From positions 62,001-126,000 of the forward strand of contig JACPYM010000057.1 of the NCBI GenBank assembly GCA_016196035.1: DNA of 64,000 nt. Reading direction: 5' to 3'. Within the stretch, counting starts at the first letter, position 1. Every line of letters starts with the position of its first letter. Below, one piece after another: positions 1 to 64,000 of the stretch. Made by a program: the position numbers and the translations under genes. Source of the stretch: Acidobacteriota bacterium (GTDB lineage: Bacteria > Acidobacteriota > Blastocatellia > RBC074). The notes beneath the pieces were generated by a model. It made no database searches. It worked only from the letters and a program-made list of their open reading frames with translations, and had not been told where the DNA came from.

Positions 1-134
1 AGTTGGTCACCGGATTGAAAGACGTTGCCGTTTGTGCGCACCGTCAGGTTGCCGTTTTGCCATTGCGCTTGCACCGGCAGTGTCAGGCTCAGCCACAACA
101 GCATCACAGATCCAATCAACATCTGCGTTTTCAT
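1..134 (-). CDS. Secreted protein of unknown function (N-terminal fragment, runs off the window)
   Basis: Only the first 44 codons are visible. They read as a classical Sec signal peptide: MKTQ, then a hydrophobic stretch (MLIGSVMLLWLSLTLPV) ending in QAQ, with likely cleavage after AQA/Q. The mature part begins WQNGNLTVRTNGNVFQ. The ATG at 134 is preceded by a GAGAGG ribosome binding site, so the start is credible. It begins 32 bp after the stop of the Uma2 gene and could be co-transcribed with it. The function cannot be assigned from this fragment. Confidence 0.6.
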   Translation of the reverse strand, partial: MKTQMLIGSVMLLWLSLTLPVQAQWQNGNLTVRTNGNVFQSGDQ

Positions 135-166
135 CAAACACCTCTCAATTCATCTGGCAAACGTCC

Positions 167-736
167 TCACGCGTGAGCTGCCGGTTGAAACAACGCTGCC
201 ACCGCGCAACGAAAGCCGGGGAGCAACGCTGGGCTGGTCAGTTCATCGCCAGCTTGCAGCGTCGTTGATTTCACCGGCGTCTCGTAAATCGTCACTGTTT
301 CGAACTGCGGCGAGACCAGCCAGACCTGTTGCACCCCAGCGGCAAAGTATTCGCGGATTTTCGCTTCGACAGCTTCTATCAAATCGTTGGGCGAAATGAT
401 TTCGACGGCGAGGTCAGGCGCAATCGGCCAAATCCCCACAGGGTCACCTTCCGGCGGGATGTGCGCGGCGGCAACGAAGGCCACATCCGGAATGCGCTCG
501 CGCTTGCCGATGGTAAAGCTAACATCCGGGCCATAAACAGCGCCGAGCTTTTGCGTTTCTACGTGATCCAATATTTTCGCCGCGAGTTTCAATCCAATGC
601 GACCGTGGCGTGCGCCTGCCATTTCTTTTACCTCCGCGTGTCCGTTCACCCATTCGAGTTGTTTCTCAGGGTCAATCAGCTTGAAAGACCCTGGCGCAAT
701 CACGGGTTGCAAGGCTGTTTCTGCGGTTGCGGTCAT
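167..736 (-). CDS. Uma2 family endonuclease-like protein (DUF820)
   Basis: This 189-residue protein has the Uma2/DUF820 layout. There is an acidic 'PDVAFVAA' strand near residue 78, 'PDLAVEIISPND' near residues 107-118 and the C-terminal 'YFAAGVQQVWLVSPQFETVTIYE' segment. These motifs form the restriction-endonuclease-like fold of the family, with Asp and Glu as the likely metal ligands. The biological role of Uma2 proteins is not established; they are abundant and multicopy in cyanobacteria and Acidobacteriota. The ATG is preceded by a strong AGGAGG. This is one of three Uma2 genes in the window (others at 14979 and 26251). They differ in sequence, so they are paralogues rather than recent duplicates. 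Confidence 0.88.
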   Translation of the reverse strand: MTATAETALQPVIAPGSFKLIDPEKQLEWVNGHAEVKEMAGARHGRIGLKLAAKILDHVETQKLGAVYGPDVSFTIGKRERIPDVAFVAAAHIPPEGDPVGIWPIAPDLAVEIISPNDLIEAVEAKIREYFAAGVQQVWLVSPQFETVTIYETPVKSTTLQAGDELTSPALLPGFRCAVAALFQPAAHA

Positions 737-819
737 TTGTATGTTCCTCCTCTTGTGAATTTGTCGTTGAGCACAAGCATGCTACTGCGCGCGCACCGCG
801 CTCACAAGACACAGCGTCC

Positions 820-3138
820 TCAATTCACATAAACAAACTCATTCAGGTTCAGCGTCGCCAGACACAAGTCTACCCACGCCGCCGCCACGACTGGCACAAC
901 GCCTGGCGGCGCGTCCTGCACTTGCGCTAACGTTTCACCCCGCTGCCGGCGTCCTACCAGTAGCGCGCGTTGTTCACGCAAAAAGGCCCGCGCCGTTTGC
1001 GCCTCAACCACGCTCGGTGGCCGCCCCAGCGCCAACTCAAACAGCCGCATGATTCGTTGCGGCTCCGTTTGCCCGGCGCGCAAGACACGCGCCGCCAGGG
1101 CCTTGCTCTGTTGCAGCATAAATTCGCTGTTCATCAACGTTAAGGCTTGCAAGGCATGCACGCTCACATTGCGTGCGCCGCATGAACTCATCAAATCCGG
1201 CGTGTCGTAAGCCACCAACAGCGGCAGCCGGACATTGCGTTTGCGCAGCAGGTACAAGCTGCGCCGTGTGTGTTGCCGCGCGTCCGGATGCACGGGCCAG
1301 AGGTTGTCCGGCTCGTATTCGGTGAAGATAGTGTCGTAAACCTCCGGCTCCAGCGGCACGCGAATCGAAGGGCCAGCCAATTCCTCTGTCAGCGTCCCCG
1401 CAACCGCCAGCACCGCATCGCGCACGGCTTCGGCATCCAGGCGCTGCCGGTTCATGCGCCAGAGCAATTTGTTGTCGGGGTCTTTTGCTTGTTTGGCTGA
1501 GTCAATGACAGAAGCCTGTTGATAGGTGTTTGAGAGCACCAGCAACGCGTGCATCTGCTTCAAGCTCCAACCACGCTCAACAAACTCGACCGCCAGCCAG
1601 TCCAGCAATTCGGGGTGCGTGGGCGGTTGTCCGTTACGGCCAAAATCATTCGGCGTCGCCACGATGCCGCGTCCAAAATGATGCTGCCACAAGCGGTTCA
1701 TCAGCACGCGCGCCGTCAGCGGGTGATCTTTTTGCGTCAACCAGCGCGCCAACGCCAAGCGCCTGCCCGTCGAATTGGCAACCGGCGCAATCGCAAGTTC
1801 AGCAGGCGCATCCGGCGGCAGCAACACGCTGGGAAAACGCGGTTGTACGACCGGCCCCAAACGCTGCGGATCGCCGCCCTTCAACAAATGCGTGGCGGGC
1901 ACGGGCGTCAGTTTGTCGCGCACCGCCAACGCTTTGGGCAACGGCGCGGGCGCATAAAGTTCGAGCGTGTGCATTTGCTTGCGCAAGGCGGCGCGCCGCG
2001 CACGCACTTCGGCGGGCAGCGCGGTCAGCAACTCTTCGTATTTCACTTCGAGCATGCGCGCGGCTTCTTTGGCGAGGACTTGCTGCGCTGGCGTGCGTTG
2101 GTCTTTGGGAAGGTCGAGCGCCGCCCGGTATTGCGGCTCCAGCTTGGCGCGTTTCTCGTCTTGCAGCTTTTGCAGGTAAGGCGCTTCGATTTCTTTAAGC
2201 TGATCTTGCAGCGGTTTGAGTTTGGCTTTGTGCGCCTTGGCGGCCTCGTCATAGCGCTGCTGCTCAGCCTCAGAGTTCTGTTTGAAATCCTGATTGTCGG
2301 TCGCGGCCAGGAAAGCTTGCAGCCGGTAATAATCGGCCTGAGGGATCGGATCGAATTTGTGATCGTGGCAACGCGCGCAACCCACCGTCAGCCCCAGCAC
2401 CGTGTTGCCGACGCTGAAGAGCGCTTCGGTCAACCACTCCTGCCGGTTCAGCGCTTCGTCCTGATTGCCCGCGACGACGTGTTGCGGCCCGGCGCGCAAG
2501 AAGCCCGTCGCGACTTGCATTTCAAAATTGTTCGGCTCCAATTCGTCGCCCGCGATTTGTTCCAGCAAGAAGCGGTCATACGGCTTGTCGGCATTCAGCG
2601 CGTTGACCACGTAATCGCGATAGCGCCAAGCCTGTTCGCGTTCGGCGTCCAACTCATACCCATTCGTCTCGCCGAAGCGCACCACATCCAGCCAATGCTG
2701 CGCCCAGCGTTCGCCATAGCGCGGCGAAGCCAGCAACCGTTTCACCACCTTTTCATAGGCCTCCGGTGCGTCGTCGGTCAGAAAGGCTTTGACCTCTTCC
2801 GGCGTCGGCGGCAAGCCGGTCAGGTCAAAGGTCACGCGCCGCAAGAGCGCGCGTTTAGCGGCAGGCGGCGACGGTTGCAAGCCCTGCGCTTCGAGCTTCG
2901 CCAAAACAAATGCGTCAATCGGATTCTTGACCCGGGCTGTTGTTTTAACGGCTGGCACGGCGGATTTGACTGGGGTGCGAAAAGCCCAATAGTTGCGCTC
3001 TTCGGCAGTGAGGGGGCGGCCTTTGTAAAGGCCGGGCGGCAGGGTTTCGGTTTGCGCGTGTGAAGCAGGCAGAAGGCCGGTGGTCGCCAGCCAGATGGCA
3101 ACCAGCAACAAGGCGAATCGTTTGCAGTCTCGTTTCAT
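820..3138 (-). CDS. DUF1549/DUF1553 domain secreted protein (planctomycete-type)
   Basis: This is a 772-residue protein with an N-terminal signal peptide ([21 protein letters not shown]...). DUF1549 lies at about residues 70-280, with '[19 protein letters not shown]', '[20 protein letters not shown]' and the conserved '[12 protein letters not shown]' haem-binding-like motif. A charged coiled-coil spacer follows at about 290-390. DUF1553 lies at about 450-720 and includes '[31 protein letters not shown]'. In Planctomycetes, Verrucomicrobia and Acidobacteria these proteins are usually paired with a DUF1501 sulfatase-like protein. No DUF1501 gene lies on either side here. No separate cytochrome c domain is seen at the N terminus. 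The biochemical function of the family is unknown. The SD is weak, and the start was chosen for the signal peptide. Confidence 0.9.
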
Positions 3139-3154
3139 GACAGCGTTTCAGATT

Positions 3155-3335
3155 TAGATCGGTTTTCACTACGATGTACGGGAAAACCGCGCAGCGGGAC
3201 AGAGTACCGCGCGCGTCAGCAAGCGGTGCTTTGGCAGTTTAGCCAATGGCGCCAGCTTGACGCGCCGCTTGCTGACGCGCGCGGTACTGCCCCAGCGTCA
3301 ACTGACTCTCGTAACCGCAATTGCAAACCGCTCTA
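3155..3335. repeat. Palindromic element, copy A (MITE-like, TA-flanked)
   Basis: A perfect 23-bp inverted repeat (3204-3226 and 3265-3287, core GCGCGTCAGCAAGCGG) sits inside a longer element. Its ends are imperfect terminal repeats: GATCGGTTTTCAC on the left and GCAAACCGCTC on the right. Both ends are flanked by TA. Related copies lie at 32723-32903 (opposite orientation) and 42582-42741. The TA-bounded short element with terminal inverted repeats resembles MITEs mobilised by IS630/Tc1-type transposases, but no transposase is present in the window. The rest of the gene-free stretch 3139-3528 shows no gene or other clear signal. Confidence 0.8.
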
Positions 3336-3528
3336 GTAGTGGTAGCGCGCCGTTCCTAATTCCTGATTGCTGACAGGTTGAAAATGATGGTTGATTTTCA
3401 ACTCTCAGGAATCAGGAACCGGGAGCCAGGAATCAGTTTGCGTCCTACAATTCAGGTCTTATCCCAATTTTGGAGCTACTGAGAATGGTGGCTGCCCATT
3501 GGCCTGTGCGATTAGCCCGGCAACTTGT

Positions 3529-3816
3529 TTAACCGGTCTTTACGGCAACGTTCAGACACTCGCGCGAGCAATACACTACTTTTGTTTTTTTCCCTGAAAC
3601 CGTGATCGCCTCTTTGGCGGCGATAAAAGCGCCGCAATTTTGGCAACGCACCATCTCGGCACTCGCTTGCGGGCGGCTCTCGAACAATTCACGCAATTTG
3701 TTCACATCCGTGACGGTCGCGCGCAGGCGATGGCTGAGCCGGGCGATCATCTTCAACACATAAACGACGAAGGCGAACAGCAACGCGAAGAGGATCAGTC
3801 TGAACAGGAAGATCAA
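3529..3816 (-). CDS. Small membrane protein with C-terminal zinc finger (PP0621-like)
   Basis: This 95-residue protein starts with one membrane helix (IFLFRLILFALLFAFVVYVL). A short linker is followed by a treble-clef-like zinc site, 'VRCQNCGAFIAAKEAI' paired with 'VYCSRECLNVA', giving four cysteines arranged C-x2-C...C-x3-C. That is the arrangement of the PP0621-type proteins, whose function is unknown. Its ATG overlaps the stop of the upstream TPR gene by four bases (ATGA), which implies translational coupling. The two proteins probably work together at the membrane. Confidence 0.75.
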   Translation of the reverse strand: MIFLFRLILFALLFAFVVYVLKMIARLSHRLRATVTDVNKLRELFESRPQASAEMVRCQNCGAFIAAKEAITVSGKKTKVVYCSRECLNVAVKTG

Positions 3817-4523
3817 CGCGCGCCTCCGCCTTTCGGGTTCGTGCCCGGCGGCCGCTCTGCTGCGGGGCCGTGCTCCAGCGTGGTTTTGGCTGGGTCTGCG
3901 GCGTTACCGCTGCCACCGCGCGCGGCGTCGAGCGAGGCACGGGTCTCGGCCAGCATCTTGTCACCGGGCTTTGCTTTTTCGATTTGGCTCAGCAGTTGAT
4001 CTGCTTCAGCCAGACTCTGCCGGGCTTCGATCAGGGACAGCACCAACAGAAGCTTCGTCCCCAGATCGTCGGGATTTTTAGCCATTGCCTTGCGCGCCCA
4101 TAACGCGGCGTCGGTGTATTTGCCCGTGAAGAGATAGGACGTGCTGAACGCCGTCATCGCGCGCGGGTCATCGGGTTTGAGCTTGAGCGCCTGCTGCAAG
4201 AACGGCTGGGCGCCCTCGGCACGCCGGATTTGCAGATACTGATCGGCGGCGTCGAGTTGCGCTTCGTAATCATTCGGATTGGCGTGCGCGCGTTCGATGA
4301 CGGCGTTGACTTGATTTTGTGTGGGCATTTGCGCCTGGTCAGGCGCGCTCGCGGGGGCAGTGCCCAAATTGGCCGCCGCTTTGGCGGCTTGTTCATTGAG
4401 CGCCGCGCTTTGCGCATTGCGCTGTTTGGCGTTGGCGAATTTGAACCCGCAGACTAAGCCGATCAGCAAACCGATCAACAGAATCGAGCCATTCTTTTTG
4501 AGTAACTCCAGAAAGGAACGCAT
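3813..4523 (-). CDS. Membrane-anchored TPR protein
   Basis: This 236-residue protein has an N-terminal membrane anchor (ILLIGLLIGLVCGFKFA, residues 14-30) and an Ala/Gln-rich linker. TPR-type helices occupy about residues 75-200, for example 'AEGAQPFLQQALKLKPDDPRAM' and 'KYTDAALWARKAMAKNPDDLG'. The tail is Gly/Pro-rich. TPR arrays of this kind scaffold protein complexes. It overlaps the small zinc-finger membrane protein downstream, so the two form a two-gene operon. It is transcribed in the same direction as rnpB, which lies just upstream. Confidence 0.8.
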   Translation of the reverse strand: MRSFLELLKKNGSILLIGLLIGLVCGFKFANAKQRNAQSAALNEQAAKAAANLGTAPASAPDQAQMPTQNQVNAVIERAHANPNDYEAQLDAADQYLQIRRAEGAQPFLQQALKLKPDDPRAMTAFSTSYLFTGKYTDAALWARKAMAKNPDDLGTKLLLVLSLIEARQSLAEADQLLSQIEKAKPGDKMLAETRASLDAARGGSGNAADPAKTTLEHGPAAERPPGTNPKGGGAR

Positions 4524-4560
4524 AGATTTGAAAACAGGAAAACGAGCAATTGATAAGTAT

Positions 4561-5017
<457 letters not shown>

Positions 5018-5027
5018 ACGACGGGCA

Positions 5028-5033
5028 GTATAG
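5028..5033 (-). promoter_or_regulatory. Likely -10 box of the rnpB promoter
   Basis: The reverse complement reads TATACT, ending about 7-10 nt before the predicted 5' end of RNase P RNA (5017-5021). No good -35 is found at 17 bp (TCATAA). A TTGACA at 5043-5048 is only about 9 bp away, too close for a standard sigma-70 promoter. The agreement between this box and the P1-derived RNA end is the main support. Confidence 0.5.
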
Positions 5034-5063
5034 CACGCAGCCTGTCAAAGTTATGAGGCAGGC

Positions 5064-6560
<1,497 letters not shown>

Positions 6561-6640
6561 AACGCTTACTGCTTTCGTTGGTCTTGGGTCGAACGGCACT
6601 CTACCACACCGTTTTTACGGCCACTACTTTTTCCGCGCGG

Positions 6641-8722
6641 TCACCGTGCGCGGCCTGCTGTTGGCAACCGGCTTGGAGGCAAGTTGACGGCGCGCTGCCA
6701 CCACAGGCTTTTGGCGGCGCGCTGTTTTAGGGCGCGGGATTGCGCGGCGGATGCTCGCGCGGCATGCGCTTTCACAGCCTGCGGCGGTGCGGGCCGGTTC
6801 ACACTCGCGCTTTGGTGATAAAGCTTGAGTTGTTTCTCGCTCACGATTTGCCATTGCCCGTTTTCAAAGCGCAGCCCGATTTGCGTCAGCGCCTTGCCCG
6901 CCGTGCGCTGTGCGCCGCGTTGCAAATCCCACTGCTTATCAAAGGTCAGTTCCGCGGCGGGCGGGTCGCTGCCGGGTTTGAGCGCGATTTCAGGCTCACC
7001 GGCAAAGCGCAAATAGTATTTGTTCAGCCCGCCAAAGACACGCCGCTTGCGCGCCACGACCTGAGTGCGCGCCATCGCGCCTTCGTTGTAATAGGCGACT
7101 TGCGTAGCATAAAACTTGGCGTGCTCTGCCCATTCGGTATTCATCGCGGTTTCGGCCCAGCGCCGATAAAACGCTTTGAGTTGTTCGCGCGAAACAGCCG
7201 CGCTGGCCGTGGAAGTCTTGACCAAGGCCACCGGTGTTGGGCTGGCAACCGTGGCGGTAGCTTCGACCGTCGCCGCTGGCGCCGAAGGTTCTGGCGATTT
7301 CGCTGCGAGCAAATTAGTCGGTGTAACACTCGGCGCGGCGGCCAGCGCATCCGCCGCCAATTCGTCTGACTGGCCGGGCGTCGCCGGAGTTGGGGACGCC
7401 GATTGAACGAGGCCGCTTAACCCGCCTTGCAGCCAGCGTCGTTGGCCGGAATTAAAATCCGCCAGCACACCGATGGCCAACAGAGACAGCGCCACCACTA
7501 CCACATACAGCCCGCGCCGGGGTCGCCGTTCAAGCAGCAACGTCGGCTCGCGTTCCAGCGGTCTGGGGATAGCCGCAGGCGTTGGCAATTTGAATGGCTC
7601 AGCCACTGGGGCTTCAAAATCGGGTACGGTCTCATCGGCCAACCACGCGACCGCAGCCGCAGGCGCAGCCACTGGCGTCGCTACCACAGGCGGCGGCATG
7701 GCTACACGCGCTTGGCGCGGGCGTGTCGCCGGTTCGACCAATCCCTCTTCGCTCGGCATTTCAACCGCTGCGGTTTCGGGCAAGGCGACCGCGCGTTGCA
7801 AGCTGTCCGCCAGCAAGGCCGCCGAGCCGAATCTATGTTGCGGACTCTTGGCGAGCGCGCGCAAGACGACGCGTTCAATGGCCGGATGCAAGCCGGTGCA
7901 AAACCGCGTCGGCGGTGGCGGCGCTTCCTGCAAATGACTCAGCAAGACGGCGGAGGTGCTGGTGTTGCTAAACGGCACTTGCCCGGTCAGCATTTCATAC
8001 AGGATCACCCCCAACGCATACACATCCGAACGCGCATCAACCGGCAGCCCCGTGCATTGTTCGGGCGAGATGTAATTCGGCGTGCCGATGATCGTCTCTT
8101 CATCGGTTAGGCATTGCACCGTGCCCTGCGGCTGTTTGAGTTTGGCGATGCCAAAATCGAGCACCAAGACGCGCTCAGTGCCGTCGGGGTCGGTTTCGAT
8201 CATGATGTTGTCGGGTTTGAGATCGCGGTGAATGATGCCGCTGCGGTGCGCGGCTTCGACGCCCGCGCAAACCTGGCGCATGACCGCCGCCACGCGTTCG
8301 GGCCGCATTTGAAAGCTGCGCGCGGAAAGCAGGCGCAACTCTTCGCGCAAACTGCGGCCTTCGACCAATTCCATCACGATGTAGGCGCTGCCATTCGCCA
8401 GCGAGCCGAAATCGTAAACCTGAATGATGTTCGGATGTTTCAAGCGCGCGGCGGCCAGGGCTTCGCGGTGAAAGCGTTCGCGGACCGTGGCGTCGGTCAG
8501 GAATTCGGCGCGCAAAATCTTGACGGCGACGGGACGCTCCAATTGCAGATGCAAGGCGCGATAGACCGAACCCATGCCGCCGTGGGCGATCAGGGATTCA
8601 AGCTGATATTTGCCGTCAATGATGAGCGGGAGTCCCGCGCCTTCACGGGTCGGGGCTTGATCGAAGAGGCAAAACTCGACGCCATCCTGAAAACAGCGAT
8701 GGCAACTGGGGCAGTAGCGCAT
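6641..8722 (-). CDS. Ser/Thr protein kinase with N-terminal zinc ribbon and C-terminal NTF2/SnoaL-like domain
   Basis: I use the start MRYCPSCHRCF at 8722, preceded by GGAGAAGAAGG, giving 693 residues. A short zinc ribbon (Cys4, Cys7, Cys18) leads into a Hanks-type kinase domain at about residues 38-300. It has the glycine loop AHGGMGSVYRA, VAIK-type Lys68, HRDLKPDN with catalytic Asp167, and DFGIAKL. A Pro/Ala-rich linker follows, then a membrane helix (LYVVVVALSLLAIGVLA). The last ~130 residues (YRRWAETAMNTEWAEHAKFYA...) look like a SnoaL/NTF2 fold, probably extracytoplasmic. The layout suggests a transmembrane receptor kinase whose NTF2-like module senses a ligand; this is inference. It diverges from the gene at 8900. 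Confidence 0.93.
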   Translation of the reverse strand: MRYCPSCHRCFQDGVEFCLFDQAPTREGAGLPLIIDGKYQLESLIAHGGMGSVYRALHLQLERPVAVKILRAEFLTDATVRERFHREALAAARLKHPNIIQVYDFGSLANGSAYIVMELVEGRSLREELRLLSARSFQMRPERVAAVMRQVCAGVEAAHRSGIIHRDLKPDNIMIETDPDGTERVLVLDFGIAKLKQPQGTVQCLTDEETIIGTPNYISPEQCTGLPVDARSDVYALGVILYEMLTGQVPFSNTSTSAVLLSHLQEAPPPPTRFCTGLHPAIERVVLRALAKSPQHRFGSAALLADSLQRAVALPETAAVEMPSEEGLVEPATRPRQARVAMPPPVVATPVAAPAAAVAWLADETVPDFEAPVAEPFKLPTPAAIPRPLEREPTLLLERRPRRGLYVVVVALSLLAIGVLADFNSGQRRWLQGGLSGLVQSASPTPATPGQSDELAADALAAAPSVTPTNLLAAKSPEPSAPAATVEATATVASPTPVALVKTSTASAAVSREQLKAFYRRWAETAMNTEWAEHAKFYATQVAYYNEGAMARTQVVARKRRVFGGLNKYYLRFAGEPEIALKPGSDPPAAELTFDKQWDLQRGAQRTAGKALTQIGLRFENGQWQIVSEKQLKLYHQSASVNRPAPPQAVKAHAARASAAQSRALKQRAAKSLWWQRAVNLPPSRLPTAGRAR

Positions 8723-8899
8723 ACCTTCTTCTCCGGCCTTATGCCAAGTTGATTGTTGATGACGATGCGCAAGGGGGTAAGCGCGAAAGCGGCGGCAGCA
8801 TAGCCCAAAGTGCCGCAACAGCGCAATTGACAGTGCTGCGCGCTCTTACTTATAGTGCGCCCGGATTTCCAGGCAATATCATCAGTAACATTGGCAGTT

Positions 8900-9166
8900 A
8901 TGCACGAGCACGAACAAGCGCACTTCCCACCCGTTTCACCCGTTGAGTCGCCCGCTTGTTGTGGGACCGGTTGTGCTGTCTGCGTGCTGGATAATGTTGA
9001 ATACGCCGCGCCCGCCGCGCCGTTTCCGGTGCATGAACGCGCGCAATGTTGCAACACCGGTTGTTTGATTTGCGTGCGCGATTATCCAGAGTTGGTCTTG
9101 CCGGCGGAACCCGAGACACAGTTGTTGCAGTTGCTTGAAGCAATCGAAACGGCACAACAAACGTAG
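8900..9166 (+). CDS. Oxidoreductase-like Cys-motif protein with two motif copies
   Basis: This small protein (88 residues from the ATG at 8900; a GTG at 8855 would add 15) contains two copies of a CCxxGCxxCVxD motif. They are 'CCGTGCAVCVLDNV' and 'CCNTGCLICVRDYPEL', separated by about 30 residues. The motif is that of the oxidoreductase-like domain (PF09791-type) found singly in small bacterial and mitochondrial proteins and thought to bind metal. Tandem duplication in one small protein is unusual. No clear SD precedes either start, so the N terminus is uncertain. Its stop codon TAG is part of a decayed repeat (9162-9192). Confidence 0.65.
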   Translation: MHEHEQAHFPPVSPVESPACCGTGCAVCVLDNVEYAAPAAPFPVHERAQCCNTGCLICVRDYPELVLPAEPETQLLQLLEAIETAQQT

Positions 9167-9192
9167 GGCAGACTTTTGCGTCTGCGCCCACG
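9162..9192. repeat. Decayed GGGCAGAC palindrome
   Basis: CGTAGGGCAGAC and GTCTGCGCCCACG form a short hairpin related to the CGTAGGGGCAGAC palindrome that is intact at 54665-54758. The TAG in this repeat is the stop codon of the preceding gene. Confidence 0.5.
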
Positions 9193-9249
9193 CGCGCCGG
9201 TTACTCTCCACCCCTTTCCGATACAACCCATCACCCCAAGGAGGCCTTC

Positions 9250-11283
9250 ATGGCTGTTGAAAGCAATGAGACTTCGCCCAGCAGTACCGGCGCCGCGACG
9301 TTCAAGCCTTATATTCCCGCATCCACGGTCATTGCCGAATTCACGCTGCGCACTGTTGTGCTGGGCGCAATCTTCGGCATCATTTTCGGGGCATCCACGG
9401 TCTATCTGGCGCTCAAGGCCGGGTTGACGGTTTCGGCCTCGATTCCGATTGCGGTGCTGGCGATTGCCGTCTTCAAACGCATCGGCAAATCCACCATCCT
9501 CGAAAACAATATCGTGCAGACCATTGGCTCAGCGGGCGAATCAGTTGCTTCGGCAGTCGCTTTCACGATTCCGGCGCTGATCTTTCTGACGAATGGCGAA
9601 AGCTTCTTCAACTACTTCAACATCTTTTCGCTGGCGATTGTCGGCGGCATCCTGGGCGTGCTGATGATGGTGCCGCTGCGCCGCTCGCTCATTGTCAAAG
9701 AGCACGGCACCCTGCCCTACCCTGAAGGCACGGCCTGCGCTGACGTGTTGGTGGCCGGTGAAAAAGGCGGTTCGTTTGCGGGCAAGGTTTTCGCCGGACT
9801 CGGCATTGCGGTCGTTTACAAAGTGGCGATGAGCATTTTCGGCTTCTGGAAAGAGACGCCGACAGCGCGCGCATCACATACTTCCAGCTTTCCGAACGCC
9901 AGTGTGAGCGCCGAAATCACGCCAGAATATCTGGGTGTCGGTTACATCATCGGCCCGCGCATTGCCGGTGTATTGGTGGCGGGCGGCGTCCTTTCGTACC
10001 TCGTGCTAATTCCGCTGATCACATTCATCGGCGACGCCTTACCAGCGGTGTTGAAACCGGGCGTCGGCGACACCTTGATCCGCGATATGTCGCCCTCGCA
10101 AATCCGTCTGGGTTACGTGCGCTATATCGGCGCGGGCGCGGTGGCAGCGGCGGGGTTGATTACGCTGTTGCGCACGCTGCCCACGATTGTGGCGGCCTTC
10201 CGCGAAAGTTTTAAGAGCCTGCGCGATGTGAAATCCGGCGTGGAAGTGTCGCGCACCGAACGCGAAGTGCCGATCACTTACGTCATCCTCGGTTCGCTGG
10301 CGCTGGTTTTCATCGTGGCGCTGTTGCCGCAATTGCCGGGCAACACCATCGCCGGAAAATTGCTGATGGGGTTGATGGTAGTCGTCTTCGGCTTCTTTTT
10401 CGTAACGGTCAGTTCGCGCATCACGGGGCTGATCGGCAATTCCTCCAACCCCATCTCAGGCATGACCATCGCCACCTTGATGGCGACCTGTTTGATTTTT
10501 GTCAGCCTGGGTTGGAATGGCGTGGCCTATCAATCGCTGGCGCTGGCCGTCGGCAGCCTCGTGTGCATTGCCGCCGCCGTGGCGGGCGCGACCAGCCAGG
10601 ATTTGAAGACGGGCTACATCGTGGGCGCGACGCCGCTCTATCAACAACTCGGGTTGATTATCGGCGTTGTGGTCTCGACCTTTGTCATTGGCCTGACCTT
10701 GCAGGCGCTCGACCATTCCATGCAGTTCCAAGGCATCGCGCACGCCATCGGTTCAGAACGGCTGCCCGCGCCCCAAGCCACATTGATGGCGACCATCATC
10801 AAAGGCCTGCTGGCGCGCGATCTGCCGTGGGGCTTGGTTTTCGTCGGCATGTGCATTTCGGTTGTCGTTGAATTATGCGGCGTGCGTTCGCTGTCATTCG
10901 CCGTCGGCGCCTATTTGCCGATCTCGACCACTGCGCCGATTTTCGTGGGCGGGTTGATGCGTGCTTGGGCGGATCGGATGAGCGGTGTTCAAGCTGATGC
11001 GCACGGCGAATCTGAAGTCACGTCCGGGATGCTTTACAGCACGGGCCTGGTGGCGGGTGGCTCATTGACCGGCGTGCTAATCGCCTTGCTCAACGGCGTA
11101 GAAAAAACGGTGGTGGTGAATGGGCAGCCCAAATCGGTTTCGGTGATTCAATATCTGCTAGACACCGTCGGCATTCACGGCTGGGAACGTTTTGGCACCG
11201 CCGCCGATTTGATCGGCATTCTTTTCTTTGCCGGGCTTTGCTTCCTGCTGTTACGCGCCTCGCGGCAGCCGTTAGAGGCCTAA
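9250..11283 (+). CDS. OPT family oligopeptide transporter
   Basis: This is a 677-residue integral membrane protein with roughly 14 hydrophobic segments. It carries the OPT signatures 'NSSNPISGMTIATL' (about residue 397), 'ATSQDLKTGYIVGATPLYQQLG' (about 447) and a conserved 'KAGLTVSASIPIAVLAI' N-terminal motif. OPT proteins import small peptides or metal-chelate complexes by proton symport. An excellent SD (AAGGAGG, 7 bp before the ATG) supports the start. The next gene begins 35 bp downstream and is probably co-transcribed. Family assignment is secure; the substrate is unknown. Confidence 0.95.
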   Translation: MAVESNETSPSSTGAATFKPYIPASTVIAEFTLRTVVLGAIFGIIFGASTVYLALKAGLTVSASIPIAVLAIAVFKRIGKSTILENNIVQTIGSAGESVASAVAFTIPALIFLTNGESFFNYFNIFSLAIVGGILGVLMMVPLRRSLIVKEHGTLPYPEGTACADVLVAGEKGGSFAGKVFAGLGIAVVYKVAMSIFGFWKETPTARASHTSSFPNASVSAEITPEYLGVGYIIGPRIAGVLVAGGVLSYLVLIPLITFIGDALPAVLKPGVGDTLIRDMSPSQIRLGYVRYIGAGAVAAAGLITLLRTLPTIVAAFRESFKSLRDVKSGVEVSRTEREVPITYVILGSLALVFIVALLPQLPGNTIAGKLLMGLMVVVFGFFFVTVSSRITGLIGNSSNPISGMTIATLMATCLIFVSLGWNGVAYQSLALAVGSLVCIAAAVAGATSQDLKTGYIVGATPLYQQLGLIIGVVVSTFVIGLTLQALDHSMQFQGIAHAIGSERLPAPQATLMATIIKGLLARDLPWGLVFVGMCISVVVELCGVRSLSFAVGAYLPISTTAPIFVGGLMRAWADRMSGVQADAHGESEVTSGMLYSTGLVAGGSLTGVLIALLNGVEKTVVVNGQPKSVSVIQYLLDTVGIHGWERFGTAADLIGILFFAGLCFLLLRASRQPLEA

Positions 11284-11318
11284 CCCTGATTTTCAAATAA
11301 CTTTTTGGAGACATTTCG

Positions 11319-12407
11319 ATGCGAAACAGCAACTTTGCAAACCTGGCGCGCCGCCGCTTCCTCTTCGGGATGGGCGCGAGCGCGGCACTGACAACCCTGA
11401 CCTCGCAGACCTTCTTTGCCCGCTCGCGCCAAGCAGGTGCACAACCTATCCTGATGGGCGCGGGTAATCACAAATACGAATGGGTGCGCGGTTGGGGCAA
11501 GCTGCCCGCCGGCATGAACTATGGCAGCACGCACGGCGCCGTGCAGGTAGACGCCAAGAACAACGTCTACGTCAACACCGACACCGAAAACGCCATCATC
11601 GTCTTTGACGAGAACGGCAAGTTCCTCCGCTCCTTCGGCAAGGAATGGAAAGCGGACAAGGACGGCAACGGCACGCACGGCATGCTGTTGCGCAAAGAGG
11701 GCGGCCAGGAATTCATCTATCTGACCAACCTCTACCGCCACGAATTCGCCAAGCTGACGCTGGCGGGCGAAGCCGTTCGGACCTTGGGCTGGCCGGAAAA
11801 ATCCGGCGTGTATCAAAGCAAAGATCAGTTCAAACCGACCGGCATCGCCGTCGCGCCCAACGGTGATTTTTATGTCACGGATGGCTACGGCCTGAATTAC
11901 ATCCATCGTTACAACGCGAAGGGCGAATACCTCAACACCTGGGGCGGCAAGGTCACGAAGGAAAACCCGAAAGAAAACGGCAAGTTCAACACGCCGCACG
12001 CCATCATCGTGGACTCGCGTACCAGCCCGGCCACGATCCTGGTCACGGATCGCGCCATGCATCGCCTGCAATGGTTCACGCTGGAGGGCAAACACGTCAA
12101 AACGCTGGACGGTTCGGAAAACGATTTTCTGCGCTTCCCGGCGACGCTGCACATCCGGGGCAATGATTTGGTGATCGGCGACCTGGCTGGCCGCGTGACG
12201 ATCCTGGACAAAGAGAACAAACTCGTCACCCATCTGGGCGATCAGATGGACACCAATTTGCGCCAGAAAAACACGCTCAAACCGGAACAGTGGATGGAAG
12301 GCAAATTCGCCTCGCCGCACGGGGTGACCTGGGACAATAAGGGCAACTTGTATGTCGAAGAGTGGATGCTGGCAGGGCGCGTGATTAAGTTGAGGCGAGT
12401 AAAATAA
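11319..12407 (+). CDS. Tat-exported NHL/six-bladed beta-propeller protein
   Basis: This 362-residue protein begins with a twin-arginine signal (ARRRFLFGMGASAAL...). The rest is repeated NHL-type blades, for example 'GAVQVDAKNNVYVNTDTENAIIVFDENGKFLRSFG', 'GIAVAPNGDFYVTDGYGLNYIHRYNAKGEYLNTWG' and 'PHGVTWDNKGNLYVEEWMLAGRVIKL'. The family resembles the lyase part of peptidyl-alpha-hydroxyglycine enzymes, but no enzyme activity can be claimed from sequence alone. An SD (TTGGAGAC) precedes the ATG. It probably shares a transcript with the OPT transporter and ends in an intrinsic terminator. Confidence 0.87.
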   Translation: MRNSNFANLARRRFLFGMGASAALTTLTSQTFFARSRQAGAQPILMGAGNHKYEWVRGWGKLPAGMNYGSTHGAVQVDAKNNVYVNTDTENAIIVFDENGKFLRSFGKEWKADKDGNGTHGMLLRKEGGQEFIYLTNLYRHEFAKLTLAGEAVRTLGWPEKSGVYQSKDQFKPTGIAVAPNGDFYVTDGYGLNYIHRYNAKGEYLNTWGGKVTKENPKENGKFNTPHAIIVDSRTSPATILVTDRAMHRLQWFTLEGKHVKTLDGSENDFLRFPATLHIRGNDLVIGDLAGRVTILDKENKLVTHLGDQMDTNLRQKNTLKPEQWMEGKFASPHGVTWDNKGNLYVEEWMLAGRVIKLRRVK

Positions 12408-12416
12408 TCACACGAA

Positions 12417-12446
12417 AGATGCGGTAAGCGAGTTCGCCGCATTTTT
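12417..12446 (+). terminator. Intrinsic terminator after the propeller gene
   Basis: ATGCGG and CCGCAT pair around a 12-nt loop and run directly into TTTTT, 10 bp after the stop codon. Confidence 0.65.
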
Positions 12447-12461
12447 CGTCCGGGGGCAAAT

Positions 12462-12755
12462 ATGAATTCTCAAAGTGGTACGCTTGAAATCACGGGGCTG
12501 AATCCAAAAATCTTGCAGGCGCTCGACCAGCGGGCAAAAGCATTTGGCACAACAGCAGAGGCTTATGTACGAACATTGATCGAACAGGATTCCGCCCAGT
12601 TCGACTTCACGCCGGAGCAGTTTGAAACGCTACGGCAGGAGGTTCTGTTTGGGGGTGAGCAAATCCGCCAGGGCCATTGCTCACCCTATGACACGGTTGA
12701 CGAAATGATGGATGAAATCGAAGCCACCATTCAAGTTCGACTCGCCAAGCAGTAA
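12462..12755 (+). CDS. Ribbon-helix-helix-type antitoxin
   Basis: This 97-residue acidic protein has an N-terminal strand ('GTLEITGLNPKILQALDQRAKAFGTTAEAYVRTLIE') typical of short RHH/FitA-like DNA-binding antitoxins. A C-terminal part rich in Glu/Asp likely wraps the toxin. The toxin gene begins 15 bp downstream with its own SD (GCGGAGCGG). The pair should be autoregulated as antitoxin plus complex. Confidence 0.8.
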   Translation: MNSQSGTLEITGLNPKILQALDQRAKAFGTTAEAYVRTLIEQDSAQFDFTPEQFETLRQEVLFGGEQIRQGHCSPYDTVDEMMDEIEATIQVRLAKQ

Positions 12756-12770
12756 TTGCGGAGCGGCTAC

Positions 12771-13067
12771 ATGAGCAAAGTCGTTATTTCTGAACCCGCT
12801 AAAGAAGACCTCTACCAAATTGCGGACTATGTTGCACAACATAGTCCGGCTGCCGCCCTGCAACTGATGAAAAAGTTTCGCAAGAAATTCAATATGCTGA
12901 CCAACTTTCCGCAGTTGGGCCGTGAACGCAATGACATCGCGATTGGGATTCGCTGTTTGGTCATGGACAACTATCTGATTTTCTATCAACCCTCTGACAA
13001 GATGATAGAAATCTGGCGTGTGCGTCACAGTGCGCAAGACCTAGCAAACTGGTTTTCCCAGCTTTGA
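12771..13067 (+). CDS. ParE/RelE superfamily toxin
   Basis: This 98-residue protein starts at ATG 12771, just after GGAGCGG. It shows the ParE/RelE pattern: 'VVISEPAKEDLYQIADYVAQHSPAAALQLMKKF', then 'LTNFPQLGRERNDIAIGIRCLVMDNYLIFYQPSDKMIEIWRVRHSAQDL'. The conserved Arg in the strand before 'YLIFY' and the 'VRH' near the end are typical. Family members either poison gyrase (ParE) or cleave mRNA on the ribosome (RelE). The sequence looks closer to ParE. Confidence 0.85.
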   Translation: MSKVVISEPAKEDLYQIADYVAQHSPAAALQLMKKFRKKFNMLTNFPQLGRERNDIAIGIRCLVMDNYLIFYQPSDKMIEIWRVRHSAQDLANWFSQL

Positions 13068-13098
13068 GAGAACAGCACCTTATTCTGCGTGAGGAACC

Positions 13099-14955
13099 AT
13101 GAATCATTCATTTATAAATCTGCTTACCATCATTCTCTCCATTGTTTGTTTTACACCTGTGTTAGCGCAACAACCAGCGCCAGTCGAATTCGCCGCCAGC
13201 GAACAAATGGTGCCCGTGCGCGATGGCGTCAAGCTTTACACCGTCATCTGCGCGCCGAAAAACCAGACGCAGCCGCTGCCTATTCTGATGACGCGCACGC
13301 CGTATGGTTCCAACCCGGGGCGGTGTCGCAATCTTCCCTTCGCCAATAAAGAGTTGGTCGCCGACGGTTACATCTTCGTCAACCAGGACATTCGCGGGAA
13401 ATACAAATCCGAAGGCGATTTCATGATGAATCGCCCCGCCTTGACCACACGTGACAAGAACGACACCAAGGCCGTGGACGAAAGCAGCGATACTTACGAC
13501 GCGATTGATTGGCTGGTCAAAAACATTCCGAACAACAACGGGCGCGTCGGCATCTTCGGCGTTTCCTATCCCGGCTGGCTCTCGGTCGTGCCGCTGCTCG
13601 AACCACATCCCGCGCTCAAAGCGCTGTCGCCACAGGCCGCAATGAACGACACCTGGATGGGCGACGACTTCTTTCATCAAGGCGGTTTTCGGCTGGCGTA
13701 TGGCTATGAATACGTTTACGGCGTCGAGAATACTAAAGGCGGCGACGATCCGACCTTCAATACCTACGACATGTACGAGTGGTATTTGAAGCAGGGCGCG
13801 CTCTCAAATTTCTTCTCGACGCGGCTGCCCACATGGAAAGCCTTTATCGAACATCCGAGTTATGACGCCTACTGGCAGGCGCGTTCGGCGGTGTTGTATT
13901 TGAAAGACGTGACCGTGCCGACGCTGCATGTCGCGGGCTGGTTCGATCAGGAAGATTTTTATGGGCCGATGAAGGCGTACAGCAAACTTGAACAGAACGA
14001 CAAACAACACATGAACTACCTCGTCGCCGGCCCCTGGAATCACGGCGGCTGGCGCGGCGGTGCGGGCGATAAGCTCGGCAACATCGAATTCAACAAACAA
14101 GCCACCGGGCAATACTTCCGCGAAAAGATCGAAGCGCCGTTTTTCGCCTACCACCTGCACGGCAAAGGCACGGGCCAATTCCCCGAAGCGCAGACTTTCC
14201 AAACCGGCAGCAACGAGTGGAAGAGTTACGATCAATGGCCGCCCGCGAACCTGACGACGACGCGCAATCTGTACTTTCACGCCAATGGCAAGCTGTCTTT
14301 CGACGCGCCCCCAGAGATGGATAAAGCTACAGGCGACAAGGCGTTCGACAGTTACATCAGCGACCCGAAACATCCCGTGCCCTATCGCAAACGTCCGATT
14401 GAACCGACTTATTTCCGCAAAGGCTCTGGCTGGTCGGTTTGGCTAACAGAAGACCAACGGTTCGCCGATGGCCGTCCCGATGTGCTGACGTGGGAGACGG
14501 ACACATTGCAACAGGATGTCACCGTCAGCGGCGAAATCACCGCGCAACTTTTCGCCGCGACCTCTGGCACCGACAGCGATTGGATCGTCAAGCTGATTGA
14601 TGTCTATCCCGAAGACCTCGCCGACAATTTCAAAATGGGCGGCTATCAATTCATGCTGGCGGGCGAGGTCATGCGCGGGCGCTATTACAAAGGCTTCGAC
14701 AAACCGCAGCCGCTGGTGCCGAATAAGCCGGCAGAGTTCAACGTCTATCTGATCCACAAAGATCACAGTTTCAAAAAGGGCCACAAGATCATGGTGCAGG
14801 TACAAAGCACCTGGTTCCCCGTGATTGATCGCAATCCGCAAAAGTACGTCGAGAATATCTTCAAGGCGACCGATGCCGATTACATCGCGGCCACGCAGCG
14901 GATTTACCGGTCGAAGGCGCTGGCTTCGCACCTCAAGTTGCCGGTGGTAAAGTGA
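13099..14955 (+). CDS. CocE/NonD family alpha/beta hydrolase, secreted
   Basis: This is a 618-residue protein with a cleavable signal peptide (FINLLTIILSIVCFTPVLAQ). The CocE/X-Pro dipeptidyl-peptidase domain spans about residues 35-380. The catalytic triad is likely Ser156 in FGVSYPGW, Asp283 in GWFDQED and His315 in PWNHGG. The C-terminal beta-sandwich (about 420-610) is typical of the family. Members hydrolyse ester or amide bonds such as glutaryl-7-ACA, cocaine or peptide prolines. This one is probably a periplasmic peptidase or esterase. Its stop lies 23 bp before the chosen start of the Uma2 gene. Confidence 0.92.
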   Translation: MNHSFINLLTIILSIVCFTPVLAQQPAPVEFAASEQMVPVRDGVKLYTVICAPKNQTQPLPILMTRTPYGSNPGRCRNLPFANKELVADGYIFVNQDIRGKYKSEGDFMMNRPALTTRDKNDTKAVDESSDTYDAIDWLVKNIPNNNGRVGIFGVSYPGWLSVVPLLEPHPALKALSPQAAMNDTWMGDDFFHQGGFRLAYGYEYVYGVENTKGGDDPTFNTYDMYEWYLKQGALSNFFSTRLPTWKAFIEHPSYDAYWQARSAVLYLKDVTVPTLHVAGWFDQEDFYGPMKAYSKLEQNDKQHMNYLVAGPWNHGGWRGGAGDKLGNIEFNKQATGQYFREKIEAPFFAYHLHGKGTGQFPEAQTFQTGSNEWKSYDQWPPANLTTTRNLYFHANGKLSFDAPPEMDKATGDKAFDSYISDPKHPVPYRKRPIEPTYFRKGSGWSVWLTEDQRFADGRPDVLTWETDTLQQDVTVSGEITAQLFAATSGTDSDWIVKLIDVYPEDLADNFKMGGYQFMLAGEVMRGRYYKGFDKPQPLVPNKPAEFNVYLIHKDHSFKKGHKIMVQVQSTWFPVIDRNPQKYVENIFKATDADYIAATQRIYRSKALASHLKLPVVK

Positions 14956-14978
14956 AGCGGGATTTACGCGGAGGAATT

Positions 14979-15566
14979 ATGTCAACTTCAGTTCAGCTTA
15001 TGTCCACATCAGTTCAACCCGCTTACTATCACTTCACGGTAGCGGATTATCACCGCATGCTTGAAACAGGTGTGCTCAACGAAGACAGCCGGGTTGAGTT
15101 ACTGAATGGGAGGATCATCGAAATGTCACCAATCGGCAAACGCCATACAGCCAAGGTAAAAAGACTGAATAAACTACTTGGTCGAAAACTCGATCCGTCG
15201 CTGCTGATTGGCATCCAAGATCCGATTCAGTTAGACGATTATTCCGAACCACAGCCTGACATTTCGGTACTTAAGCCACAGGATGATTTTTATGAAAGCC
15301 ATCATCCGCTGCCTGCCGACGTTTTGTTTTTGATCGAAGTTGCCGATAGCTCAGTCATGGTTGATCGCGAGGTCAAACTGCCCGCCTATGCCCTTGCCGG
15401 CGTTGCTGAAGTGTGGCTGGTGGACTTGACCAAAGATCGGATTGAAGTGCATTCCAAGCCACACAATGGCATCTATCAGGAAGTTCACATTGTGCAACGC
15501 GGACAAGCAATCATCTCAACAAGCTTGCCACAGCTTGAGCTGAAAGCTGACGACATTCTGGGTTAG
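14979..15566 (+). CDS. Uma2 family endonuclease-like protein (DUF820), second copy
   Basis: The ATG at 14979 has a perfect GGAGGAATT SD and gives 195 residues. An earlier ATG at 14952 overlapping the hydrolase stop is less likely. Uma2 motifs are 'PDISVLKPQDDFY', 'PADVLFLIEVADSS' and 'LPAYALAGVAEVWLVDLTKDRIEVHSKP'. The first seven codons are tandemly duplicated (MSTSVQL-MSTSVQP), so there are two consecutive possible starts. The biochemical role of the family is unproven. It may be read through from the upstream hydrolase gene. Confidence 0.88.
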   Translation: MSTSVQLMSTSVQPAYYHFTVADYHRMLETGVLNEDSRVELLNGRIIEMSPIGKRHTAKVKRLNKLLGRKLDPSLLIGIQDPIQLDDYSEPQPDISVLKPQDDFYESHHPLPADVLFLIEVADSSVMVDREVKLPAYALAGVAEVWLVDLTKDRIEVHSKPHNGIYQEVHIVQRGQAIISTSLPQLELKADDILG

Positions 15567-15571
15567 CCGCA

Positions 15572-16387
15572 ATGCTGCACACGCTCTGGCTTCTGCTCTC
15601 GACCATCGCCCTGCGCCCCTACGTCTTTGTCTTCCTCGCCTTTTATCTCGCCATCGCCATCACGCACATGGGCTGGAAGCGTACCGCCGTTTACACCGTG
15701 CTCGCCTATTTGCTGGCGTGGCTGAGCGAGTGGAGTTCCGCTGTCGCCGACATCGGCATCCCCTTCGGCATTTACAAATACATCAACACGACGGCTGACC
15801 GCGAATTGTGGGTTGCGGGTGTGCCCTTCATGGATTCGCTCTCGTTCTCCTTTCTCTCGTACCTCAGTTGGGAAGTCGCGATTTTGCTGCTGGGGGAATT
15901 GCCGATCAGCCGCCGCAATGTACAGATTGTCAACCGGGACGCAATCCGTCACGGCTGGCCCGTGACCTTATTGGCGGCGTTCCTGATGACCTATCTCGAC
16001 ATCGTGATTGACCCGCTGACCATTCAGGGCGAGAAATGGTTTCTGGGCAAGCTTTACTACTACCCTGACGGCGGCATCTATTTCGGCATCACGCTCGCCA
16101 ATTTCGCGGGCTGGTTTCTGCTTTGCGCGGCGATCCTGCACCTGTATGGCTGGCTGGAACGAACGCTGCTGGCGCACTGGGGCTGGGAAGGCGTGCGCGC
16201 GTATCCGTTCAAAGCGCTGGGTGCCGTCGGCCTTTATTTCGGCGTCTTGGGGTTCAATCTCTTTATGACCGTTTGGATTGGCGATTTGAGACTGGCCATG
16301 GTGGATTGTTTTCTGGTCTTGCCGCTGCTGGTGATGTTGGCGCTGGCCGTCCGGCGCTCTTCTTACGCGCCGCCTGTGCTGCCGTAA
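15572..16387 (+). CDS. Carotenoid biosynthesis protein, CruF-like (DUF422)
   Basis: This is a 271-residue multi-pass membrane protein with about eight hydrophobic segments. It has the DUF422 signatures 'AYLLAWLSEWSSAVADIGIPFGIYKY', 'GVPFMDSLSFSFLSYLSWEVA', 'AFLMTYLDIVIDPLTIQGEKWFLGKLYYYPDGGIYFGI' and 'NFAGWFL'. In characterised members this is the gamma-carotene 1',2'-hydratase (CruF) that adds water to an acyclic carotenoid end. The acidic residues in SEW, DSL and DIVIDP are the probable catalytic or metal sites. No other carotenoid gene is nearby. It starts 5 bp after the Uma2 stop with little SD, so translation may depend on coupling. Confidence 0.88.
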   Translation: MLHTLWLLLSTIALRPYVFVFLAFYLAIAITHMGWKRTAVYTVLAYLLAWLSEWSSAVADIGIPFGIYKYINTTADRELWVAGVPFMDSLSFSFLSYLSWEVAILLLGELPISRRNVQIVNRDAIRHGWPVTLLAAFLMTYLDIVIDPLTIQGEKWFLGKLYYYPDGGIYFGITLANFAGWFLLCAAILHLYGWLERTLLAHWGWEGVRAYPFKALGAVGLYFGVLGFNLFMTVWIGDLRLAMVDCFLVLPLLVMLALAVRRSSYAPPVLP

Positions 16388-16474
16388 TCAAACATCAGCA
16401 GAACCCTGGATTCGGCGTTGGCGTAGTCTGGTCGCACAGCAAGATCATCAACATCATTCAGACGAGGTTCAAGC

Positions 16475-17074
16475 ATGTTTTGTCCTAGTTGTGGAGCGGA
16501 AGAACGGCAGCGCGGCCAATTTTGCCGCGCCTGCGGTACGGATTTGCGGACGGTGCGCACCGTCCTGGAAAAGCCTGATGCCATCACAGCTTCGGCGGTT
16601 TCGGCACGTCAGGAAATCGGGCGCGCGCTGGCGGATCGCATCCGCGCCGTTGATTCGGCGGATGAACTCAGTGTGGTTGCTGAAGATGTCTTGCCTGAAA
16701 TTGAAAAGTTTCTCGAATCGCCGGAAGAGAAACGGTTGCGCCGCATGCGCGCCGGGCTGTTGACTGCCGCCATCGGGTTGGGCGCTGCGCTGGCGTTTTC
16801 AGTGGTGGCGTTGAGCATTGATCACGGGTTATTTGTGGTAGCGGCACTGGGCGTAACCACGTTCTTTTTGGGCTTGGGGCTGATGTTCAACGGCAGGTAT
16901 TTGACGCTGCCACCACAAACCATCACGGACCACACGACCGACCGCTTGGCGCAAAAGGCTGCCGAGCAATTGCCGGAAATTACCCCGCGCGATTTGAACC
17001 CGGCGTCCGCTGAAGCTTTCGCACAGACCATCACCGAACATACGACCCACGAATTGGCGAATAACAAAAGGTAA
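16475..17074 (+). CDS. Zinc-ribbon membrane protein of unknown function
   Basis: This 199-residue protein starts with a double-CxxC zinc ribbon (MFCPSCGAEERQRGQFCRACG; Cys3, Cys6, Cys17, Cys20). An amphipathic helix with a low-complexity character (about 45-90) follows, then two adjacent membrane helices (about 92-135). The polar C-terminal tail repeats 'TITDHTTDRLA' and 'TITEHTTHELA'. The repeated 'TIT[DE]HTT' suggests a short internal duplication. The SD is GAGG, weakly spaced. I recognise no function. It belongs with the several zinc-ribbon/TM proteins of this window (6641, 35097). Confidence 0.75.
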   Translation: MFCPSCGAEERQRGQFCRACGTDLRTVRTVLEKPDAITASAVSARQEIGRALADRIRAVDSADELSVVAEDVLPEIEKFLESPEEKRLRRMRAGLLTAAIGLGAALAFSVVALSIDHGLFVVAALGVTTFFLGLGLMFNGRYLTLPPQTITDHTTDRLAQKAAEQLPEITPRDLNPASAEAFAQTITEHTTHELANNKR

Positions 17075-17092
17075 GGCGCCGTTTGCGGAGGC

Positions 17093-17497
17093 TTATTTCG
17101 ATTTGGCGGCAGCCAGCCCGTGACCGCCGATAGGTTCCGTTACCGTGCTATCGCTAAAGCCCGCGATCAGCGGTCTCCCTTTCTGAATGGCTTCCTTCAC
17201 CGAGGGCAGCGACAGCGAAGCTTTATGGCTTTGCTCGCTGTCCCAAACTTCCGTAATCCAAAGCGCGTTGGCATCCGCCGGGTCTTTGGCGACGATGTAG
17301 CTAAGACAGCCGGGCATACCCGCCACACCTTCGAGCAAGATGGCGATGAGGGCCTCGCGCTTCCCCGCCACCGCCGTCATTTTTCCGATCAAGCCATACA
17401 TCGGTTGTGTCCCTTTCGACAAAGCATCGCTGGGGTTCATTGCAGCCAACGCCGCAGCCCCAGTGATTGCAATAAATTCGCGTCGTTCGATATTCAT
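17093..17497 (-). CDS. Antibiotic biosynthesis monooxygenase (ABM)-like protein with Tat-like leader
   Basis: The ATG at 17497 gives 134 residues. The N terminus (ERREFIAITGAAALAAMNPSDALS) looks like a twin-arginine or lipid-anchoring leader. The remainder is a dimeric alpha/beta barrel of the ABM/YgiN type: 'YGLIGKMTAVAGKREALIAILLEGVAGMPGCLSYIVAKDPADANALWITEVWDSEQSHKASL'. Family members include quinol monooxygenases. The gene begins 13 bp after the R' end of an attC-like site, as cassette genes often do. No attC-like site follows it, because the convergent zinc-ribbon gene ends 18 bp away. Confidence 0.85.
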   Translation of the reverse strand: MNIERREFIAITGAAALAAMNPSDALSKGTQPMYGLIGKMTAVAGKREALIAILLEGVAGMPGCLSYIVAKDPADANALWITEVWDSEQSHKASLSLPSVKEAIQKGRPLIAGFSDSTVTEPIGGHGLAAAKSK

Positions 17498-17509
17498 ATT
17501 CAACTGCCT

Positions 17510-17599
17510 GTCTAACGCCGCGCATCAGCGGGCGCGCACCGAATCTCAGGTTCAACGGCCAAGTTATCTTGCGCGCTCCGTTGCATGCGTTTGTTAGGC
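17510..17599 (-). other. attC-like recombination site (integron cassette)
   Basis: Read on the minus strand, this 90-bp site starts with R'' GCCTAAC (fits RYYYAAC) and ends with R' GTTAGAC (fits GTTRRRY). The outer arms pair well: AAACGCATGCAACGGAGCGCGC with its partner GCGCGCCCGCTGATGCGCGGC. One unpaired A in the 5' arm (CGG-A-GCGCGC against CGG-GCGCGC) is the extrahelical base that integrases use to choose the strand. R'' contains the TAA stop codon of the VOC gene, a normal arrangement for compact cassettes. No integrase gene is in the window. Confidence 0.72.
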
Positions 17600-17965
17600 T
17601 TCGATGTCTTGGCCGAAGATAATAGAAATGCCGTTCGGGTCGCGAATGCTGAAATCACGGACACCATAAGGCCTGTCTCCGGGTTCTGTGGTGATCTCTG
17701 CGCCTCGTTCTCGAACTTCCCTATGACAGGCGTCAACGTCGCGAACCCACTGAAACAAGTGCACGCCACTTGGACTCCCATTGCTCTTAACAAAATGAAT
17801 TGCGGAGTTGTCCCGCCATACGATCGCGTAGTCTTGGTTTCCGAAATCCGAAATGAACCCCAAGACATCTCTGTAGTACTTTGCCGCCGCCTCAACGTCA
17901 GGAACGTGCAGCACCGGCGCACCTTGTATGAACTGGGCCGGATTTGCGGATGGATAATTTGGCAT
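17594..17965 (-). CDS. VOC family (glyoxalase/bleomycin-resistance) protein, probable cassette gene
   Basis: This 123-residue protein is a single VOC module with paired beta-alpha-beta-beta-beta units: 'APVLHVPDVEAAAKYYRDVLGFISDFGNQDYAIVWRDNSAIHFVKS' and 'FQWVRDVDACHREVRERGAEITTEPGDRPYGVRDFSIRDPNGISIIFGQD'. VOC proteins bind a metal between the two halves and include glyoxalases, dioxygenases and antibiotic-binding proteins; single-domain forms are dimers. A strong SD (AAGGAGAGG) precedes the ATG. Its stop is embedded in the attC-like site. VOC genes are frequent integron passengers. Confidence 0.88.
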   Translation of the reverse strand: MPNYPSANPAQFIQGAPVLHVPDVEAAAKYYRDVLGFISDFGNQDYAIVWRDNSAIHFVKSNGSPSGVHLFQWVRDVDACHREVRERGAEITTEPGDRPYGVRDFSIRDPNGISIIFGQDIEA

Positions 17966-18014
17966 CGCTTCCTCTCCTTAAGTGTTTCACGCCGAACTAT
18001 GTTGATGACCGGCG

Positions 18015-18833
18015 TTAGTCCAACAAATCCGGCTGCTCACGCACAATCCGCCCATACAACGGCTGAAACTGGAACCAGCCCGCCAATTGGCTCCCAACCT
18101 GACCATGCGTCTTCTTGGCCTGTTCGTGCTCAATCAGGATTGGCTCGCCAGCGGCTTGGGCCAATAGTTGCGCCTGGCAACTGCGCTCCATCGTGATGAA
18201 CCACCAGGCGGCTTCGTCTACGGATTGGCCGACCGTCAGCAGGCCGTGATTGCGCAGGATGACGGCTTTGTGATCGCCGAGCGCCTGGCCGATGCGCTGC
18301 CCTTCTTCGAGATCAAGCACGACACCCGTGTAATCGTTGAAGATGCCGTGGTCTTCGTAAAAGGCGCAGGCGTCCTGCGTCAGCGGGTCGAGGTGACGGC
18401 CCAGTGCCGACCAGGCTTTGCCATACATCGAATGCGCGTGGGCGGCAGCGGCGACATCGGGACGCGCGGCGTGCACTTGCGAATGAATGGCGAACGCGGC
18501 GGCGTTGACCGGATAGCCGCCTTCGACGACTTCGCCTTTGTGATTAACGAGGACCAAGTCTGAAACACGAATTTGGCTGAAATCTACGCCAAAGGGATTG
18601 ACCCAGAAATGATCTTTACGTTCAGGGTCGCGGGCGGTGATGTGCCCGGCGACGCCTTCGTCAAAGCCGAATTTGGAGAAGAGACGAAAGGCGGCGGCCA
18701 GCCGTTGCTTGCAATACAAACGCGCCTCTTCGGTATTGGCGAAGCTGGGCGGTTGCGGGATGTTCAGCCGGGTTTCCGGCGCTTTCATAAATTTGTCAGT
18801 TTGTGTTTCGACTTGGGCAGCTTGGGATTCCAT
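18015..18833 (-). CDS. Class II aldolase/adducin family protein
   Basis: The ATG at 18833 gives 272 residues; a TTG two codons earlier is an alternative. The class II aldolase fold is clear: 'GFDEGVAGHITARDP', metal-binding histidines in 'AARPDVAAAAHAHSMYGKAWSALG', a third His in 'VILRNHGLLTVGQSVDEAAWWF', and Glu in 'FAIHSQ'/'YEDHG' regions. Members are zinc-dependent sugar-phosphate aldolases or epimerases, while many 270-residue forms of this type are uncharacterised. An ACGCCG/CGGCGT hairpin (17989-18015) follows the stop and may terminate it. Confidence 0.9.
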   Translation of the reverse strand: MESQAAQVETQTDKFMKAPETRLNIPQPPSFANTEEARLYCKQRLAAAFRLFSKFGFDEGVAGHITARDPERKDHFWVNPFGVDFSQIRVSDLVLVNHKGEVVEGGYPVNAAAFAIHSQVHAARPDVAAAAHAHSMYGKAWSALGRHLDPLTQDACAFYEDHGIFNDYTGVVLDLEEGQRIGQALGDHKAVILRNHGLLTVGQSVDEAAWWFITMERSCQAQLLAQAAGEPILIEHEQAKKTHGQVGSQLAGWFQFQPLYGRIVREQPDLLD

Positions 18834-18850
18834 AACCAATCATCCTCAAA

Positions 18851-18954
18851 GGTGCAACCGACTGCCAGCCGGTTGCGGTTTGCCAATCATACATAGTGGC
18901 CGTCAGAAAAAAGCTCGGCCAATTCAGCAGCCGGCTGGCAGCCGACTGTACACC
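18851..18954. repeat. Inverted repeat element (CGGCTGCCAGCCGG type)
   Basis: The left arm (18851-18876, GGTGCAACCGACTGCCAGCC...) and right arm (18927-18954, whose complement begins GGTGTACAGTCGGCTGCCAGCC) form an imperfect palindrome. It fills the space between the aldolase and LOG genes. The right end abuts the TAG stop codon of the LOG gene. It is likely a non-coding palindromic repeat of REP/MITE type. Confidence 0.65.
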
Positions 18955-19760
18955 TAACTGGCCTGCGGCAATTTGAGCTTGCCCGTCGCACGTTCGCCCA
19001 ACAACGGCGAAGCGGAGGGCGCTTTGCGGCGCAGCAGGCCAAACTTTTCGACGGCGTGTTTTTCGATGTGGGCCATCGCTTCGTCAATCGAATCGGTGAC
19101 CAGAAACAGATTCAGGTCCGGCGGGCTGATCGTTTTTTCGGCCAGCATCCTGGCCATAAATTCGAGCATCGGGGCGTAGTAATCTTTGCCCATCAGCACG
19201 ACCGGGAAATCACGAATCTTTTTGGTCTGGATCAATGTCAGCGCCTCAAACAACTCGTCCATCGTGCCGACACCGCCGGGTAGTACGACAAAGGCGTAAG
19301 AGTATTTAACGAGCATCAACTTGCGCACGAAAAAATAGCGAAACTCCAGCATCTGATCCAGGTACGGGTTGGGCTGTTGTTCAAACGGCAAGATGATGTT
19401 GCAACCGATTGAGGTACCATCGGCTTCTTTCGCGCCCCGGTTGGCCGCTTCCATCACCCCCGGCCCGCCGCCCGTCATCACGGTGAAGCCTTGCTGCACC
19501 AGCGCGCCACCGACCGCGCGCGCCAATTGATAGTAACGGTGCTCTTCTTTGAAGCGCGCCGAACCGAAAACCGTGACACAGGGGCCGACGAAATGCAGCA
19601 CGCGAAACCCACGAATGAATTCGCTCAAGATGCGCAATATCATCCAGAGTTCCGAAGAACGCGATTTCGGGCCTTCGAGTAAATAGCGATCACCGTATTT
19701 ACGAATCAGCGGAGTTTCAGTCACAGTTTCAGGCAGAGTTTCTGGTGCAGTTTCTGGCAT
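18954..19760 (-). CDS. LOG family protein (TIGR00730-type Rossmann fold)
   Basis: This 268-residue protein has the two diagnostic motifs of the lysine-decarboxylase-like/LOG family: 'GGGPGVMEAANRGAKEADGTSIG' (PGGxGTxxE partner loop) and 'LPGGVGTMDELFEALTLIQTKKI'. LOG enzymes are nucleotide 5'-monophosphate phosphoribohydrolases that release cytokinin-like bases, or act on AMP/IMP in bacteria. The N terminus contains a repeated 'PETxPETxTET' stretch before the domain. It lies downstream of the fused E1 on the same strand. Confidence 0.92.
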   Translation of the reverse strand: MPETAPETLPETVTETPLIRKYGDRYLLEGPKSRSSELWMILRILSEFIRGFRVLHFVGPCVTVFGSARFKEEHRYYQLARAVGGALVQQGFTVMTGGGPGVMEAANRGAKEADGTSIGCNIILPFEQQPNPYLDQMLEFRYFFVRKLMLVKYSYAFVVLPGGVGTMDELFEALTLIQTKKIRDFPVVLMGKDYYAPMLEFMARMLAEKTISPPDLNLFLVTDSIDEAMAHIEKHAVEKFGLLRRKAPSASPLLGERATGKLKLPQAS

Positions 19761-19814
19761 GGTTCTCTTCTTTCAATTCACACGTTTCCCCAGTAGTACT
19801 CACAGCGCAACAGG

Positions 19815-22064
19815 TCATGAACAAGCGGCCACGACAGCCGCGACAATTTGCGTCTCGGAAATCAAAACCAGATGGGCGGCCGCCGCCAAGGGCACATAGG
19901 AATCAACGGCGCGCACCGAACGCATTGCTCCGGTGAAGCCACCTTCAGCCAACGCGGCGATCACGGCATCGGCAATCCCGCCACCCGTTGCGCGGCATTC
20001 ATCGGCGACGACCACACGCCCGCATTCGGCAGCGTGCTGTTGAATGGCGGCGAACGGCAGCGGATTGAGCCAGCGCACATCCAGCACACGGGCGTTGATG
20101 CCGTGCTGTTCTTTCAACACACGCGCCGCCCGCAATGACAAGCGCAAGCCATTGGCATAGCTGACAAGCAAGACATCGCGGGCTTCTGCCCAATTGTCTT
20201 GAGGATAAACGCCGACCTCGCCCGGCAATAGCATTGCGCCCGGTTCGGGGTAATCGCTCAGCCATAGGCCATCGCCATCGGCATACAAATCCTTTTCGTG
20301 ATACAGCGCGATGGGTTCGAGAAAGCACACCACCCGGCCACAAGCGCGCGCCGCCGCAATGGCTCCGCGCAACATGCGCGCGGCATCATCGCCACGCGCC
20401 GGTACAGCCAACATCAACCCAGGAATATCGCGCAGCGCGCCAATCGAATTGTCATTGTGGAAATGGCCGCCGAAGCCTTTCTGATACGCCAGCCCCGCGA
20501 TGCGCACAACCATCGGGTTGGTGAATTGCCCGGCAGAGAAAAACGACAGCGAACAGGCTTCGCCGCGAATCTGATCGAGCGCGTTGTGCAGATAAGCCAG
20601 ATATTGAATCTCCGGAATCGGCAGCAAGCCAAGCATCGCCGCGCCTTGGGCCAGACCCAAGATCGTAGATTCATCGAGCAAGGTATCGAACACGCGCGCA
20701 ACGCCGAACTTTTTCTGCAAACTCTGGGTGACGTAATAGACGCCGCCTTTTTTGCCCACGTCTTCGCCAAAGGCGATGATTTCGGGCAGGCGCAGCATTT
20801 CATCAGCCAGGGCGGAGTTGATGTGCGCGGCCAGCGTGCGTTTGGTCGGCGCGGTCGCCTGTTCGGGCAAGACGTTGTCAAACAGTTTCAAGCGCGCATC
20901 TGAGGCGGCTTGCGGTTCGGCTTCCAAGCGAATCGCCTCTTCGGCGTAGGGCGCGAGCGGTTCGATGATCTCGGCCACGCTGGTCAGCTTGGGGCGGCGA
21001 ATCGCGCGTTCCAGCGCCTCGTCAATGCGCGCCTGCACGCGGCTGAACATGCCGCGCAAGGTTTCCGGCTGGGCTGCGCCGTTTTCGATCAACAGGCGCG
21101 CGTTGACGAGCAGCGGGTCTTGCGCTTCGGCGGCAGCAATCTCAGCCTGTGTGCGATAGGTCGTTTCGACATCCGTGCCCGCGTGGCCCCACAACCGCGT
21201 CACGTGCAGATGCAAAAAGACCGGTGTGCGCGTCGCGCGACAGGTATTGATGGCTTTTGCTGCAACCGCATAAATCTCATCCAACGCGCCCTGCGCCTCA
21301 AAGTATTGCAAGTGCGGCTGCCCGCTGAACGAATCGTGAATCCAGTTGCGCGGCGTTTCGACCGAGATGCCGATGCCATTGTCTTCGCACAAAAACAGAA
21401 TCGGCGCCTGCCCGCCGCGCCGCACGGTGTAGCGCGCCGCATTGATCCCGGTCAGCGCCGTCGCGTGATTGGCCGAAGCGTCGCCAAACGAACAGCACAC
21501 AATCGAGTCATCGCTCAAGTCCTGGCTCTTGCCCAAGCGCCGCGCCTGCCGCAAGGCAAAGGCCAACCCCGCAGCGCGCGGCAAATGCGAGGCGATGGTG
21601 CTGGTTTGCGGCATCACCCAGAGCGGACGGCTGCCCCAAACCTTATGCCGCCCCTGCGCAATCGGGTCTTCTTTGGAAGCGGCGAAGGACAGCAACGTGT
21701 CGTAAATGGCATCTACGTCCGGTGCTTTCCGCGAACGCGCCATCATCAACCCGCCGGAGCGATAGTGGAGCAAGCATGGATCATCCAAGCGCAACAACGC
21801 GCCGACGACGGCGTTGTTCTCGTGCCCAGCGCTGGAGATCGTATAGAAGCCTTCGTTGCGCCGCTTGAGTTCGCGCGCGGCCACATCCAGCAAACGGCTG
21901 GTGACTTGATCCTCAAAGATTTCCAGGGCTTGCTGAACGGTGAGCGTGCCGTTGTCGCTCAGCAAATCAGAAGCAGTTCGTTGAACTGAAGCTGGGCGGG
22001 CCGAAGCGAGGTATTGGGTGAGCGTATTTTGAACGATTTCAACGCGGGTGATGGGAGCAGACAT
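19815..22064 (-). CDS. 2-oxoacid dehydrogenase E1 component, fused alpha and beta subunits
   Basis: This 749-residue protein joins E1-alpha (about residues 40-380) and E1-beta (about 410-745) in one chain. Alpha features are 'RNEGFYTISSAGHENNAVVGALLRLDDPCLLHYRSGG' and the thiamine diphosphate loop 'CSFGDASANHATALTGINAARY'. Beta features are 'INSALADEMLRLPEIIAFGEDVGKKGGVYYVTQSL' and the central transketolase-like region. The fused form is typical of branched-chain or generic 2-oxoacid dehydrogenases in Acidobacteria, Bacteroidetes and relatives. No E2 or E3 gene is in the window. SD is not obvious. The start is supported by the acidic helix preceding the domain. Confidence 0.92.
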   Translation of the reverse strand: MSAPITRVEIVQNTLTQYLASARPASVQRTASDLLSDNGTLTVQQALEIFEDQVTSRLLDVAARELKRRNEGFYTISSAGHENNAVVGALLRLDDPCLLHYRSGGLMMARSRKAPDVDAIYDTLLSFAASKEDPIAQGRHKVWGSRPLWVMPQTSTIASHLPRAAGLAFALRQARRLGKSQDLSDDSIVCCSFGDASANHATALTGINAARYTVRRGGQAPILFLCEDNGIGISVETPRNWIHDSFSGQPHLQYFEAQGALDEIYAVAAKAINTCRATRTPVFLHLHVTRLWGHAGTDVETTYRTQAEIAAAEAQDPLLVNARLLIENGAAQPETLRGMFSRVQARIDEALERAIRRPKLTSVAEIIEPLAPYAEEAIRLEAEPQAASDARLKLFDNVLPEQATAPTKRTLAAHINSALADEMLRLPEIIAFGEDVGKKGGVYYVTQSLQKKFGVARVFDTLLDESTILGLAQGAAMLGLLPIPEIQYLAYLHNALDQIRGEACSLSFFSAGQFTNPMVVRIAGLAYQKGFGGHFHNDNSIGALRDIPGLMLAVPARGDDAARMLRGAIAAARACGRVVCFLEPIALYHEKDLYADGDGLWLSDYPEPGAMLLPGEVGVYPQDNWAEARDVLLVSYANGLRLSLRAARVLKEQHGINARVLDVRWLNPLPFAAIQQHAAECGRVVVADECRATGGGIADAVIAALAEGGFTGAMRSVRAVDSYVPLAAAAHLVLISETQIVAAVVAACS

Positions 22065-22079
22065 AGCGATGGTTCGGTA

Positions 22080-22166
22080 CGGTACCGGGAGCGGTAGCGA
22101 CGGGGTAATGTTGCCGTTGACGGACAGATGCGATAGTCAACCCGGTCGCTACTGCTCCCGGTACCG
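22080..22166. repeat. Palindrome GGTACCGGGAGC type
   Basis: Two 22-bp arms (22080-22101 and 22145-22166) are inverted copies with one mismatch. The arm reads CGGTACCGGGAGCGGTAGCG followed by AC. It lies between the E1 start and the small zinc-ribbon gene and has no coding role. It is a different sequence family from the element at 3155. Confidence 0.75.
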
Positions 22167-22184
22167 CACCTCGGTCAGCGCCCT

Positions 22185-22460
22185 TCAGTCTATAAAGACG
22201 ACGGTCTGCATGTTCGGAATCTCGAACTTGGCACGGCAGCTCGGATTCGGGCAGAAGAGCATGTCGTCCACGCGCACCATGTAATCGCGCGACTTGGCGA
22301 ATTTGGCGCGGTCGAATTCATTCGCGCCGCGCGGCAAGTCGCGCTTCTTGGTGCGCCGCAACCAGCGCACCTGAAAGTCGTAACGCTGGCGGCATTTCGG
22401 GCAGTTGTAGTTGGCGGTTTTGAGTTCAGATTTTTCGGTGTAGAAATCGCGTTCATCCAT
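22185..22460 (-). CDS. Small zinc-ribbon protein of unknown function
   Basis: This 91-residue protein has two CxxC-type pairs spaced for one zinc ribbon: 'NYNCPKCRQRYDFQVRW' (about residue 18) and 'MLFCPNPSCRAKFEIPNMQ' (about residue 67). The intervening segment is basic ('RRTKKRDLPRGANEFDRAKFAKSRDY'). It may be a nucleic-acid or protein-binding adaptor. It is transcribed toward the E1 gene and diverges from the POT transporter. No specific function can be given. Confidence 0.7.
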   Translation of the reverse strand: MDERDFYTEKSELKTANYNCPKCRQRYDFQVRWLRRTKKRDLPRGANEFDRAKFAKSRDYMVRVDDMLFCPNPSCRAKFEIPNMQTVVFID

Positions 22461-22645
22461 AGTGCGCGTAGTCTAACCGCAACCGCGCAGGCGGGAAAGA
22501 GCCAAATGCAGAAAGCCGGAGCCAAGCCAAACAGCAACGTTGAACACGGCCAAGCTCCATCAAACCTTTTGAGGATGGAGTCGTTGTGCTAGGCTGACGC
22601 GCAAATTCCAGTTCCAACATTCCAACAACAAAGGCGGGACATCTG

Positions 22646-24142
<1,497 letters not shown>

Positions 24143-24151
24143 TGCCTGGAA

Positions 24152-24183
24152 GGGAGGAAGCCAAGCGCGTTGGGCTTCTTCCC
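24152..24183 (+). terminator. Possible terminator after the POT gene
   Basis: GGGAGGAAGCC and GGGCTTCTTCCC form an 11-bp stem with a nine-base loop, followed by a pyrimidine-rich tract (ATTCTCCTTTCTC) rather than a pure T-run. It lies 10 bp after the stop. Confidence 0.55.
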
Positions 24184-24375
24184 ATTCTCCTTTCTCTGCC
24201 AACAAGCTGAACTGTACGTTGCCTTGTCTTTGCGCCGTTTGATCTTACCAAGCAGCCAAACCCTGGCGAGGGCCTAACTGGACACTGCCTGAAGCCGTCT
24301 GCTACATTGCCTTCCTACAAGACTCATCTTCAAACATCAATGATTTTGTGGTGATTTTGCGAACTGAATACTGCT

Positions 24376-24690
24376 ATGAAGCTCAAGCGTGACCTACTCT
24401 TTCTCATCGTCGTGCTCGCCGTCATCGGCCTGCTCTATTACCTTTCCACCAAAACCAAGATCAAAGCGCTGCCTGCGAATCCAGTGCATCTGGCAGCCAA
24501 AACGCGCACGGAATGCCTGAGCTGCCACACGGCGGAAAAGCTGGGCGCGCTGGAGATCCAGCATAAGCATCCCGGCAAATGGCGCGATGAACGGGTCGCG
24601 TGCACGCTCTGCCATAAACCGGCGGCGGTCAAAGCGCAACGCTTGGATACGATGCAGATGATTCAGCTTGCCCGTTCAGGCAAACAATAA
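24376..24690 (+). CDS. Membrane-anchored diheme cytochrome c-like protein
   Basis: This 104-residue protein has an N-terminal membrane helix (LLFLIVVLAVIGLLYYL). Two CxxCH haem-binding motifs follow, CLSCH (about residue 49) and CTLCH (about residue 76), with a His-rich stretch 'IQHKHPGKWRDERVA' between that could give a distal ligand. It resembles short electron-transfer cytochromes of the NapC/NrfH or tetrahaem fragment type, but its length fits only two haems. It is followed by the aldehyde dehydrogenase gene after 12 bp, so co-transcription is likely. Confidence 0.82.
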   Translation: MKLKRDLLFLIVVLAVIGLLYYLSTKTKIKALPANPVHLAAKTRTECLSCHTAEKLGALEIQHKHPGKWRDERVACTLCHKPAAVKAQRLDTMQMIQLARSGKQ

Positions 24691-24702
24691 TTCGATTTCA
24701 TT

Positions 24703-26238
24703 ATGGCAACACCAAAAGCAAAGCGCAGTAACGCACCAACCACTTACGGCAATTACATCGCAGGCCGCTTCGTCAAACCCAAGAGCGGCGCATACCATGA
24801 GAATCGCAACCCCGCCGACACGCGCGAAGTCGTCGGGGTCTTCCCTGCTTCCAACGCTGAGGATGTGGACACGGCAGTGCAAGCCGCCAGCGCTGCCTAT
24901 CCGAAATGGAAGGCGACGCCCGCGCCGAAACGCGCTGAGATTCTCTACAAGCTCGGCCAGATTTTGCTTGATTACAAAGAGTCGTTCGCCAACGACATGA
25001 CCCGCGAGATGGGCAAGGTGCTTAAAGAGACGTGCGGTGATGTGCAGGAAGCGATTGACATGACTTTTTACACTGCTGGCGAAGGCCGCCGCCTGCACGG
25101 TTACACCACGCCTTCGGAATTGCCCGACAAGCTGGCAATGTGCGTGCGCCAACCAATCGGTGTGTGCGGCTTGATTACGCCCTGGAATTTTCCGATGGCG
25201 ATCCCTTCGTGGAAGATGATGCCCGCGCTGATTTGCGGCAACACGCTGGTCATCAAGCCTGCCGAAGACACGCCGCTTTCAACTTACAACCTGGTCAAAG
25301 CGCTGGAAGAGGCAGGCCTGCCCGCCGGCGTCGTCAATATCGTCGCGGGTGCGGGTACATCCGCTGGTGCCGCACTGACTGAACATTCGGGTGTAAGGCT
25401 AGTTTCATTCACAGGTTCGACTACCACCGGGCGCACAGTCGCGACTAAAGCCGCCCAAAACGATAAGATTTGCTCGCTCGAAATGGGCGGCAAAAACGTG
25501 ATTATGGTGCTGGAAGATGCCGATCTGGACTTGGCCGCCGAGGGCGCGGTCTGGGGCGCGTTCGGCACGTCGGGACAGCGTTGCACAGCGGCCTCGCGCA
25601 TCGTCGCGCACAAAAAGGTTTACAAGAAATTCGTTGAGAAGCTGACCGAGCGCGCCAAGGCGCTGCGCATCGGCAACGGCCTGAACGGCAAAGTCGAGAT
25701 GGGGCCGGTCATCAATCAGGCCGCCGTAGACAAGATTCTCACTTACATCAGCATCGGCCAAACCGAAGACGGCGCGACCTTGCATCTGGGCGGCAACCGC
25801 TTGGACAAAGGCGAATACCGGCACGGCTATTTTATCGAGCCAACGATTTTCACCGATGTCGCGCCGCAAATGCGCATCGCGCAAGAAGAAATCTTCGGCC
25901 CGGTGCTGAGCATCATTCCTTGCAACAGCCTCGACGAAGCCATCGAGATCGGCAACGGCGTGAAGTATGGGCTGTCGGCTTCGATCTACACGCAGGATGT
26001 GAATCGCGCGTTCAAGGCGATGGAGCAGATGAACACAGGCATCTTTTACGTCAACGCTTCGACCATCGGGGCTGAGGTGCACCTGCCTTTCGGCGGCACC
26101 AAAGGCACCGGCAACGGCCACCGCGAAGGCGCGATGATTTCGTCACTGGATATTTTCTCGGAATGGAAATCCATCTACGTGGATTACAGCGGTAAGCTGC
26201 AAAAGGCGCAGATAGACGAATTCAAAGTCGGTCAGTAA
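24703..26238 (+). CDS. Aldehyde dehydrogenase family protein
   Basis: This 511-residue NAD(P)-dependent aldehyde dehydrogenase has the general base Glu260 in 'SLEMGGKN', catalytic Cys294 in 'GQRCTAASR', and the '[36 protein letters not shown]' cofactor loop. The C-terminal '[20 protein letters not shown]' is typical of semialdehyde dehydrogenases acting on amino-acid-derived substrates, such as aminoadipate semialdehyde, piperideine-6-carboxylate or 2-oxoglutarate semialdehyde. The exact substrate cannot be read from sequence. It lies in a short operon with the diheme protein upstream and Uma2 downstream (12 bp). Confidence 0.92.
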
Positions 26239-26250
26239 AGGAGGGACGTG

Positions 26251-26910
26251 ATGGCAGCAGTCAGTACGGCAACGCAACCCAAAATCATTCAGCCGCCCGG
26301 CGATCAGGTCGTTTATGTGCCCGGCGTAAGTTGGGCTACTTATAAGCAACTTGATGCGGAACGTGGCGAACAGCGCGGCACACGATTCACTTTCAGCGAG
26401 GGGGTATTGCAAATCATGGCCGTTGGGCGCGAACACGAACAGTTGAATTTTTACCTGGCAAGACTCTTTGAATTGCTGGCGGAGATGGCGGAACTGGATT
26501 TTATGCCGGCGGGTTCTACGACCTTTGATCGCGCTGATTTGGAGAAAGGTTTCCAGCCGGATGCGTGTTTCTATCTCACCTCTGTTGACCAGATGCGGGG
26601 CCAGAAAGAAATCAGTTTGGAAACCGATCCGCCGTCGGATTTACTGCTGGAAATTGACATCACGAGTTCTTCGCTAAATCGTCTGCCGCTCTTTGCTGCC
26701 GCAGGTGTGCCTGAAGTTTGGCGCTATGAAAACGGCGCCATCAAAATTTATCAGCTTCACGGAGAAAGCTATGCTGAATCCTCTGCCAGCCGGTGGTTTC
26801 CGCTGGTAACCGCCGAGCAGTTGGCTGAATGGCTCGCTGTCAGCAGCACGATGCCGCACTTCAAATGGGTGCAAATGATTCGTGATGAATTACAAGCAGG
26901 CAAGTCATGA
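26251..26910 (+). CDS. Uma2 family endonuclease-like protein (DUF820), third copy
   Basis: From ATG 26251 (a GTG lies immediately before it) the protein has 219 residues. AAAGGAGGG is the SD. Uma2 motifs include 'EHEQLNFYLARLFELLAEMAELDFMPAGSTTF', 'GFQPDACFYL', 'DPPSDLLLEIDITSSS' and 'LPLFAAAGVPEVWRYENGAIKIYQL'. It is more divergent from the other two copies and belongs to the subtype with the 'PDxCFY' strand. Its TGA overlaps the ATG of the next gene (ATGA). Confidence 0.87.
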   Translation: MAAVSTATQPKIIQPPGDQVVYVPGVSWATYKQLDAERGEQRGTRFTFSEGVLQIMAVGREHEQLNFYLARLFELLAEMAELDFMPAGSTTFDRADLEKGFQPDACFYLTSVDQMRGQKEISLETDPPSDLLLEIDITSSSLNRLPLFAAAGVPEVWRYENGAIKIYQLHGESYAESSASRWFPLVTAEQLAEWLAVSSTMPHFKWVQMIRDELQAGKS

Positions 26911-27341
26911 CGAACAAAGCCAAGGTTGCTAGCGCAATTGTCGCCCTTGCCCTGCTTTTCGTGACAATGGTTGTCGGTGGTTACTGGTACTGGCTCACGC
27001 AAAACCGCGCTGGCCTGAAGCAAAGCCAGGCGCAAGGTTTGGCTTACGGCAAACAAACGGACGATCAGGGTTGCTGGGAGACGGCATTGCGGCGGCAAAA
27101 ACAGGTGCAGGACTATAAAGGCATGCTGCAAAACAATTCGTTCCTGCTGGCCTGTCTGGCCGCCGCCGCCAACCCGCCGCAGTTTTGCGCGGACGTCCCG
27201 ATGCCGGGCGAGATCATTCGCGGGACGCGCTGGACGCTGGAACGTTGCGCGCGTCCTGAAATGCAAGCCTTGAGCACATCCGATTGCAAAGGCTTGCTGG
27301 CGACGCTGCAAACCTATTGCAGCGAGTATTACAAACGTTGA
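26907..27341 (+). CDS. Single-pass membrane or secreted Cys-containing protein, unknown
   Basis: This 144-residue protein has one N-terminal membrane helix (AIVALALLFVTMVVGGYWYWL). An extracytoplasmic domain carries at least six cysteines (positions in DDQGCWETA, FLLACLAAA, PQFCADVP, LERCARPE, TSDCKGLL and QTYCSEYY), probably forming disulphides. It overlaps the Uma2 stop by four bases, so it is translationally coupled. I recognise no family. Confidence 0.68.
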   Translation: MTNKAKVASAIVALALLFVTMVVGGYWYWLTQNRAGLKQSQAQGLAYGKQTDDQGCWETALRRQKQVQDYKGMLQNNSFLLACLAAAANPPQFCADVPMPGEIIRGTRWTLERCARPEMQALSTSDCKGLLATLQTYCSEYYKR

Positions 27342-27419
27342 GCAAACTCATTTGCCCGCGCCAGGCGTGGGCTTTTCCATCAATTAAGCCAAGCAATGAG
27401 CAATCAGGAGGAGTAAGCA

Positions 27420-28532
27420 ATGATTATCGGACTACCAAAAGAGATCAAAGACAACGAATCCCGCGTCGGCCTGACCCCCGCCGGCGTCAAAACCCTGAGC
27501 GATGCCGGGCACACGGTGCTGGTCGAAAACAACGCAGGCGAAGGCAGCGGCATTAGCAATGAGGAATACACCGGCGCGAACGGCCAGATCGTCGCTTCCG
27601 CCGAAGAAGTCTGGGAACGCGCCGATATGGTCGTTAAGGTCAAAGAACCCGTCGGCCCCGAATACCACCGCATGCGCGAGAATCAAATCCTCTTCACCTA
27701 CCTGCACCTCGCGCCCGAACCGGAATTGACGCAGGTGATGATCGAACGCAAAGTCACGGGTGTGGCTTACGAAACCGTCACCAACAACGAAGGCCATTTG
27801 CCGCTGCTCACGCCCATGTCCGAAGTCGCGGGCCGCATGGCCGTGCAAGTTGGCGCACACTATCTGCAAAAGCCCGAAGGCGGACGCGGCGTGCTGATGG
27901 GAGGCGTACCCGGCGTGTTGCCCGCCAAAACGGTCATCATCGGCGGCGGCGTGGTCGGCATCAATTCGATCAAGATGGCGGTCGGTTTGGGCGCGAACGT
28001 GACGGTGCTGGATCGCAATCTGGAACGGCTGCGCTATCTGGACGACATCTTCGGCGCAAAAATTAAGACGCTGATGTCGAACGATTACAACGTGCAGGAA
28101 GCCATCGCCCACGCCGACCTGGTCGTTGGCGCGGTCTTGATTCCTGGCGCATCCGCTCCGCACCTGGTCAAACGTTTTATGCTTTCGACCATGCACAAAG
28201 GCGCGGTGATTGTTGACGTAGCTGTTGACCAAGGCGGATGCATCGAGACGACGCATCCGACCACCCACAGCAATCCGACCTATTACGTGGACGACGTGCT
28301 GCACTATTGCGTGGCGAACATGCCGGGCGCGGTGCCGCGCACTTCGACGTTTGCGTTGACCAATGCGACACTGCCGTTTGCGTTGAAGCTGGCGAACAAA
28401 GGCTTCAAAGATGCGATTGCAGCGGACAAACATTTGAAGGCGGGCGTGAACACTTACGCGGGACACATCACCTATCAGGCGGTGGCGGAGTCACAAAATT
28501 TGGCGTATGTTGCGGTGGACGAATTATTGTAA
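27420..28532 (+). CDS. ald: Alanine dehydrogenase
   Basis: This 370-residue protein has the AlaDH/PNT N-domain ('[31 protein letters not shown]') and a Rossmann domain with '[36 protein letters not shown]'. Substrate-site Arg15 (ESRVGL) and Lys (about residue 74, VVKVKEP) are present, as are His96-equivalent and Asp in the '[42 protein letters not shown]' block. It interconverts L-alanine and pyruvate plus ammonia with NAD. The length is normal. SD GGAGGAG is strong. It is probably monocistronic. Confidence 0.96.
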
Positions 28533-28666
28533 GTAACGCAATTTCCTTCAATCACTCGAAAGAAAATCGGAGGTGGTTGCGACGAGTTGTTTGCCACGGC
28601 ATGTATGGTAACTGGCCTTGAGTCGAATCGCTTGGCTCATTATTGAGCTTGTTAGAGGAAGAAGTG

Positions 28667-28903
28667 ATGACGACAACTTACGAAGAAATTATCGGCGCGG
28701 CGTTGACTTTGCCGCCCGGTGCGCGCGCGATGCTGGCAAATCATTTGCTCGAAAGTCTCGATGCGCCGAATCAACATTCGATAGATGAACTCTGGGCTGC
28801 GGAAGCCGAAAAGCGTGTGCAAGAAATCATCACGAATCAAGTAAGGACCATTCCGGCTGACACCGTTTTTCGTGAACTAAGAACGCGCCACGAACAGTCC
28901 TGA
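28667..28903 (+). CDS. Addiction module antitoxin (TIGR02574-type)
   Basis: The ATG at 28667 is preceded by GAGGAAGAAG; an upstream ATG at 28643 is less likely. The 78-residue acidic protein has the pattern 'IIGAALTLPPGARAMLANHLLESLD...IDELWAAEAEKRVQEI', the short helical antitoxin that neutralises ParE-family toxins. The partner toxin begins inside its stop codon. A similar but lone antitoxin is at 59703. Confidence 0.83.
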   Translation: MTTTYEEIIGAALTLPPGARAMLANHLLESLDAPNQHSIDELWAAEAEKRVQEIITNQVRTIPADTVFRELRTRHEQS

Positions 28904-29193
28904 CCATCGAATTTCACCCTGACGCTAAGCGGGAATTTGCCGAAGCCGTCGAATATTATGACAACTGTGCGCCTGGGCTGGGTGATGACTTTATCGCGGC
29001 AATTGACGAAGCTCTTGCGCGCATTGATACGTTCCCGCTCGCTTGGCCTCAACTATCAACGAATACGAGGCGCTGCCGCACCTCCCGCTTTCCTTATGGC
29101 GTGATTTACCAACTTGTAAAACAAAAGATTTATGTCGTTGCCGTGATGCATTTGCACCGTGAGCCGGGTTATTGGCAAGACAGGATGGACTAA
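28900..29193 (+). CDS. ParE/RelE family toxin with a non-standard (CTG) start
   Basis: This 97-codon frame reads [49 protein letters not shown]...[38 protein letters not shown]. It matches ParE-type toxins in fold elements, including the basic strand '[16 protein letters not shown]' and '[11 protein letters not shown]' near the end. No ATG, GTG or TTG exists between the in-frame stop at 28873 and the domain start. The best candidate is CTG at 28900, overlapping the antitoxin TGA (CTGA). The next gene starts at its stop (TAATG), so three genes are tightly coupled. Confidence 0.75.
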
Positions 29194-30599
29194 TGGCAAA
29201 AGGCATCAAAATCATCGGCATCGAACCTGACTCCCTCGCCGCCGAACTCGAACTCGCCAGCGGTGACCGCGTCTGGACGGTCAACGGCCAGCGCGTGCGC
29301 GATGCGCTCGATTTCAAGTTTCTGACCGCGGGCGAAGAAGACCTGGCGCTCACCATCGTCAAACCCGATGGTGAAGAGGTCGAGTTCGAGATCGAAAAAG
29401 AAGAGAGCGAAGCCTGGGGCATCGAGTTCGAGCCGATGATGCCGCGCCAGTGTGGCAACGATTGCGTCTTCTGCTTCATTCAGCAAAACCCTGAAGGCTC
29501 GCGCGCTTCGCTCTGGGTGCGCGACGAAGACATTCGCTTTTCGTTCATGTACGGCAACTATTCGACGCTTTCGACACTGACCAAGAGCGAATTTCAGCGC
29601 GTCATCGAACAGCGCTTGTCGCCGCAATACGTTTCTGTGCACGCGACCGATCCCGATTTGCGTGCGTACCTGCTCGGCAATGAAAAGCGCGTGGACATCA
29701 TCGGCCAACTCAAACAATTCATCGAACACGGCATCGAGATTCACGCGCAAGTCGTGCTCTGCCCCGGCCTCAACGACGGCCAGCATCTGGTCAAGACGGT
29801 TCGCGATTTGGCGGAACTGAATCCGGGCGTCGTTTCGACGGCCATCGTGCCGCTGGGCATCACCGACAAACATAAATACCGCGACCGGCTGACGCCCGTG
29901 ACCGATGATTTTTGCGCTGAAATCATCGAGTTGGTTGCACCGCTTCAAAGTGAATTAAAGAAAAAGCTCGGCACCGTCTTCGCGTTTCTGGGCGATGAGT
30001 TTTATATTCGCGCGGGCAAAAAGATTCCGCCCAAAGCGCACTATCGCATCGTGCGCGGCGCGGCTGCCGAAGACGACGAGTATCCGCAGATCGAAGACGG
30101 CGTCGGCATGGTGCGCCAGTTTTTCGACGCGCACGCCAAACGCCTGAAACAACTCGACAGGTTGCGCACGGCGGGGCAGTTCACCGCCGCGCAGGCCAAA
30201 AAGATTTACGGCACATTGGCGACAGGATTGATCTTTTATCCGATGCTGAAAGAAGCGGTCGCCGAGATGAATGCGCGCTTCGGTACGCGCTTGCACGTCG
30301 CGCCGGTCAAGAGTGTATTCTTTGGCGAAGGCGTGACGGTCGCGGGGTTATTGTCAGGCATTGATTACCTGACGGCGCGGGCTGACTTTCGCGGCGACTT
30401 TCTGATGCTGCCGCCACATTGTTACCGCGAACATGACCAAAAGTTTTTGGATGGAATGACCGTCCAGGAACTGGCGGCGGAATTGGTGCTGCCGGTTAAA
30501 CGCAATTGGAATGAAGTGCTCGGCTTGCACGAACAACAGCAAACGCATCGCACGGTGCTGTCCCACGATTACGGCGCTGTCACTTCGATTTCGGTTTAG
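29193..30599 (+). CDS. DUF512 protein: PDZ domain plus radical-SAM-like FeS core
   Basis: From the ATG at 29193 the protein has 468 residues. An N-terminal PDZ-like domain ([39 protein letters not shown]) precedes an iron-sulphur cluster motif CGNDCVFCF (about residues 86-94). The TIM-barrel-like DUF512 domain follows ('[25 protein letters not shown]' near the end). Radical-SAM proteins of this type have unknown substrates; in many anaerobes they are linked to ribosome or FeS processes. The gene overlaps the toxin stop, an odd partnership that is probably fortuitous. Confidence 0.88.
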
Positions 30600-30619
30600 G
30601 CCATTTCGGTTTAATCAAG

Positions 30620-32725
30620 ATGCAACTTGAGAACGGCTCCCAATCCAAACTGATCGAGATGTACGAGGCGCGCGAGGCCATCCTCAACCGCCTCAACTCC
30701 GACGCGCTGCGCCCGGATGTCAGCGTTGTGCCGGGCAGTGTGCCCAGCAGCGTCCTTGATATTGATAAGTTCCTGCAAGCCGCCGTGACCGAATTAGGTC
30801 AGCGCATGGCGGTTGACCGTTGCAATGTCATCACGCCTTCGCCAGCGGGCGGGTTCCGCGTCAGCCACGAATTTTTAGGCGACGAAAGCCTGACGCCAGG
30901 GCTGGGCCTGAACATTCCCGCCGCGTTGATCCCGCTCGAAACCATTCAGAAACATCTGCCGAATGCGCGGCACTATTCGATTGACGACATACGCTCGGCG
31001 AACATTCCGCTCTGGGTCAAAACCACCTGCCAGTTGATCGGCACGCGCTCGGCCTTGATTGCGCCTTTCGTGCTGGGCGACGAATTGCTCGGCATCATCG
31101 GTTTGCAGTATTGCCATCAGCCGCATCAGTGGAGCCAAACCGAGATCAAGCTGGTCGAATGGCTCGCCAGCCAGGTCAGCATCGGGCTGCAATACACGCG
31201 GCTTTACAACGAGAAGGAAAAGGAAGTCGAGATCACCAAGGCGCTGTTGGAAGTTTCGAACGAGATCAACACGCGGACGGATTTCAACGAAATCACCGAC
31301 TTCGTGATTGACCGTGCGCTGGTGCAACTCAAGGCCGATTACGGCTGCATCGCCATTCTCGACAATCAGGGCGAGCATTTGCACTTTGACGAATTGCGGG
31401 CGCGGCGTGGTTTCGACCTGCGCAAAAACGTCGAAGCCCGCTTTCGCGAAGCGCGCACCTTGCGCTTGCCCGATCATCCCGCCATCAACGCCCTGGTTGA
31501 ACAGGGGCAAACCTTGCCGCTGGCCGATGCGCGCCAAACACCGCTGGCGCGCTATCTGTTCGCCAATGTCATTCGCGGCAAATCGGCGTTGATCGCGCCG
31601 CTGGCGAACAAGGAAAAGGTGCTGGGCATTATCGCACTGGTCTGGTTTCACGAAGCCGCGCAGTTCAACGATTACGATGTGCAATTGCTCAACGGCATTT
31701 CCAGTCAACTGGCGATTGCACTCGAAAAAGACCGCCTCGCCGCCGAAGTCATCCGCCTCAAACGTGAACTCAACGATCAGCGCGCGGGCGAACGCATCAT
31801 CGGCGCTTCGGCCAAGATTCGCCACGCCATCGGCATGGCCTTGTCGGTCGCCGACAGCAATACGACCGTGCTGATACAGGGCGAATCGGGCACCGGCAAA
31901 GAACTCATCGCCAGCCTGGTGCAGTTCAATTCGCGGCGCGCGGCGCGTCCGTTCATCAAAATCAATTGCGGTGCGATTCCTTCGACCTTGCTTGAAACCG
32001 AACTCTTCGGACACGAGCGCGGGGCGTTTACCGACGCGCGCTCACGACGCATCGGGCGCTTTGAGGAAGCCAACGGCGGCACGCTCTTTCTGGATGAAAT
32101 TGGCGAAATGAGTTTGCCCGCGCAGGTCAGCTTATTGCGCGTGTTGCAGGACGGCGAATTCACCCGCGTCGGCGGCAACGAAGTCATCAAAACCGATGTG
32201 CGCGTGATTACCGCCACCAACAAAGACCTGGAAAAAGAGATCGAAGAGGGCCGCTTCCGGCGCGATTTGTTTTATCGGCTGAACGTCTATCCGATTACGT
32301 TGCCGCCGCTGCGCGAACGCGCCGAGGACATCGAACAACTGATCGCCTACTTTATCGAGCGTTACCAGCAAAAGAGCGGCAAGCGCGTGGCGGGCATTTC
32401 AGACCGGGCGTTGCGCTTGCTGAAGCATTATGCCTGGCCGGGCAATGTGCGCGAGTTGGAAAATTGCGTCGAACGGGCAGTCATCGTCGCCGCCGGACGG
32501 CAAATCACCGAACACGATTTGCCCGAAGCCATGCGCCCCAACAGCGTGCCCGAGCAGAGCACGCGGCTGGAAATCTCGCTGCCGATTACGATGGAAGAGA
32601 TTGAACGGCTGGTCATCAATCAGGCGCTGCTGTTTACCAACAACGACAAAGCCAAAGCCGCGCGGCTGCTCAAAATTGGCCGCAAGACGCTGTACCGCAA
32701 GCTGGAACAGTACAAGAAACAATAG
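30620..32725 (+). CDS. Sigma-54-dependent transcriptional activator with GAF domains
   Basis: This is a 701-residue enhancer-binding protein. Two GAF-type sensor domains occupy about residues 45-200 and 205-375. The AAA+ domain follows with Walker A GESGTGKE (residues 421-428), GAFTDA sigma-54 contact loop (about 468), Walker B 'GGTLFLDEIGEM', and 'R(R)DLFYRLNVYPITLPPLRER'. A Fis-type helix-turn-helix is at the C terminus (NQALLFTNNDKAKAARLLKIGRKTLYRKLEQYKK). There is no receiver domain, so control is through a small ligand or gas in the GAF domains. It has only 20 bp from the DUF512 gene. The stop codon TAG overlaps a repeat (copy B). Confidence 0.94.
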   Translation: MQLENGSQSKLIEMYEAREAILNRLNSDALRPDVSVVPGSVPSSVLDIDKFLQAAVTELGQRMAVDRCNVITPSPAGGFRVSHEFLGDESLTPGLGLNIPAALIPLETIQKHLPNARHYSIDDIRSANIPLWVKTTCQLIGTRSALIAPFVLGDELLGIIGLQYCHQPHQWSQTEIKLVEWLASQVSIGLQYTRLYNEKEKEVEITKALLEVSNEINTRTDFNEITDFVIDRALVQLKADYGCIAILDNQGEHLHFDELRARRGFDLRKNVEARFREARTLRLPDHPAINALVEQGQTLPLADARQTPLARYLFANVIRGKSALIAPLANKEKVLGIIALVWFHEAAQFNDYDVQLLNGISSQLAIALEKDRLAAEVIRLKRELNDQRAGERIIGASAKIRHAIGMALSVADSNTTVLIQGESGTGKELIASLVQFNSRRAARPFIKINCGAIPSTLLETELFGHERGAFTDARSRRIGRFEEANGGTLFLDEIGEMSLPAQVSLLRVLQDGEFTRVGGNEVIKTDVRVITATNKDLEKEIEEGRFRRDLFYRLNVYPITLPPLRERAEDIEQLIAYFIERYQQKSGKRVAGISDRALRLLKHYAWPGNVRELENCVERAVIVAAGRQITEHDLPEAMRPNSVPEQSTRLEISLPITMEEIERLVINQALLFTNNDKAKAARLLKIGRKTLYRKLEQYKKQ

Positions 32726-32903
32726 ATCGTTGCCTGTGTGGGTGAGGTGAAAGGAGCACTGGGACGGTACCGCGCGCGTCAGCAAGCGGAGCCTCCGTAG
32801 TTGAGCCAGTGCGTCTGACTTGAGGCATCGCTTGCTGACGCGCGCGGTACCGTCCCGCTACGCGGCTTTTTCGTACAGCGAAGTGAAAGCCGGCTTTCAC
32901 CTC
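32723..32903. repeat. Palindromic element, copy B (opposite orientation)
   Basis: A perfect 28-bp inverted repeat (32761-32788 and 32829-32856, starting GGGACGGTACCGCGCGCGTC) lies within an element related to copy A. Read on the other strand, the flank CACTTCGCTGTACGAAAAAGC matches the copy A flank CACTACGATGTACGGGAAAACC. The left end is TAGATCG and the TAG is the stop of the sigma-54 activator. The right end is decayed. Confidence 0.8.
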
Positions 32904-32911
32904 GTCACTGG

Positions 32912-34834
32912 CTACAGCAGCGATTCAGCGACAGTGACGGTGGCGGTGTAACGCAGAGCCAAATCATCAACGGCCCGCAACAAAGACAACGCCCGTTCAA
33001 AGTCGTGCCTGGCGAGATTGGCGACCGTGCGACCCAAGTCAAAGCCCTCAACACTATTTGTATTCACCATCGAACCGCCACCGATCTTCAATTTTGTGAC
33101 CAGTTGGTTGTCGTCAGGGTCTAAGCCGGACTGATCGCGCGGCAATTGATTGGCCGTTTTGACAGCCGCGTCAGCCACTTCGTAGCCACGCACAAAATCA
33201 GTCAGGATATAGGCGTTGGCGATGCCGAGCAGAGCTTTGACTTTGTCCGGTGAATTGGCAGCGGCGTCAGCCTGACGGTATGCCTCTTCAAGCAGGCTGC
33301 CAGCGCGCGCCGTATCGCCTTCCTTGCGCAAGACCGTGGCAAGTTGGAAGAGCAAATAAGCACGCGCATCAGGGGCCTCGACATCCAAAGCATAGCGACG
33401 GGCATCGTCCCAGCGCTTTTCGGTCTGGGCGCGCTCGGCGGCCCGCTGGCTAATCCACGATTTCAAATCCCGGCGCAAGGTCAAATCAACCGTCTTGCCA
33501 GCAATCTCCAACGCGCGTTCTGCTTCCCCGGCTTGGCTCGCCGCCAAGGCGGCCTGCGCATAATAGTTGTCGCGTTTGTTAATGTCCGTCGCCTGTTCCG
33601 CACGTTCCAGGTTGTTTTTGATTTCGGCTTGCGGATCGCTGGGCGGGCGTTTCTCACTTGGCGTGGCATCACGTTGGGCATTCGTTTCCAAACTCTGGCG
33701 CGTCTTTTCGGTGGTGGCCGTGGTTAGCCGCAAGCTCAGCGCCCGCCATTCCTCCAACAAGGCTGGCTGAAACTCTGCGACCTTCGGCTCTAACAACTTG
33801 GCCGCATAGAACGCCGCGTTGTAGCGCCCGGCGCTATCGGGCAATTGCAACGTCGCAGGCTCAGCCACCCGCGACAAAATCGCGTAGGCTGCACTCAGCA
33901 GTTGCCGTACAACCAACGGGTCAACCGCAAAGTTTTTCGCCGCGCCAAAGCCATACCCATAGCTGGTTTGTCCATCCGCAATCCGCACCATCCCCGTGCC
34001 AAAAGGATAGGCGGTTAACATCAACAATTGACTCGGTAATGGAGCCGGATCGGCACGCAGGCGATTTAAGGCCTTGAGGTAAAGTTGATCAGCCAGCTTG
34101 CGGTCGCGCGCCGCCAGCCGTGGGAAATACATCGCGGCATTTTGAGTAATCGCCAACGCCAGGGCACGTGTGGCAATTTCCACCGAGAGTGCGGTTTCAG
34201 CTTCGAGCAATGAATCCGCGACACGCCATAATCCCGTGGCAGCGGCTTGGTTGTCCCCCAGTAACCGATTCAAATCCTGGTCGGACGTTTGATCAGGCTG
34301 CGTTTCGCGTAGCCGTTTCTTTTCCTCGATATATTTTTCGGTGTAACTGCGCCCCAATTCTTTATCGCGTTTGTTGACGAGGCGAATCACGTCCAGCAAG
34401 ACATCTGTCCGATTGAGATAGGCGCCCTCTATGATTTTCCGCCGATTGTCGTCGTTTGTGTCGCGATAGTAGTTCAACCCGGTGTCGAAGGCTTTGGCAA
34501 ACAGTTCCTTGGCGGTTGGTTGATCCTGCGGCCAGAGTAAGTCAGCCGCTCTGGCTTGGATGGTTGCGGCGCTGCGCTTATCCGCCAGCGCGCCTGCTTC
34601 CTGCGCCGCTTCACGCACCAGGGAAAGTACGCGCTGCTGTTGCGGGGTTAACTCCGGTTCAGGCTCTTTGGCAGCATTTTCTTTGGGCTGCGGCTTGGCT
34701 GGCGCAGCAACAGGTTTGGAGGCGCCGGGCGGTTTTGTTTTGGGGGCCGCGCCGGGGCTTTGTGGTTGGGCAAGGGCTGAACCCAGCAATACTGACGACA
34801 GAGCCAACAGAAACGCAAAATTTGCCTGCTTCAT
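32912..34834 (-). CDS. Secreted helical (TPR-like) protein of unknown function
   Basis: I place the start at MKQANFAF (34834), with GAGAGGCGG just upstream, rather than 56 codons earlier. The 640-residue protein has a signal peptide ('NFAFLLALSSVLLGSALAQ'), then a Pro/Lys/Ala-rich linker (residues 20-55). The long helical body shows TPR-like A/B helices such as 'QAALAASQAGEAERALEIAGKTVDLTLRRDLKSWISQRAAERAQ' and 'GDTARAGSLLEEAYRQADAAANSPDKVKALLGIANAYI'. It is presumably periplasmic. I recognise no named family. It diverges from the TonB gene, and a shared regulatory region lies between them. Confidence 0.75.
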   Translation of the reverse strand: MKQANFAFLLALSSVLLGSALAQPQSPGAAPKTKPPGASKPVAAPAKPQPKENAAKEPEPELTPQQQRVLSLVREAAQEAGALADKRSAATIQARAADLLWPQDQPTAKELFAKAFDTGLNYYRDTNDDNRRKIIEGAYLNRTDVLLDVIRLVNKRDKELGRSYTEKYIEEKKRLRETQPDQTSDQDLNRLLGDNQAAATGLWRVADSLLEAETALSVEIATRALALAITQNAAMYFPRLAARDRKLADQLYLKALNRLRADPAPLPSQLLMLTAYPFGTGMVRIADGQTSYGYGFGAAKNFAVDPLVVRQLLSAAYAILSRVAEPATLQLPDSAGRYNAAFYAAKLLEPKVAEFQPALLEEWRALSLRLTTATTEKTRQSLETNAQRDATPSEKRPPSDPQAEIKNNLERAEQATDINKRDNYYAQAALAASQAGEAERALEIAGKTVDLTLRRDLKSWISQRAAERAQTEKRWDDARRYALDVEAPDARAYLLFQLATVLRKEGDTARAGSLLEEAYRQADAAANSPDKVKALLGIANAYILTDFVRGYEVADAAVKTANQLPRDQSGLDPDDNQLVTKLKIGGGSMVNTNSVEGFDLGRTVANLARHDFERALSLLRAVDDLALRYTATVTVAESLL

Positions 34835-35096
34835 AGAACCGCCTCTCGTATTTTTCACTAACTGAGACCGATATAATGCGAGGCTGCTGGTGAACCTTGC
34901 ATCCGAAGGAAATATACAGACATCGAACGCGCCGTTTGCAGTGGCATTGTAGGTGCGTATCCAACGCGGAGCAACTCCGGCGCAAAACCGGTGCAAGATC
35001 AATCTGATATGGCGTTCAACCTGTGGTCACACAAGCGGTTGTCTTGCTTTTGCTGATTTTGGAGCTTAAGATTCGCGCACGAGAGGTGAGGTAGAA

Positions 35097-36710
35097 ATGA
35101 AAATTTGTCCGACTTGCCAACAACAATATCCAAACGGTTTTCAATATTGCCCCAATGATACTGATGTACTGGTGACTGCCGAAGAATATCTGCGGCGCAC
35201 CAAACCAATTGCACAAACACCTCCCCAGATGGAAGCCCCCGCGCGAGCCACAAGTGAAGCCCCGCAGGTAAGCCGTCAACCGGTGAGTGAAACAGCTAGA
35301 ACAGCAGTAACGGAGTCTGTACCGCCTACGGCGCCGTTCACCACTCCGCTGTCTACGCCGCGCGCTGAGACGACCGTTGCGCGGCAGCGCTCGGTTGCCG
35401 CACCGACGACGCCCCTGAATGCGCCAATCAGTCAGCCGCCGGCCAGCGGGCTTAACCAAAGTCAGCGTGCCGCCGCGCCCACCAACCAAGCGCCGGCGAA
35501 TGGGAATCAGGCGAAAATTGGCTCGGCAGCAGCTAGCGCGGGAATTGTCGCCGGTACAGCTTTTGGCACAAATGCGGGGCTGAGCTTTTCGATGCCTGAA
35601 CCAGGCAGTCTGATTCAACGGCTCAGCGCGGCTATTCAAAACATTTCGGATAGTTTTGCGAAAGGTGGCGGCAAAGCGGGCGACACGGGCGATTTCAAGT
35701 TCCTGCTCAAAGACGAAACCCTGGTGTCGCGTATCGGTCGCGAGTTGAATACCGCCGCGACTGATTTCAAGCGCGATCCCAAGACCTTTGTCGTCGCCAC
35801 GATCAAAGGCGAAGGCACGAGCAAGCAGCGCCAGCGTTGGTTGTTAAATGGCATGGCTGGCGCCGTGATCACCTATTCATTCATCTTCTTCCTTATTCCC
35901 GCCATCCTGTTTTTGCTGGGCGTCAAAAAGATCGAAGCCGTCGAAGCGAAGAGGGATGAGCCGTTGGAAATGCTGGCCGAACTCACAGCGATGCCGAAGG
36001 ACACGAACAAGCCGAAATCGGCGGATAAGGCCCTCGGTAGCAAACCGATTCCGAAGAAATCCGCCGGCGGTGGCGGCGGCGGACGCGAACAACCCACGCC
36101 GCCCAGCAAAGGCCGCCCACCGCTGATGGCCTTGACGCCGCAAATCATTTTGCCGAACCCCGAACCGCCGAAGATCAAGAATCCTTCGCTGGTTGTGGCT
36201 TCGACAATTTATGGCGATCCGAAGTCCATGCCGACTATGAAAGGCCCGATTGGCGATCCGCTGGGCGTGCCCGCACCGCCCTCAAGCGGCCCTGGCAAAG
36301 GCGGTGGCATCGGTAGCAGTGATGGCACAGGCGTGGGCAGAGGCCAGGGTGGCGGTCTGGGCGCGGGCCGTGGCGGTAACACCGGCGGCGGCGACATGGA
36401 TATTGGCGGCGGGCGCGGCATCGAAGAGATGGGCAAGAACGGCGTCGGACGTCCGACCATCCTTTCCCGCGAGAAAGCCAAATACACCGAAGAGGCGCGG
36501 CAGAACAAAGTTCAGGGAACGGTGGTGCTGAGCGTCATCTTCACGGCGGATGGCCGCATCACCAATATCCGCACGATCCGCGGCCTGCCCGATGGCTTGA
36601 CGGAAAAGGCGATTGAGGCGGCACAAAAGATTCGCTTCCAACCCGCCACCAAGAACGGCCAGGCGGTCAGCGTGCGCGGCAATCTGGAATTCACCTTCAA
36701 CTTGTATTGA
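35097..36710 (+). CDS. TonB-like energy transducer with N-terminal zinc ribbon
   Basis: This 537-residue protein begins with a zinc ribbon (MKICPTCQQQYPNGFQYCPNDTDV). A low-complexity Pro/Ala/Thr stretch follows, then one membrane helix at about residues 253-275 (AVITYSFIFFLIPAILFLLG). A long periplasmic linker rich in Gly/Pro comes next, with poly-Gly at about 320-440. The TonB C-terminal domain (about 455-537) contains 'YTEEARQNKVQGTVVLSVIFTADGRITNIRTIRGLPDGLTEKAIEAAQKIRF'. The C-terminal domain contacts TonB-dependent receptors. ExbB/ExbD genes are absent. A cytosolic zinc ribbon on a TonB is unusual and recurs in other proteins here. A 20-bp hairpin follows the stop. Confidence 0.9.
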   Translation: MKICPTCQQQYPNGFQYCPNDTDVLVTAEEYLRRTKPIAQTPPQMEAPARATSEAPQVSRQPVSETARTAVTESVPPTAPFTTPLSTPRAETTVARQRSVAAPTTPLNAPISQPPASGLNQSQRAAAPTNQAPANGNQAKIGSAAASAGIVAGTAFGTNAGLSFSMPEPGSLIQRLSAAIQNISDSFAKGGGKAGDTGDFKFLLKDETLVSRIGRELNTAATDFKRDPKTFVVATIKGEGTSKQRQRWLLNGMAGAVITYSFIFFLIPAILFLLGVKKIEAVEAKRDEPLEMLAELTAMPKDTNKPKSADKALGSKPIPKKSAGGGGGGREQPTPPSKGRPPLMALTPQIILPNPEPPKIKNPSLVVASTIYGDPKSMPTMKGPIGDPLGVPAPPSSGPGKGGGIGSSDGTGVGRGQGGGLGAGRGGNTGGGDMDIGGGRGIEEMGKNGVGRPTILSREKAKYTEEARQNKVQGTVVLSVIFTADGRITNIRTIRGLPDGLTEKAIEAAQKIRFQPATKNGQAVSVRGNLEFTFNLY

Positions 36711-36726
36711 AGCACCGCGAACAACA

Positions 36727-36773
36727 GGCAAAGCAAGAAGGCGGAGTCAAAAGCTCCGCCTTCTTGCTTTGCC
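36727..36773. terminator. Perfect 20-bp hairpin, possible bidirectional terminator
   Basis: GGCAAAGCAAGAAGGCGGAG (36727-36746) and its perfect complement (36754-36773) with a 7-nt loop TCAAAAG lie between the TonB gene and the convergent sialidase gene. There is no clear T-tract, so it may act as a structural terminator or a small palindromic repeat. Confidence 0.6.
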
Positions 36774-36825
36774 TATAAATAACCTACTCAGCCCTGGTGC
36801 GGTGCGCCTACAACACAGTTCAGCC

Positions 36826-38103
36826 TCACTTCGACATTACCCACTCCTCGTTAAAATGCGCGTGCTTGATCGCTTTGCGGCGCTGCTTCTCTTCCGCATC
36901 CAACTCGACTTCCTTGCGATTGAGGTGGTAGCTGTAACTGGCGTGCAATGAACTGTCACGCGCCTGAATGATCGAAGGGTAGTGAAACCGTCCGGCTTCC
37001 GGCCCAGGCGGGTCATATTCAAGTTGCCGCTTCCATTTCCAAGTCTTGCCTTCATCATCCGAAAGGGCGACCGTTAAGCTGTTTCGTTCGCGTTCGGTGT
37101 CGTTATAAATCAGCGCCCAATGGCCATTGCGCAAACCAATCACCTCTGCGCCCGAACCGGGATTCGGCAGTTCGCTGTCAGTGACCGGACTCCAGGTTTC
37201 ACCGTGATCCCGCGAGGTGCTCTGTTGCAGCCGCTTTGGCGCGGGGCCGTTGTCCCGCATCAACGTGTAAAGTGAGCCATCCTGTTTGCGCACGATGCTG
37301 GGCTGAATGTTGCCGCCGCCGATCAACGGCGTACTGGTATGCCAGGTTTGCCCCCAATCATCGCTAATGGCCATCAGTGAAAACGAAAAGCCATCGCTGT
37401 AAAGTGGCACGATCAGCCGCTGTTTGCCTGTGGGCAGCGTCAACACAAACGGATGGGCGCGCGTCATCCAGCCCAAACGCCTGGAGAGTTTGTCAGAGGC
37501 CAGTTTGCGAATCCGCGCCATATACGCCTGCAACGTTTCGCGCGGTGCCTCAGGGGAGATTGGTTGCTGTTTTTCCCACTCAGCCAACACACGGTTGACG
37601 GTTGCTTCAAACTCGGGGCCGGGTGTGACGTGTAAGACCTCTTGCCAATCCCACTGCGGCGGGCCGTCGGCTGAATAGCGCGAGGCGATCTTGTATTTCA
37701 TCAAGGCCGATTCCCACTGATTGGCCAGGATCGTTGGCCACAGCAGCCACAAGCGCCCGCGCGGGTCTATGAACATCGTGCAGTTCGTATCGGGATAACC
37801 AGGCGTATCGGCTAGCGTGAAGCGCGGCGACCATTGCCGGGCGCCTTTGCGTAACCGCGCACCTTCGACGATCACATCATCGGCCGTGCGCTCGCCCGAA
37901 CCGTGAAACCAGCACACCAACAAATCGCCGTTCGAGCATTCGATGATACTTGAGGCGTGGTTGTGCCAGTGTTCCAGCGGAAAGATCAGTTCGGCGGTGT
38001 GAAAGGGGGCGGCGGTACGCGCGGCAGCGGTTGAATTAATGATTCGCAGACAACCGGCGATGAGGGCGAGGCTGCCCAAGCCAAGTAATAGTTTGTTCTT
38101 CAT
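36826..38103 (-). CDS. Sialidase-family (BNR repeat) lipoprotein
   Basis: The start at 38103 (AGAAGG SD) gives 425 residues and a lipobox (LALIAGC, Cys at about 18), so it is probably a lipoprotein of the outer membrane or periplasm. The body has BNR/Asp-box-like repeats such as 'AISDDWGQTWHTSTPL', 'TSRDHGETWSPVTDSEL' and 'ALSDDEGKTWKWKRQL'. This is a sialidase-type six-bladed propeller (PF13088-like). Such proteins cleave or bind sialic-acid-like sugars, although many in soil bacteria act on other glycans. Active-site residues cannot be confirmed by eye. Confidence 0.83.
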   Translation of the reverse strand: MKNKLLLGLGSLALIAGCLRIINSTAAARTAAPFHTAELIFPLEHWHNHASSIIECSNGDLLVCWFHGSGERTADDVIVEGARLRKGARQWSPRFTLADTPGYPDTNCTMFIDPRGRLWLLWPTILANQWESALMKYKIASRYSADGPPQWDWQEVLHVTPGPEFEATVNRVLAEWEKQQPISPEAPRETLQAYMARIRKLASDKLSRRLGWMTRAHPFVLTLPTGKQRLIVPLYSDGFSFSLMAISDDWGQTWHTSTPLIGGGNIQPSIVRKQDGSLYTLMRDNGPAPKRLQQSTSRDHGETWSPVTDSELPNPGSGAEVIGLRNGHWALIYNDTERERNSLTVALSDDEGKTWKWKRQLEYDPPGPEAGRFHYPSIIQARDSSLHASYSYHLNRKEVELDAEEKQRRKAIKHAHFNEEWVMSK

Positions 38104-38241
38104 TTTGACCTTCTGCTTTTTGAATGTGATGATGTCGCTTGCCCGGCAGTGAATTTCTGGTAACGGCACCCGCCGTGGCTGCGTCATGAAACGTTGAACC
38201 TGCTCAACCCGTTACGAAACCAAGCAATTAAATTCAGATCC

Positions 38242-39498
38242 ATGCATCAGGTAAAACTCTATCTTTCGGCGACAACTTTTTTACTACTCACCGCACTCTT
38301 CTTTTCCGGCTGCAATAAAAACGAACCGCAAGCTGCCGCTTCAAAGGGTGGTGCGGGGGGTGGTGCAGGCGGAGGCGCAGGCAAAGGCGAAACCTCCAAA
38401 CAGCCACCCAAAGCAGTCAAGGTAGCCCAAGCCAGCGAACGTTCCATCAATCGCACCGTCGAAGCGCCTGGCGCATTAGCGGCGGATGAACAGGCAACCA
38501 TTAGTTTTAAGGTGGCGGGCCGCTTGGACAAGTTGCGCGTTGACCTTGGCACGCCCGTCCGGAAAGGTCAAATTATCGCGCAGCTTGAAACGCAAGACTT
38601 TCAATCGCGCGTCAATCAGGCCCAAGCGGCCTTGCAACAGGCGCGCGTGCGGCTGGGGCTGCCGCCCGACGGCGACAAGGACGAAATCAATATCGAAAAC
38701 ACAGCGCTCGTGCGCCAAACCCGCGCGCTGCTGGAAGAAGCCAAAAGTAACCTGGACCGCACCAGCCAACTGGTCAAAGAGGGTGTTCAACCGCGTGCCG
38801 AATTAGATCGAGTGGAGTCCGGTTATAAAGTCGCCGACAGCCGTTACCAGGACGCCATCGAAGAAGTGCGCAATCGCCAAGCCGTCCTCTTGCAGCGCCG
38901 CGCCGAATTACAATCGGCCCGCCAGCAACTGGCCGAAACGACGCTATACGCCCCTTTTGATGGCTCGATCCGCGAGCGCAAAGCGAACATGGGCGAGTAT
39001 CTGGGGGCTGGCGCCTCTGTCGTCACAGTAGTGCGGCTGCATCCGTTGCGGCTGCGGATTGAAGTGCCCGAACGCGATGCCCAAGGCATTCGGGCCGGAC
39101 AACCGGTGCGTGTCACAGTGGAAGGCGAATCAGACGTGGCCAGTGGCCGCATCGCCCGCATCAGTCCGGCCATTCAGGAACAAAGCCGCACCCTCATCAT
39201 TGAAGCCGAAGTTGAAAATCAGCGCGGCAAATTGCGCCCCGGCTCTTTTGCCAAAGCCATTATCCAAACTTCCTCCAGCAACCAGGTCGTCACGGTGCCG
39301 CCCGCCGCCGTCGTGACATTTGCCGGGATTCAAAAAGTGTATACGATCAAGGATGGCAAGGCCGTTGAAATCAACGTCGTCGTAGGCCGCCGCGATAATG
39401 ACTGGGTCGAAATCATCGAAGGTCTAAAGGCCAATGCCACCGTGGTGCTTGCGCCGGGTAATTTAGCTCCCGGCCAGCCTGTCACAATTACGCCCTAG
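38242..39498 (+). CDS. RND-type efflux membrane fusion (HlyD/AcrA-like) lipoprotein
   Basis: I use the ATG at 38242 (418 residues) because it places a signal peptide and lipobox (LTALFFSGC) at the N terminus. After a poly-Gly linker come the two lipoyl half-motifs ('ALAADEQATISFKVAGRLDKLRVDLGTPVRKGQIIAQLE' and 'ETTLYAPFDGSIRERKANMGEYL') bracketing a long alpha-hairpin (about residues 130-240). A beta-barrel domain ('VRLHPLRLRIEVPERDAQGIRAGQPVRVTVEG') and a membrane-proximal domain follow. It would bridge an inner membrane pump and an outer membrane channel. No pump or channel gene follows, so it is an orphan adaptor in this window. Confidence 0.9.
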   Translation: MHQVKLYLSATTFLLLTALFFSGCNKNEPQAAASKGGAGGGAGGGAGKGETSKQPPKAVKVAQASERSINRTVEAPGALAADEQATISFKVAGRLDKLRVDLGTPVRKGQIIAQLETQDFQSRVNQAQAALQQARVRLGLPPDGDKDEINIENTALVRQTRALLEEAKSNLDRTSQLVKEGVQPRAELDRVESGYKVADSRYQDAIEEVRNRQAVLLQRRAELQSARQQLAETTLYAPFDGSIRERKANMGEYLGAGASVVTVVRLHPLRLRIEVPERDAQGIRAGQPVRVTVEGESDVASGRIARISPAIQEQSRTLIIEAEVENQRGKLRPGSFAKAIIQTSSSNQVVTVPPAAVVTFAGIQKVYTIKDGKAVEINVVVGRRDNDWVEIIEGLKANATVVLAPGNLAPGQPVTITP

Positions 39499-39642
39499 CA
39501 TCTGGGAAGGCGGATGACCAAGCCGCACAACTTCGTCATTCGCCCACCCTACGCCTAACCTGCGGCAATCCAACCGCACAGACAATCCGCCCTTTTCAAG
39601 ACCTGCTAGACTTCGCTATAGCTTTCAAGAAAAAGAAATTCT

Positions 39643-39724
39643 CCCACGAAGCTACACGAAGAAAACACGAAGCAGGATTGCTTTGTATTTCTTTCTTCGT
39701 GGATTCTTCGTGTGGCTTCGTGGG
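39643..39724. repeat. Palindrome of CACGAAG units
   Basis: The arms 39643-39672 and 39695-39724 pair imperfectly. The left arm reads CCCACGAAGCTACACGAAG..., with CACGAAG repeated in both arms. It is a long hairpin in the gene-poor interval 39499-39807 between the adaptor and Nudix genes. Nothing else was found in that interval. Confidence 0.65.
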
Positions 39725-39807
39725 GAAAATCATTATCTTGAAATCTATGGCAGCGCCCGGTATGCTGCGCCTGCTTTCGCAGACCTGTCTAAAACCAAGA
39801 GAACACC

Positions 39808-40407
39808 ATGAAGGATTTCGCAGCGGACAACCTGGCCGCTCCGTGGCAAGGTTTGCAGGCCCGGTTGTTGCGCCTGGAACATTTGCCAATTGAACCCGCA
39901 CGCATTGCCCAAGCCGCCGTCACGCTCATCCTGCGCGCCGAACAGTCCGAAGCACAGGCCCTGATTATCAAACGCGCCGAGCATCCGCACGATCCGTGGT
40001 CGGGTCATCTGGCGTTGCCGGGCGGGCGCGCCGACGATATTGACGAAGATTTGCTGGCCACGGCGGCGCGCGAAACGCTCGAAGAGATTGGCTTGAACCT
40101 GCACGCTGGCGGTCAGTTTCTGGGCCGCCTGCCCAAGCTATCACCGAAAAATCCACGCCTGCCGCAGCTTGAAATCACGCCGTTTGTCGCCCTTGCGCCC
40201 GCCGCCTTCAAGCTACAATTCAGCGCCGAAGTCGCGGACGCCTTCTGGATTTCACTGCCGCAACTCAAACAGGAAGGGATGTCCAGCCGCCACACCTGGA
40301 CGGTGGATGGAGTTGAGCGTGCCTGGCCGGCTTATCCTTCTTCACGCGGCCCGATTTGGGGTATCACGGGCCGCATCCTGAACGACTTCCTAAACCTCTT
40401 TGAGTAA
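39808..40407 (+). CDS. Nudix hydrolase (CoA-pyrophosphatase-like)
   Basis: This is a 199-residue protein with the Nudix box GGRADDIDEDLLATAARETLEEIGL (about residues 71-95; G-x5-E-x7-RExxEExG-x), preceded by 'WSGHLALPGG'. The arrangement ('SGHLALPGGRAD...') matches the CoA/acyl-CoA pyrophosphatase (NudL/YeaB-like) subgroup. It hydrolyses a nucleoside diphosphate linked to another moiety, using Mg2+ held by the REEExG glutamates. Its stop lies 8 bp before the APC permease, so a short operon is likely. Confidence 0.9.
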   Translation: MKDFAADNLAAPWQGLQARLLRLEHLPIEPARIAQAAVTLILRAEQSEAQALIIKRAEHPHDPWSGHLALPGGRADDIDEDLLATAARETLEEIGLNLHAGGQFLGRLPKLSPKNPRLPQLEITPFVALAPAAFKLQFSAEVADAFWISLPQLKQEGMSSRHTWTVDGVERAWPAYPSSRGPIWGITGRILNDFLNLFE

Positions 40408-40415
40408 CGCGCACG

Positions 40416-41801
40416 ATGAATCAGCAACCGCAATCCGCCGCGCCACACCTGATCCGTTCGTTCGGCACCTTGCAAGCCACGGCTTTGAATATGTCGAACA
40501 TGATCGGCATCGGCCCTTTCCTGACCATCCCGCTTTTGATGACGGCACTGGGCGGGCCGCAGGCATTGCTGGGCTGGCTGATCGCGCTGGTGATCGTCAT
40601 CCCCGATGGCATGATTTGGAGCGAGTTGGGCGCCATGATGCCGGGGTCGGGCGGCAGTTATGTTTACTTGCGCGAAGGTTTCGGGCGCGAACGCTTCGGG
40701 CGGCTAATGGCGTTTCTGTTCATCTGGCAGTTCATTATCAGCGGGCCGATGGAGATCGCTTCCGGATACATCGGCTTCGCGCAATACCTCGGCTACATCT
40801 GGCCCAGAGTCCCGCTGCAACTTGTCGTCGTCGTCATCGGCGCGCTCAACATCGCGCTGCTCTATCGCCAGATCACCCACATCGGCAAAATCACCGTCAG
40901 TTTGTGGATCGGCACTTTACTCACCACCGGCATCGTGATTCTGACCGGCGTGCTGCATTTCGATCCGAAACTCGCCTTCGACTTTCCACCGGATGCGTTC
41001 AAATTCTCGACCGGCTTCCTGTTTGGCCTGGGCGCGGCTTCGCGCATCGGTGTCTATGACTATCTGGGCTATTACGACATCTGCTACATCGGCGAAGAGG
41101 TCAAGGAGCCGGGCCGGACGATCCCGCGCTCGATCATCATCAGCGTGATCGCCGTGGCGCTGATTTACATCGCGATCAACTTTTCGATCATCGGCGTCGT
41201 GTCGTGGCGTGAGTTCGTGCCCGCCGAGCAAAAGCCCATCGCGCAATTCATCGTCTCGGCGATGATGGAAAAGATTTACGGCAGCAAGATAGCCGTGGCA
41301 CTGACGCTGATGATTCTCTGGACGGCGTTTGGTTCCTGCTTCGCCTTGCTGCTCGGCTATTCGCGCATTCCCTTTGCGGCAGCGCGCGATGGCTATTTTT
41401 TCAAGGTCTTCAGCCGTCTGCATCCCAAGCATAACTTCCCCCACATCTCCCTCTTGGTCATTGGAGTGCTGGCGATTCTCTTCAGCTTCTTTGCGCTGGG
41501 CGTGGTGATTGATGCGCTGATTGCAATGCGCATCCTGGTGCAATTTGTCGGGCAACTGTGCGCCGTCATCCTCTTGCGCCGGCAAGCGCCGACGCTCCCG
41601 CGCCCTTACAAACTTTGGCTCTATCCCTTGCCCAATCTGGTCGCGCTGCTGGGCTGGCTGTTTATTTTTTCGACTTCGGACGCGCAAATCATCAAGTTCA
41701 GCTTTCTAGCGTTGCTCGCGGGAGTCGTTTGTTTTCTGCTCTGGTCGCGCCACGTCCAGCGCTGGCCGTTTCAAGTTTTAACAGAAAACGAACACGCTTG
41801 A
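40416..41801 (+). CDS. APC family amino acid permease
   Basis: This 461-residue protein has about 12 membrane segments and APC motifs: 'TALNMSNMIGIGPFLTIPLLMTALGGPQALLGWLIALVIVIPDGMIWSELGAMMPGSGGSYVYLREGFG' in TM1-TM3 and 'CYIGEEVKEPGRTIPRSIIISVIAVALIYI' in TM6-TM7 region. It is an amino acid/polyamine/organocation transporter. The substrate is unknown. It is probably co-transcribed with the Nudix hydrolase. The start is 'ATGAATCAGCAAC'. Confidence 0.93.
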   Translation: MNQQPQSAAPHLIRSFGTLQATALNMSNMIGIGPFLTIPLLMTALGGPQALLGWLIALVIVIPDGMIWSELGAMMPGSGGSYVYLREGFGRERFGRLMAFLFIWQFIISGPMEIASGYIGFAQYLGYIWPRVPLQLVVVVIGALNIALLYRQITHIGKITVSLWIGTLLTTGIVILTGVLHFDPKLAFDFPPDAFKFSTGFLFGLGAASRIGVYDYLGYYDICYIGEEVKEPGRTIPRSIIISVIAVALIYIAINFSIIGVVSWREFVPAEQKPIAQFIVSAMMEKIYGSKIAVALTLMILWTAFGSCFALLLGYSRIPFAAARDGYFFKVFSRLHPKHNFPHISLLVIGVLAILFSFFALGVVIDALIAMRILVQFVGQLCAVILLRRQAPTLPRPYKLWLYPLPNLVALLGWLFIFSTSDAQIIKFSFLALLAGVVCFLLWSRHVQRWPFQVLTENEHA

Positions 41802-41921
41802 TCGTTTCAAACCGCGATTTGCACTCGCCAGCCGCCACGTCACAGGCTAGAATGACGCGCGTTTATTAACCATACACCTAAACATGAACCAGTCAATCGG
41901 GGGAGACGAACTCAAGAACCT

Positions 41922-42485
41922 ATGATGTACAGCCAGCAAGAATATGACATGGTGCGTCGGCAAACGATGCAAATCGAGGCCGAAAAGCGCGCTTTATTGC
42001 GGTGGGCTTTGATGGTTGTTTCGGGCGCGTTTGCGCTCTCTTTGTTGCTGCTGGGCTGGATGTATCAGCAATACAGCACCGCCGACGGCAAAGTCGAAGC
42101 CGCCGAAACGCGCGCGACCAAAGCTGAATCCGACCTCAAAAAAGTCAGTCAGGAATTGGCGGAGAAGAAAGCGATTCTGGATAAACAGGCCGTGACCGCC
42201 GCCCAACAAAATACCACCATCAACAGTCTGATCCCCAAAGCTGTTTCCGGCCTGGCCGGGGACGGCGAATTGGCGGCGCTGGCGCATGCCATATATGACA
42301 GCCGTCCCAACCACGTGATTGAACTGCCCCGCATTCCGCCCGACAAGATTTTGCGGCGCTATCGGTTTCGCGTCGGCAATGAAGTCCGCTCTTACGTCCT
42401 GATTGCCGGGCTGGTGGATGGGAAATGGCTGCTGTATTCAAACCTGGTTGGCAAAGGTGCGCCGCAAGCCGCTGGCGCGCAATGA
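41922..42485 (+). CDS. Membrane-anchored coiled-coil protein of unknown function
   Basis: This 187-residue protein has a short cytoplasmic N terminus and a membrane helix (WALMVVSGAFALSLLLLGWMY, about 28-48). A predicted coiled coil spans about residues 55-100 ('DGKVEAAETRATKAESDLKKVSQELAEKKAILDKQ'). A C-terminal globular part includes 'NEVRSYVLIAGLVDGKWLLYSNLV'. I recognise no family. A clear intrinsic terminator follows. Confidence 0.7.
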   Translation: MMYSQQEYDMVRRQTMQIEAEKRALLRWALMVVSGAFALSLLLLGWMYQQYSTADGKVEAAETRATKAESDLKKVSQELAEKKAILDKQAVTAAQQNTTINSLIPKAVSGLAGDGELAALAHAIYDSRPNHVIELPRIPPDKILRRYRFRVGNEVRSYVLIAGLVDGKWLLYSNLVGKGAPQAAGAQ

Positions 42486-42523
42486 ACTGATTGAGAGGTC
42501 AATCATCAAACACGCGTGAGCAG

Positions 42524-42565
42524 AAATGCCGCCACAAGCTCAAGCCTGTGGCGGCATTTCTTTTT
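42524..42565 (+). terminator. Intrinsic terminator
   Basis: AAATGCCGCCACA (42524-42536) pairs with TGTGGCGGCATTT (42547-42559), followed by CTTTTTC. It is 38 bp after the stop of the coiled-coil gene and just before repeat copy C. Confidence 0.85.
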
Positions 42566-42581
42566 CGCGCTGCATTGAAAT

Positions 42582-42741
42582 TAGATCTGTTTTCACCTCG
42601 GTGGGACGGTACCGCGCGCGTCAGCAAGCGGAGCCTGGGCGGCTCAGCCAACGGCGTAAGCTTGACGCGCCGCTTGCTCACGTGCGCGGTACCGTCCCGG
42701 CACAACGCGCGCTCCCGTAAACGCAATTGCAAACCGATCTA
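42582..42741. repeat. Palindromic element, copy C (TA-flanked)
   Basis: The left end is TA-GATCTGTTTTCACCTC and the right end is GCAATTGCAAACCGATC-TA. Between them lies the same core seen in copies A and B (GGGACGGTACCGCGCGCGTC... and an imperfect complement with CTCACGTGCGCGG). The right-end TA, read on the minus strand, is the first two bases of the TAG stop codon (42741-42739) of the aminotransferase. Confidence 0.8.
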
Positions 42742-44115
42742 GGCGGACGTGACCTTGGCCAACGCTTCATCAATTGTCTTAATCGCAAAGTCGCATTGAT
42801 CCTGATCAATCACCAGCGGCGGTGACAGACGAATGGTGCTTTGCCCGCAACCCAAGGTAATCAACCCGCGTTGGAAACATTCCAACTCGACTTGGTGCAA
42901 TGCTTCGACGTGCGGTTCTTTGGTCACGCGGTCTTTGACCAGTTCGATGCCGATCATCAACCCTTTACCACGCACGTCGCCGATGATCGCGTGTTTGTCC
43001 ATCAATGCTTGCAAGCCTTCGAGCAAATACGCGCCTTGCCGGGCGGCGTTTTCGATCAAGCCATCTTCCAGCAATTCCAACGTCGCCAGCGAAGCCGCAA
43101 TCGCCACCGGATTACCGCCGAACGTCGAGGCATGCGCGCCCGGTGCCCATTGCATCAGATCGGCGCGCGCAATCGTGGCGCTGAGCGGTAAGCCCGAAGC
43201 GATGCCCTTGGCCGAAGTCAGAATGTCAGGCACGAAATCAAAATGCTCAGACGCATACATTTTGCCCGTGCGCCCGAAGCCGGATTGCACTTCATCCGCG
43301 ATCACCAAGATGTCGTGGCGGTCGGCGATTTCACGCAGCGTTTGCAGGAAAGACGCTGGCGGCACCACATATCCGCCCTCACCTTGAATCGGTTCCAGCA
43401 CAATCGCCGCGCATTCCTCGGCAGGCACCGTCGTTTTGAAGAGCACGTCTTCAATAACGCGGGCGCAATGCGGCCCTTTGGATTCCAGCGCGCCGCAGGT
43501 TTGCTGGGTCAGGTTGTAGGGACAACGATAACAATTCGCATACGGGATATGCGTCACATCCAGCGCCTGCGGGCCAAACCCCGCGCGTTGGCGGGATTTG
43601 CTGGCCGTGAGCGAGAGCGCACCCATTGTGCGCCCGTGAAAAGCGCCGAAGAAACCGATGAATTTCTGGCGGCGCGTCGTGTACATCGCCAGCTTCACCG
43701 CGCCTTCGACAGCCTCAGCACCGGAGTTGCCAAAATGGACGCGCTTGGGCTGTGGGCCAGGCGCGGCGTTGCTTAACTTTTCGGCCAGCTTCGGCAGGCT
43801 CGGAAAGTAATAATCCGCCGTGCAGATGTGCAGGAAGTCATCCACCTGTTTTTTGATCGCCTCTACGACATGCGGATGCGAATGGCCGGTCGAACAGACG
43901 GCGACCCCGGCGTTGAAATCCAGGAAGAGATTGCCGTCCACATCTTCGATCATTGCGCCCTTGCCGCGTTTGATGACGAGCGGGTATGGGCGCGTATAGG
44001 ACGGCGAGATAAATTGATTGTCGTATGCGACAACCTGTCGGGCGAGGGGGCCAGGCAGCGGCGTTTGAATGACAGGCAATTTTGCGCTTTCGAGTTCGAG
44101 TTTGGTTGCGAGCAT
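42739..44115 (-). CDS. Class III (PLP-dependent) aminotransferase, acetylornithine/GABA type
   Basis: This 458-residue fold-type I PLP enzyme has Lys303 in 'TSAKGIASGLPLS' as the Schiff base. It also has 'GNSGAEAVEGAVKLAMYTTRRQKFIGFFGAFHGRTMGALSLTAS' and 'EPIQGEGGYVVPPASFLQTLREIADRHDILVIADEVQSGFGRTGKMYA' (DEVQ with the PLP-contacting Asp). Family members include acetylornithine and 4-aminobutyrate aminotransferases. A Cys-containing insertion ('NCYRCPYNLTQQTCGALESKGPHCA') lies between strands and is found in a subset. Substrate is unassigned. The TAG stop is provided by the TIR of the repeat at its 3' end. Confidence 0.93.
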   Translation of the reverse strand: MLATKLELESAKLPVIQTPLPGPLARQVVAYDNQFISPSYTRPYPLVIKRGKGAMIEDVDGNLFLDFNAGVAVCSTGHSHPHVVEAIKKQVDDFLHICTADYYFPSLPKLAEKLSNAAPGPQPKRVHFGNSGAEAVEGAVKLAMYTTRRQKFIGFFGAFHGRTMGALSLTASKSRQRAGFGPQALDVTHIPYANCYRCPYNLTQQTCGALESKGPHCARVIEDVLFKTTVPAEECAAIVLEPIQGEGGYVVPPASFLQTLREIADRHDILVIADEVQSGFGRTGKMYASEHFDFVPDILTSAKGIASGLPLSATIARADLMQWAPGAHASTFGGNPVAIAASLATLELLEDGLIENAARQGAYLLEGLQALMDKHAIIGDVRGKGLMIGIELVKDRVTKEPHVEALHQVELECFQRGLITLGCGQSTIRLSPPLVIDQDQCDFAIKTIDEALAKVTSA

Positions 44116-44398
44116 GATTGATACCTCCTACGGCAAATGGGCCAACAGCTCGTGTAGAGCCGCTGACCTGTAAATCTGATCCAATTCCGAAGATGGGATG
44201 CCGGTGGCGAGCAGATCGGTGTTAGTCCGCGAAGAGATTTTTACGGGAGAGGAGGGGAACGTGTTTGGAAAGATAGTTAGTCAACTTCATTCTTTGGCGT
44301 GTCTGACAATTTCTGCCCGCACCACGGGATGTTGTGCGTACCTGTAACCAACCTGACTTTTCATTTCTTCACAGCCATAGGTCGTCTTATGCCAACGA

Positions 44399-45799
44399 TC
44401 ACTTGCGCCGCCAACGCAACCCGTCTTTCGTATCTTCCAGAAGGATGCCTAACTCGGTCAATTGATTCCGAAGCTCATCGGCGCGCGCGAAATTCTTGCT
44501 CTTGCGCGCCGCCTGCCGCTCGTCAATCAACGCCTGAATCTCGGAATCAAGCAGCTCGTGTTTCACTTCGCCAAAGATATTGAGGACGGAGTCGAGACGC
44601 TCAACCAAGGCCAATAAAGCCGCTTGATCGCTCGCCTTGACACTGCCTTGCGCCAGCGCCGTATTGGTTTCGCGCACGAAGTCATGCAGCGCGGCCAACG
44701 CTTCCGGCACATTCAAATCATCATCCAGCGCAGCTTCAAAGCGCCGTTGCGTGCGTTCGACCAAAGCTGCTAGCGCAGCAGTTGCGCCCAACTCCGACTT
44801 CGCTTCGGTCAGCCGTCGTTTGAAATCATGCAGCCGCTCAATCGTGCTTTCAGCGCCGCGCAATCCTTCCAGCGTAAAATTGAATTGCTTTTGATGTTGC
44901 GCCGTCAACAGCAAATACCGAATCGCGCGCGGCGTAAAGCCCTGTTTGATCAGATCGCGCACGGTGTAGTAGTTCCCTTTCGACTTCGACATCTTTTCGC
45001 CTTCGGCCAACAGGAACTCTGAATGCACCCAATACCGCACGAAAGGCTTGCCCGTCGCGCCTTCGGATTGCGCAATCTCGTTTTCGTGATGCGGAAACAC
45101 CAAATCAATGCCACCCGCGTGAATGTCAAAGGTCTCGCCCAGCGCTTTCATGGACATCGCCGAACATTCGATGTGCCAGCCCGGACGGCCTTTGCCCAGG
45201 GCTGTTTCCCAAAATGGCTCGCCTTCTTTGGCGGCTTTCCAGAGCACAAAATCCCGCGCGTTCTCTTTCGCTTCGTATTCATCAGCATCAACCCGCTCGC
45301 TGGCGCCGGTCAGGTTGCCCTCGAAATTCATCTTGGAAAGCTTGCCATAACCGGGAAAGGTATTGATGCGGAAATACGTCGAGCCGTCGGAATCGTAGGT
45401 GTGCCCATTGGCAGCCAGGCGTTGGATGATGTCTATCATTTCCGGAATGTGATCGGTAGCACGCAAAATTTCTTCAGGACGTTCAGCTCCCAAAGCGTCG
45501 AAATCTTCAAAGAAGCGCGCCGTGTAATCGTCAGTGTATTCGCGCAGCGACTGCTTTTTCTCGATGGCCTTTTTGATAATCTTGTCATCCACATCGGTGA
45601 TGTTCATGACGTGTTGCACGGCGAAGCCTTTGTATTTCAAATACCGCCGCAATAGGTCAGCGAAGAGGAACGTGCGAAAGTTACCGATGTGCGCATAATC
45701 GTGCACTGTCGGCCCGCACACATACATGCGCGCCGTGGGTGGCGTGAGTGGCTGAAATTCTTCGACTTGCCCGGTCAGTGTGTTATGCAACTTGAGCAT
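44399..45799 (-). CDS. cysS: Cysteinyl-tRNA synthetase
   Basis: This 466-residue class I synthetase charges tRNA-Cys with cysteine. The HIGH motif appears as AHIGNF (about 35-40) after Cys28 ('VCGPTVHDYAHIGNF'), which contributes to the catalytic Zn site along with later Cys/His ('IECSAM', 'FPHHENE'). The KMSKS loop is 'GEKMSKSKGNYYT' (about residue 270). The C-terminal anticodon-binding domain is shorter than in E. coli but present (DALR-like segment about 330-450). Length is normal. Nothing lies between 44116 and 44398 that I can identify as a gene. Confidence 0.97.
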   Translation of the reverse strand: MLKLHNTLTGQVEEFQPLTPPTARMYVCGPTVHDYAHIGNFRTFLFADLLRRYLKYKGFAVQHVMNITDVDDKIIKKAIEKKQSLREYTDDYTARFFEDFDALGAERPEEILRATDHIPEMIDIIQRLAANGHTYDSDGSTYFRINTFPGYGKLSKMNFEGNLTGASERVDADEYEAKENARDFVLWKAAKEGEPFWETALGKGRPGWHIECSAMSMKALGETFDIHAGGIDLVFPHHENEIAQSEGATGKPFVRYWVHSEFLLAEGEKMSKSKGNYYTVRDLIKQGFTPRAIRYLLLTAQHQKQFNFTLEGLRGAESTIERLHDFKRRLTEAKSELGATAALAALVERTQRRFEAALDDDLNVPEALAALHDFVRETNTALAQGSVKASDQAALLALVERLDSVLNIFGEVKHELLDSEIQALIDERQAARKSKNFARADELRNQLTELGILLEDTKDGLRWRRK

Positions 45800-45918
45800 T
45801 CAGAAACCTTTTTGATGAGTAAAATCAGTCCGTTTATTCAAAGCGCAGGCAGTTTATTGAAGCTTTCTTGAGCTTGTCAAACTCCATAATTTCTTTCTAC
45901 ACAAGCGCCAAAAACAAG

Positions 45919-45953
45919 AATGCCTTGCTCGCGGTGAGCACGAGCAAGGCATT
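45919..45953 (-). terminator. Intrinsic terminator of the cold-shock gene
   Basis: On the minus strand AATGCCTTGCTCG pairs with CGAGCAAGGCATT around a 9-nt loop and is followed by CTTGTTTTTGG. It lies 28 bp after the csp stop codon. Confidence 0.8.
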
Positions 45954-45980
45954 GGCGCATCACAAATCACCTAGCAGAAG

Positions 45981-46199
45981 TTACTGCACTCTCATCACCC
46001 GTTCCGCTTGTTTACCTTTGGGACCATTGACAAGTTCGTACTCGACCACGGTACCCTCGTCGAGCGTTTTGAAGCCGTCCATATCAATTGCCGAATAGTG
46101 GACGAAAACGTCGCCGCCGCCGTCATCGGGTGGTTCGATAAAACCGTAGCCTTTGGCGTTATTGAACCATTTAACTTTGCCTTGTTTCTTTTCTGCCAT
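45981..46199 (-). CDS. Cold-shock-domain RNA chaperone
   Basis: This 72-residue protein is a single cold-shock domain with RNP1 'KGYGFIEPP' and RNP2 'DVFVHYS'. It binds single-stranded RNA/DNA and melts RNA structure. SD CCAGGAGGT precedes the ATG. The long gene-free upstream region (over 350 bp with a strong hairpin) is compatible with a structured 5' leader, as in many csp genes, but this is inference. The gene is followed by a good terminator. Confidence 0.93.
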
Positions 46200-46385
46200 G
46201 GTGAGTAATTACCTCCTGGTTGCGATGGAACGAGCTACGCACAGCCCGTCAAGTTACTAACATCCCGCTTGCTCAGTGCTCTCGCTTTACTGCCGTAGCT
46301 GCTTAGCTAGCCGCTGGTGAAGTTGACGCCTGTAGTACGCGGGGGCAAACGACTCCTGTTCACGCTCCGGTGGGCGAAGACAAAA

Positions 46386-46430
46386 GCCGTGCTCGAAGCT
46401 GAAGAGTTAAGCTTCAGCTTCCAGCACGGC
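46386..46430. terminator. Hairpin upstream of the cold-shock gene
   Basis: GCCGTGCT-C-GAAGCTGAAG pairs with CTTCAGCTTC-C-AGCACGGC around a 7-nt loop, a 19-bp stem with one mismatch. On the minus strand it is followed by TTTTGTCTT and could be a terminator or part of the csp 5' leader. Confidence 0.55.
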
Positions 46431-47239
46431 CTTCAATTGACACCAGGATAAATAACCACAAAACGCACTACTTCTACGCTCTTCATTACAGCTTTAACGG
46501 TAAAGCATCTGATTTTCGTTTGAGTTGCGCCTGACACGGCGCGGCGGTCGAACGGGCGGCATACTACTGACGCATCAAGAACCTGTCAAGAGGCGCAATG
46601 AATTTCAGCTAAGAAAATCAAGGGTTTTAAGCAATTTCTCTTGATTGATTCAAGCGCGGCGGCCACTTGCACTCGCTCTGTATCGATTGCTTCGATAAAT
46701 AGGCCTCGCGTGTAATGACATAATAGCGCGTTGCCAATTCGTTTGCCTCTGTCACTGCGATCCACAAGGCATGCAAATAAGCTAACTTGGATGGAGCAAA
46801 TGGCAGCAATTCTAAGCGGGCGGTTACAAGACGAGGCATCTAACCCTGCTTTCAATCCATCGGGGCCTAAAAAAAAACGCGGTGGGTATCGCAAGGATAC
46901 CCACCGCACCAAGGGCTTTGCTGGGATGAAAACGTAGTATATGAAAAGGGTCAGATTATCTGTAAAGCTTGTTTTGAAATTGATGAAGAGCGATTTGATA
47001 ATGGCAATTTCAATGCCGCGACAAAATTGTTATGGCACACAATGATTTCAAAGGGGATTTCTGGCTTCCGCGCGACTCTCCGCTTCATCATTCATTCAGT
47101 CAGATGGATTTTCATCCATTTTTTCGTATGCACTCGCGCTGTAAGTTGACGTTGCAAACGCAACAAGCCGGCGTGGCAAGGCTACGAATAACAAACACAA
47201 CCTTGCCCCTCGGCCAATCAGTCGAAATGCCTCGTTGGA
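46431..47239. other. Gene-free interval between csp leader and the YHS gene
   Basis: No protein-coding gene can be supported here. A minus-strand frame at 46586-46912 begins inside a terminator hairpin and has no recognisable content. A short plus-strand stretch (about 46945-47045; QIICKACFEIDEERFDNGNFNAATKLLWHTMI) has a protein-like composition but no start and no length, and may be a gene remnant. The minus-strand terminator at 46869-46907 is listed separately. Confidence 0.5.
46869..46907 (-). terminator. Strong intrinsic terminator, minus strand
   Basis: GCGGTGGGTATC (46879-46890) and its perfect 12-bp complement (46896-46907) flank a 5-nt loop. On the minus strand the stem is followed by nine T residues (complement of 46869-46877). 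It should end transcripts coming from the YHS gene or from an unannotated RNA between 46910 and 47239. Confidence 0.85.
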
Positions 47240-47704
47240 TTATTTTTTGAGCTTTGGCCAATTACCATTGGCCTTTTCAATCCAACCTGGAATGTCTTGC
47301 TCCCACATCTTCTGCACATTTTTGTCATAGTTGAGATAGAGCTTCCCTGCCACGATCTTCCAGGCTTCAGGATCAATGTTTGCCGTATAGCCGTGGCCGA
47401 CCGCCCAGGCGCAATACCCGCCATATTGTGGAGCGTACTGCTCCGGGTTCTTGACGAATTCGTCGCGATTGGCGGTGTCGGCGAAATACCATTTAGCCCC
47501 CATCCAATCGTGGCGAAACTCGTCTTTACCTTTGACCGCACGGCCTTCTTTGAAATACGCCACCGTGTCGTAGCCTTTCAGCGCGGTGCCAAAAACGTTC
47601 TTGTTGACCGGGTCAACGACCGCTAGCCCAATGCCCAGCGGCAATACCGCAAACGCGGCCACTGCCAAAGCGAAGCGTTTTAACCAATCATTGCTTTTCA
47701 ACAT
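47240..47704 (-). CDS. YHS domain exported protein
   Basis: The ATG at 47704 (SD AGGAGAAGG) gives 154 residues; an earlier ATG adds 25 unlikely residues. A signal or anchor ('FALAVAAFAVLPLGIGLAV') is followed by a YHS-type domain: 'TALKGYDTVAYFKEGRAVKGKDEFRHDWMGAKWYFADTANRDEFVKNPEQYAPQYGGYCAWAVGHG'. Metal binding in YHS domains uses Cys/His; here one Cys (GGYCAW) and His (FRHDW) remain. Proteins of this size are found with copper or other metal handling genes, but none are near. Function is inferred only at domain level. Confidence 0.87.
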   Translation of the reverse strand: MLKSNDWLKRFALAVAAFAVLPLGIGLAVVDPVNKNVFGTALKGYDTVAYFKEGRAVKGKDEFRHDWMGAKWYFADTANRDEFVKNPEQYAPQYGGYCAWAVGHGYTANIDPEAWKIVAGKLYLNYDKNVQKMWEQDIPGWIEKANGNWPKLKK

Positions 47705-48730
47705 GCGAATTCCTTCTCCTCTTAGTAAAAGAGCGCGGCTGCGACACCGCGCTCGTCTATGCATCGTTTGTGCTTTCACCCGCGACTCACACGCCGTAAA
47801 TCATCCGCGCCAGCGTCTTTATTCCCCGCTCCGCTGAATCAATTTCATCACAGCCCAGCAAGCCAATCTTCCTAGTTCATAAGCCGCCAGAAAATGAAAC
47901 CACCGAAGCAACGAAGCGCACGAAGCGCGGAGCAGGAAGGAGAAGACAGCAAGGATCACGCTTTTTGGCTTCCTTACTTATATGTTTTGTTCGCCATAAA
48001 AGTGTTGTTCGCCATAAATCCTTTGCGGGTTGTCCGCCACATTTTCGCCGCGTCAGCGGCGGCTGACTTTAGCCGTGGGCGCAACCCACGGAGAACGCCG
48101 TTGAGATTTCCGCGTCGCGTCAGCGACGCCTGAATTCAAGCGTCGCTGACGCGACGCGGAAACTATCGCTATCCTTCCCGGCGTTGAAAACGCCGGGCTA
48201 AAGTCAGCCGCCGCTCACGCGGCGCAGAGGTAGCAATGAACTCTTAACGAATTTACGGCGGGCAGTATTTTGCCCCCTTCGTTGCTTCGTGCTGAACTTT
48301 CTTTGTTTTGCAAGCGATCAGATCGTTATGCGCAGCATTCAGATGACCCCAGACCAAGCACAAGCGGCATTGAACACTGTTTAAGTCGCTCCCCATAATG
48401 TCCAGGCCAGTCCATCTCTCGCTCAGCTCGCTCCGTACCGTGTATTGGCTGCGGCGCGCACGGTTCAAGATGTTCCATACCGTGCGCAACACGCCTTCAA
48501 CTCTCCTCCAGACGCTTCGTACCGGCAAAAATCCGCTTGTTTTCTGCCACCGGTCGAGTAAAATCCGCTCCGTTATCAGCATACAAGCCCCAAGTTCTCT
48601 GTGACAGCAGTTTATCCAGCGCGTAAGTGACGCAAACTCAGTCCCGACTTCAACCGCCGCGTTGCCTGCGCCTGTGAGATTCGTTTTCGGCCACCCATCA
48701 ATCAACCATATTCAGCAAAGGAGCAATAAC
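47705..48730. other. Gene-free interval rich in palindromes
   Basis: The interval holds a composite palindrome (48047-48223, separate entry). It is bracketed by a 13-bp inverted repeat CGAAGCAACGAAG at about 47903 and its complement near 48279. Small frames between 48250 and 48705 show no recognisable protein. I see no tRNA or other known RNA. Confidence 0.55.
48047..48223. repeat. Composite cruciform-forming palindrome
   Basis: The outer arms 48047-48074 and 48196-48223 (GCCGCGTCAGCGGCGGCTGA...) are inverted copies with one mismatch over 28 bp. The inner arms 48107-48129 and 48140-48162 (TTTCCGCGTCGCGTCAGCGA...) are perfect over 23 bp with loop CTGAATTCAA. Between them sit small side hairpins (GTGGGCGCAACCCAC and CCCGGCGTTGAAAACGCCGGG). 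The layout predicts a multi-arm structure in DNA or RNA. Confidence 0.85.
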
Positions 48731-49426
48731 ATGGGTAGCATTACCACCAAACGTTATGAGATGTTGAAACGCACGCGCGATTTCGGCATTGCACAAACCA
48801 CCGCCTTCCCCGAGGGCAGCTTCGGCAAGGAACTCCTTGCCACCGTCGCCCAAGTCATCGCGGAATTGGACAATCACAGCACCAGTCAATCCTCCGGCAA
48901 AGGCGCAGCCCAAAGCATTACCGCCACCAAAGCGGCCCTCCGCGAGGATTTGCGCGAACTGATTCTGGCGATCAACCGCACGGCACGCGTGCTGGCCTTT
49001 GAAACGCCGGGTTTGGAGAACCAATTCCGGCTGCCGCGCGGCACCAACGACCAGGCCCTGCTCAACGCCGCGCGCGCCTTTGCCGCCGACGCCGCGCCGC
49101 TCAAGGCCGCCTTCCTGAAACACGAAATGCCAGCGGATTTCATCGAGCGGCTCACCCAACTCATCGCCGATTTTGAAAAGGTCTCGACCGAAAAAGCCAG
49201 CGCCGTCGGCGCGCACGTCCCGGCCAAAATCGCCATGGATGAAACCGTCGCCCGTGGCCTGCAAGCCGTCCGCCAACTGGACGTCGTCATCCGCAACAAG
49301 TTCAACGGCGACCCGGCCATGCTGGCGAATTGGACGCGCGCCAGCCATGTCGCCTATCGCACCCGCAACAACACGCCAGAGCCGCCGCCGGACGATCCCC
49401 ACAAACCACCGACGCCTAATTCATAA
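48731..49426 (+). CDS. Conserved-looking protein of unknown function
   Basis: The ATG at 48731 (SD AAAGGAGCA) gives 231 residues. The sequence starts MGSITTKRYEMLKRTRDFGIAQ and is mostly alpha-helical with many Ala/Leu/Glu, without signal or membrane segments. It ends in a Pro-rich tail (TPEPPPDDPHKPPTPNS). I recognise no domain. The last ~60 bp, plus the sequence just after the stop, recur in degenerate form at 50540-50626, suggesting an earlier tandem relative was broken. Confidence 0.75.
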   Translation: MGSITTKRYEMLKRTRDFGIAQTTAFPEGSFGKELLATVAQVIAELDNHSTSQSSGKGAAQSITATKAALREDLRELILAINRTARVLAFETPGLENQFRLPRGTNDQALLNAARAFAADAAPLKAAFLKHEMPADFIERLTQLIADFEKVSTEKASAVGAHVPAKIAMDETVARGLQAVRQLDVVIRNKFNGDPAMLANWTRASHVAYRTRNNTPEPPPDDPHKPPTPNS

Positions 49427-49505
49427 GCGGGCATCGAACCAGCCAGACGCAAGGGCGGATTTCGCCATCCGCGACGTAGTCCGCTCGCCACATAACCCGA
49501 TAGTT

Positions 49506-49595
49506 GTTGCGCGATCAACCCTGAGCATCGCCGCGATTTCCAATCTGGCAGGCTTCAGCGACCAGAGCTATTTTGACAAACGCTTTGCCGCGTGA
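49506..49595 (+). pseudogene. Fragment of an AraC-family regulator (C-terminal HTH)
   Basis: An uninterrupted stretch translates as VARSTLSIAAISNLAGFSDQSYFDKRFAA followed by TGA. The pattern IAxISxxxGFSDQSYFxxxF is the second helix-turn-helix of AraC-type regulators. No intact N-terminal or first HTH is present upstream in frame, so this is a remnant. Confidence 0.65.
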
Positions 49596-49726
49596 ATATC
49601 GGGCGATGCTTAAAACATAGCCCTAAGAGCTATACAGTTAAGAAGTGGGGCAAGCCGGATTGGACAACCCAATATGCGAATCTTCAAGAACAAATGGTGG
49701 TAGTGGATCAATGGGGAGAGAGCCAA

Positions 49727-49807
49727 GCCGCAGATCAACGCCGACCAACGCCGATTAATTCAATTGACGAACAGGTTTGATCTGCGTTTTCAGCGTTCAT
49801 CTGCGGC
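49727..49807. repeat. Imperfect palindrome before the HigB-like gene
   Basis: GCCGCAGATCAACGC (49727-49741) and the complement of 49793-49807 (GCCGCAGATGAACGC) are inverted copies with one mismatch. The centre contains TTGACG and further GATCTGCGTTTT. It overlaps the putative start region of the HigB-like gene and might be its operator, or a mobile repeat inserted at its 5' end. Confidence 0.6.
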
Positions 49808-50198
49808 AAGACCTCTCCTCTTTGAGCCATCACCCAAATGGTTTGCCAAATTTGCCCGCAATGAATGGATAAGCGATGCAAAACTGCGCAAGGTCGTGAA
49901 AGAAGCCGAGCAAGGAAATATTGACGCCGACTATGGCGGCGGTGTCATCAAACAGAGGATTGCCCGGCCCCACCAGGGAAAATCCGGCGGCTATCGGTCA
50001 ATCATCTATTATCGCCAGGCAGACAAGGCTTTTTTCGTCTATGGCTGGTCGAAAAGCGCGCGGGAGAACATTGACGAAGACGAGGAAAAAGAGTTCAAAA
50101 GACAGGCGAAAATCACATTCGCCTTGAACGACGAACAGATTTTGAAACTGCTTGAAAACGGAACCTGGCAGGAGGTGAATTACCATGAAGAAAGCTAA
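49764..50198 (+). CDS. HigB/RelE-like toxin (PF06296-type)
   Basis: This frame (144 codons, TTG start at 49764) contains the toxin domain from about residue 22: 'EPSPKWFAKFARNEWISDAKLRKVVKEAEQGNIDADYGGGVIKQRIARPHQGKSGGYRSIIYYRQADKAFFVYGWSKSARENIDEDEEKEF'. The 'GGVIKQRIARPHQGKSGGYRSI' segment is diagnostic for this RelE subgroup. No ATG/GTG occurs between 49764 and the domain and no SD precedes the TTG, so the start is uncertain. The antitoxin ATG overlaps its end by 14 bp. Confidence 0.85.
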   Translation: MTNRFDLRFQRSSAARPLLFEPSPKWFAKFARNEWISDAKLRKVVKEAEQGNIDADYGGGVIKQRIARPHQGKSGGYRSIIYYRQADKAFFVYGWSKSARENIDEDEEKEFKRQAKITFALNDEQILKLLENGTWQEVNYHEES

Positions 50199-50508
50199 GA
50201 CATACAAAAGTGAGGCCTTCGCGGCGATCCATGAAACGGCTGTCGGCATGTACGATGCTGGCGTCATAGATAAGCAGACGATGCGGAGTTTCGACCATAC
50301 TTGCTTGACACCCATCCATGAGTTCACCGCCGAACAAATCCGCGCGTTGCGCGAACGCGAAGAAGTGAGCCAGTCGGTTTTTGCGCGCTATCTGAACGTG
50401 ACGAAGGATTACGTCAGCAAGTGGGAGCGCGGCGAAAAGAAGCTCGCCGGCCCTTCCTTGAAGTTACTGTCACTGATCGAAAAACACGGCCTGGCAGCCA
50501 TTGCGTAA
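50185..50508 (+). CDS. HTH-type antitoxin (HigA/NadS-like)
   Basis: This 107-residue protein has an XRE-like helix-turn-helix near the C terminus ('FTAEQIRALREREEVSQSVFARYLNVTKDYVSKWERGEKKLAGPSLKLLSLIEKHG'). The N-terminal arm (KTYKSEAFAAIHETAVGMYDAGVI) would contact the toxin. SD GGAGG is 9 bp upstream. The reversed toxin-first order fits HigBA. It probably represses its own operon. Confidence 0.9.
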   Translation: MKKAKTYKSEAFAAIHETAVGMYDAGVIDKQTMRSFDHTCLTPIHEFTAEQIRALREREEVSQSVFARYLNVTKDYVSKWERGEKKLAGPSLKLLSLIEKHGLAAIA

Positions 50509-50539
50509 AAGGCTCGCCAATAAATTCGGGAACGAACCA

Positions 50540-50626
50540 TGCCACGACACCGCCCATTCCCCGACAACCACCGACGCCCAATTCATAACCCGGCGTCGAA
50601 CCAAGCAGACGGGATGGCGGAGTGAG
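50540..50626 (+). pseudogene. Degenerate 3' end copy of the 48731 gene
   Basis: The sequence CAACCACCGACGCCCAATTC followed by ATAA and TCGAACCA..CAGACG..GGCGG repeats, with several changes, the end of the gene at 49426 and its downstream flank. The first copy has CCACCGACGCCTAATTCATAA followed by TCGAACCAGCCAGACG..GGCGG. The rest of the gene is missing here. The HigBA genes sit between the two copies. Confidence 0.6.
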
Positions 50627-50680
50627 TTGAAAAAGAGACTGGCTCGCTCCGCCGATTTTGCCGCGCATTCATTGTTAAAT
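50595..50680 (+). other. Candidate degenerate attC-like site
   Basis: A weak match spans GTCGAAC at 50595 to GTTAAAT at 50674-50680. The 3' core fits GTTRRRY; the 5' core deviates at one position. An inner stem GGCGGAG/CTCCGCC is present, but the outer arms pair poorly. It follows the HigA-like gene, a common cassette cargo. Confidence 0.3.
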
Positions 50681-51361
50681 TGCACAGGCCCAGGTAAAGT
50701 CACGCTGTTTTTTGGACGATTTGGTTAATGTGAGTTTGCTTTGTGGGAGCGAATGACAAGGATTAAGAAACGACGTAAGAAGAGAGCCGTGGTGAGGGCA
50801 TCAACGCCATAAACGGCCTTATCAGCCGCGAAATTTACTGTGTATAGTTGACGTAGTTTGATTGGCATTGGCATTCTTATTCGCATTAAGATTAGCGTTC
50901 ACTCGCGCCCGCTATTGTACTTTGCCAAGGGCGTAGTCTTCGGTTTCCCAGCAGCAACGGGCGCATTTCGTAATCGTCACAGCACAATAGGAGTCCAGAA
51001 TCTTTACTGCCGGTCACGCTGGAAAAGGTTTTACTGGTCAATAGAGTAATTCTGACCAATAGGCGATGTCCGCATGTTCACAAATTTATTCGACAACATT
51101 GCTATCAAGGTTCAATGACACACAAGGTTCGGGAAACAAAAGTTTCTGATAACGCCAGCTTCTTGGTTTCTGGTACCAGAAACTGTTTCTGATAGCTCAA
51201 ACAAGTTTGTGTTATCAGAAACCTCGCGTAGCAACCTAATTACATGTTAGGCGCTGAGGAACGCGATAGAACCGAAAGGCCGAGTAGTTACGCGTGAAGG
51301 TGATATATCAAGACATGCAGCTCATCTATGTTCGTGTAGCGGAAAGGATGGTGAAATAATA
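50681..51361. other. Gene-free interval with iterated GTTTCTG repeats and inverted repeat
   Basis: No coding gene is supported. A 12-bp perfect inverted repeat GTTTCTGATAAC (51142-51153) pairs with 51211-51222. An 18-bp perfect palindrome GTTTCTGGTACCAGAAAC lies at 51166-51183, and a third direct GTTTCTGATA at 51185. A GTTAGGC core site lies at 51246-51252 before the SUMF1-like gene. At 51033-51057 is a 25-bp sequence whose inverted copy is at 53219-53243. Confidence 0.6.
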
Positions 51362-52237
51362 ATGCAATCAATGAACGTTAAAAATGCCGTTTGTGGAGTG
51401 ATGTTGGCCTTACTAGCTAGCGTAATAGCGTTGCCAATGGTCAAGAGGCAGACTGACGGCAGAGACATTATTCCGGGAAGTCAAAAGCCTTCACCTGCGC
51501 CTACACCAAACCCAAAATCTGCTGCTGATACAATCGAGTTTGTACGGATTCCAGCGGGCGAGTTCATGATGGGTTCAGATAATAGGGATGTAAACGGTCA
51601 AATTCCCGCTTTATATGAGCTGTTGCATGAGAGCCCAGTGCATCTAGTACGGATCAGCCGCAGCTTTGAGCTGGGGAAGTATGAGGTGACACAGTCCCAG
51701 TGGGAAGCAGTGATGGGGAACAATCCGAGCCATTTCAAAGGCGCGAACTTGCCGGTAGAGAACGTGTCATGGGAGGATGTGGAGCAGTTTATTCAGAAAA
51801 TGAATAAGCGGAATGATGGATACACCTATCGGCTGCCAACGGAATCGGAATGGGAGTATGCCGCACGCGCCGGATCGAAAGGAAAGTACAGCTTCGGTGA
51901 TGATGAAACTCGGCTCAGCGAGTACGCTTGGTATGGTGAAACCCTAGTCGGCAAGACTCATCCCGTCGGGCAGAAGAAACCGAATGACTGGGGCTTGTAC
52001 GATATGTACGGGAATGTGTGGGAGTGGGTGCAAGATTGGATGGACTGGTATTCAGCCTATCCGACGGGGCCAGTGACTGATCCGTCGGGACCGCCAGGGC
52101 CGATTTATTACAAGATGCAACGTGGTGGCAGTTGGGGTGCCCCGGCTCAGTATTGTCGATCAGCGTCACGCCACGCCGTCCGGCCCGAAAACCGTGGCAA
52201 TGTTATTGGTTTTCGCCTCGCGAGGACGACAAAGTAG
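51362..52237 (+). CDS. Formylglycine-generating-enzyme (SUMF1)-like protein, probable cassette gene
   Basis: This 291-residue protein has an N-terminal hydrophobic leader (CGVMLALLASVIALPM) and then a SUMF1/FGE-sulfatase domain: 'FVRIPAGEFMMGSDNRD', 'HLVRISRSFELGKYEVTQSQWEAVMGNNPSHFKGANLPVENVSWEDVEQFIQKMN', 'YRLPTESEWEYAARAGS', 'GLYDMYGNVWEWVQDWMDWY' and 'RGGSWGAPAQYCRSASRHAVRPENRGNVIGFRLAR'. Only one Cys is present near the C-terminal site, so the copper-binding Cys pair of true FGE is incomplete. It is more likely a non-enzymatic or divergent member. A GTTAGGC core lies 110 bp upstream and an attC-like site 80 bp downstream. Confidence 0.9.
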   Translation: MQSMNVKNAVCGVMLALLASVIALPMVKRQTDGRDIIPGSQKPSPAPTPNPKSAADTIEFVRIPAGEFMMGSDNRDVNGQIPALYELLHESPVHLVRISRSFELGKYEVTQSQWEAVMGNNPSHFKGANLPVENVSWEDVEQFIQKMNKRNDGYTYRLPTESEWEYAARAGSKGKYSFGDDETRLSEYAWYGETLVGKTHPVGQKKPNDWGLYDMYGNVWEWVQDWMDWYSAYPTGPVTDPSGPPGPIYYKMQRGGSWGAPAQYCRSASRHAVRPENRGNVIGFRLARTTK

Positions 52238-52316
52238 GGCTTTGCGCTTCTCTCTCCCGAACTTGGCAACTAAGTCGTTTGGGCGATCAGCATAGATGTC
52301 TTATGGCGGAAACTGC

Positions 52317-52407
52317 GCCTAACACCCGATGCACCGGAGGCCGGCCAACGGGGGCTTCGACAATCACCAACATCTCAGGCCGTCCCCGGTGATCGTGGCC
52401 GTTCGGC
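52317..52407 (+). other. attC-like recombination site
   Basis: The site starts with R'' GCCTAAC and ends with GTTCGGC (one deviation from GTTRRRY). The arms ACCCGATGCACCGGAGGCCGG and the complement of GGCCGTCCCCGGTGATCGTGG pair imperfectly with bulges, length 91 bp. It lies after the SUMF1-like gene and before the next gene. Confidence 0.62.
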
Positions 52408-52470
52408 ATAAACTTTGATTACTCAAGAGGTGAACATTCATGATTACCAACTACAAAGGAGAGACTTACA

Positions 52471-53106
52471 TTGAGAAATTTCAAGCAGAGTAACCTATCG
52501 CTTCTCCCCCTGCTCGTCAGCGCACTTTGCATGTTGTATGGCGTGCAATCCTTCGCGCAGAAGACTCCGACACTGAAGTCTAAAGAGTTGGCAGTACTAA
52601 CCGGTACTTTTACGGGAGAATGGGCCATGTATGGCGTTGATGAACGTGGACAGGTGATCAGGCGGATGGCCTGGACTGATACGATCAAGGCTGAGAATCT
52701 GATGGTGCAGGAAGAGCGTGCCTATGTTTCAACCACAGATGAGATGATTTTTGAAGGGGGCAAAGTACCGCCAATGAAAGTTCAGGGAACAGAAGGGTAT
52801 TTCCTGAACAAAGACGGAAGCCTGGGAGACTATTTCATCGAATCCATGGGGCAAACCTACCGTGTACGCAAAATCGAGGAGAAGGTCTGGACCTATACCA
52901 TGAACGCTTCCCCACAGGAACTTGCGCGGCTGGGATTTATTGAGGTGATTTCCGCACGCCACGTTATTGTCAAGATTGTTACGCAGGAAGACGGCAAGGA
53001 GACGCATAGAATTTCAAGGCTGACAACAGTTAATTGGAAAGATAAAGAAGGGAAAACGAGGTGGTTACAGTATATTAGTCTGCAAGGCTTTCATCAGCGA
53101 CAGTAA
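52471..53106 (+). CDS. Secreted protein of unknown function, probable cassette gene
   Basis: This starts at TTG 52471 with a strong SD (AAAGGAGAG 7 bp upstream). The 211-residue protein has a signal peptide (LSLLPLLVSALCMLYGVQSFAQ) and then a beta-rich lipocalin-like body ('LAVLTGTFTGEWAMYGVDERGQVIRRMAWTDTIKAENLMVQEERAYVSTTDEMIFEGG' and 'ISARHVIVKIVTQEDGKETHRISRLTTVNW'). No named family is recognised. It is bounded on both sides by attC-like sites (52407 and 53124), the structure of one complete cassette. The GC content is lower than in the rest of the window. Confidence 0.8.
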   Translation: MRNFKQSNLSLLPLLVSALCMLYGVQSFAQKTPTLKSKELAVLTGTFTGEWAMYGVDERGQVIRRMAWTDTIKAENLMVQEERAYVSTTDEMIFEGGKVPPMKVQGTEGYFLNKDGSLGDYFIESMGQTYRVRKIEEKVWTYTMNASPQELARLGFIEVISARHVIVKIVTQEDGKETHRISRLTTVNWKDKEGKTRWLQYISLQGFHQRQ

Positions 53107-53123
53107 GCGCCTATCAAAGACCT

Positions 53124-53213
53124 GCCGAACAACCCGTGCACCGGAGCGTGGCCAACGGCGGTTGTGGTTACTTCCAACGTCACAGGCCACGCCCGGTGAA
53201 CGGGTTGTTAGGT
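53124..53213 (+). other. attC-like recombination site (best example)
   Basis: The 5' arm GCCGAACAACCCGTGCACCGG-A-GCGTGGCC pairs with the complement of the 3' arm, ACCTAACAACCCGTTCACCGGGCGTGGCC. They match almost base for base except an extra A and a G/T position. The extra A is the extrahelical base expected in attC. The 3' core GTTAGGT fits GTTRRRY. The site starts 18 bp after the stop of the gene at 52471. Length 90 bp. Confidence 0.78.
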
Positions 53214-53218
53214 GAACC

Positions 53219-53243
53219 GGTCAGAATCCCTCTATTGACCAGT
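53219..53243. repeat. Inverted copy of the 51033-51057 sequence
   Basis: Read on the minus strand this is ACTGGTCAATAGAGGGATTC..., matching ACTGGTCAATAGAGTAATTC... at 51033 in 23 of 25 positions. Each copy also has internal GGTCA...TGACC symmetry. The two copies bracket the two cassette genes, and the right one starts 6 bp beyond the attC-like site. Confidence 0.65.
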
Positions 53244-53457
53244 TCGCCGCGCAATGCGCGCGTGAAATCAACGGCTTAGTGGTGGTTGTCGTCGCCAGAT
53301 TTTTCCGTCTTTTGACCAATTGGGCTTTTTCGTCGTTGGCTGTCCGGTCGCCGTTCAGATGAAGCGTGAACAGCGACGAAAGTCAAAAAGCTGACGCCGC
53401 CTTGATCCGGAGTTCGGTCGTATAAAAGAGTCATCTATAACAACAGACATGCAAATC

Positions 53458-54477
53458 TTAGGGGCTCTGCCTTGCCGCCCAATCCTCAAATGAAATTAAA
53501 CTTCCGCCATCAAAAACCTCTATCTTGTAAACCGGATGGATTTCCCACACGGCTCTGCGCAAAGGGTTCCCGCTGCCGGGCGTGGCATTGCACGGCGTAG
53601 GCTTATGACTGCCATCGAAGAAAAGTTGGCCGGTGAGGCGCACGCGCAAGCCTTTGACGGGCAGCGGTTTTGTCACGTGCGGCTTGGTGCAAGTATTGGA
53701 ATCGAAACGCTCCCAGACCGCCGGGCGGAAGTGCGGGATGATTTCCGCCGTGACGCTCGAACATTCGCGTGACGTGGCGGTTTGACCGAGCGCAACGTGA
53801 ATATCGTTCCACTCCAACAACGAGTTTTTGCAGTTGACGCCCTCCCCGCCAAAGCCGAACGGGAAGGTATCATCGTGCTTGGCGTCCAAAACAAATGCCT
53901 CCAACGTGACCAGATCGCCTTCGCTCAACGTGATGGCGCTCCCGTTCGCATCCTGCGTTGCAATTCCGTGCAACTTCGCCCGATCACTCGGTTGCGGCGG
54001 CCCGGTTGATCCATAACTGATTTGGTGGCTGAGCACCAACCGGTCAACGGCTCGTTGCAACTTGTCAAAGGAAGCGAAGCTCAGTTGTACGGGCGTGCCG
54101 GTCGCGCACAAATTATTCTTGATCCTGTTTTGTGCCTTGTCGGACGCTCTGGTGGCGCAGCCTTCAATGGGACATTGCGCATCAACTTCGTGACTCACTT
54201 CATTTTGGAACGGTAGCGTACAACCCGCCTCGAATCTTTCATTGATCGTGCAGTGGGAAGGATTCGTGGGCGGATTATCACCGCAATGAGACTGGGCGGC
54301 TTGTACTCGCTTGCTTACTTTTCGAACTATTTTCTTTTTGGTTGGGTTCGGCTTGGGTTGTATTTTTTTAGCGGCGTAGGTGGTCGGTTGCGGCGCAGCG
54401 CCGACAGCGTTCAGCCGTGCGTCGGCGAACAACAGAGTCAACCAAAGCGAACAGCAAAGGTGACATCCGAGTTTCAT
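53458..54477 (-). CDS. Secreted protein of unknown function
   Basis: The ATG at 54477 (SD AAAAAGGAGG) gives 339 residues with a signal peptide (LGCHLCCSLWLTLLFADARLNAVGA). A basic Lys/Pro-rich segment follows (IQPKPNPTKKKIVRKVSKRVQ). The rest is a Cys-containing globular region with 'CGDNPPTNPSHCTINERFEAGC', 'CPIEGC', 'NLCATGTPVQLSF' and 'VNCKNSLLEWNDIHVALGQT...SRECSSVTAEIIPHFRP'. Several cysteines suggest disulphides. I recognise no domain. The 'DIHVALG' and 'EIIPHFRP' motifs recur in secreted proteins of the same kind, but a name cannot be given. Confidence 0.72.
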   Translation of the reverse strand: MKLGCHLCCSLWLTLLFADARLNAVGAAPQPTTYAAKKIQPKPNPTKKKIVRKVSKRVQAAQSHCGDNPPTNPSHCTINERFEAGCTLPFQNEVSHEVDAQCPIEGCATRASDKAQNRIKNNLCATGTPVQLSFASFDKLQRAVDRLVLSHQISYGSTGPPQPSDRAKLHGIATQDANGSAITLSEGDLVTLEAFVLDAKHDDTFPFGFGGEGVNCKNSLLEWNDIHVALGQTATSRECSSVTAEIIPHFRPAVWERFDSNTCTKPHVTKPLPVKGLRVRLTGQLFFDGSHKPTPCNATPGSGNPLRRAVWEIHPVYKIEVFDGGSLISFEDWAARQSP

Positions 54478-54664
54478 TAGGCCTCCTTTTTTTGGCGTCG
54501 GTCGGTGGAGTTGCTTTGAACTCACAAGCAAAGGAATCGAAGGTTGCGGAATCAGGACAACCGCGCGGTTACTCTAGGTCTCACAATCGCCGCTGTCAAT
54601 TTTTCTCGGAAAGTGTTGGGCGATGCGCCAGCGCCCAACACTGGGGGCCAAAGACGGCGGTCAA

Positions 54665-54758
54665 CGTAGGGGCAGACCTGTGTGTCTGCCCCGGTCGCGT
54701 CAGACGAAAGCGAAGATGGCAAGTGCCACCGGGGCAGACACACAGGTCTGCCCCTACG
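54665..54758. repeat. Perfect 31-bp palindrome CGTAGGGGCAGACCTG type
   Basis: Arms 54665-54695 and 54728-54758 are perfect inverted copies over 31 bp (CGTAGGGGCAGACCTGTGTG...). Each arm itself begins with GGGGCAGAC and has GTCTGCCCC inside, so arms can fold on their own. The 32-bp spacer is not symmetric. A decayed relative is at 9162. Confidence 0.85.
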
Positions 54759-54788
54759 CCATTTTCTTGCCTTAATCACATTGAGCGC

Positions 54789-57464
54789 TCATTCCCCGCT
54801 CTGTTGAATCAACTTCGCCACCAATGCCGTCCAGCCCGTCTGGTGGCTTGCACCAATGCCCGCGCCGTTATCGCCGTGGAAGTATTCGTAAAACAGCACG
54901 TAATCGCGCCAGTGCAGATCGTGCTGGAACTTCTCAGTCCCGCCAAACACAGGGCGTTGTCCGGCTTCATCGCGTAAAAAGATGCGTGTCATGCGCCGCG
55001 ACAACTCGCCCGCGACATCCCACAGATTCAACTGCGTGCCCGAACGCGCGGGGAACTCCACCTGATAGTCATCGCCCAGAAAGTAGTGGAATTTCTGCAA
55101 CGACTCGACCAGCAGGTAATTGACTGGGAACCAAATCGGCCCGCGCCAATTCGAGTTGCCGCCGAACAACCCCGTCGAAGATTCTGCCGGTTCGTAATCC
55201 ACGCGATGCTCGTGGCCGTTGACTTGAATCACATACGGATTGTCTTTGTGATGCCGTGAGACGGCGCGAATGCCGTGTGGCGAAAGGAACTCTTCCTCAT
55301 CCAACATGAAATGCAACACGCGCCGCAAGCGGTCACGATTGACCAGCGACAAAAACCACCGTGTCTGCCCATCTGCCGTTTGCTGAATCTCTACGTGCTG
55401 ACCGAACTCCGGGCGGTTTTCGATGAACCATTGCATGCGTTTCTTGAAGCCCGGCAACTTATCAATCAGTTCCGAGTTCAGCGTCTCCACCGCAAACAGC
55501 GGCACCAGCCCGACCATTGAACGAATGCGCATCGGCCAATGCCCGCCGTCCGGCATGTGCAACACGTCGTAATAAAAGCCGTGTTCCTCGTCCCACAACT
55601 GCACGTCATCGCAACCCGCGTGATTCATCGCGTGACAGATGTAGACGAAATGCTCGAAGAACTTGCTCGCCACGTCTTCATAGGCCGGATTCTCACCCGC
55701 CAATTCCAACGCAATGGTCAGCATATTCAGGCAATACATGCCCATCCAACTTGTCGCATCCGATTGATGCAGATGCCCGCCTGTCGGCAATGCCGCGCTG
55801 CGGTCAAACACGCCGATGTTATCCAGACCCAGAAAGCCGCCCTGAAAGATGTTCTTGCCTTCGGCGTCTTTGCGATTGACCCACCAGTTGAAATTGAGCA
55901 GCAGTTTATGAAAGACGCGCTCCAAAAACTTGCGGTCAGCCACGCCCGTGCGCTTCTGATCAATCTTGTAAACGCGCCAGGCCGCCCAAGCATGCACCGG
56001 CGGATTCACATCGCCAAACGCCCATTCATACGCCGGTATCTGCCCGTTCGGGTGCATATACCATTCGCGCAGCATTAGGATGAGTTGCTCTTTGGCAAAG
56101 TCCGCATCGGCCAGCGCAATCGGCAAGGTATGAAACGCCAAGTCCCACGCGGCATACCAGGGATACTCCCATTTGTCGGGCATGGAGATCACGTCGGCGT
56201 TGTACAGATGCGACCAATCGCTGTTGCGCCCATTCCAACGTTCAGTTGGCGGCGCGGGTTGCGCCGGGTCGCCATTCAACCAACGGCTCAGATCGTAATG
56301 ATAAAATTGCTTGCTCCACATCAGCCCCGCGAATGCCTGCCGCTGCACATTGCGGGCATCCGCAGACAAATCGGCAGGCGCAAGCTGTGCGTAAAACTCG
56401 TCTGCTTCTTGCAACCGGGCGGCAAAGGTTCGCTCGAACACATTGCCAAACGGTGTTTGTATGTTCAGGTCATCACTGAGTCGCAAGCGAACCGTCCGCG
56501 TTTCGCCGGGTTGCAACGTCAATGAATATCGCGCCGCCGCTTTTGTGCCGCTGCGTTCAGGATTCACGGCTTCGTGGTTGCCATGCACGATGAAATCGCT
56601 GATGCCGTCTTTGACAAAGGGCACAGCATTCAGCGCATTGAAAAGCCTCGCTTTGTTTGTCTCGTTCTCAGTGAACAACAACTCCGTCGCACCTTCGCAA
56701 TACAAGCGGCGCCGCCCCAAATAGTCGTGCTCCGCTTCAATGACGCCCTCACCCACTTCTTTCAGCAAAGGCCGTGGTTCAGGGCCGCCCCACGGCCAAG
56801 TGTTGCGAAACCACAACGTGGGCAATAGCTCCAGGGTCGCCGCTTCCGGCCCGCGATTCACCACCGTAAGTTTGATCAAAATATCTTCCGGCGCAGCCTT
56901 GGCGTATTCGACAAACACATCGAAATACTTGTCATCGGCAAACACGCCCGTATCCAGCAACTCGAATTCCAACGCCTCGCGCCCGCGCCGCTGATTCTCT
57001 TCCACCAATTGTTGATAGGGAAACTCGGCCTGCGGGTACTTGTACAAAAACTTCATGTACGAATGCGTCGGCGTGGCGTCCAGATACCAGTAATACTCTT
57101 TGACATCTTCGCCGTGATTGCCCTGCGAACCGGTCAAGCCGAACAACCGTTCTTTCAAAAACGGATCGCGGCCATTCCACAGTGCCAGCGCGAAACAGAG
57201 ATGCTGCTGGCGGTCGCTGATGCCGCCGAGGCCGTCTTCGCCCCAGCGATACGCCTTTGAGCGCGCGTGCTCGTGCGGGAAGTAATCCCAGGCCGAACCG
57301 TGCGGCGAATAGTCCTCGCGCACAGTGCCCCAGGCGCGTTCGCTCAGATAAGGGCCCCAACGTTTCCAGTGCTTGGTGCGTTCGCGTGATTCGGCGAGAC
57401 GTTGTTCCTCTGCCGTAACCAATGGTTTCAATTGCTGTGCTCGCTCTTCTGCTTGATGCTTCAA
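54789..57464 (-). CDS. MGH1/GH63-like glucosidase
   Basis: I use a TTG start at 57464 (SD AAGGAG 6 bp before) because the upstream residues do not resemble the family. The 891-residue protein has the MGH1-type fold: '[52 protein letters not shown]' at the N terminus, '[29 protein letters not shown]' in the middle and '[23 protein letters not shown]' near the end. It is related to mannosyl-oligosaccharide glucosidase and is intracellular (no signal). It probably releases glucose from alpha-glucosyl groups. It lies 138 bp downstream of the subtilase with the glycogen-binding domain. Confidence 0.9.
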
Positions 57465-57602
57465 ATGACACTCCTTCGTTGCTTGCGTCGAATGCTTTTC
57501 GCACTCATACATCCCAACAAGCCGGGCGGATATTCCCAATAGAAACGTAAACTCTCTTGCTGACGGCTTTGCAAAAGCCCTGTGTTAATAGCGGTTCTTG
57601 CT

Positions 57603-59078
57603 TCACGCTATGTGCAAAATCGAATTGAACCCGCCATATTCATCCGGCTCTTTCATTCCATTGCCCGGATCGTCCTGCCAGCGCACACCGTCAATCACGA
57701 ATTTGTAGCGATAGCGGCCCGCCACCAGCAACGGCAATTCCGTGCGCCAGATGCCGTCGCCATCCCGCGCGCAACGCTGCCGCGCCCAGTTCCAATCGTT
57801 GAAATCACCCGCCAGCGCCACACTGCGCGCCTCGTCGTCGTGATGCGTGAAGACCAGCTTGCCTGCTTCGACGCGCGGCGCACCCAATTGCCCAAAGCTA
57901 TCGCTGTGTTCCTCGCGCAAGGCCTGCTCGACCGCGCGCCGCGCATTCAATACGCCGTAGCCTTGCCGCAACAACGGCTGTTCAACCAAACGATCCGCCG
58001 TCGAAACCAGGATGTGCCGCACCGCCGCCGGAGTTAGCGCGGGATTGGCTTCCAACATCTGCGCCACCACTGACGCCGCAATCGGCGCGGCGAACGAAGT
58101 CCCGTCTACGTGCTGGTAATGCGTCGAGATGAATTTGTTGGCTTGCAGCGCCGTTTCGATGGCGGCGCGAAGCGTCAACGGCTCGTCATCACCAAGCTCA
58201 GACGGCAAGCCAGCCACTTCGCCCATCTCACGCGCCAACGACCGCAAAGCGTAATCAGGCGCATTGACCAACCGATCCAACGCTACGGCCTGCCGATAGC
58301 TGGGCGTATTCGGCAACACGGGCGCGGCCACCCACATGGCGGGCGCGATGATTTCAGGTTTGACGATGCCGTCCGCCGTCACGCCGTAATTCGAGCAGTA
58401 CGGCTCAAGGCGCTCAGGCTCAAGCTGGTTGTGATCGTTGTAACCGCCGACCGCGATGACCGAGGGCGAATTGGCCGGTGGCGCAGTCAGATAGTTTTCG
58501 CTGCAACCCGAATTCCCCGCCGCCGCGATCACGACGATGCCCGCCGCTACGGCCTCTTCCGCCGCCTGGTCAACAATGCTGTCGCGGTGCGGCACATCTT
58601 CATCGCCACCGAGCGAGATGCTGAGGATGCGTATGTCGTAGCGCTCGCGATTGGCAATCACCCAGCGAATGCCCCGCGCGACATTTTCATCTTTGATGCG
58701 GCCGTCCTCGCCCACCTTGACCAGCACGACGCGCGCGTCCGAAGCCAGTCCGCGATAGACGCCGTTCGACAAAAAACCGTTCCCCGCCGCCGTCACCGAC
58801 GTTTGAGTGCCGTGCCACGCCGTCGCTTCCGGCTCGCCTTCGCTATTCAACACCTGATCCAGCGTCACTATGTCGAAGTAAGCCGCGATGCGATTGACCG
58901 GTTGCGTCAGGTCAGGATGCGGATAAAACCCGGCGTCGAGGAAGGCGATGGTCACGCCCTTGCCGGTGAATTCGGGCACGGCATTCAGCCGCACCGGCGT
59001 CGGGATGACGCCAAAGCGATTGGGTTGATGGTTGTGTTCGTGTGGTTGAAAGGCAATTGCGGTTGCGGCAGTGGTCAT
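57603..59078 (-). CDS. Subtilisin-like (S8) peptidase fused to a CBM48/AMPK-type glycogen-binding domain
   Basis: This 491-residue protein has no signal peptide. The S8 domain carries Asp48 in 'TIAFLDAGFYPH', His89 in 'AWHGTQTSVTAAGNG', the oxyanion Asn region 'VIAAAGNSGCSENY' and Ser328 in 'DGTSFAAPIAASV'. The last ~90 residues form an E-set domain like CBM48: 'RSVALAGDFNDWNWARQRCARDGDGIWRTELPLLVAGRYRYKFVIDGVRWQDDPGNGMKEPDEYGGFNSILHI'. It has the 'FNDWN' and 'YRYKFVVDG'-type motifs that bind alpha-glucans. A peptidase with such a domain is unusual. It may target glycogen-bound proteins. Confidence 0.92.
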   Translation of the reverse strand: MTTAATAIAFQPHEHNHQPNRFGVIPTPVRLNAVPEFTGKGVTIAFLDAGFYPHPDLTQPVNRIAAYFDIVTLDQVLNSEGEPEATAWHGTQTSVTAAGNGFLSNGVYRGLASDARVVLVKVGEDGRIKDENVARGIRWVIANRERYDIRILSISLGGDEDVPHRDSIVDQAAEEAVAAGIVVIAAAGNSGCSENYLTAPPANSPSVIAVGGYNDHNQLEPERLEPYCSNYGVTADGIVKPEIIAPAMWVAAPVLPNTPSYRQAVALDRLVNAPDYALRSLAREMGEVAGLPSELGDDEPLTLRAAIETALQANKFISTHYQHVDGTSFAAPIAASVVAQMLEANPALTPAAVRHILVSTADRLVEQPLLRQGYGVLNARRAVEQALREEHSDSFGQLGAPRVEAGKLVFTHHDDEARSVALAGDFNDWNWARQRCARDGDGIWRTELPLLVAGRYRYKFVIDGVRWQDDPGNGMKEPDEYGGFNSILHIA

Positions 59079-59200
59079 CGGGGTTCACGCTCTTGGTTCA
59101 AAGTTTGCACGGCAATCGTGCCGCGCGTTGCGTGTGAGTAATCCCGAAATGGCTGAACGATATTCCCGCTGAAGTGAAGCGCTGCTTTTTGCCGCCCCGT

Positions 59201-59689
59201 CCCTGAAAGGGGCAATTTCAATAGCCGTGGGCAATCCCCTTGTCATTGCCCAGGTCTTTGCGCGAAACGTGCGAGCCGGATTCAGCCCGCGGACGCGGGC
59301 GGCGGCGTAAAGCCCAGGGTGGAGCGCTGCAGCGCGGAACCCTGGGAACATTGGCGAGTGCGCCCAGCCCGCGCAGGCGGGCGACAGACCGTGAGCAGCG
59401 CGCAGGTCTGCCGCCCACTCCGTGGGCTCTGTGGCTTCACGTGACGCCAGCCTGGGGTTCCGGCTGCGCCTGCACCCCAGGCTTTATGCTGCCGCCCGCA
59501 TTCGCGGGCTGAATTCGTGCAAAGACCTGGGCAATGACAAGGCAATGCCCACGGGAGGACGGAATAACAAACTGCAACTCTGATTGGGTTGGATTGGGAT
59601 GATGAATGCGACCCCTTCAGGGTCGGGCGTAATTTCGGTGCGGCTTCCGGTGGCGCTGCCACCGGCTATTGAATGTCGCCCTTTCAGGG
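59201..59689. repeat. Nested palindromic repeats in a gene-free interval
   Basis: The outer arms CCCTGAAAGGGGCAATTTCA... (59201-59227) pair with 59663-59689. Inside them lies an independent palindrome at 59229-59550 with perfect 23-bp arms (59239-59261, CTTGTCATTGCCCAGGTCTT, and 59519-59541). Further inner arms contain GCCCGCG...GCGGGC hairpins. This looks like one palindromic element inserted beside or within another. No gene is found in 59079-59702. Confidence 0.8.
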
Positions 59690-59702
59690 CTGGCGCAGGT
59701 CT

Positions 59703-59918
59703 TCAGCGATTCGATAATTCTTGCTTCACAATTTCCCACGGTCGTGTGGCAGGGTCTTCGGCAAAGCGGGCCAAGCGGCGTTCAAGCTCTTTCCGTTGCG
59801 CTTCAGAAATGGGCAACTGGGCGGCGTCTTGGGCGACGCTATCCCACAAATCTTCGGCAAGCTGGATGCGTTCGGCGACGCTCAGTTGCAACAGTTCCGG
59901 GGGCAAATGGTTTGTCAT
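59703..59918 (-). CDS. Addiction module antitoxin (orphan)
   Basis: This 71-residue protein has the helical antitoxin pattern 'LQLSVAERIQLAEDLWDSVAQDAAQLPISEAQRKELERRLARFAEDP' (same family as 28667). No ParE toxin follows in the next 600 bp; that space is filled by palindromic repeats and the subtilase. It is therefore an orphan antitoxin or the toxin was lost. SD AAGGAGAACC is good. Confidence 0.8.
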   Translation of the reverse strand: MTNHLPPELLQLSVAERIQLAEDLWDSVAQDAAQLPISEAQRKELERRLARFAEDPATRPWEIVKQELSNR

Positions 59919-59942
59919 AAACGGTTCTCCTTGTGCGGGTTC

Positions 59943-60164
59943 TTATTCTTCAAAAAGTATGCGTGGCAACCCCGATTGCCGGATGATGGATTGTAAAGTG
60001 CCAAGGCGCACTTCCTTGTAATCGGGAACCGGCACCGTAACTGTCGTACCAGCCGCCTTCAATTGCATGATGATGTGACTGCCGCGCTGGCGCACTTGGG
60101 TGAAGCCGTGTTGAGCGAGAATGCTGCAAACATCGCGGCCAGAGAGAACGCGCAGCTTACCCAA
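59943..60164 (-). CDS. hicA: HicA mRNA interferase toxin
   Basis: The TTG start at 60164 with SD GGAGGTG gives 73 residues: 'GKLRVLSGRDVCSILAQHGFTQVRQRGSHIIMQLKAAGTTVTVPVPDYKEVRLGTLQSIIRQSGL'. It has the dsRBD-like HicA fold with catalytic His in 'RQRGSHIIM'. It cleaves mRNA when free of HicB. It overlaps the HicB 3' end by 8 bp. Confidence 0.9.
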   Translation of the reverse strand: MGKLRVLSGRDVCSILAQHGFTQVRQRGSHIIMQLKAAGTTVTVPVPDYKEVRLGTLQSIIRQSGLPRILFEE

Positions 60165-60384
60165 CGGCCACCTCCACACGCGTGACAAAGACCTCTGAGC
60201 GCAAGCGGCTTTGCACTTCTGACGGGTCGGCGGCTTCAAAGAATAACTCGAGGGCTTCGGCCAAATTGCGCCTGGCCTCTTCGACAGTATCGCCTTGGCT
60301 GGCTATGTCGAGTTCAGGGCAAAGGGAAACGTAGCCTTCGCCTTCGCCTTCAATAATGGCGGTATATTGTCGTAACTGTTTCAT
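60157..60384 (-). CDS. hicB: HicB-type antitoxin
   Basis: This 75-residue protein has the HicB partial RNase H-like fold ('YTAIIEGEGEGYVSLCPELDIASQGDTVEEARRNLAEALELFFE'). It lacks an obvious separate DNA-binding HTH; the short tail may not repress. It precedes hicA, the order HicB-HicA, opposite to the most common order. SD GGAGAGA. Confidence 0.9.
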   Translation of the reverse strand: MKQLRQYTAIIEGEGEGYVSLCPELDIASQGDTVEEARRNLAEALELFFEAADPSEVQSRLRSEVFVTRVEVAVG

Positions 60385-60429
60385 AATCTCTCCTAAAAAT
60401 CATGTAGCCAAATTACATCCGGAACTTAT

Positions 60430-61623
60430 CTATCTCGATATTGAAACCCTCAGTCCGGGGAGGAATAACTCAATCGGATTGTCATCATGTTTCTCATTAC
60501 CTTTGATGGTATTGTAAACGTGCTCTTTGAGTTCTTTTCTAGCACTCTCAAATCTGTCCAAAATCGTATAGGGATCAGAGGTGTCTATGATTATTGTTCG
60601 ACCTTGAGACACATCGAAAGGAATCTTATCTCCTTTTCGAATAATTTGAATTGCAGAGAGCTTGAATGCCTGTCTAACACCCAGTTCATAAAAAGCGTTC
60701 GGGTTGTTAAAGGATAAATCGGCTATACAAAGGCGTGAGTATGCGATGTATTCAATGACTTGCTTGGTGATAAGTCCGGGTTTGGCTATTTTGTCGGCAC
60801 GAATCGGACGAAGACCAAATTCAAACAATACTGGCTCTAATAAGTGCTTTAGAATAGCGTCTGAGTGTTTCCGCTCGATAGACTCTTCCAAACCAATTGG
60901 CGTGATCACAAAACATATTTTTTCCCAGTCTTCTTCATGATCCGATAAAGCCTGAGTAGTTTCGTTAGCACTACCATTTACCTTTCCATCGCCGCTCAGA
61001 TCATCATCTGTTAAATTGCTCTTCGCACCAACAGGAAATGCCATGTCTGAAAAATTTAGCAGTTCTTTTCCGTCTGATCGCGTAACAAGCGCGCCTGCAA
61101 AACGGGCATTTTCCCTTATGATTTCGATAGCCTCTGTCGTTCTTTCGCGAGGTATTCCATACCTAGTCTCCAATACATTTAGAAATAATTCGCCAGTAGG
61201 TATGGTCGAGCCATTGTAATCAGTGAAAAACCGGCTGAGAACGGAAGGGGTAAATAAAGCTTTTTTTATGCCTTCTTCTTTCTCCCCTTCATATGTCGGA
61301 GCTAAAATTTTTCTTCCAGTCTCACTAAGTAAGTAATTTTTATCGTCCTGTTTCACAACAAGACCATATGCAACAGCAGCCCATAATGGGTATTTGTTTT
61401 GAGGGTTCGTTTCTGCAACGTCCAGTCCAGCCGCAATTTCAGGCCAAGTTGCTTTGGTCCCGTAGTTATCTCTTATTACTTGTGCCACTTTCAACGAATC
61501 AGCCAGTGTTCTTCGAGGCAAAGCATCTGATGTAACTTTAGTCTGCACATCAACTGGCTTCTTTGTGGTCGTAGAAGCTTTCACAGATTTTGCTTTTTTT
61601 TCAGCTTGTTTTACTTGTTTCAT
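60430..61623 (-). CDS. Putative effector: winged-helix-like N-terminus and nucleoside-deoxyribosyltransferase-like C-terminus
   Basis: This 397-residue protein is markedly AT-richer than its neighbours. Residues 1-40 are Lys/Thr-rich. About 40-110 resemble a winged helix ('TLADSLKVAQVIRDNYGTKATWPEIAAGLDVAETNPQNKYPLWAAVAYGLVVKQDDKNYLLSETGRKIL'). The C-terminal ~150 residues match the nucleoside 2-deoxyribosyltransferase-like/TIR-like nucleotide-binding fold with 'CFVITPIGLEESIERKHSDAILKHLLEPVLFEFGLRPIRADKI', 'AKPGLITKQVIEYIAYSRLCIADLSFNNPNAFYELGVRQAF'. The ADLSFNNPNAFYELG segment is the expected catalytic/binding block. It is likely a nucleotide-targeting conflict effector; this is inference. 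It follows the hybrid kinase by 21 bp. Confidence 0.7.
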   Translation of the reverse strand: MKQVKQAEKKAKSVKASTTTKKPVDVQTKVTSDALPRRTLADSLKVAQVIRDNYGTKATWPEIAAGLDVAETNPQNKYPLWAAVAYGLVVKQDDKNYLLSETGRKILAPTYEGEKEEGIKKALFTPSVLSRFFTDYNGSTIPTGELFLNVLETRYGIPRERTTEAIEIIRENARFAGALVTRSDGKELLNFSDMAFPVGAKSNLTDDDLSGDGKVNGSANETTQALSDHEEDWEKICFVITPIGLEESIERKHSDAILKHLLEPVLFEFGLRPIRADKIAKPGLITKQVIEYIAYSRLCIADLSFNNPNAFYELGVRQAFKLSAIQIIRKGDKIPFDVSQGRTIIIDTSDPYTILDRFESARKELKEHVYNTIKGNEKHDDNPIELFLPGLRVSISR

Positions 61624-61644
61624 TATTTCTCCAGCCTTTCTATG

Positions 61645-64000
<2,356 letters not shown>

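Follow-up and report, generated by a model that had tools for sequence, protein, structure and literature searches.

A cluster of attC sites lacking an integrase (CALIN) is defined by two or more attC sites with no neighbouring intI (PMC9024848). The locus examined here, positions 51033-53243 of a 64,000-nucleotide stretch of an Acidobacteriota genome (the window), resembles CALIN as called by IntegronFinder in that it has at least two cassette-borne attC sites and lacks a nearby intI. It differs in that an attI site and a repeat array precede the cassettes, whereas CALIN are judged by attC alone. Sedentary chromosomal integrons share with this genome the G↓TTRRRY crossover, the tandem attC cassettes and a single IntI per genome, but the window locus is without intI, several platforms are dispersed in the genome and four phased palindromes are present. 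As in attI1 of class 1 integrons, repeats adjoin the crossover core. In attI1 these are two direct repeats bound by IntI1 (PMC8946536), whereas the window has four imperfect palindromes whose occurrence follows a small gene, here called gene X. Delta-attI-type gene cassettes (PMC12901181) also carry attI sequence away from intI; in them attC at the 3' end gives way to a partial attI, while in the window attI lies 5' of the array and has full repeats. Integron mobilisation units and MITE-flanked integrons are similar in that inverted repeats bracket an integron fragment, but no target-site duplication, second copy or related transposase was found here.

The cassette array at this locus is itself of a known kind; what is new is how the attI is built and the small gene that goes with it. 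Little has been described of attI sites outside class 1 integrons (PMC9024848), and attI x attC insertion by the Vibrio integrase reportedly depends on a host factor that is unknown (PMC8946536).

Two attC sites and their gene cassettes

The original prediction described two genes in this region, each followed by an attC-like site. To assess these sites we used two attC covariance models: R1, built from seven attC sites including the two window sites, and R2, built from 16 attC sites of other loci with the window sites excluded. Both models recovered forward-strand sites at 52317-52407 (R'' GCCTAAC, R' GTTCGGC) and 53124-53213 (R'' GCCGAAC, R' GTTAGGT), exactly where they had been predicted. 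With R1 the sites ranked first and second in the 64 kb (77.3 and 72.5 bits, respectively), and with R2 they again took the two top ranks in the window (E-values of 1.5e-8 and 1.4e-8). The two sites are 716 bp apart. Each has R'', L'', L' and R', a stem fold and a conserved extrahelical base. This base, predicted as a single extra A in an arm of the second site, was found there at 53145 and also at 52338 in the first, in both cases on the L'' arm, and it is invariant in both attC alignments. When bottom strands were folded as single-stranded DNA and compared with shuffles, the second site was well supported (z = -6.1), whereas the first showed a modest deviation (z = -1.8). No Rfam family matched at the array positions.

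Gene cassette 1 (51247-52401, forward strand) runs from TTAGGC to the G of R', and the leading GTTAGGC is complemented exactly by its R'', GCCTAAC. Its 291-aa open reading frame (51362-52237, forward) contains a SUMF1/FGE-sulfatase domain (PF03781, E 4e-48). No SUMF1-like integron cassettes turned up in the literature searched, which says little about how unfamiliar such cargo is. Gene cassette 2 (52402-53207, forward strand) likewise has an R'', GCCGAAC, that exactly complements its leading GTTCGGC. Its open reading frame (52471-53106, forward; 211 aa) matched no family above cut-off, and a search of 385 other Acidobacteriota genomes gave no relative of the protein. Cassette genes are commonly without relatives. 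The two reading frames point in the same direction, as predicted. The lower GC content was also borne out: 0.500 for 51033-53243 compared with 0.566 for the window, the 15th lowest of 309 intervals of the same size. None of the sampled relatives is closer to the host than the same family.

The R'' of an attC should complement the GTTRRRY at the 5' end of the same cassette, because both ends meet in the circular cassette. This cassette rule was exact in 20 of 26 cassettes from eight arrays of the host and related genomes, including both cassettes of the window, all four on contig C40 and all four on contig C63. As a control, the attC's own R' matched in 3 of 26, and 100,000 shuffles gave a mean of 5.2 and a maximum of 13. 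Judged by these sequence features, the two units are genuine integron gene cassettes, and their excision as circles by IntI is predicted.

An attI platform in a genome with one integron integrase

A search of the window's own genome showed that 51139-51255 matches C63:33756-33873 and C95:23756-23840, each at 86%. When aligned, the three sequences run together up to ...AACCTAATTACATGTTAG and diverge just after (GTTAG). Because homology with C63 and C95 ends there, we assign the GTTAGGC at 51246-51252, a core already predicted to lie before cassette 1, to the attI crossover. The attI core (51223-51252, forward strand) reads ...AACCTAATTACATG followed by TTAGGC, with the crossover between G51246 and T51247. 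Sequence common to different platforms ends at G↓TTRRRY not only in the window, C63 and C95 but also in two loci of a related genome, L058 and L059. In most other loci the crossover GTT lies ~40-43 bp after the start of the fourth of the palindromic repeats described below. A scan of 50950-51380 revealed no promoter-like sites. Look-alikes of the attI core on C97 and C31 were attributed to chance; they lie inside apparently ordinary coding genes and have no repeat array.

The genome was also searched for intI, using an integron-integrase family cut-off of 265 bits. The window's contig had no intI over the cut-off. The only one in the genome is on C40 (459.6 bits), beside an array of four attC sites. 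Tyrosine recombinases on C30 and C60 were considered as second integrases and rejected, their best stretches scoring 75 and 61 bits, far below 265. No intI adjoins attI at 51246, so that this locus is not a complete integron; C40 is. Further attC sites were found on C63, where attI leads into an array with four attC, and on C9, C95 and C115, with a lone site in the window at 17510-17599. The genome therefore holds one intact integron, on C40, and several integrase-less arrays. In a partial literature sample we found no papers joining attC with Blastocatellia.

The original prediction had interpreted the locus as a CALIN. At least two attC sites and the absence of a local intI agree with that reading, which nevertheless falls short on two counts: the 5' core is an attI crossover with a repeat array, so that more than attC sites is present, and the search for intI elsewhere found a complete integron whose IntI could act on the cluster. 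Given the attC structure, the cassette rule, the homology ending at the crossover and the intact integron elsewhere, it is very probable that 51142-53213 comprises an attI acceptor site (crossover 51246/51247) and two genuine cassettes, without an integrase gene of its own.

Two of the other attC loci can be described briefly. The lone attC at 17510-17599 lies on the minus strand and scores 42.5 bits with R1 (E 1.1e-5 with R2, which excludes the window sites). It directly follows a gene reading like a glyoxalase/VOC protein and is probably a single cassette left stranded. In the C95 locus (L018, C95:21514-23840) an attI-like site is followed by a ~2.2-kb cassette that carries a DNA methyltransferase-like gene plus one more open reading frame, and then by an attC with an R'' other than the complement expected. 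A restriction-modification cassette is one possibility.

Four palindromes of a kind that typically follows gene X

Upstream of the crossover, an array scan identified four imperfect palindromes of ~18 bp at 51142-51222, with a score of 86; the next best tile of the window scored 65. Repeat 1 (GTTTCTGATAACGCCAGC) lies at 51142-51159, repeat 2 (GTTTCTGGTACCAGAAAC) at 51166-51183, 24 bp after repeat 1, and repeat 3 (GTTTCTGATAGCTCAAAC) at 51185-51202, 19 bp after repeat 2, all on the forward strand. Repeat 4 is inverted (51205-51222, minus strand; forward-strand sequence GTTTGTGTTATCAGAAAC) and follows repeat 3 by 20 bp. Elsewhere the same arrangement of four ~18-bp imperfect palindromes typically occurs 3' of gene X, with spacings of 24-25, 20 and 20 bp. 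The last spacing steps correspond to about two helical turns.

Gene X is the small gene preceding attI on C40 (124 aa) and C63 (121 aa). These copies matched nothing in Pfam, NCBIfam or PHROGs over the curated cut-off. DUF5710 matched gene X weakly in 17 of 34 relatives, with a best E of 1.6e-5 that falls short of the curated cut-off, and a partial literature sample contained no papers joining integrons with DUF5710. A structure model of the protein (pLDDT 88, pTM 0.56) gave no Foldseek match under 0.001 and a best Z of 3.6. Sequence and fold searches of the PDB produced nothing usable, and no matches were found in plasmids or phages. A scan of species genomes identified 63 gene X loci in Acidobacteria, Chloroflexi, KSB1, Geobacter relatives, Nitrospirae and others. 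Within Acidobacteriota, all 12 genomes with gene X carry intI (E <= 1e-60), compared with 120 of 392 sampled genomes, and in 8 of those 12 the two genes are side by side. All nine recombinases tested as neighbours of gene X exceeded the integron-integrase cut-off. Many other gene X loci had no intI within the locus DNA examined.

Using a spacing that was picked after looking at examples, we found arrays above the 99.5% shuffle level at 39 of 62 gene X loci, compared with 1.3% of 1,541 further segments taken from these loci; the remaining 23 gene X loci were below this threshold. Repeat type varied with gene X. The window repeats are of the C63 type (distance 0.07) and distant from those of C40 (0.43). 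Between C63 and C40, gene X is 53% identical and the repeats are unrelated (distance 0.44), whereas between C63 and L057, a locus of a related genome, gene X is 73% identical and the repeats are the same (distance 0.08). Within one genome, two gene X types pair with two repeat types. In a Mantel test of 17 loci, uncorrected for phylogeny, the repeats diverged along with gene X (r 0.54, p 5e-5).

The palindromes could instead be binding sites for IntI, with gene X a mere neighbour. There is precedent in attI1, whose direct repeats provide two additional sites for IntI1 binding and favour attI1 x attC recombination (PMC8946536). We consider this explanation unlikely in the present case: 25 intI loci without gene X had no clear array, while gene X loci without detected intI do have one, and repeat type goes with gene X and not with the single IntI of the genome. 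The latter pattern favours gene X over IntI as the reader of the palindromes, and the gene X protein probably binds them. Its most likely function would be either to help attI recombination or to control cassette expression. The recombination role is slightly favoured by the fixed distance to the crossover and by the position of the array after, rather than before, gene X. Gene X and the palindromes together point to an unrecognised accessory part of integrons.

Probable action of integrase in trans, and possible decay or transposition of the unit

A metagenome-assembled genome, RBC074 (G275), from the same family as the host contains three gene X-attI platforms (L057, L058 and L059), one of them with intI. 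Two of these, L058 and L059, differ at two of 558 aligned bases and so share about 550 identical bases covering gene X and attI. One difference is at the left edge and the other in the cassette-derived part of the crossover site. One copy is beside intI and the other has none, and it is precisely at the crossover that their first cassettes begin to differ. If the assembly is right, repeats being a risk in a metagenome bin, a recent duplication was followed by cassette exchange, for which IntI must have acted in trans or the swap must have taken place at the other copy. The pattern suggests that IntI acts in trans.

For the window, circular cassettes would have recombined at G51246/T51247 through an integron integrase, a reaction seen here through its products. 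The source of IntI would most simply be C40 acting in trans, or else a local copy since lost. The palindromes would probably place the gene X protein next to the crossover, along a single face of the DNA, and the bound protein would aid the attI x attC reaction or control transcription into the cassettes. We favour insertion of the window cassettes by IntI in trans as the probable route. Against this, the repeat type of the C40 attI differs from that of the window, making use of the window site by the C40 IntI uncertain, and an IntI generally pairs with a matching attI (PMC8946536).

Three other explanations bear on different parts of this account. It is scarcely credible that chance or ordinary intergenic repeats beside normal chromosomal genes account for the attC-like sites: no supporting point was left after testing, and the idea is refuted by the recovery of both sites with the independent model R2, by the cassette rule and by an attI boundary common to several loci. 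A stronger challenge, directed at the role of IntI in trans and not at the identity of the sites, is plain decay, in which a complete integron lost intI and gene X by deletion and left attI with two immobile cassettes. C63 keeps gene X without intI and the window and C95 keep neither, which reads like a loss series. No remnant of intI or gene X was found near the window array, however, and the integrase-less copy that is identical over 550 bp to an intI-linked one indicates that such copies also arise by duplication. Decay is a realistic possibility, rated somewhat short of even.

The third explanation concerns how the platform moved. The unit is bracketed by a 25-bp inverted repeat with 23 of 25 positions matching, located at exactly the limits, 51033-53243, that the original prediction had given. 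The left arm (ACTGGTCAATAGAGTAATTCTGACC; 51033-51057, forward strand; 92% complementary to 53219-53243) ends 84 bp before the palindrome array, and the last attC is followed 6 bp later by the right arm (53219-53243, minus strand). The window has no other long-distance inverted repeat of such quality, and none appeared in eight shuffles. In an integron, sequence to the right of the last crossover originally followed attI. By these mechanics, the unit without its cassettes would measure ~250 bp and have attI between inverted ends, similar to a MITE. The locus could accordingly be read as a non-autonomous transposable element of roughly 250 bp (51033-51246 plus 53208-53243) that carried attI and received cassettes later, platform and cassettes being mobile together like an integron mobilisation unit. 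The terminal repeat, close around attC and array and unique in the window, speaks for this reading. Arguing against it, no clear target-site duplication is present (outer flanks GGTTTT and TCGCCG), the repeat pair occurs once in the genome and is absent from 385 other Acidobacteriota genomes, and no comparable bracket was found at the other attI platforms tested. We regard a transposable origin as rather improbable.

Returning to an integrase that acts in trans, the broader proposal is that gene X protein on four helically phased palindromes forms a dedicated attI accessory factor, an unnamed and widespread integron component. The gene X-attI module would spread within genomes without intI, and one IntI would serve several platforms in trans, the window being one of them, possibly between transposon-like ends. 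We advance this composite proposal tentatively, with the chances of its being correct close to, though below, even. The attI architecture and its cognate small gene, present in several phyla, are a candidate in these bacteria for the type of host factor reported for Vibrio. The architecture and gene also offer a sequence signature usable for finding attI. Finally, the view of integrase-less arrays as mere debris is called into question, as one integrase may feed several platforms per genome.

Other features of the window

Short-distance, hairpin-like inverted repeats of at least 25 bp were present at 32758-32859, 48044-48226, 54663-54760 and 59234-59546. Just upstream of the array, at 49764-50508, is a pair of genes for a RelE-type toxin and an HTH antitoxin, without flanking attC. 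An Acido-Lenti-1 RNA (Rfam RF01687) was detected above the gathering score at 59647-59691.
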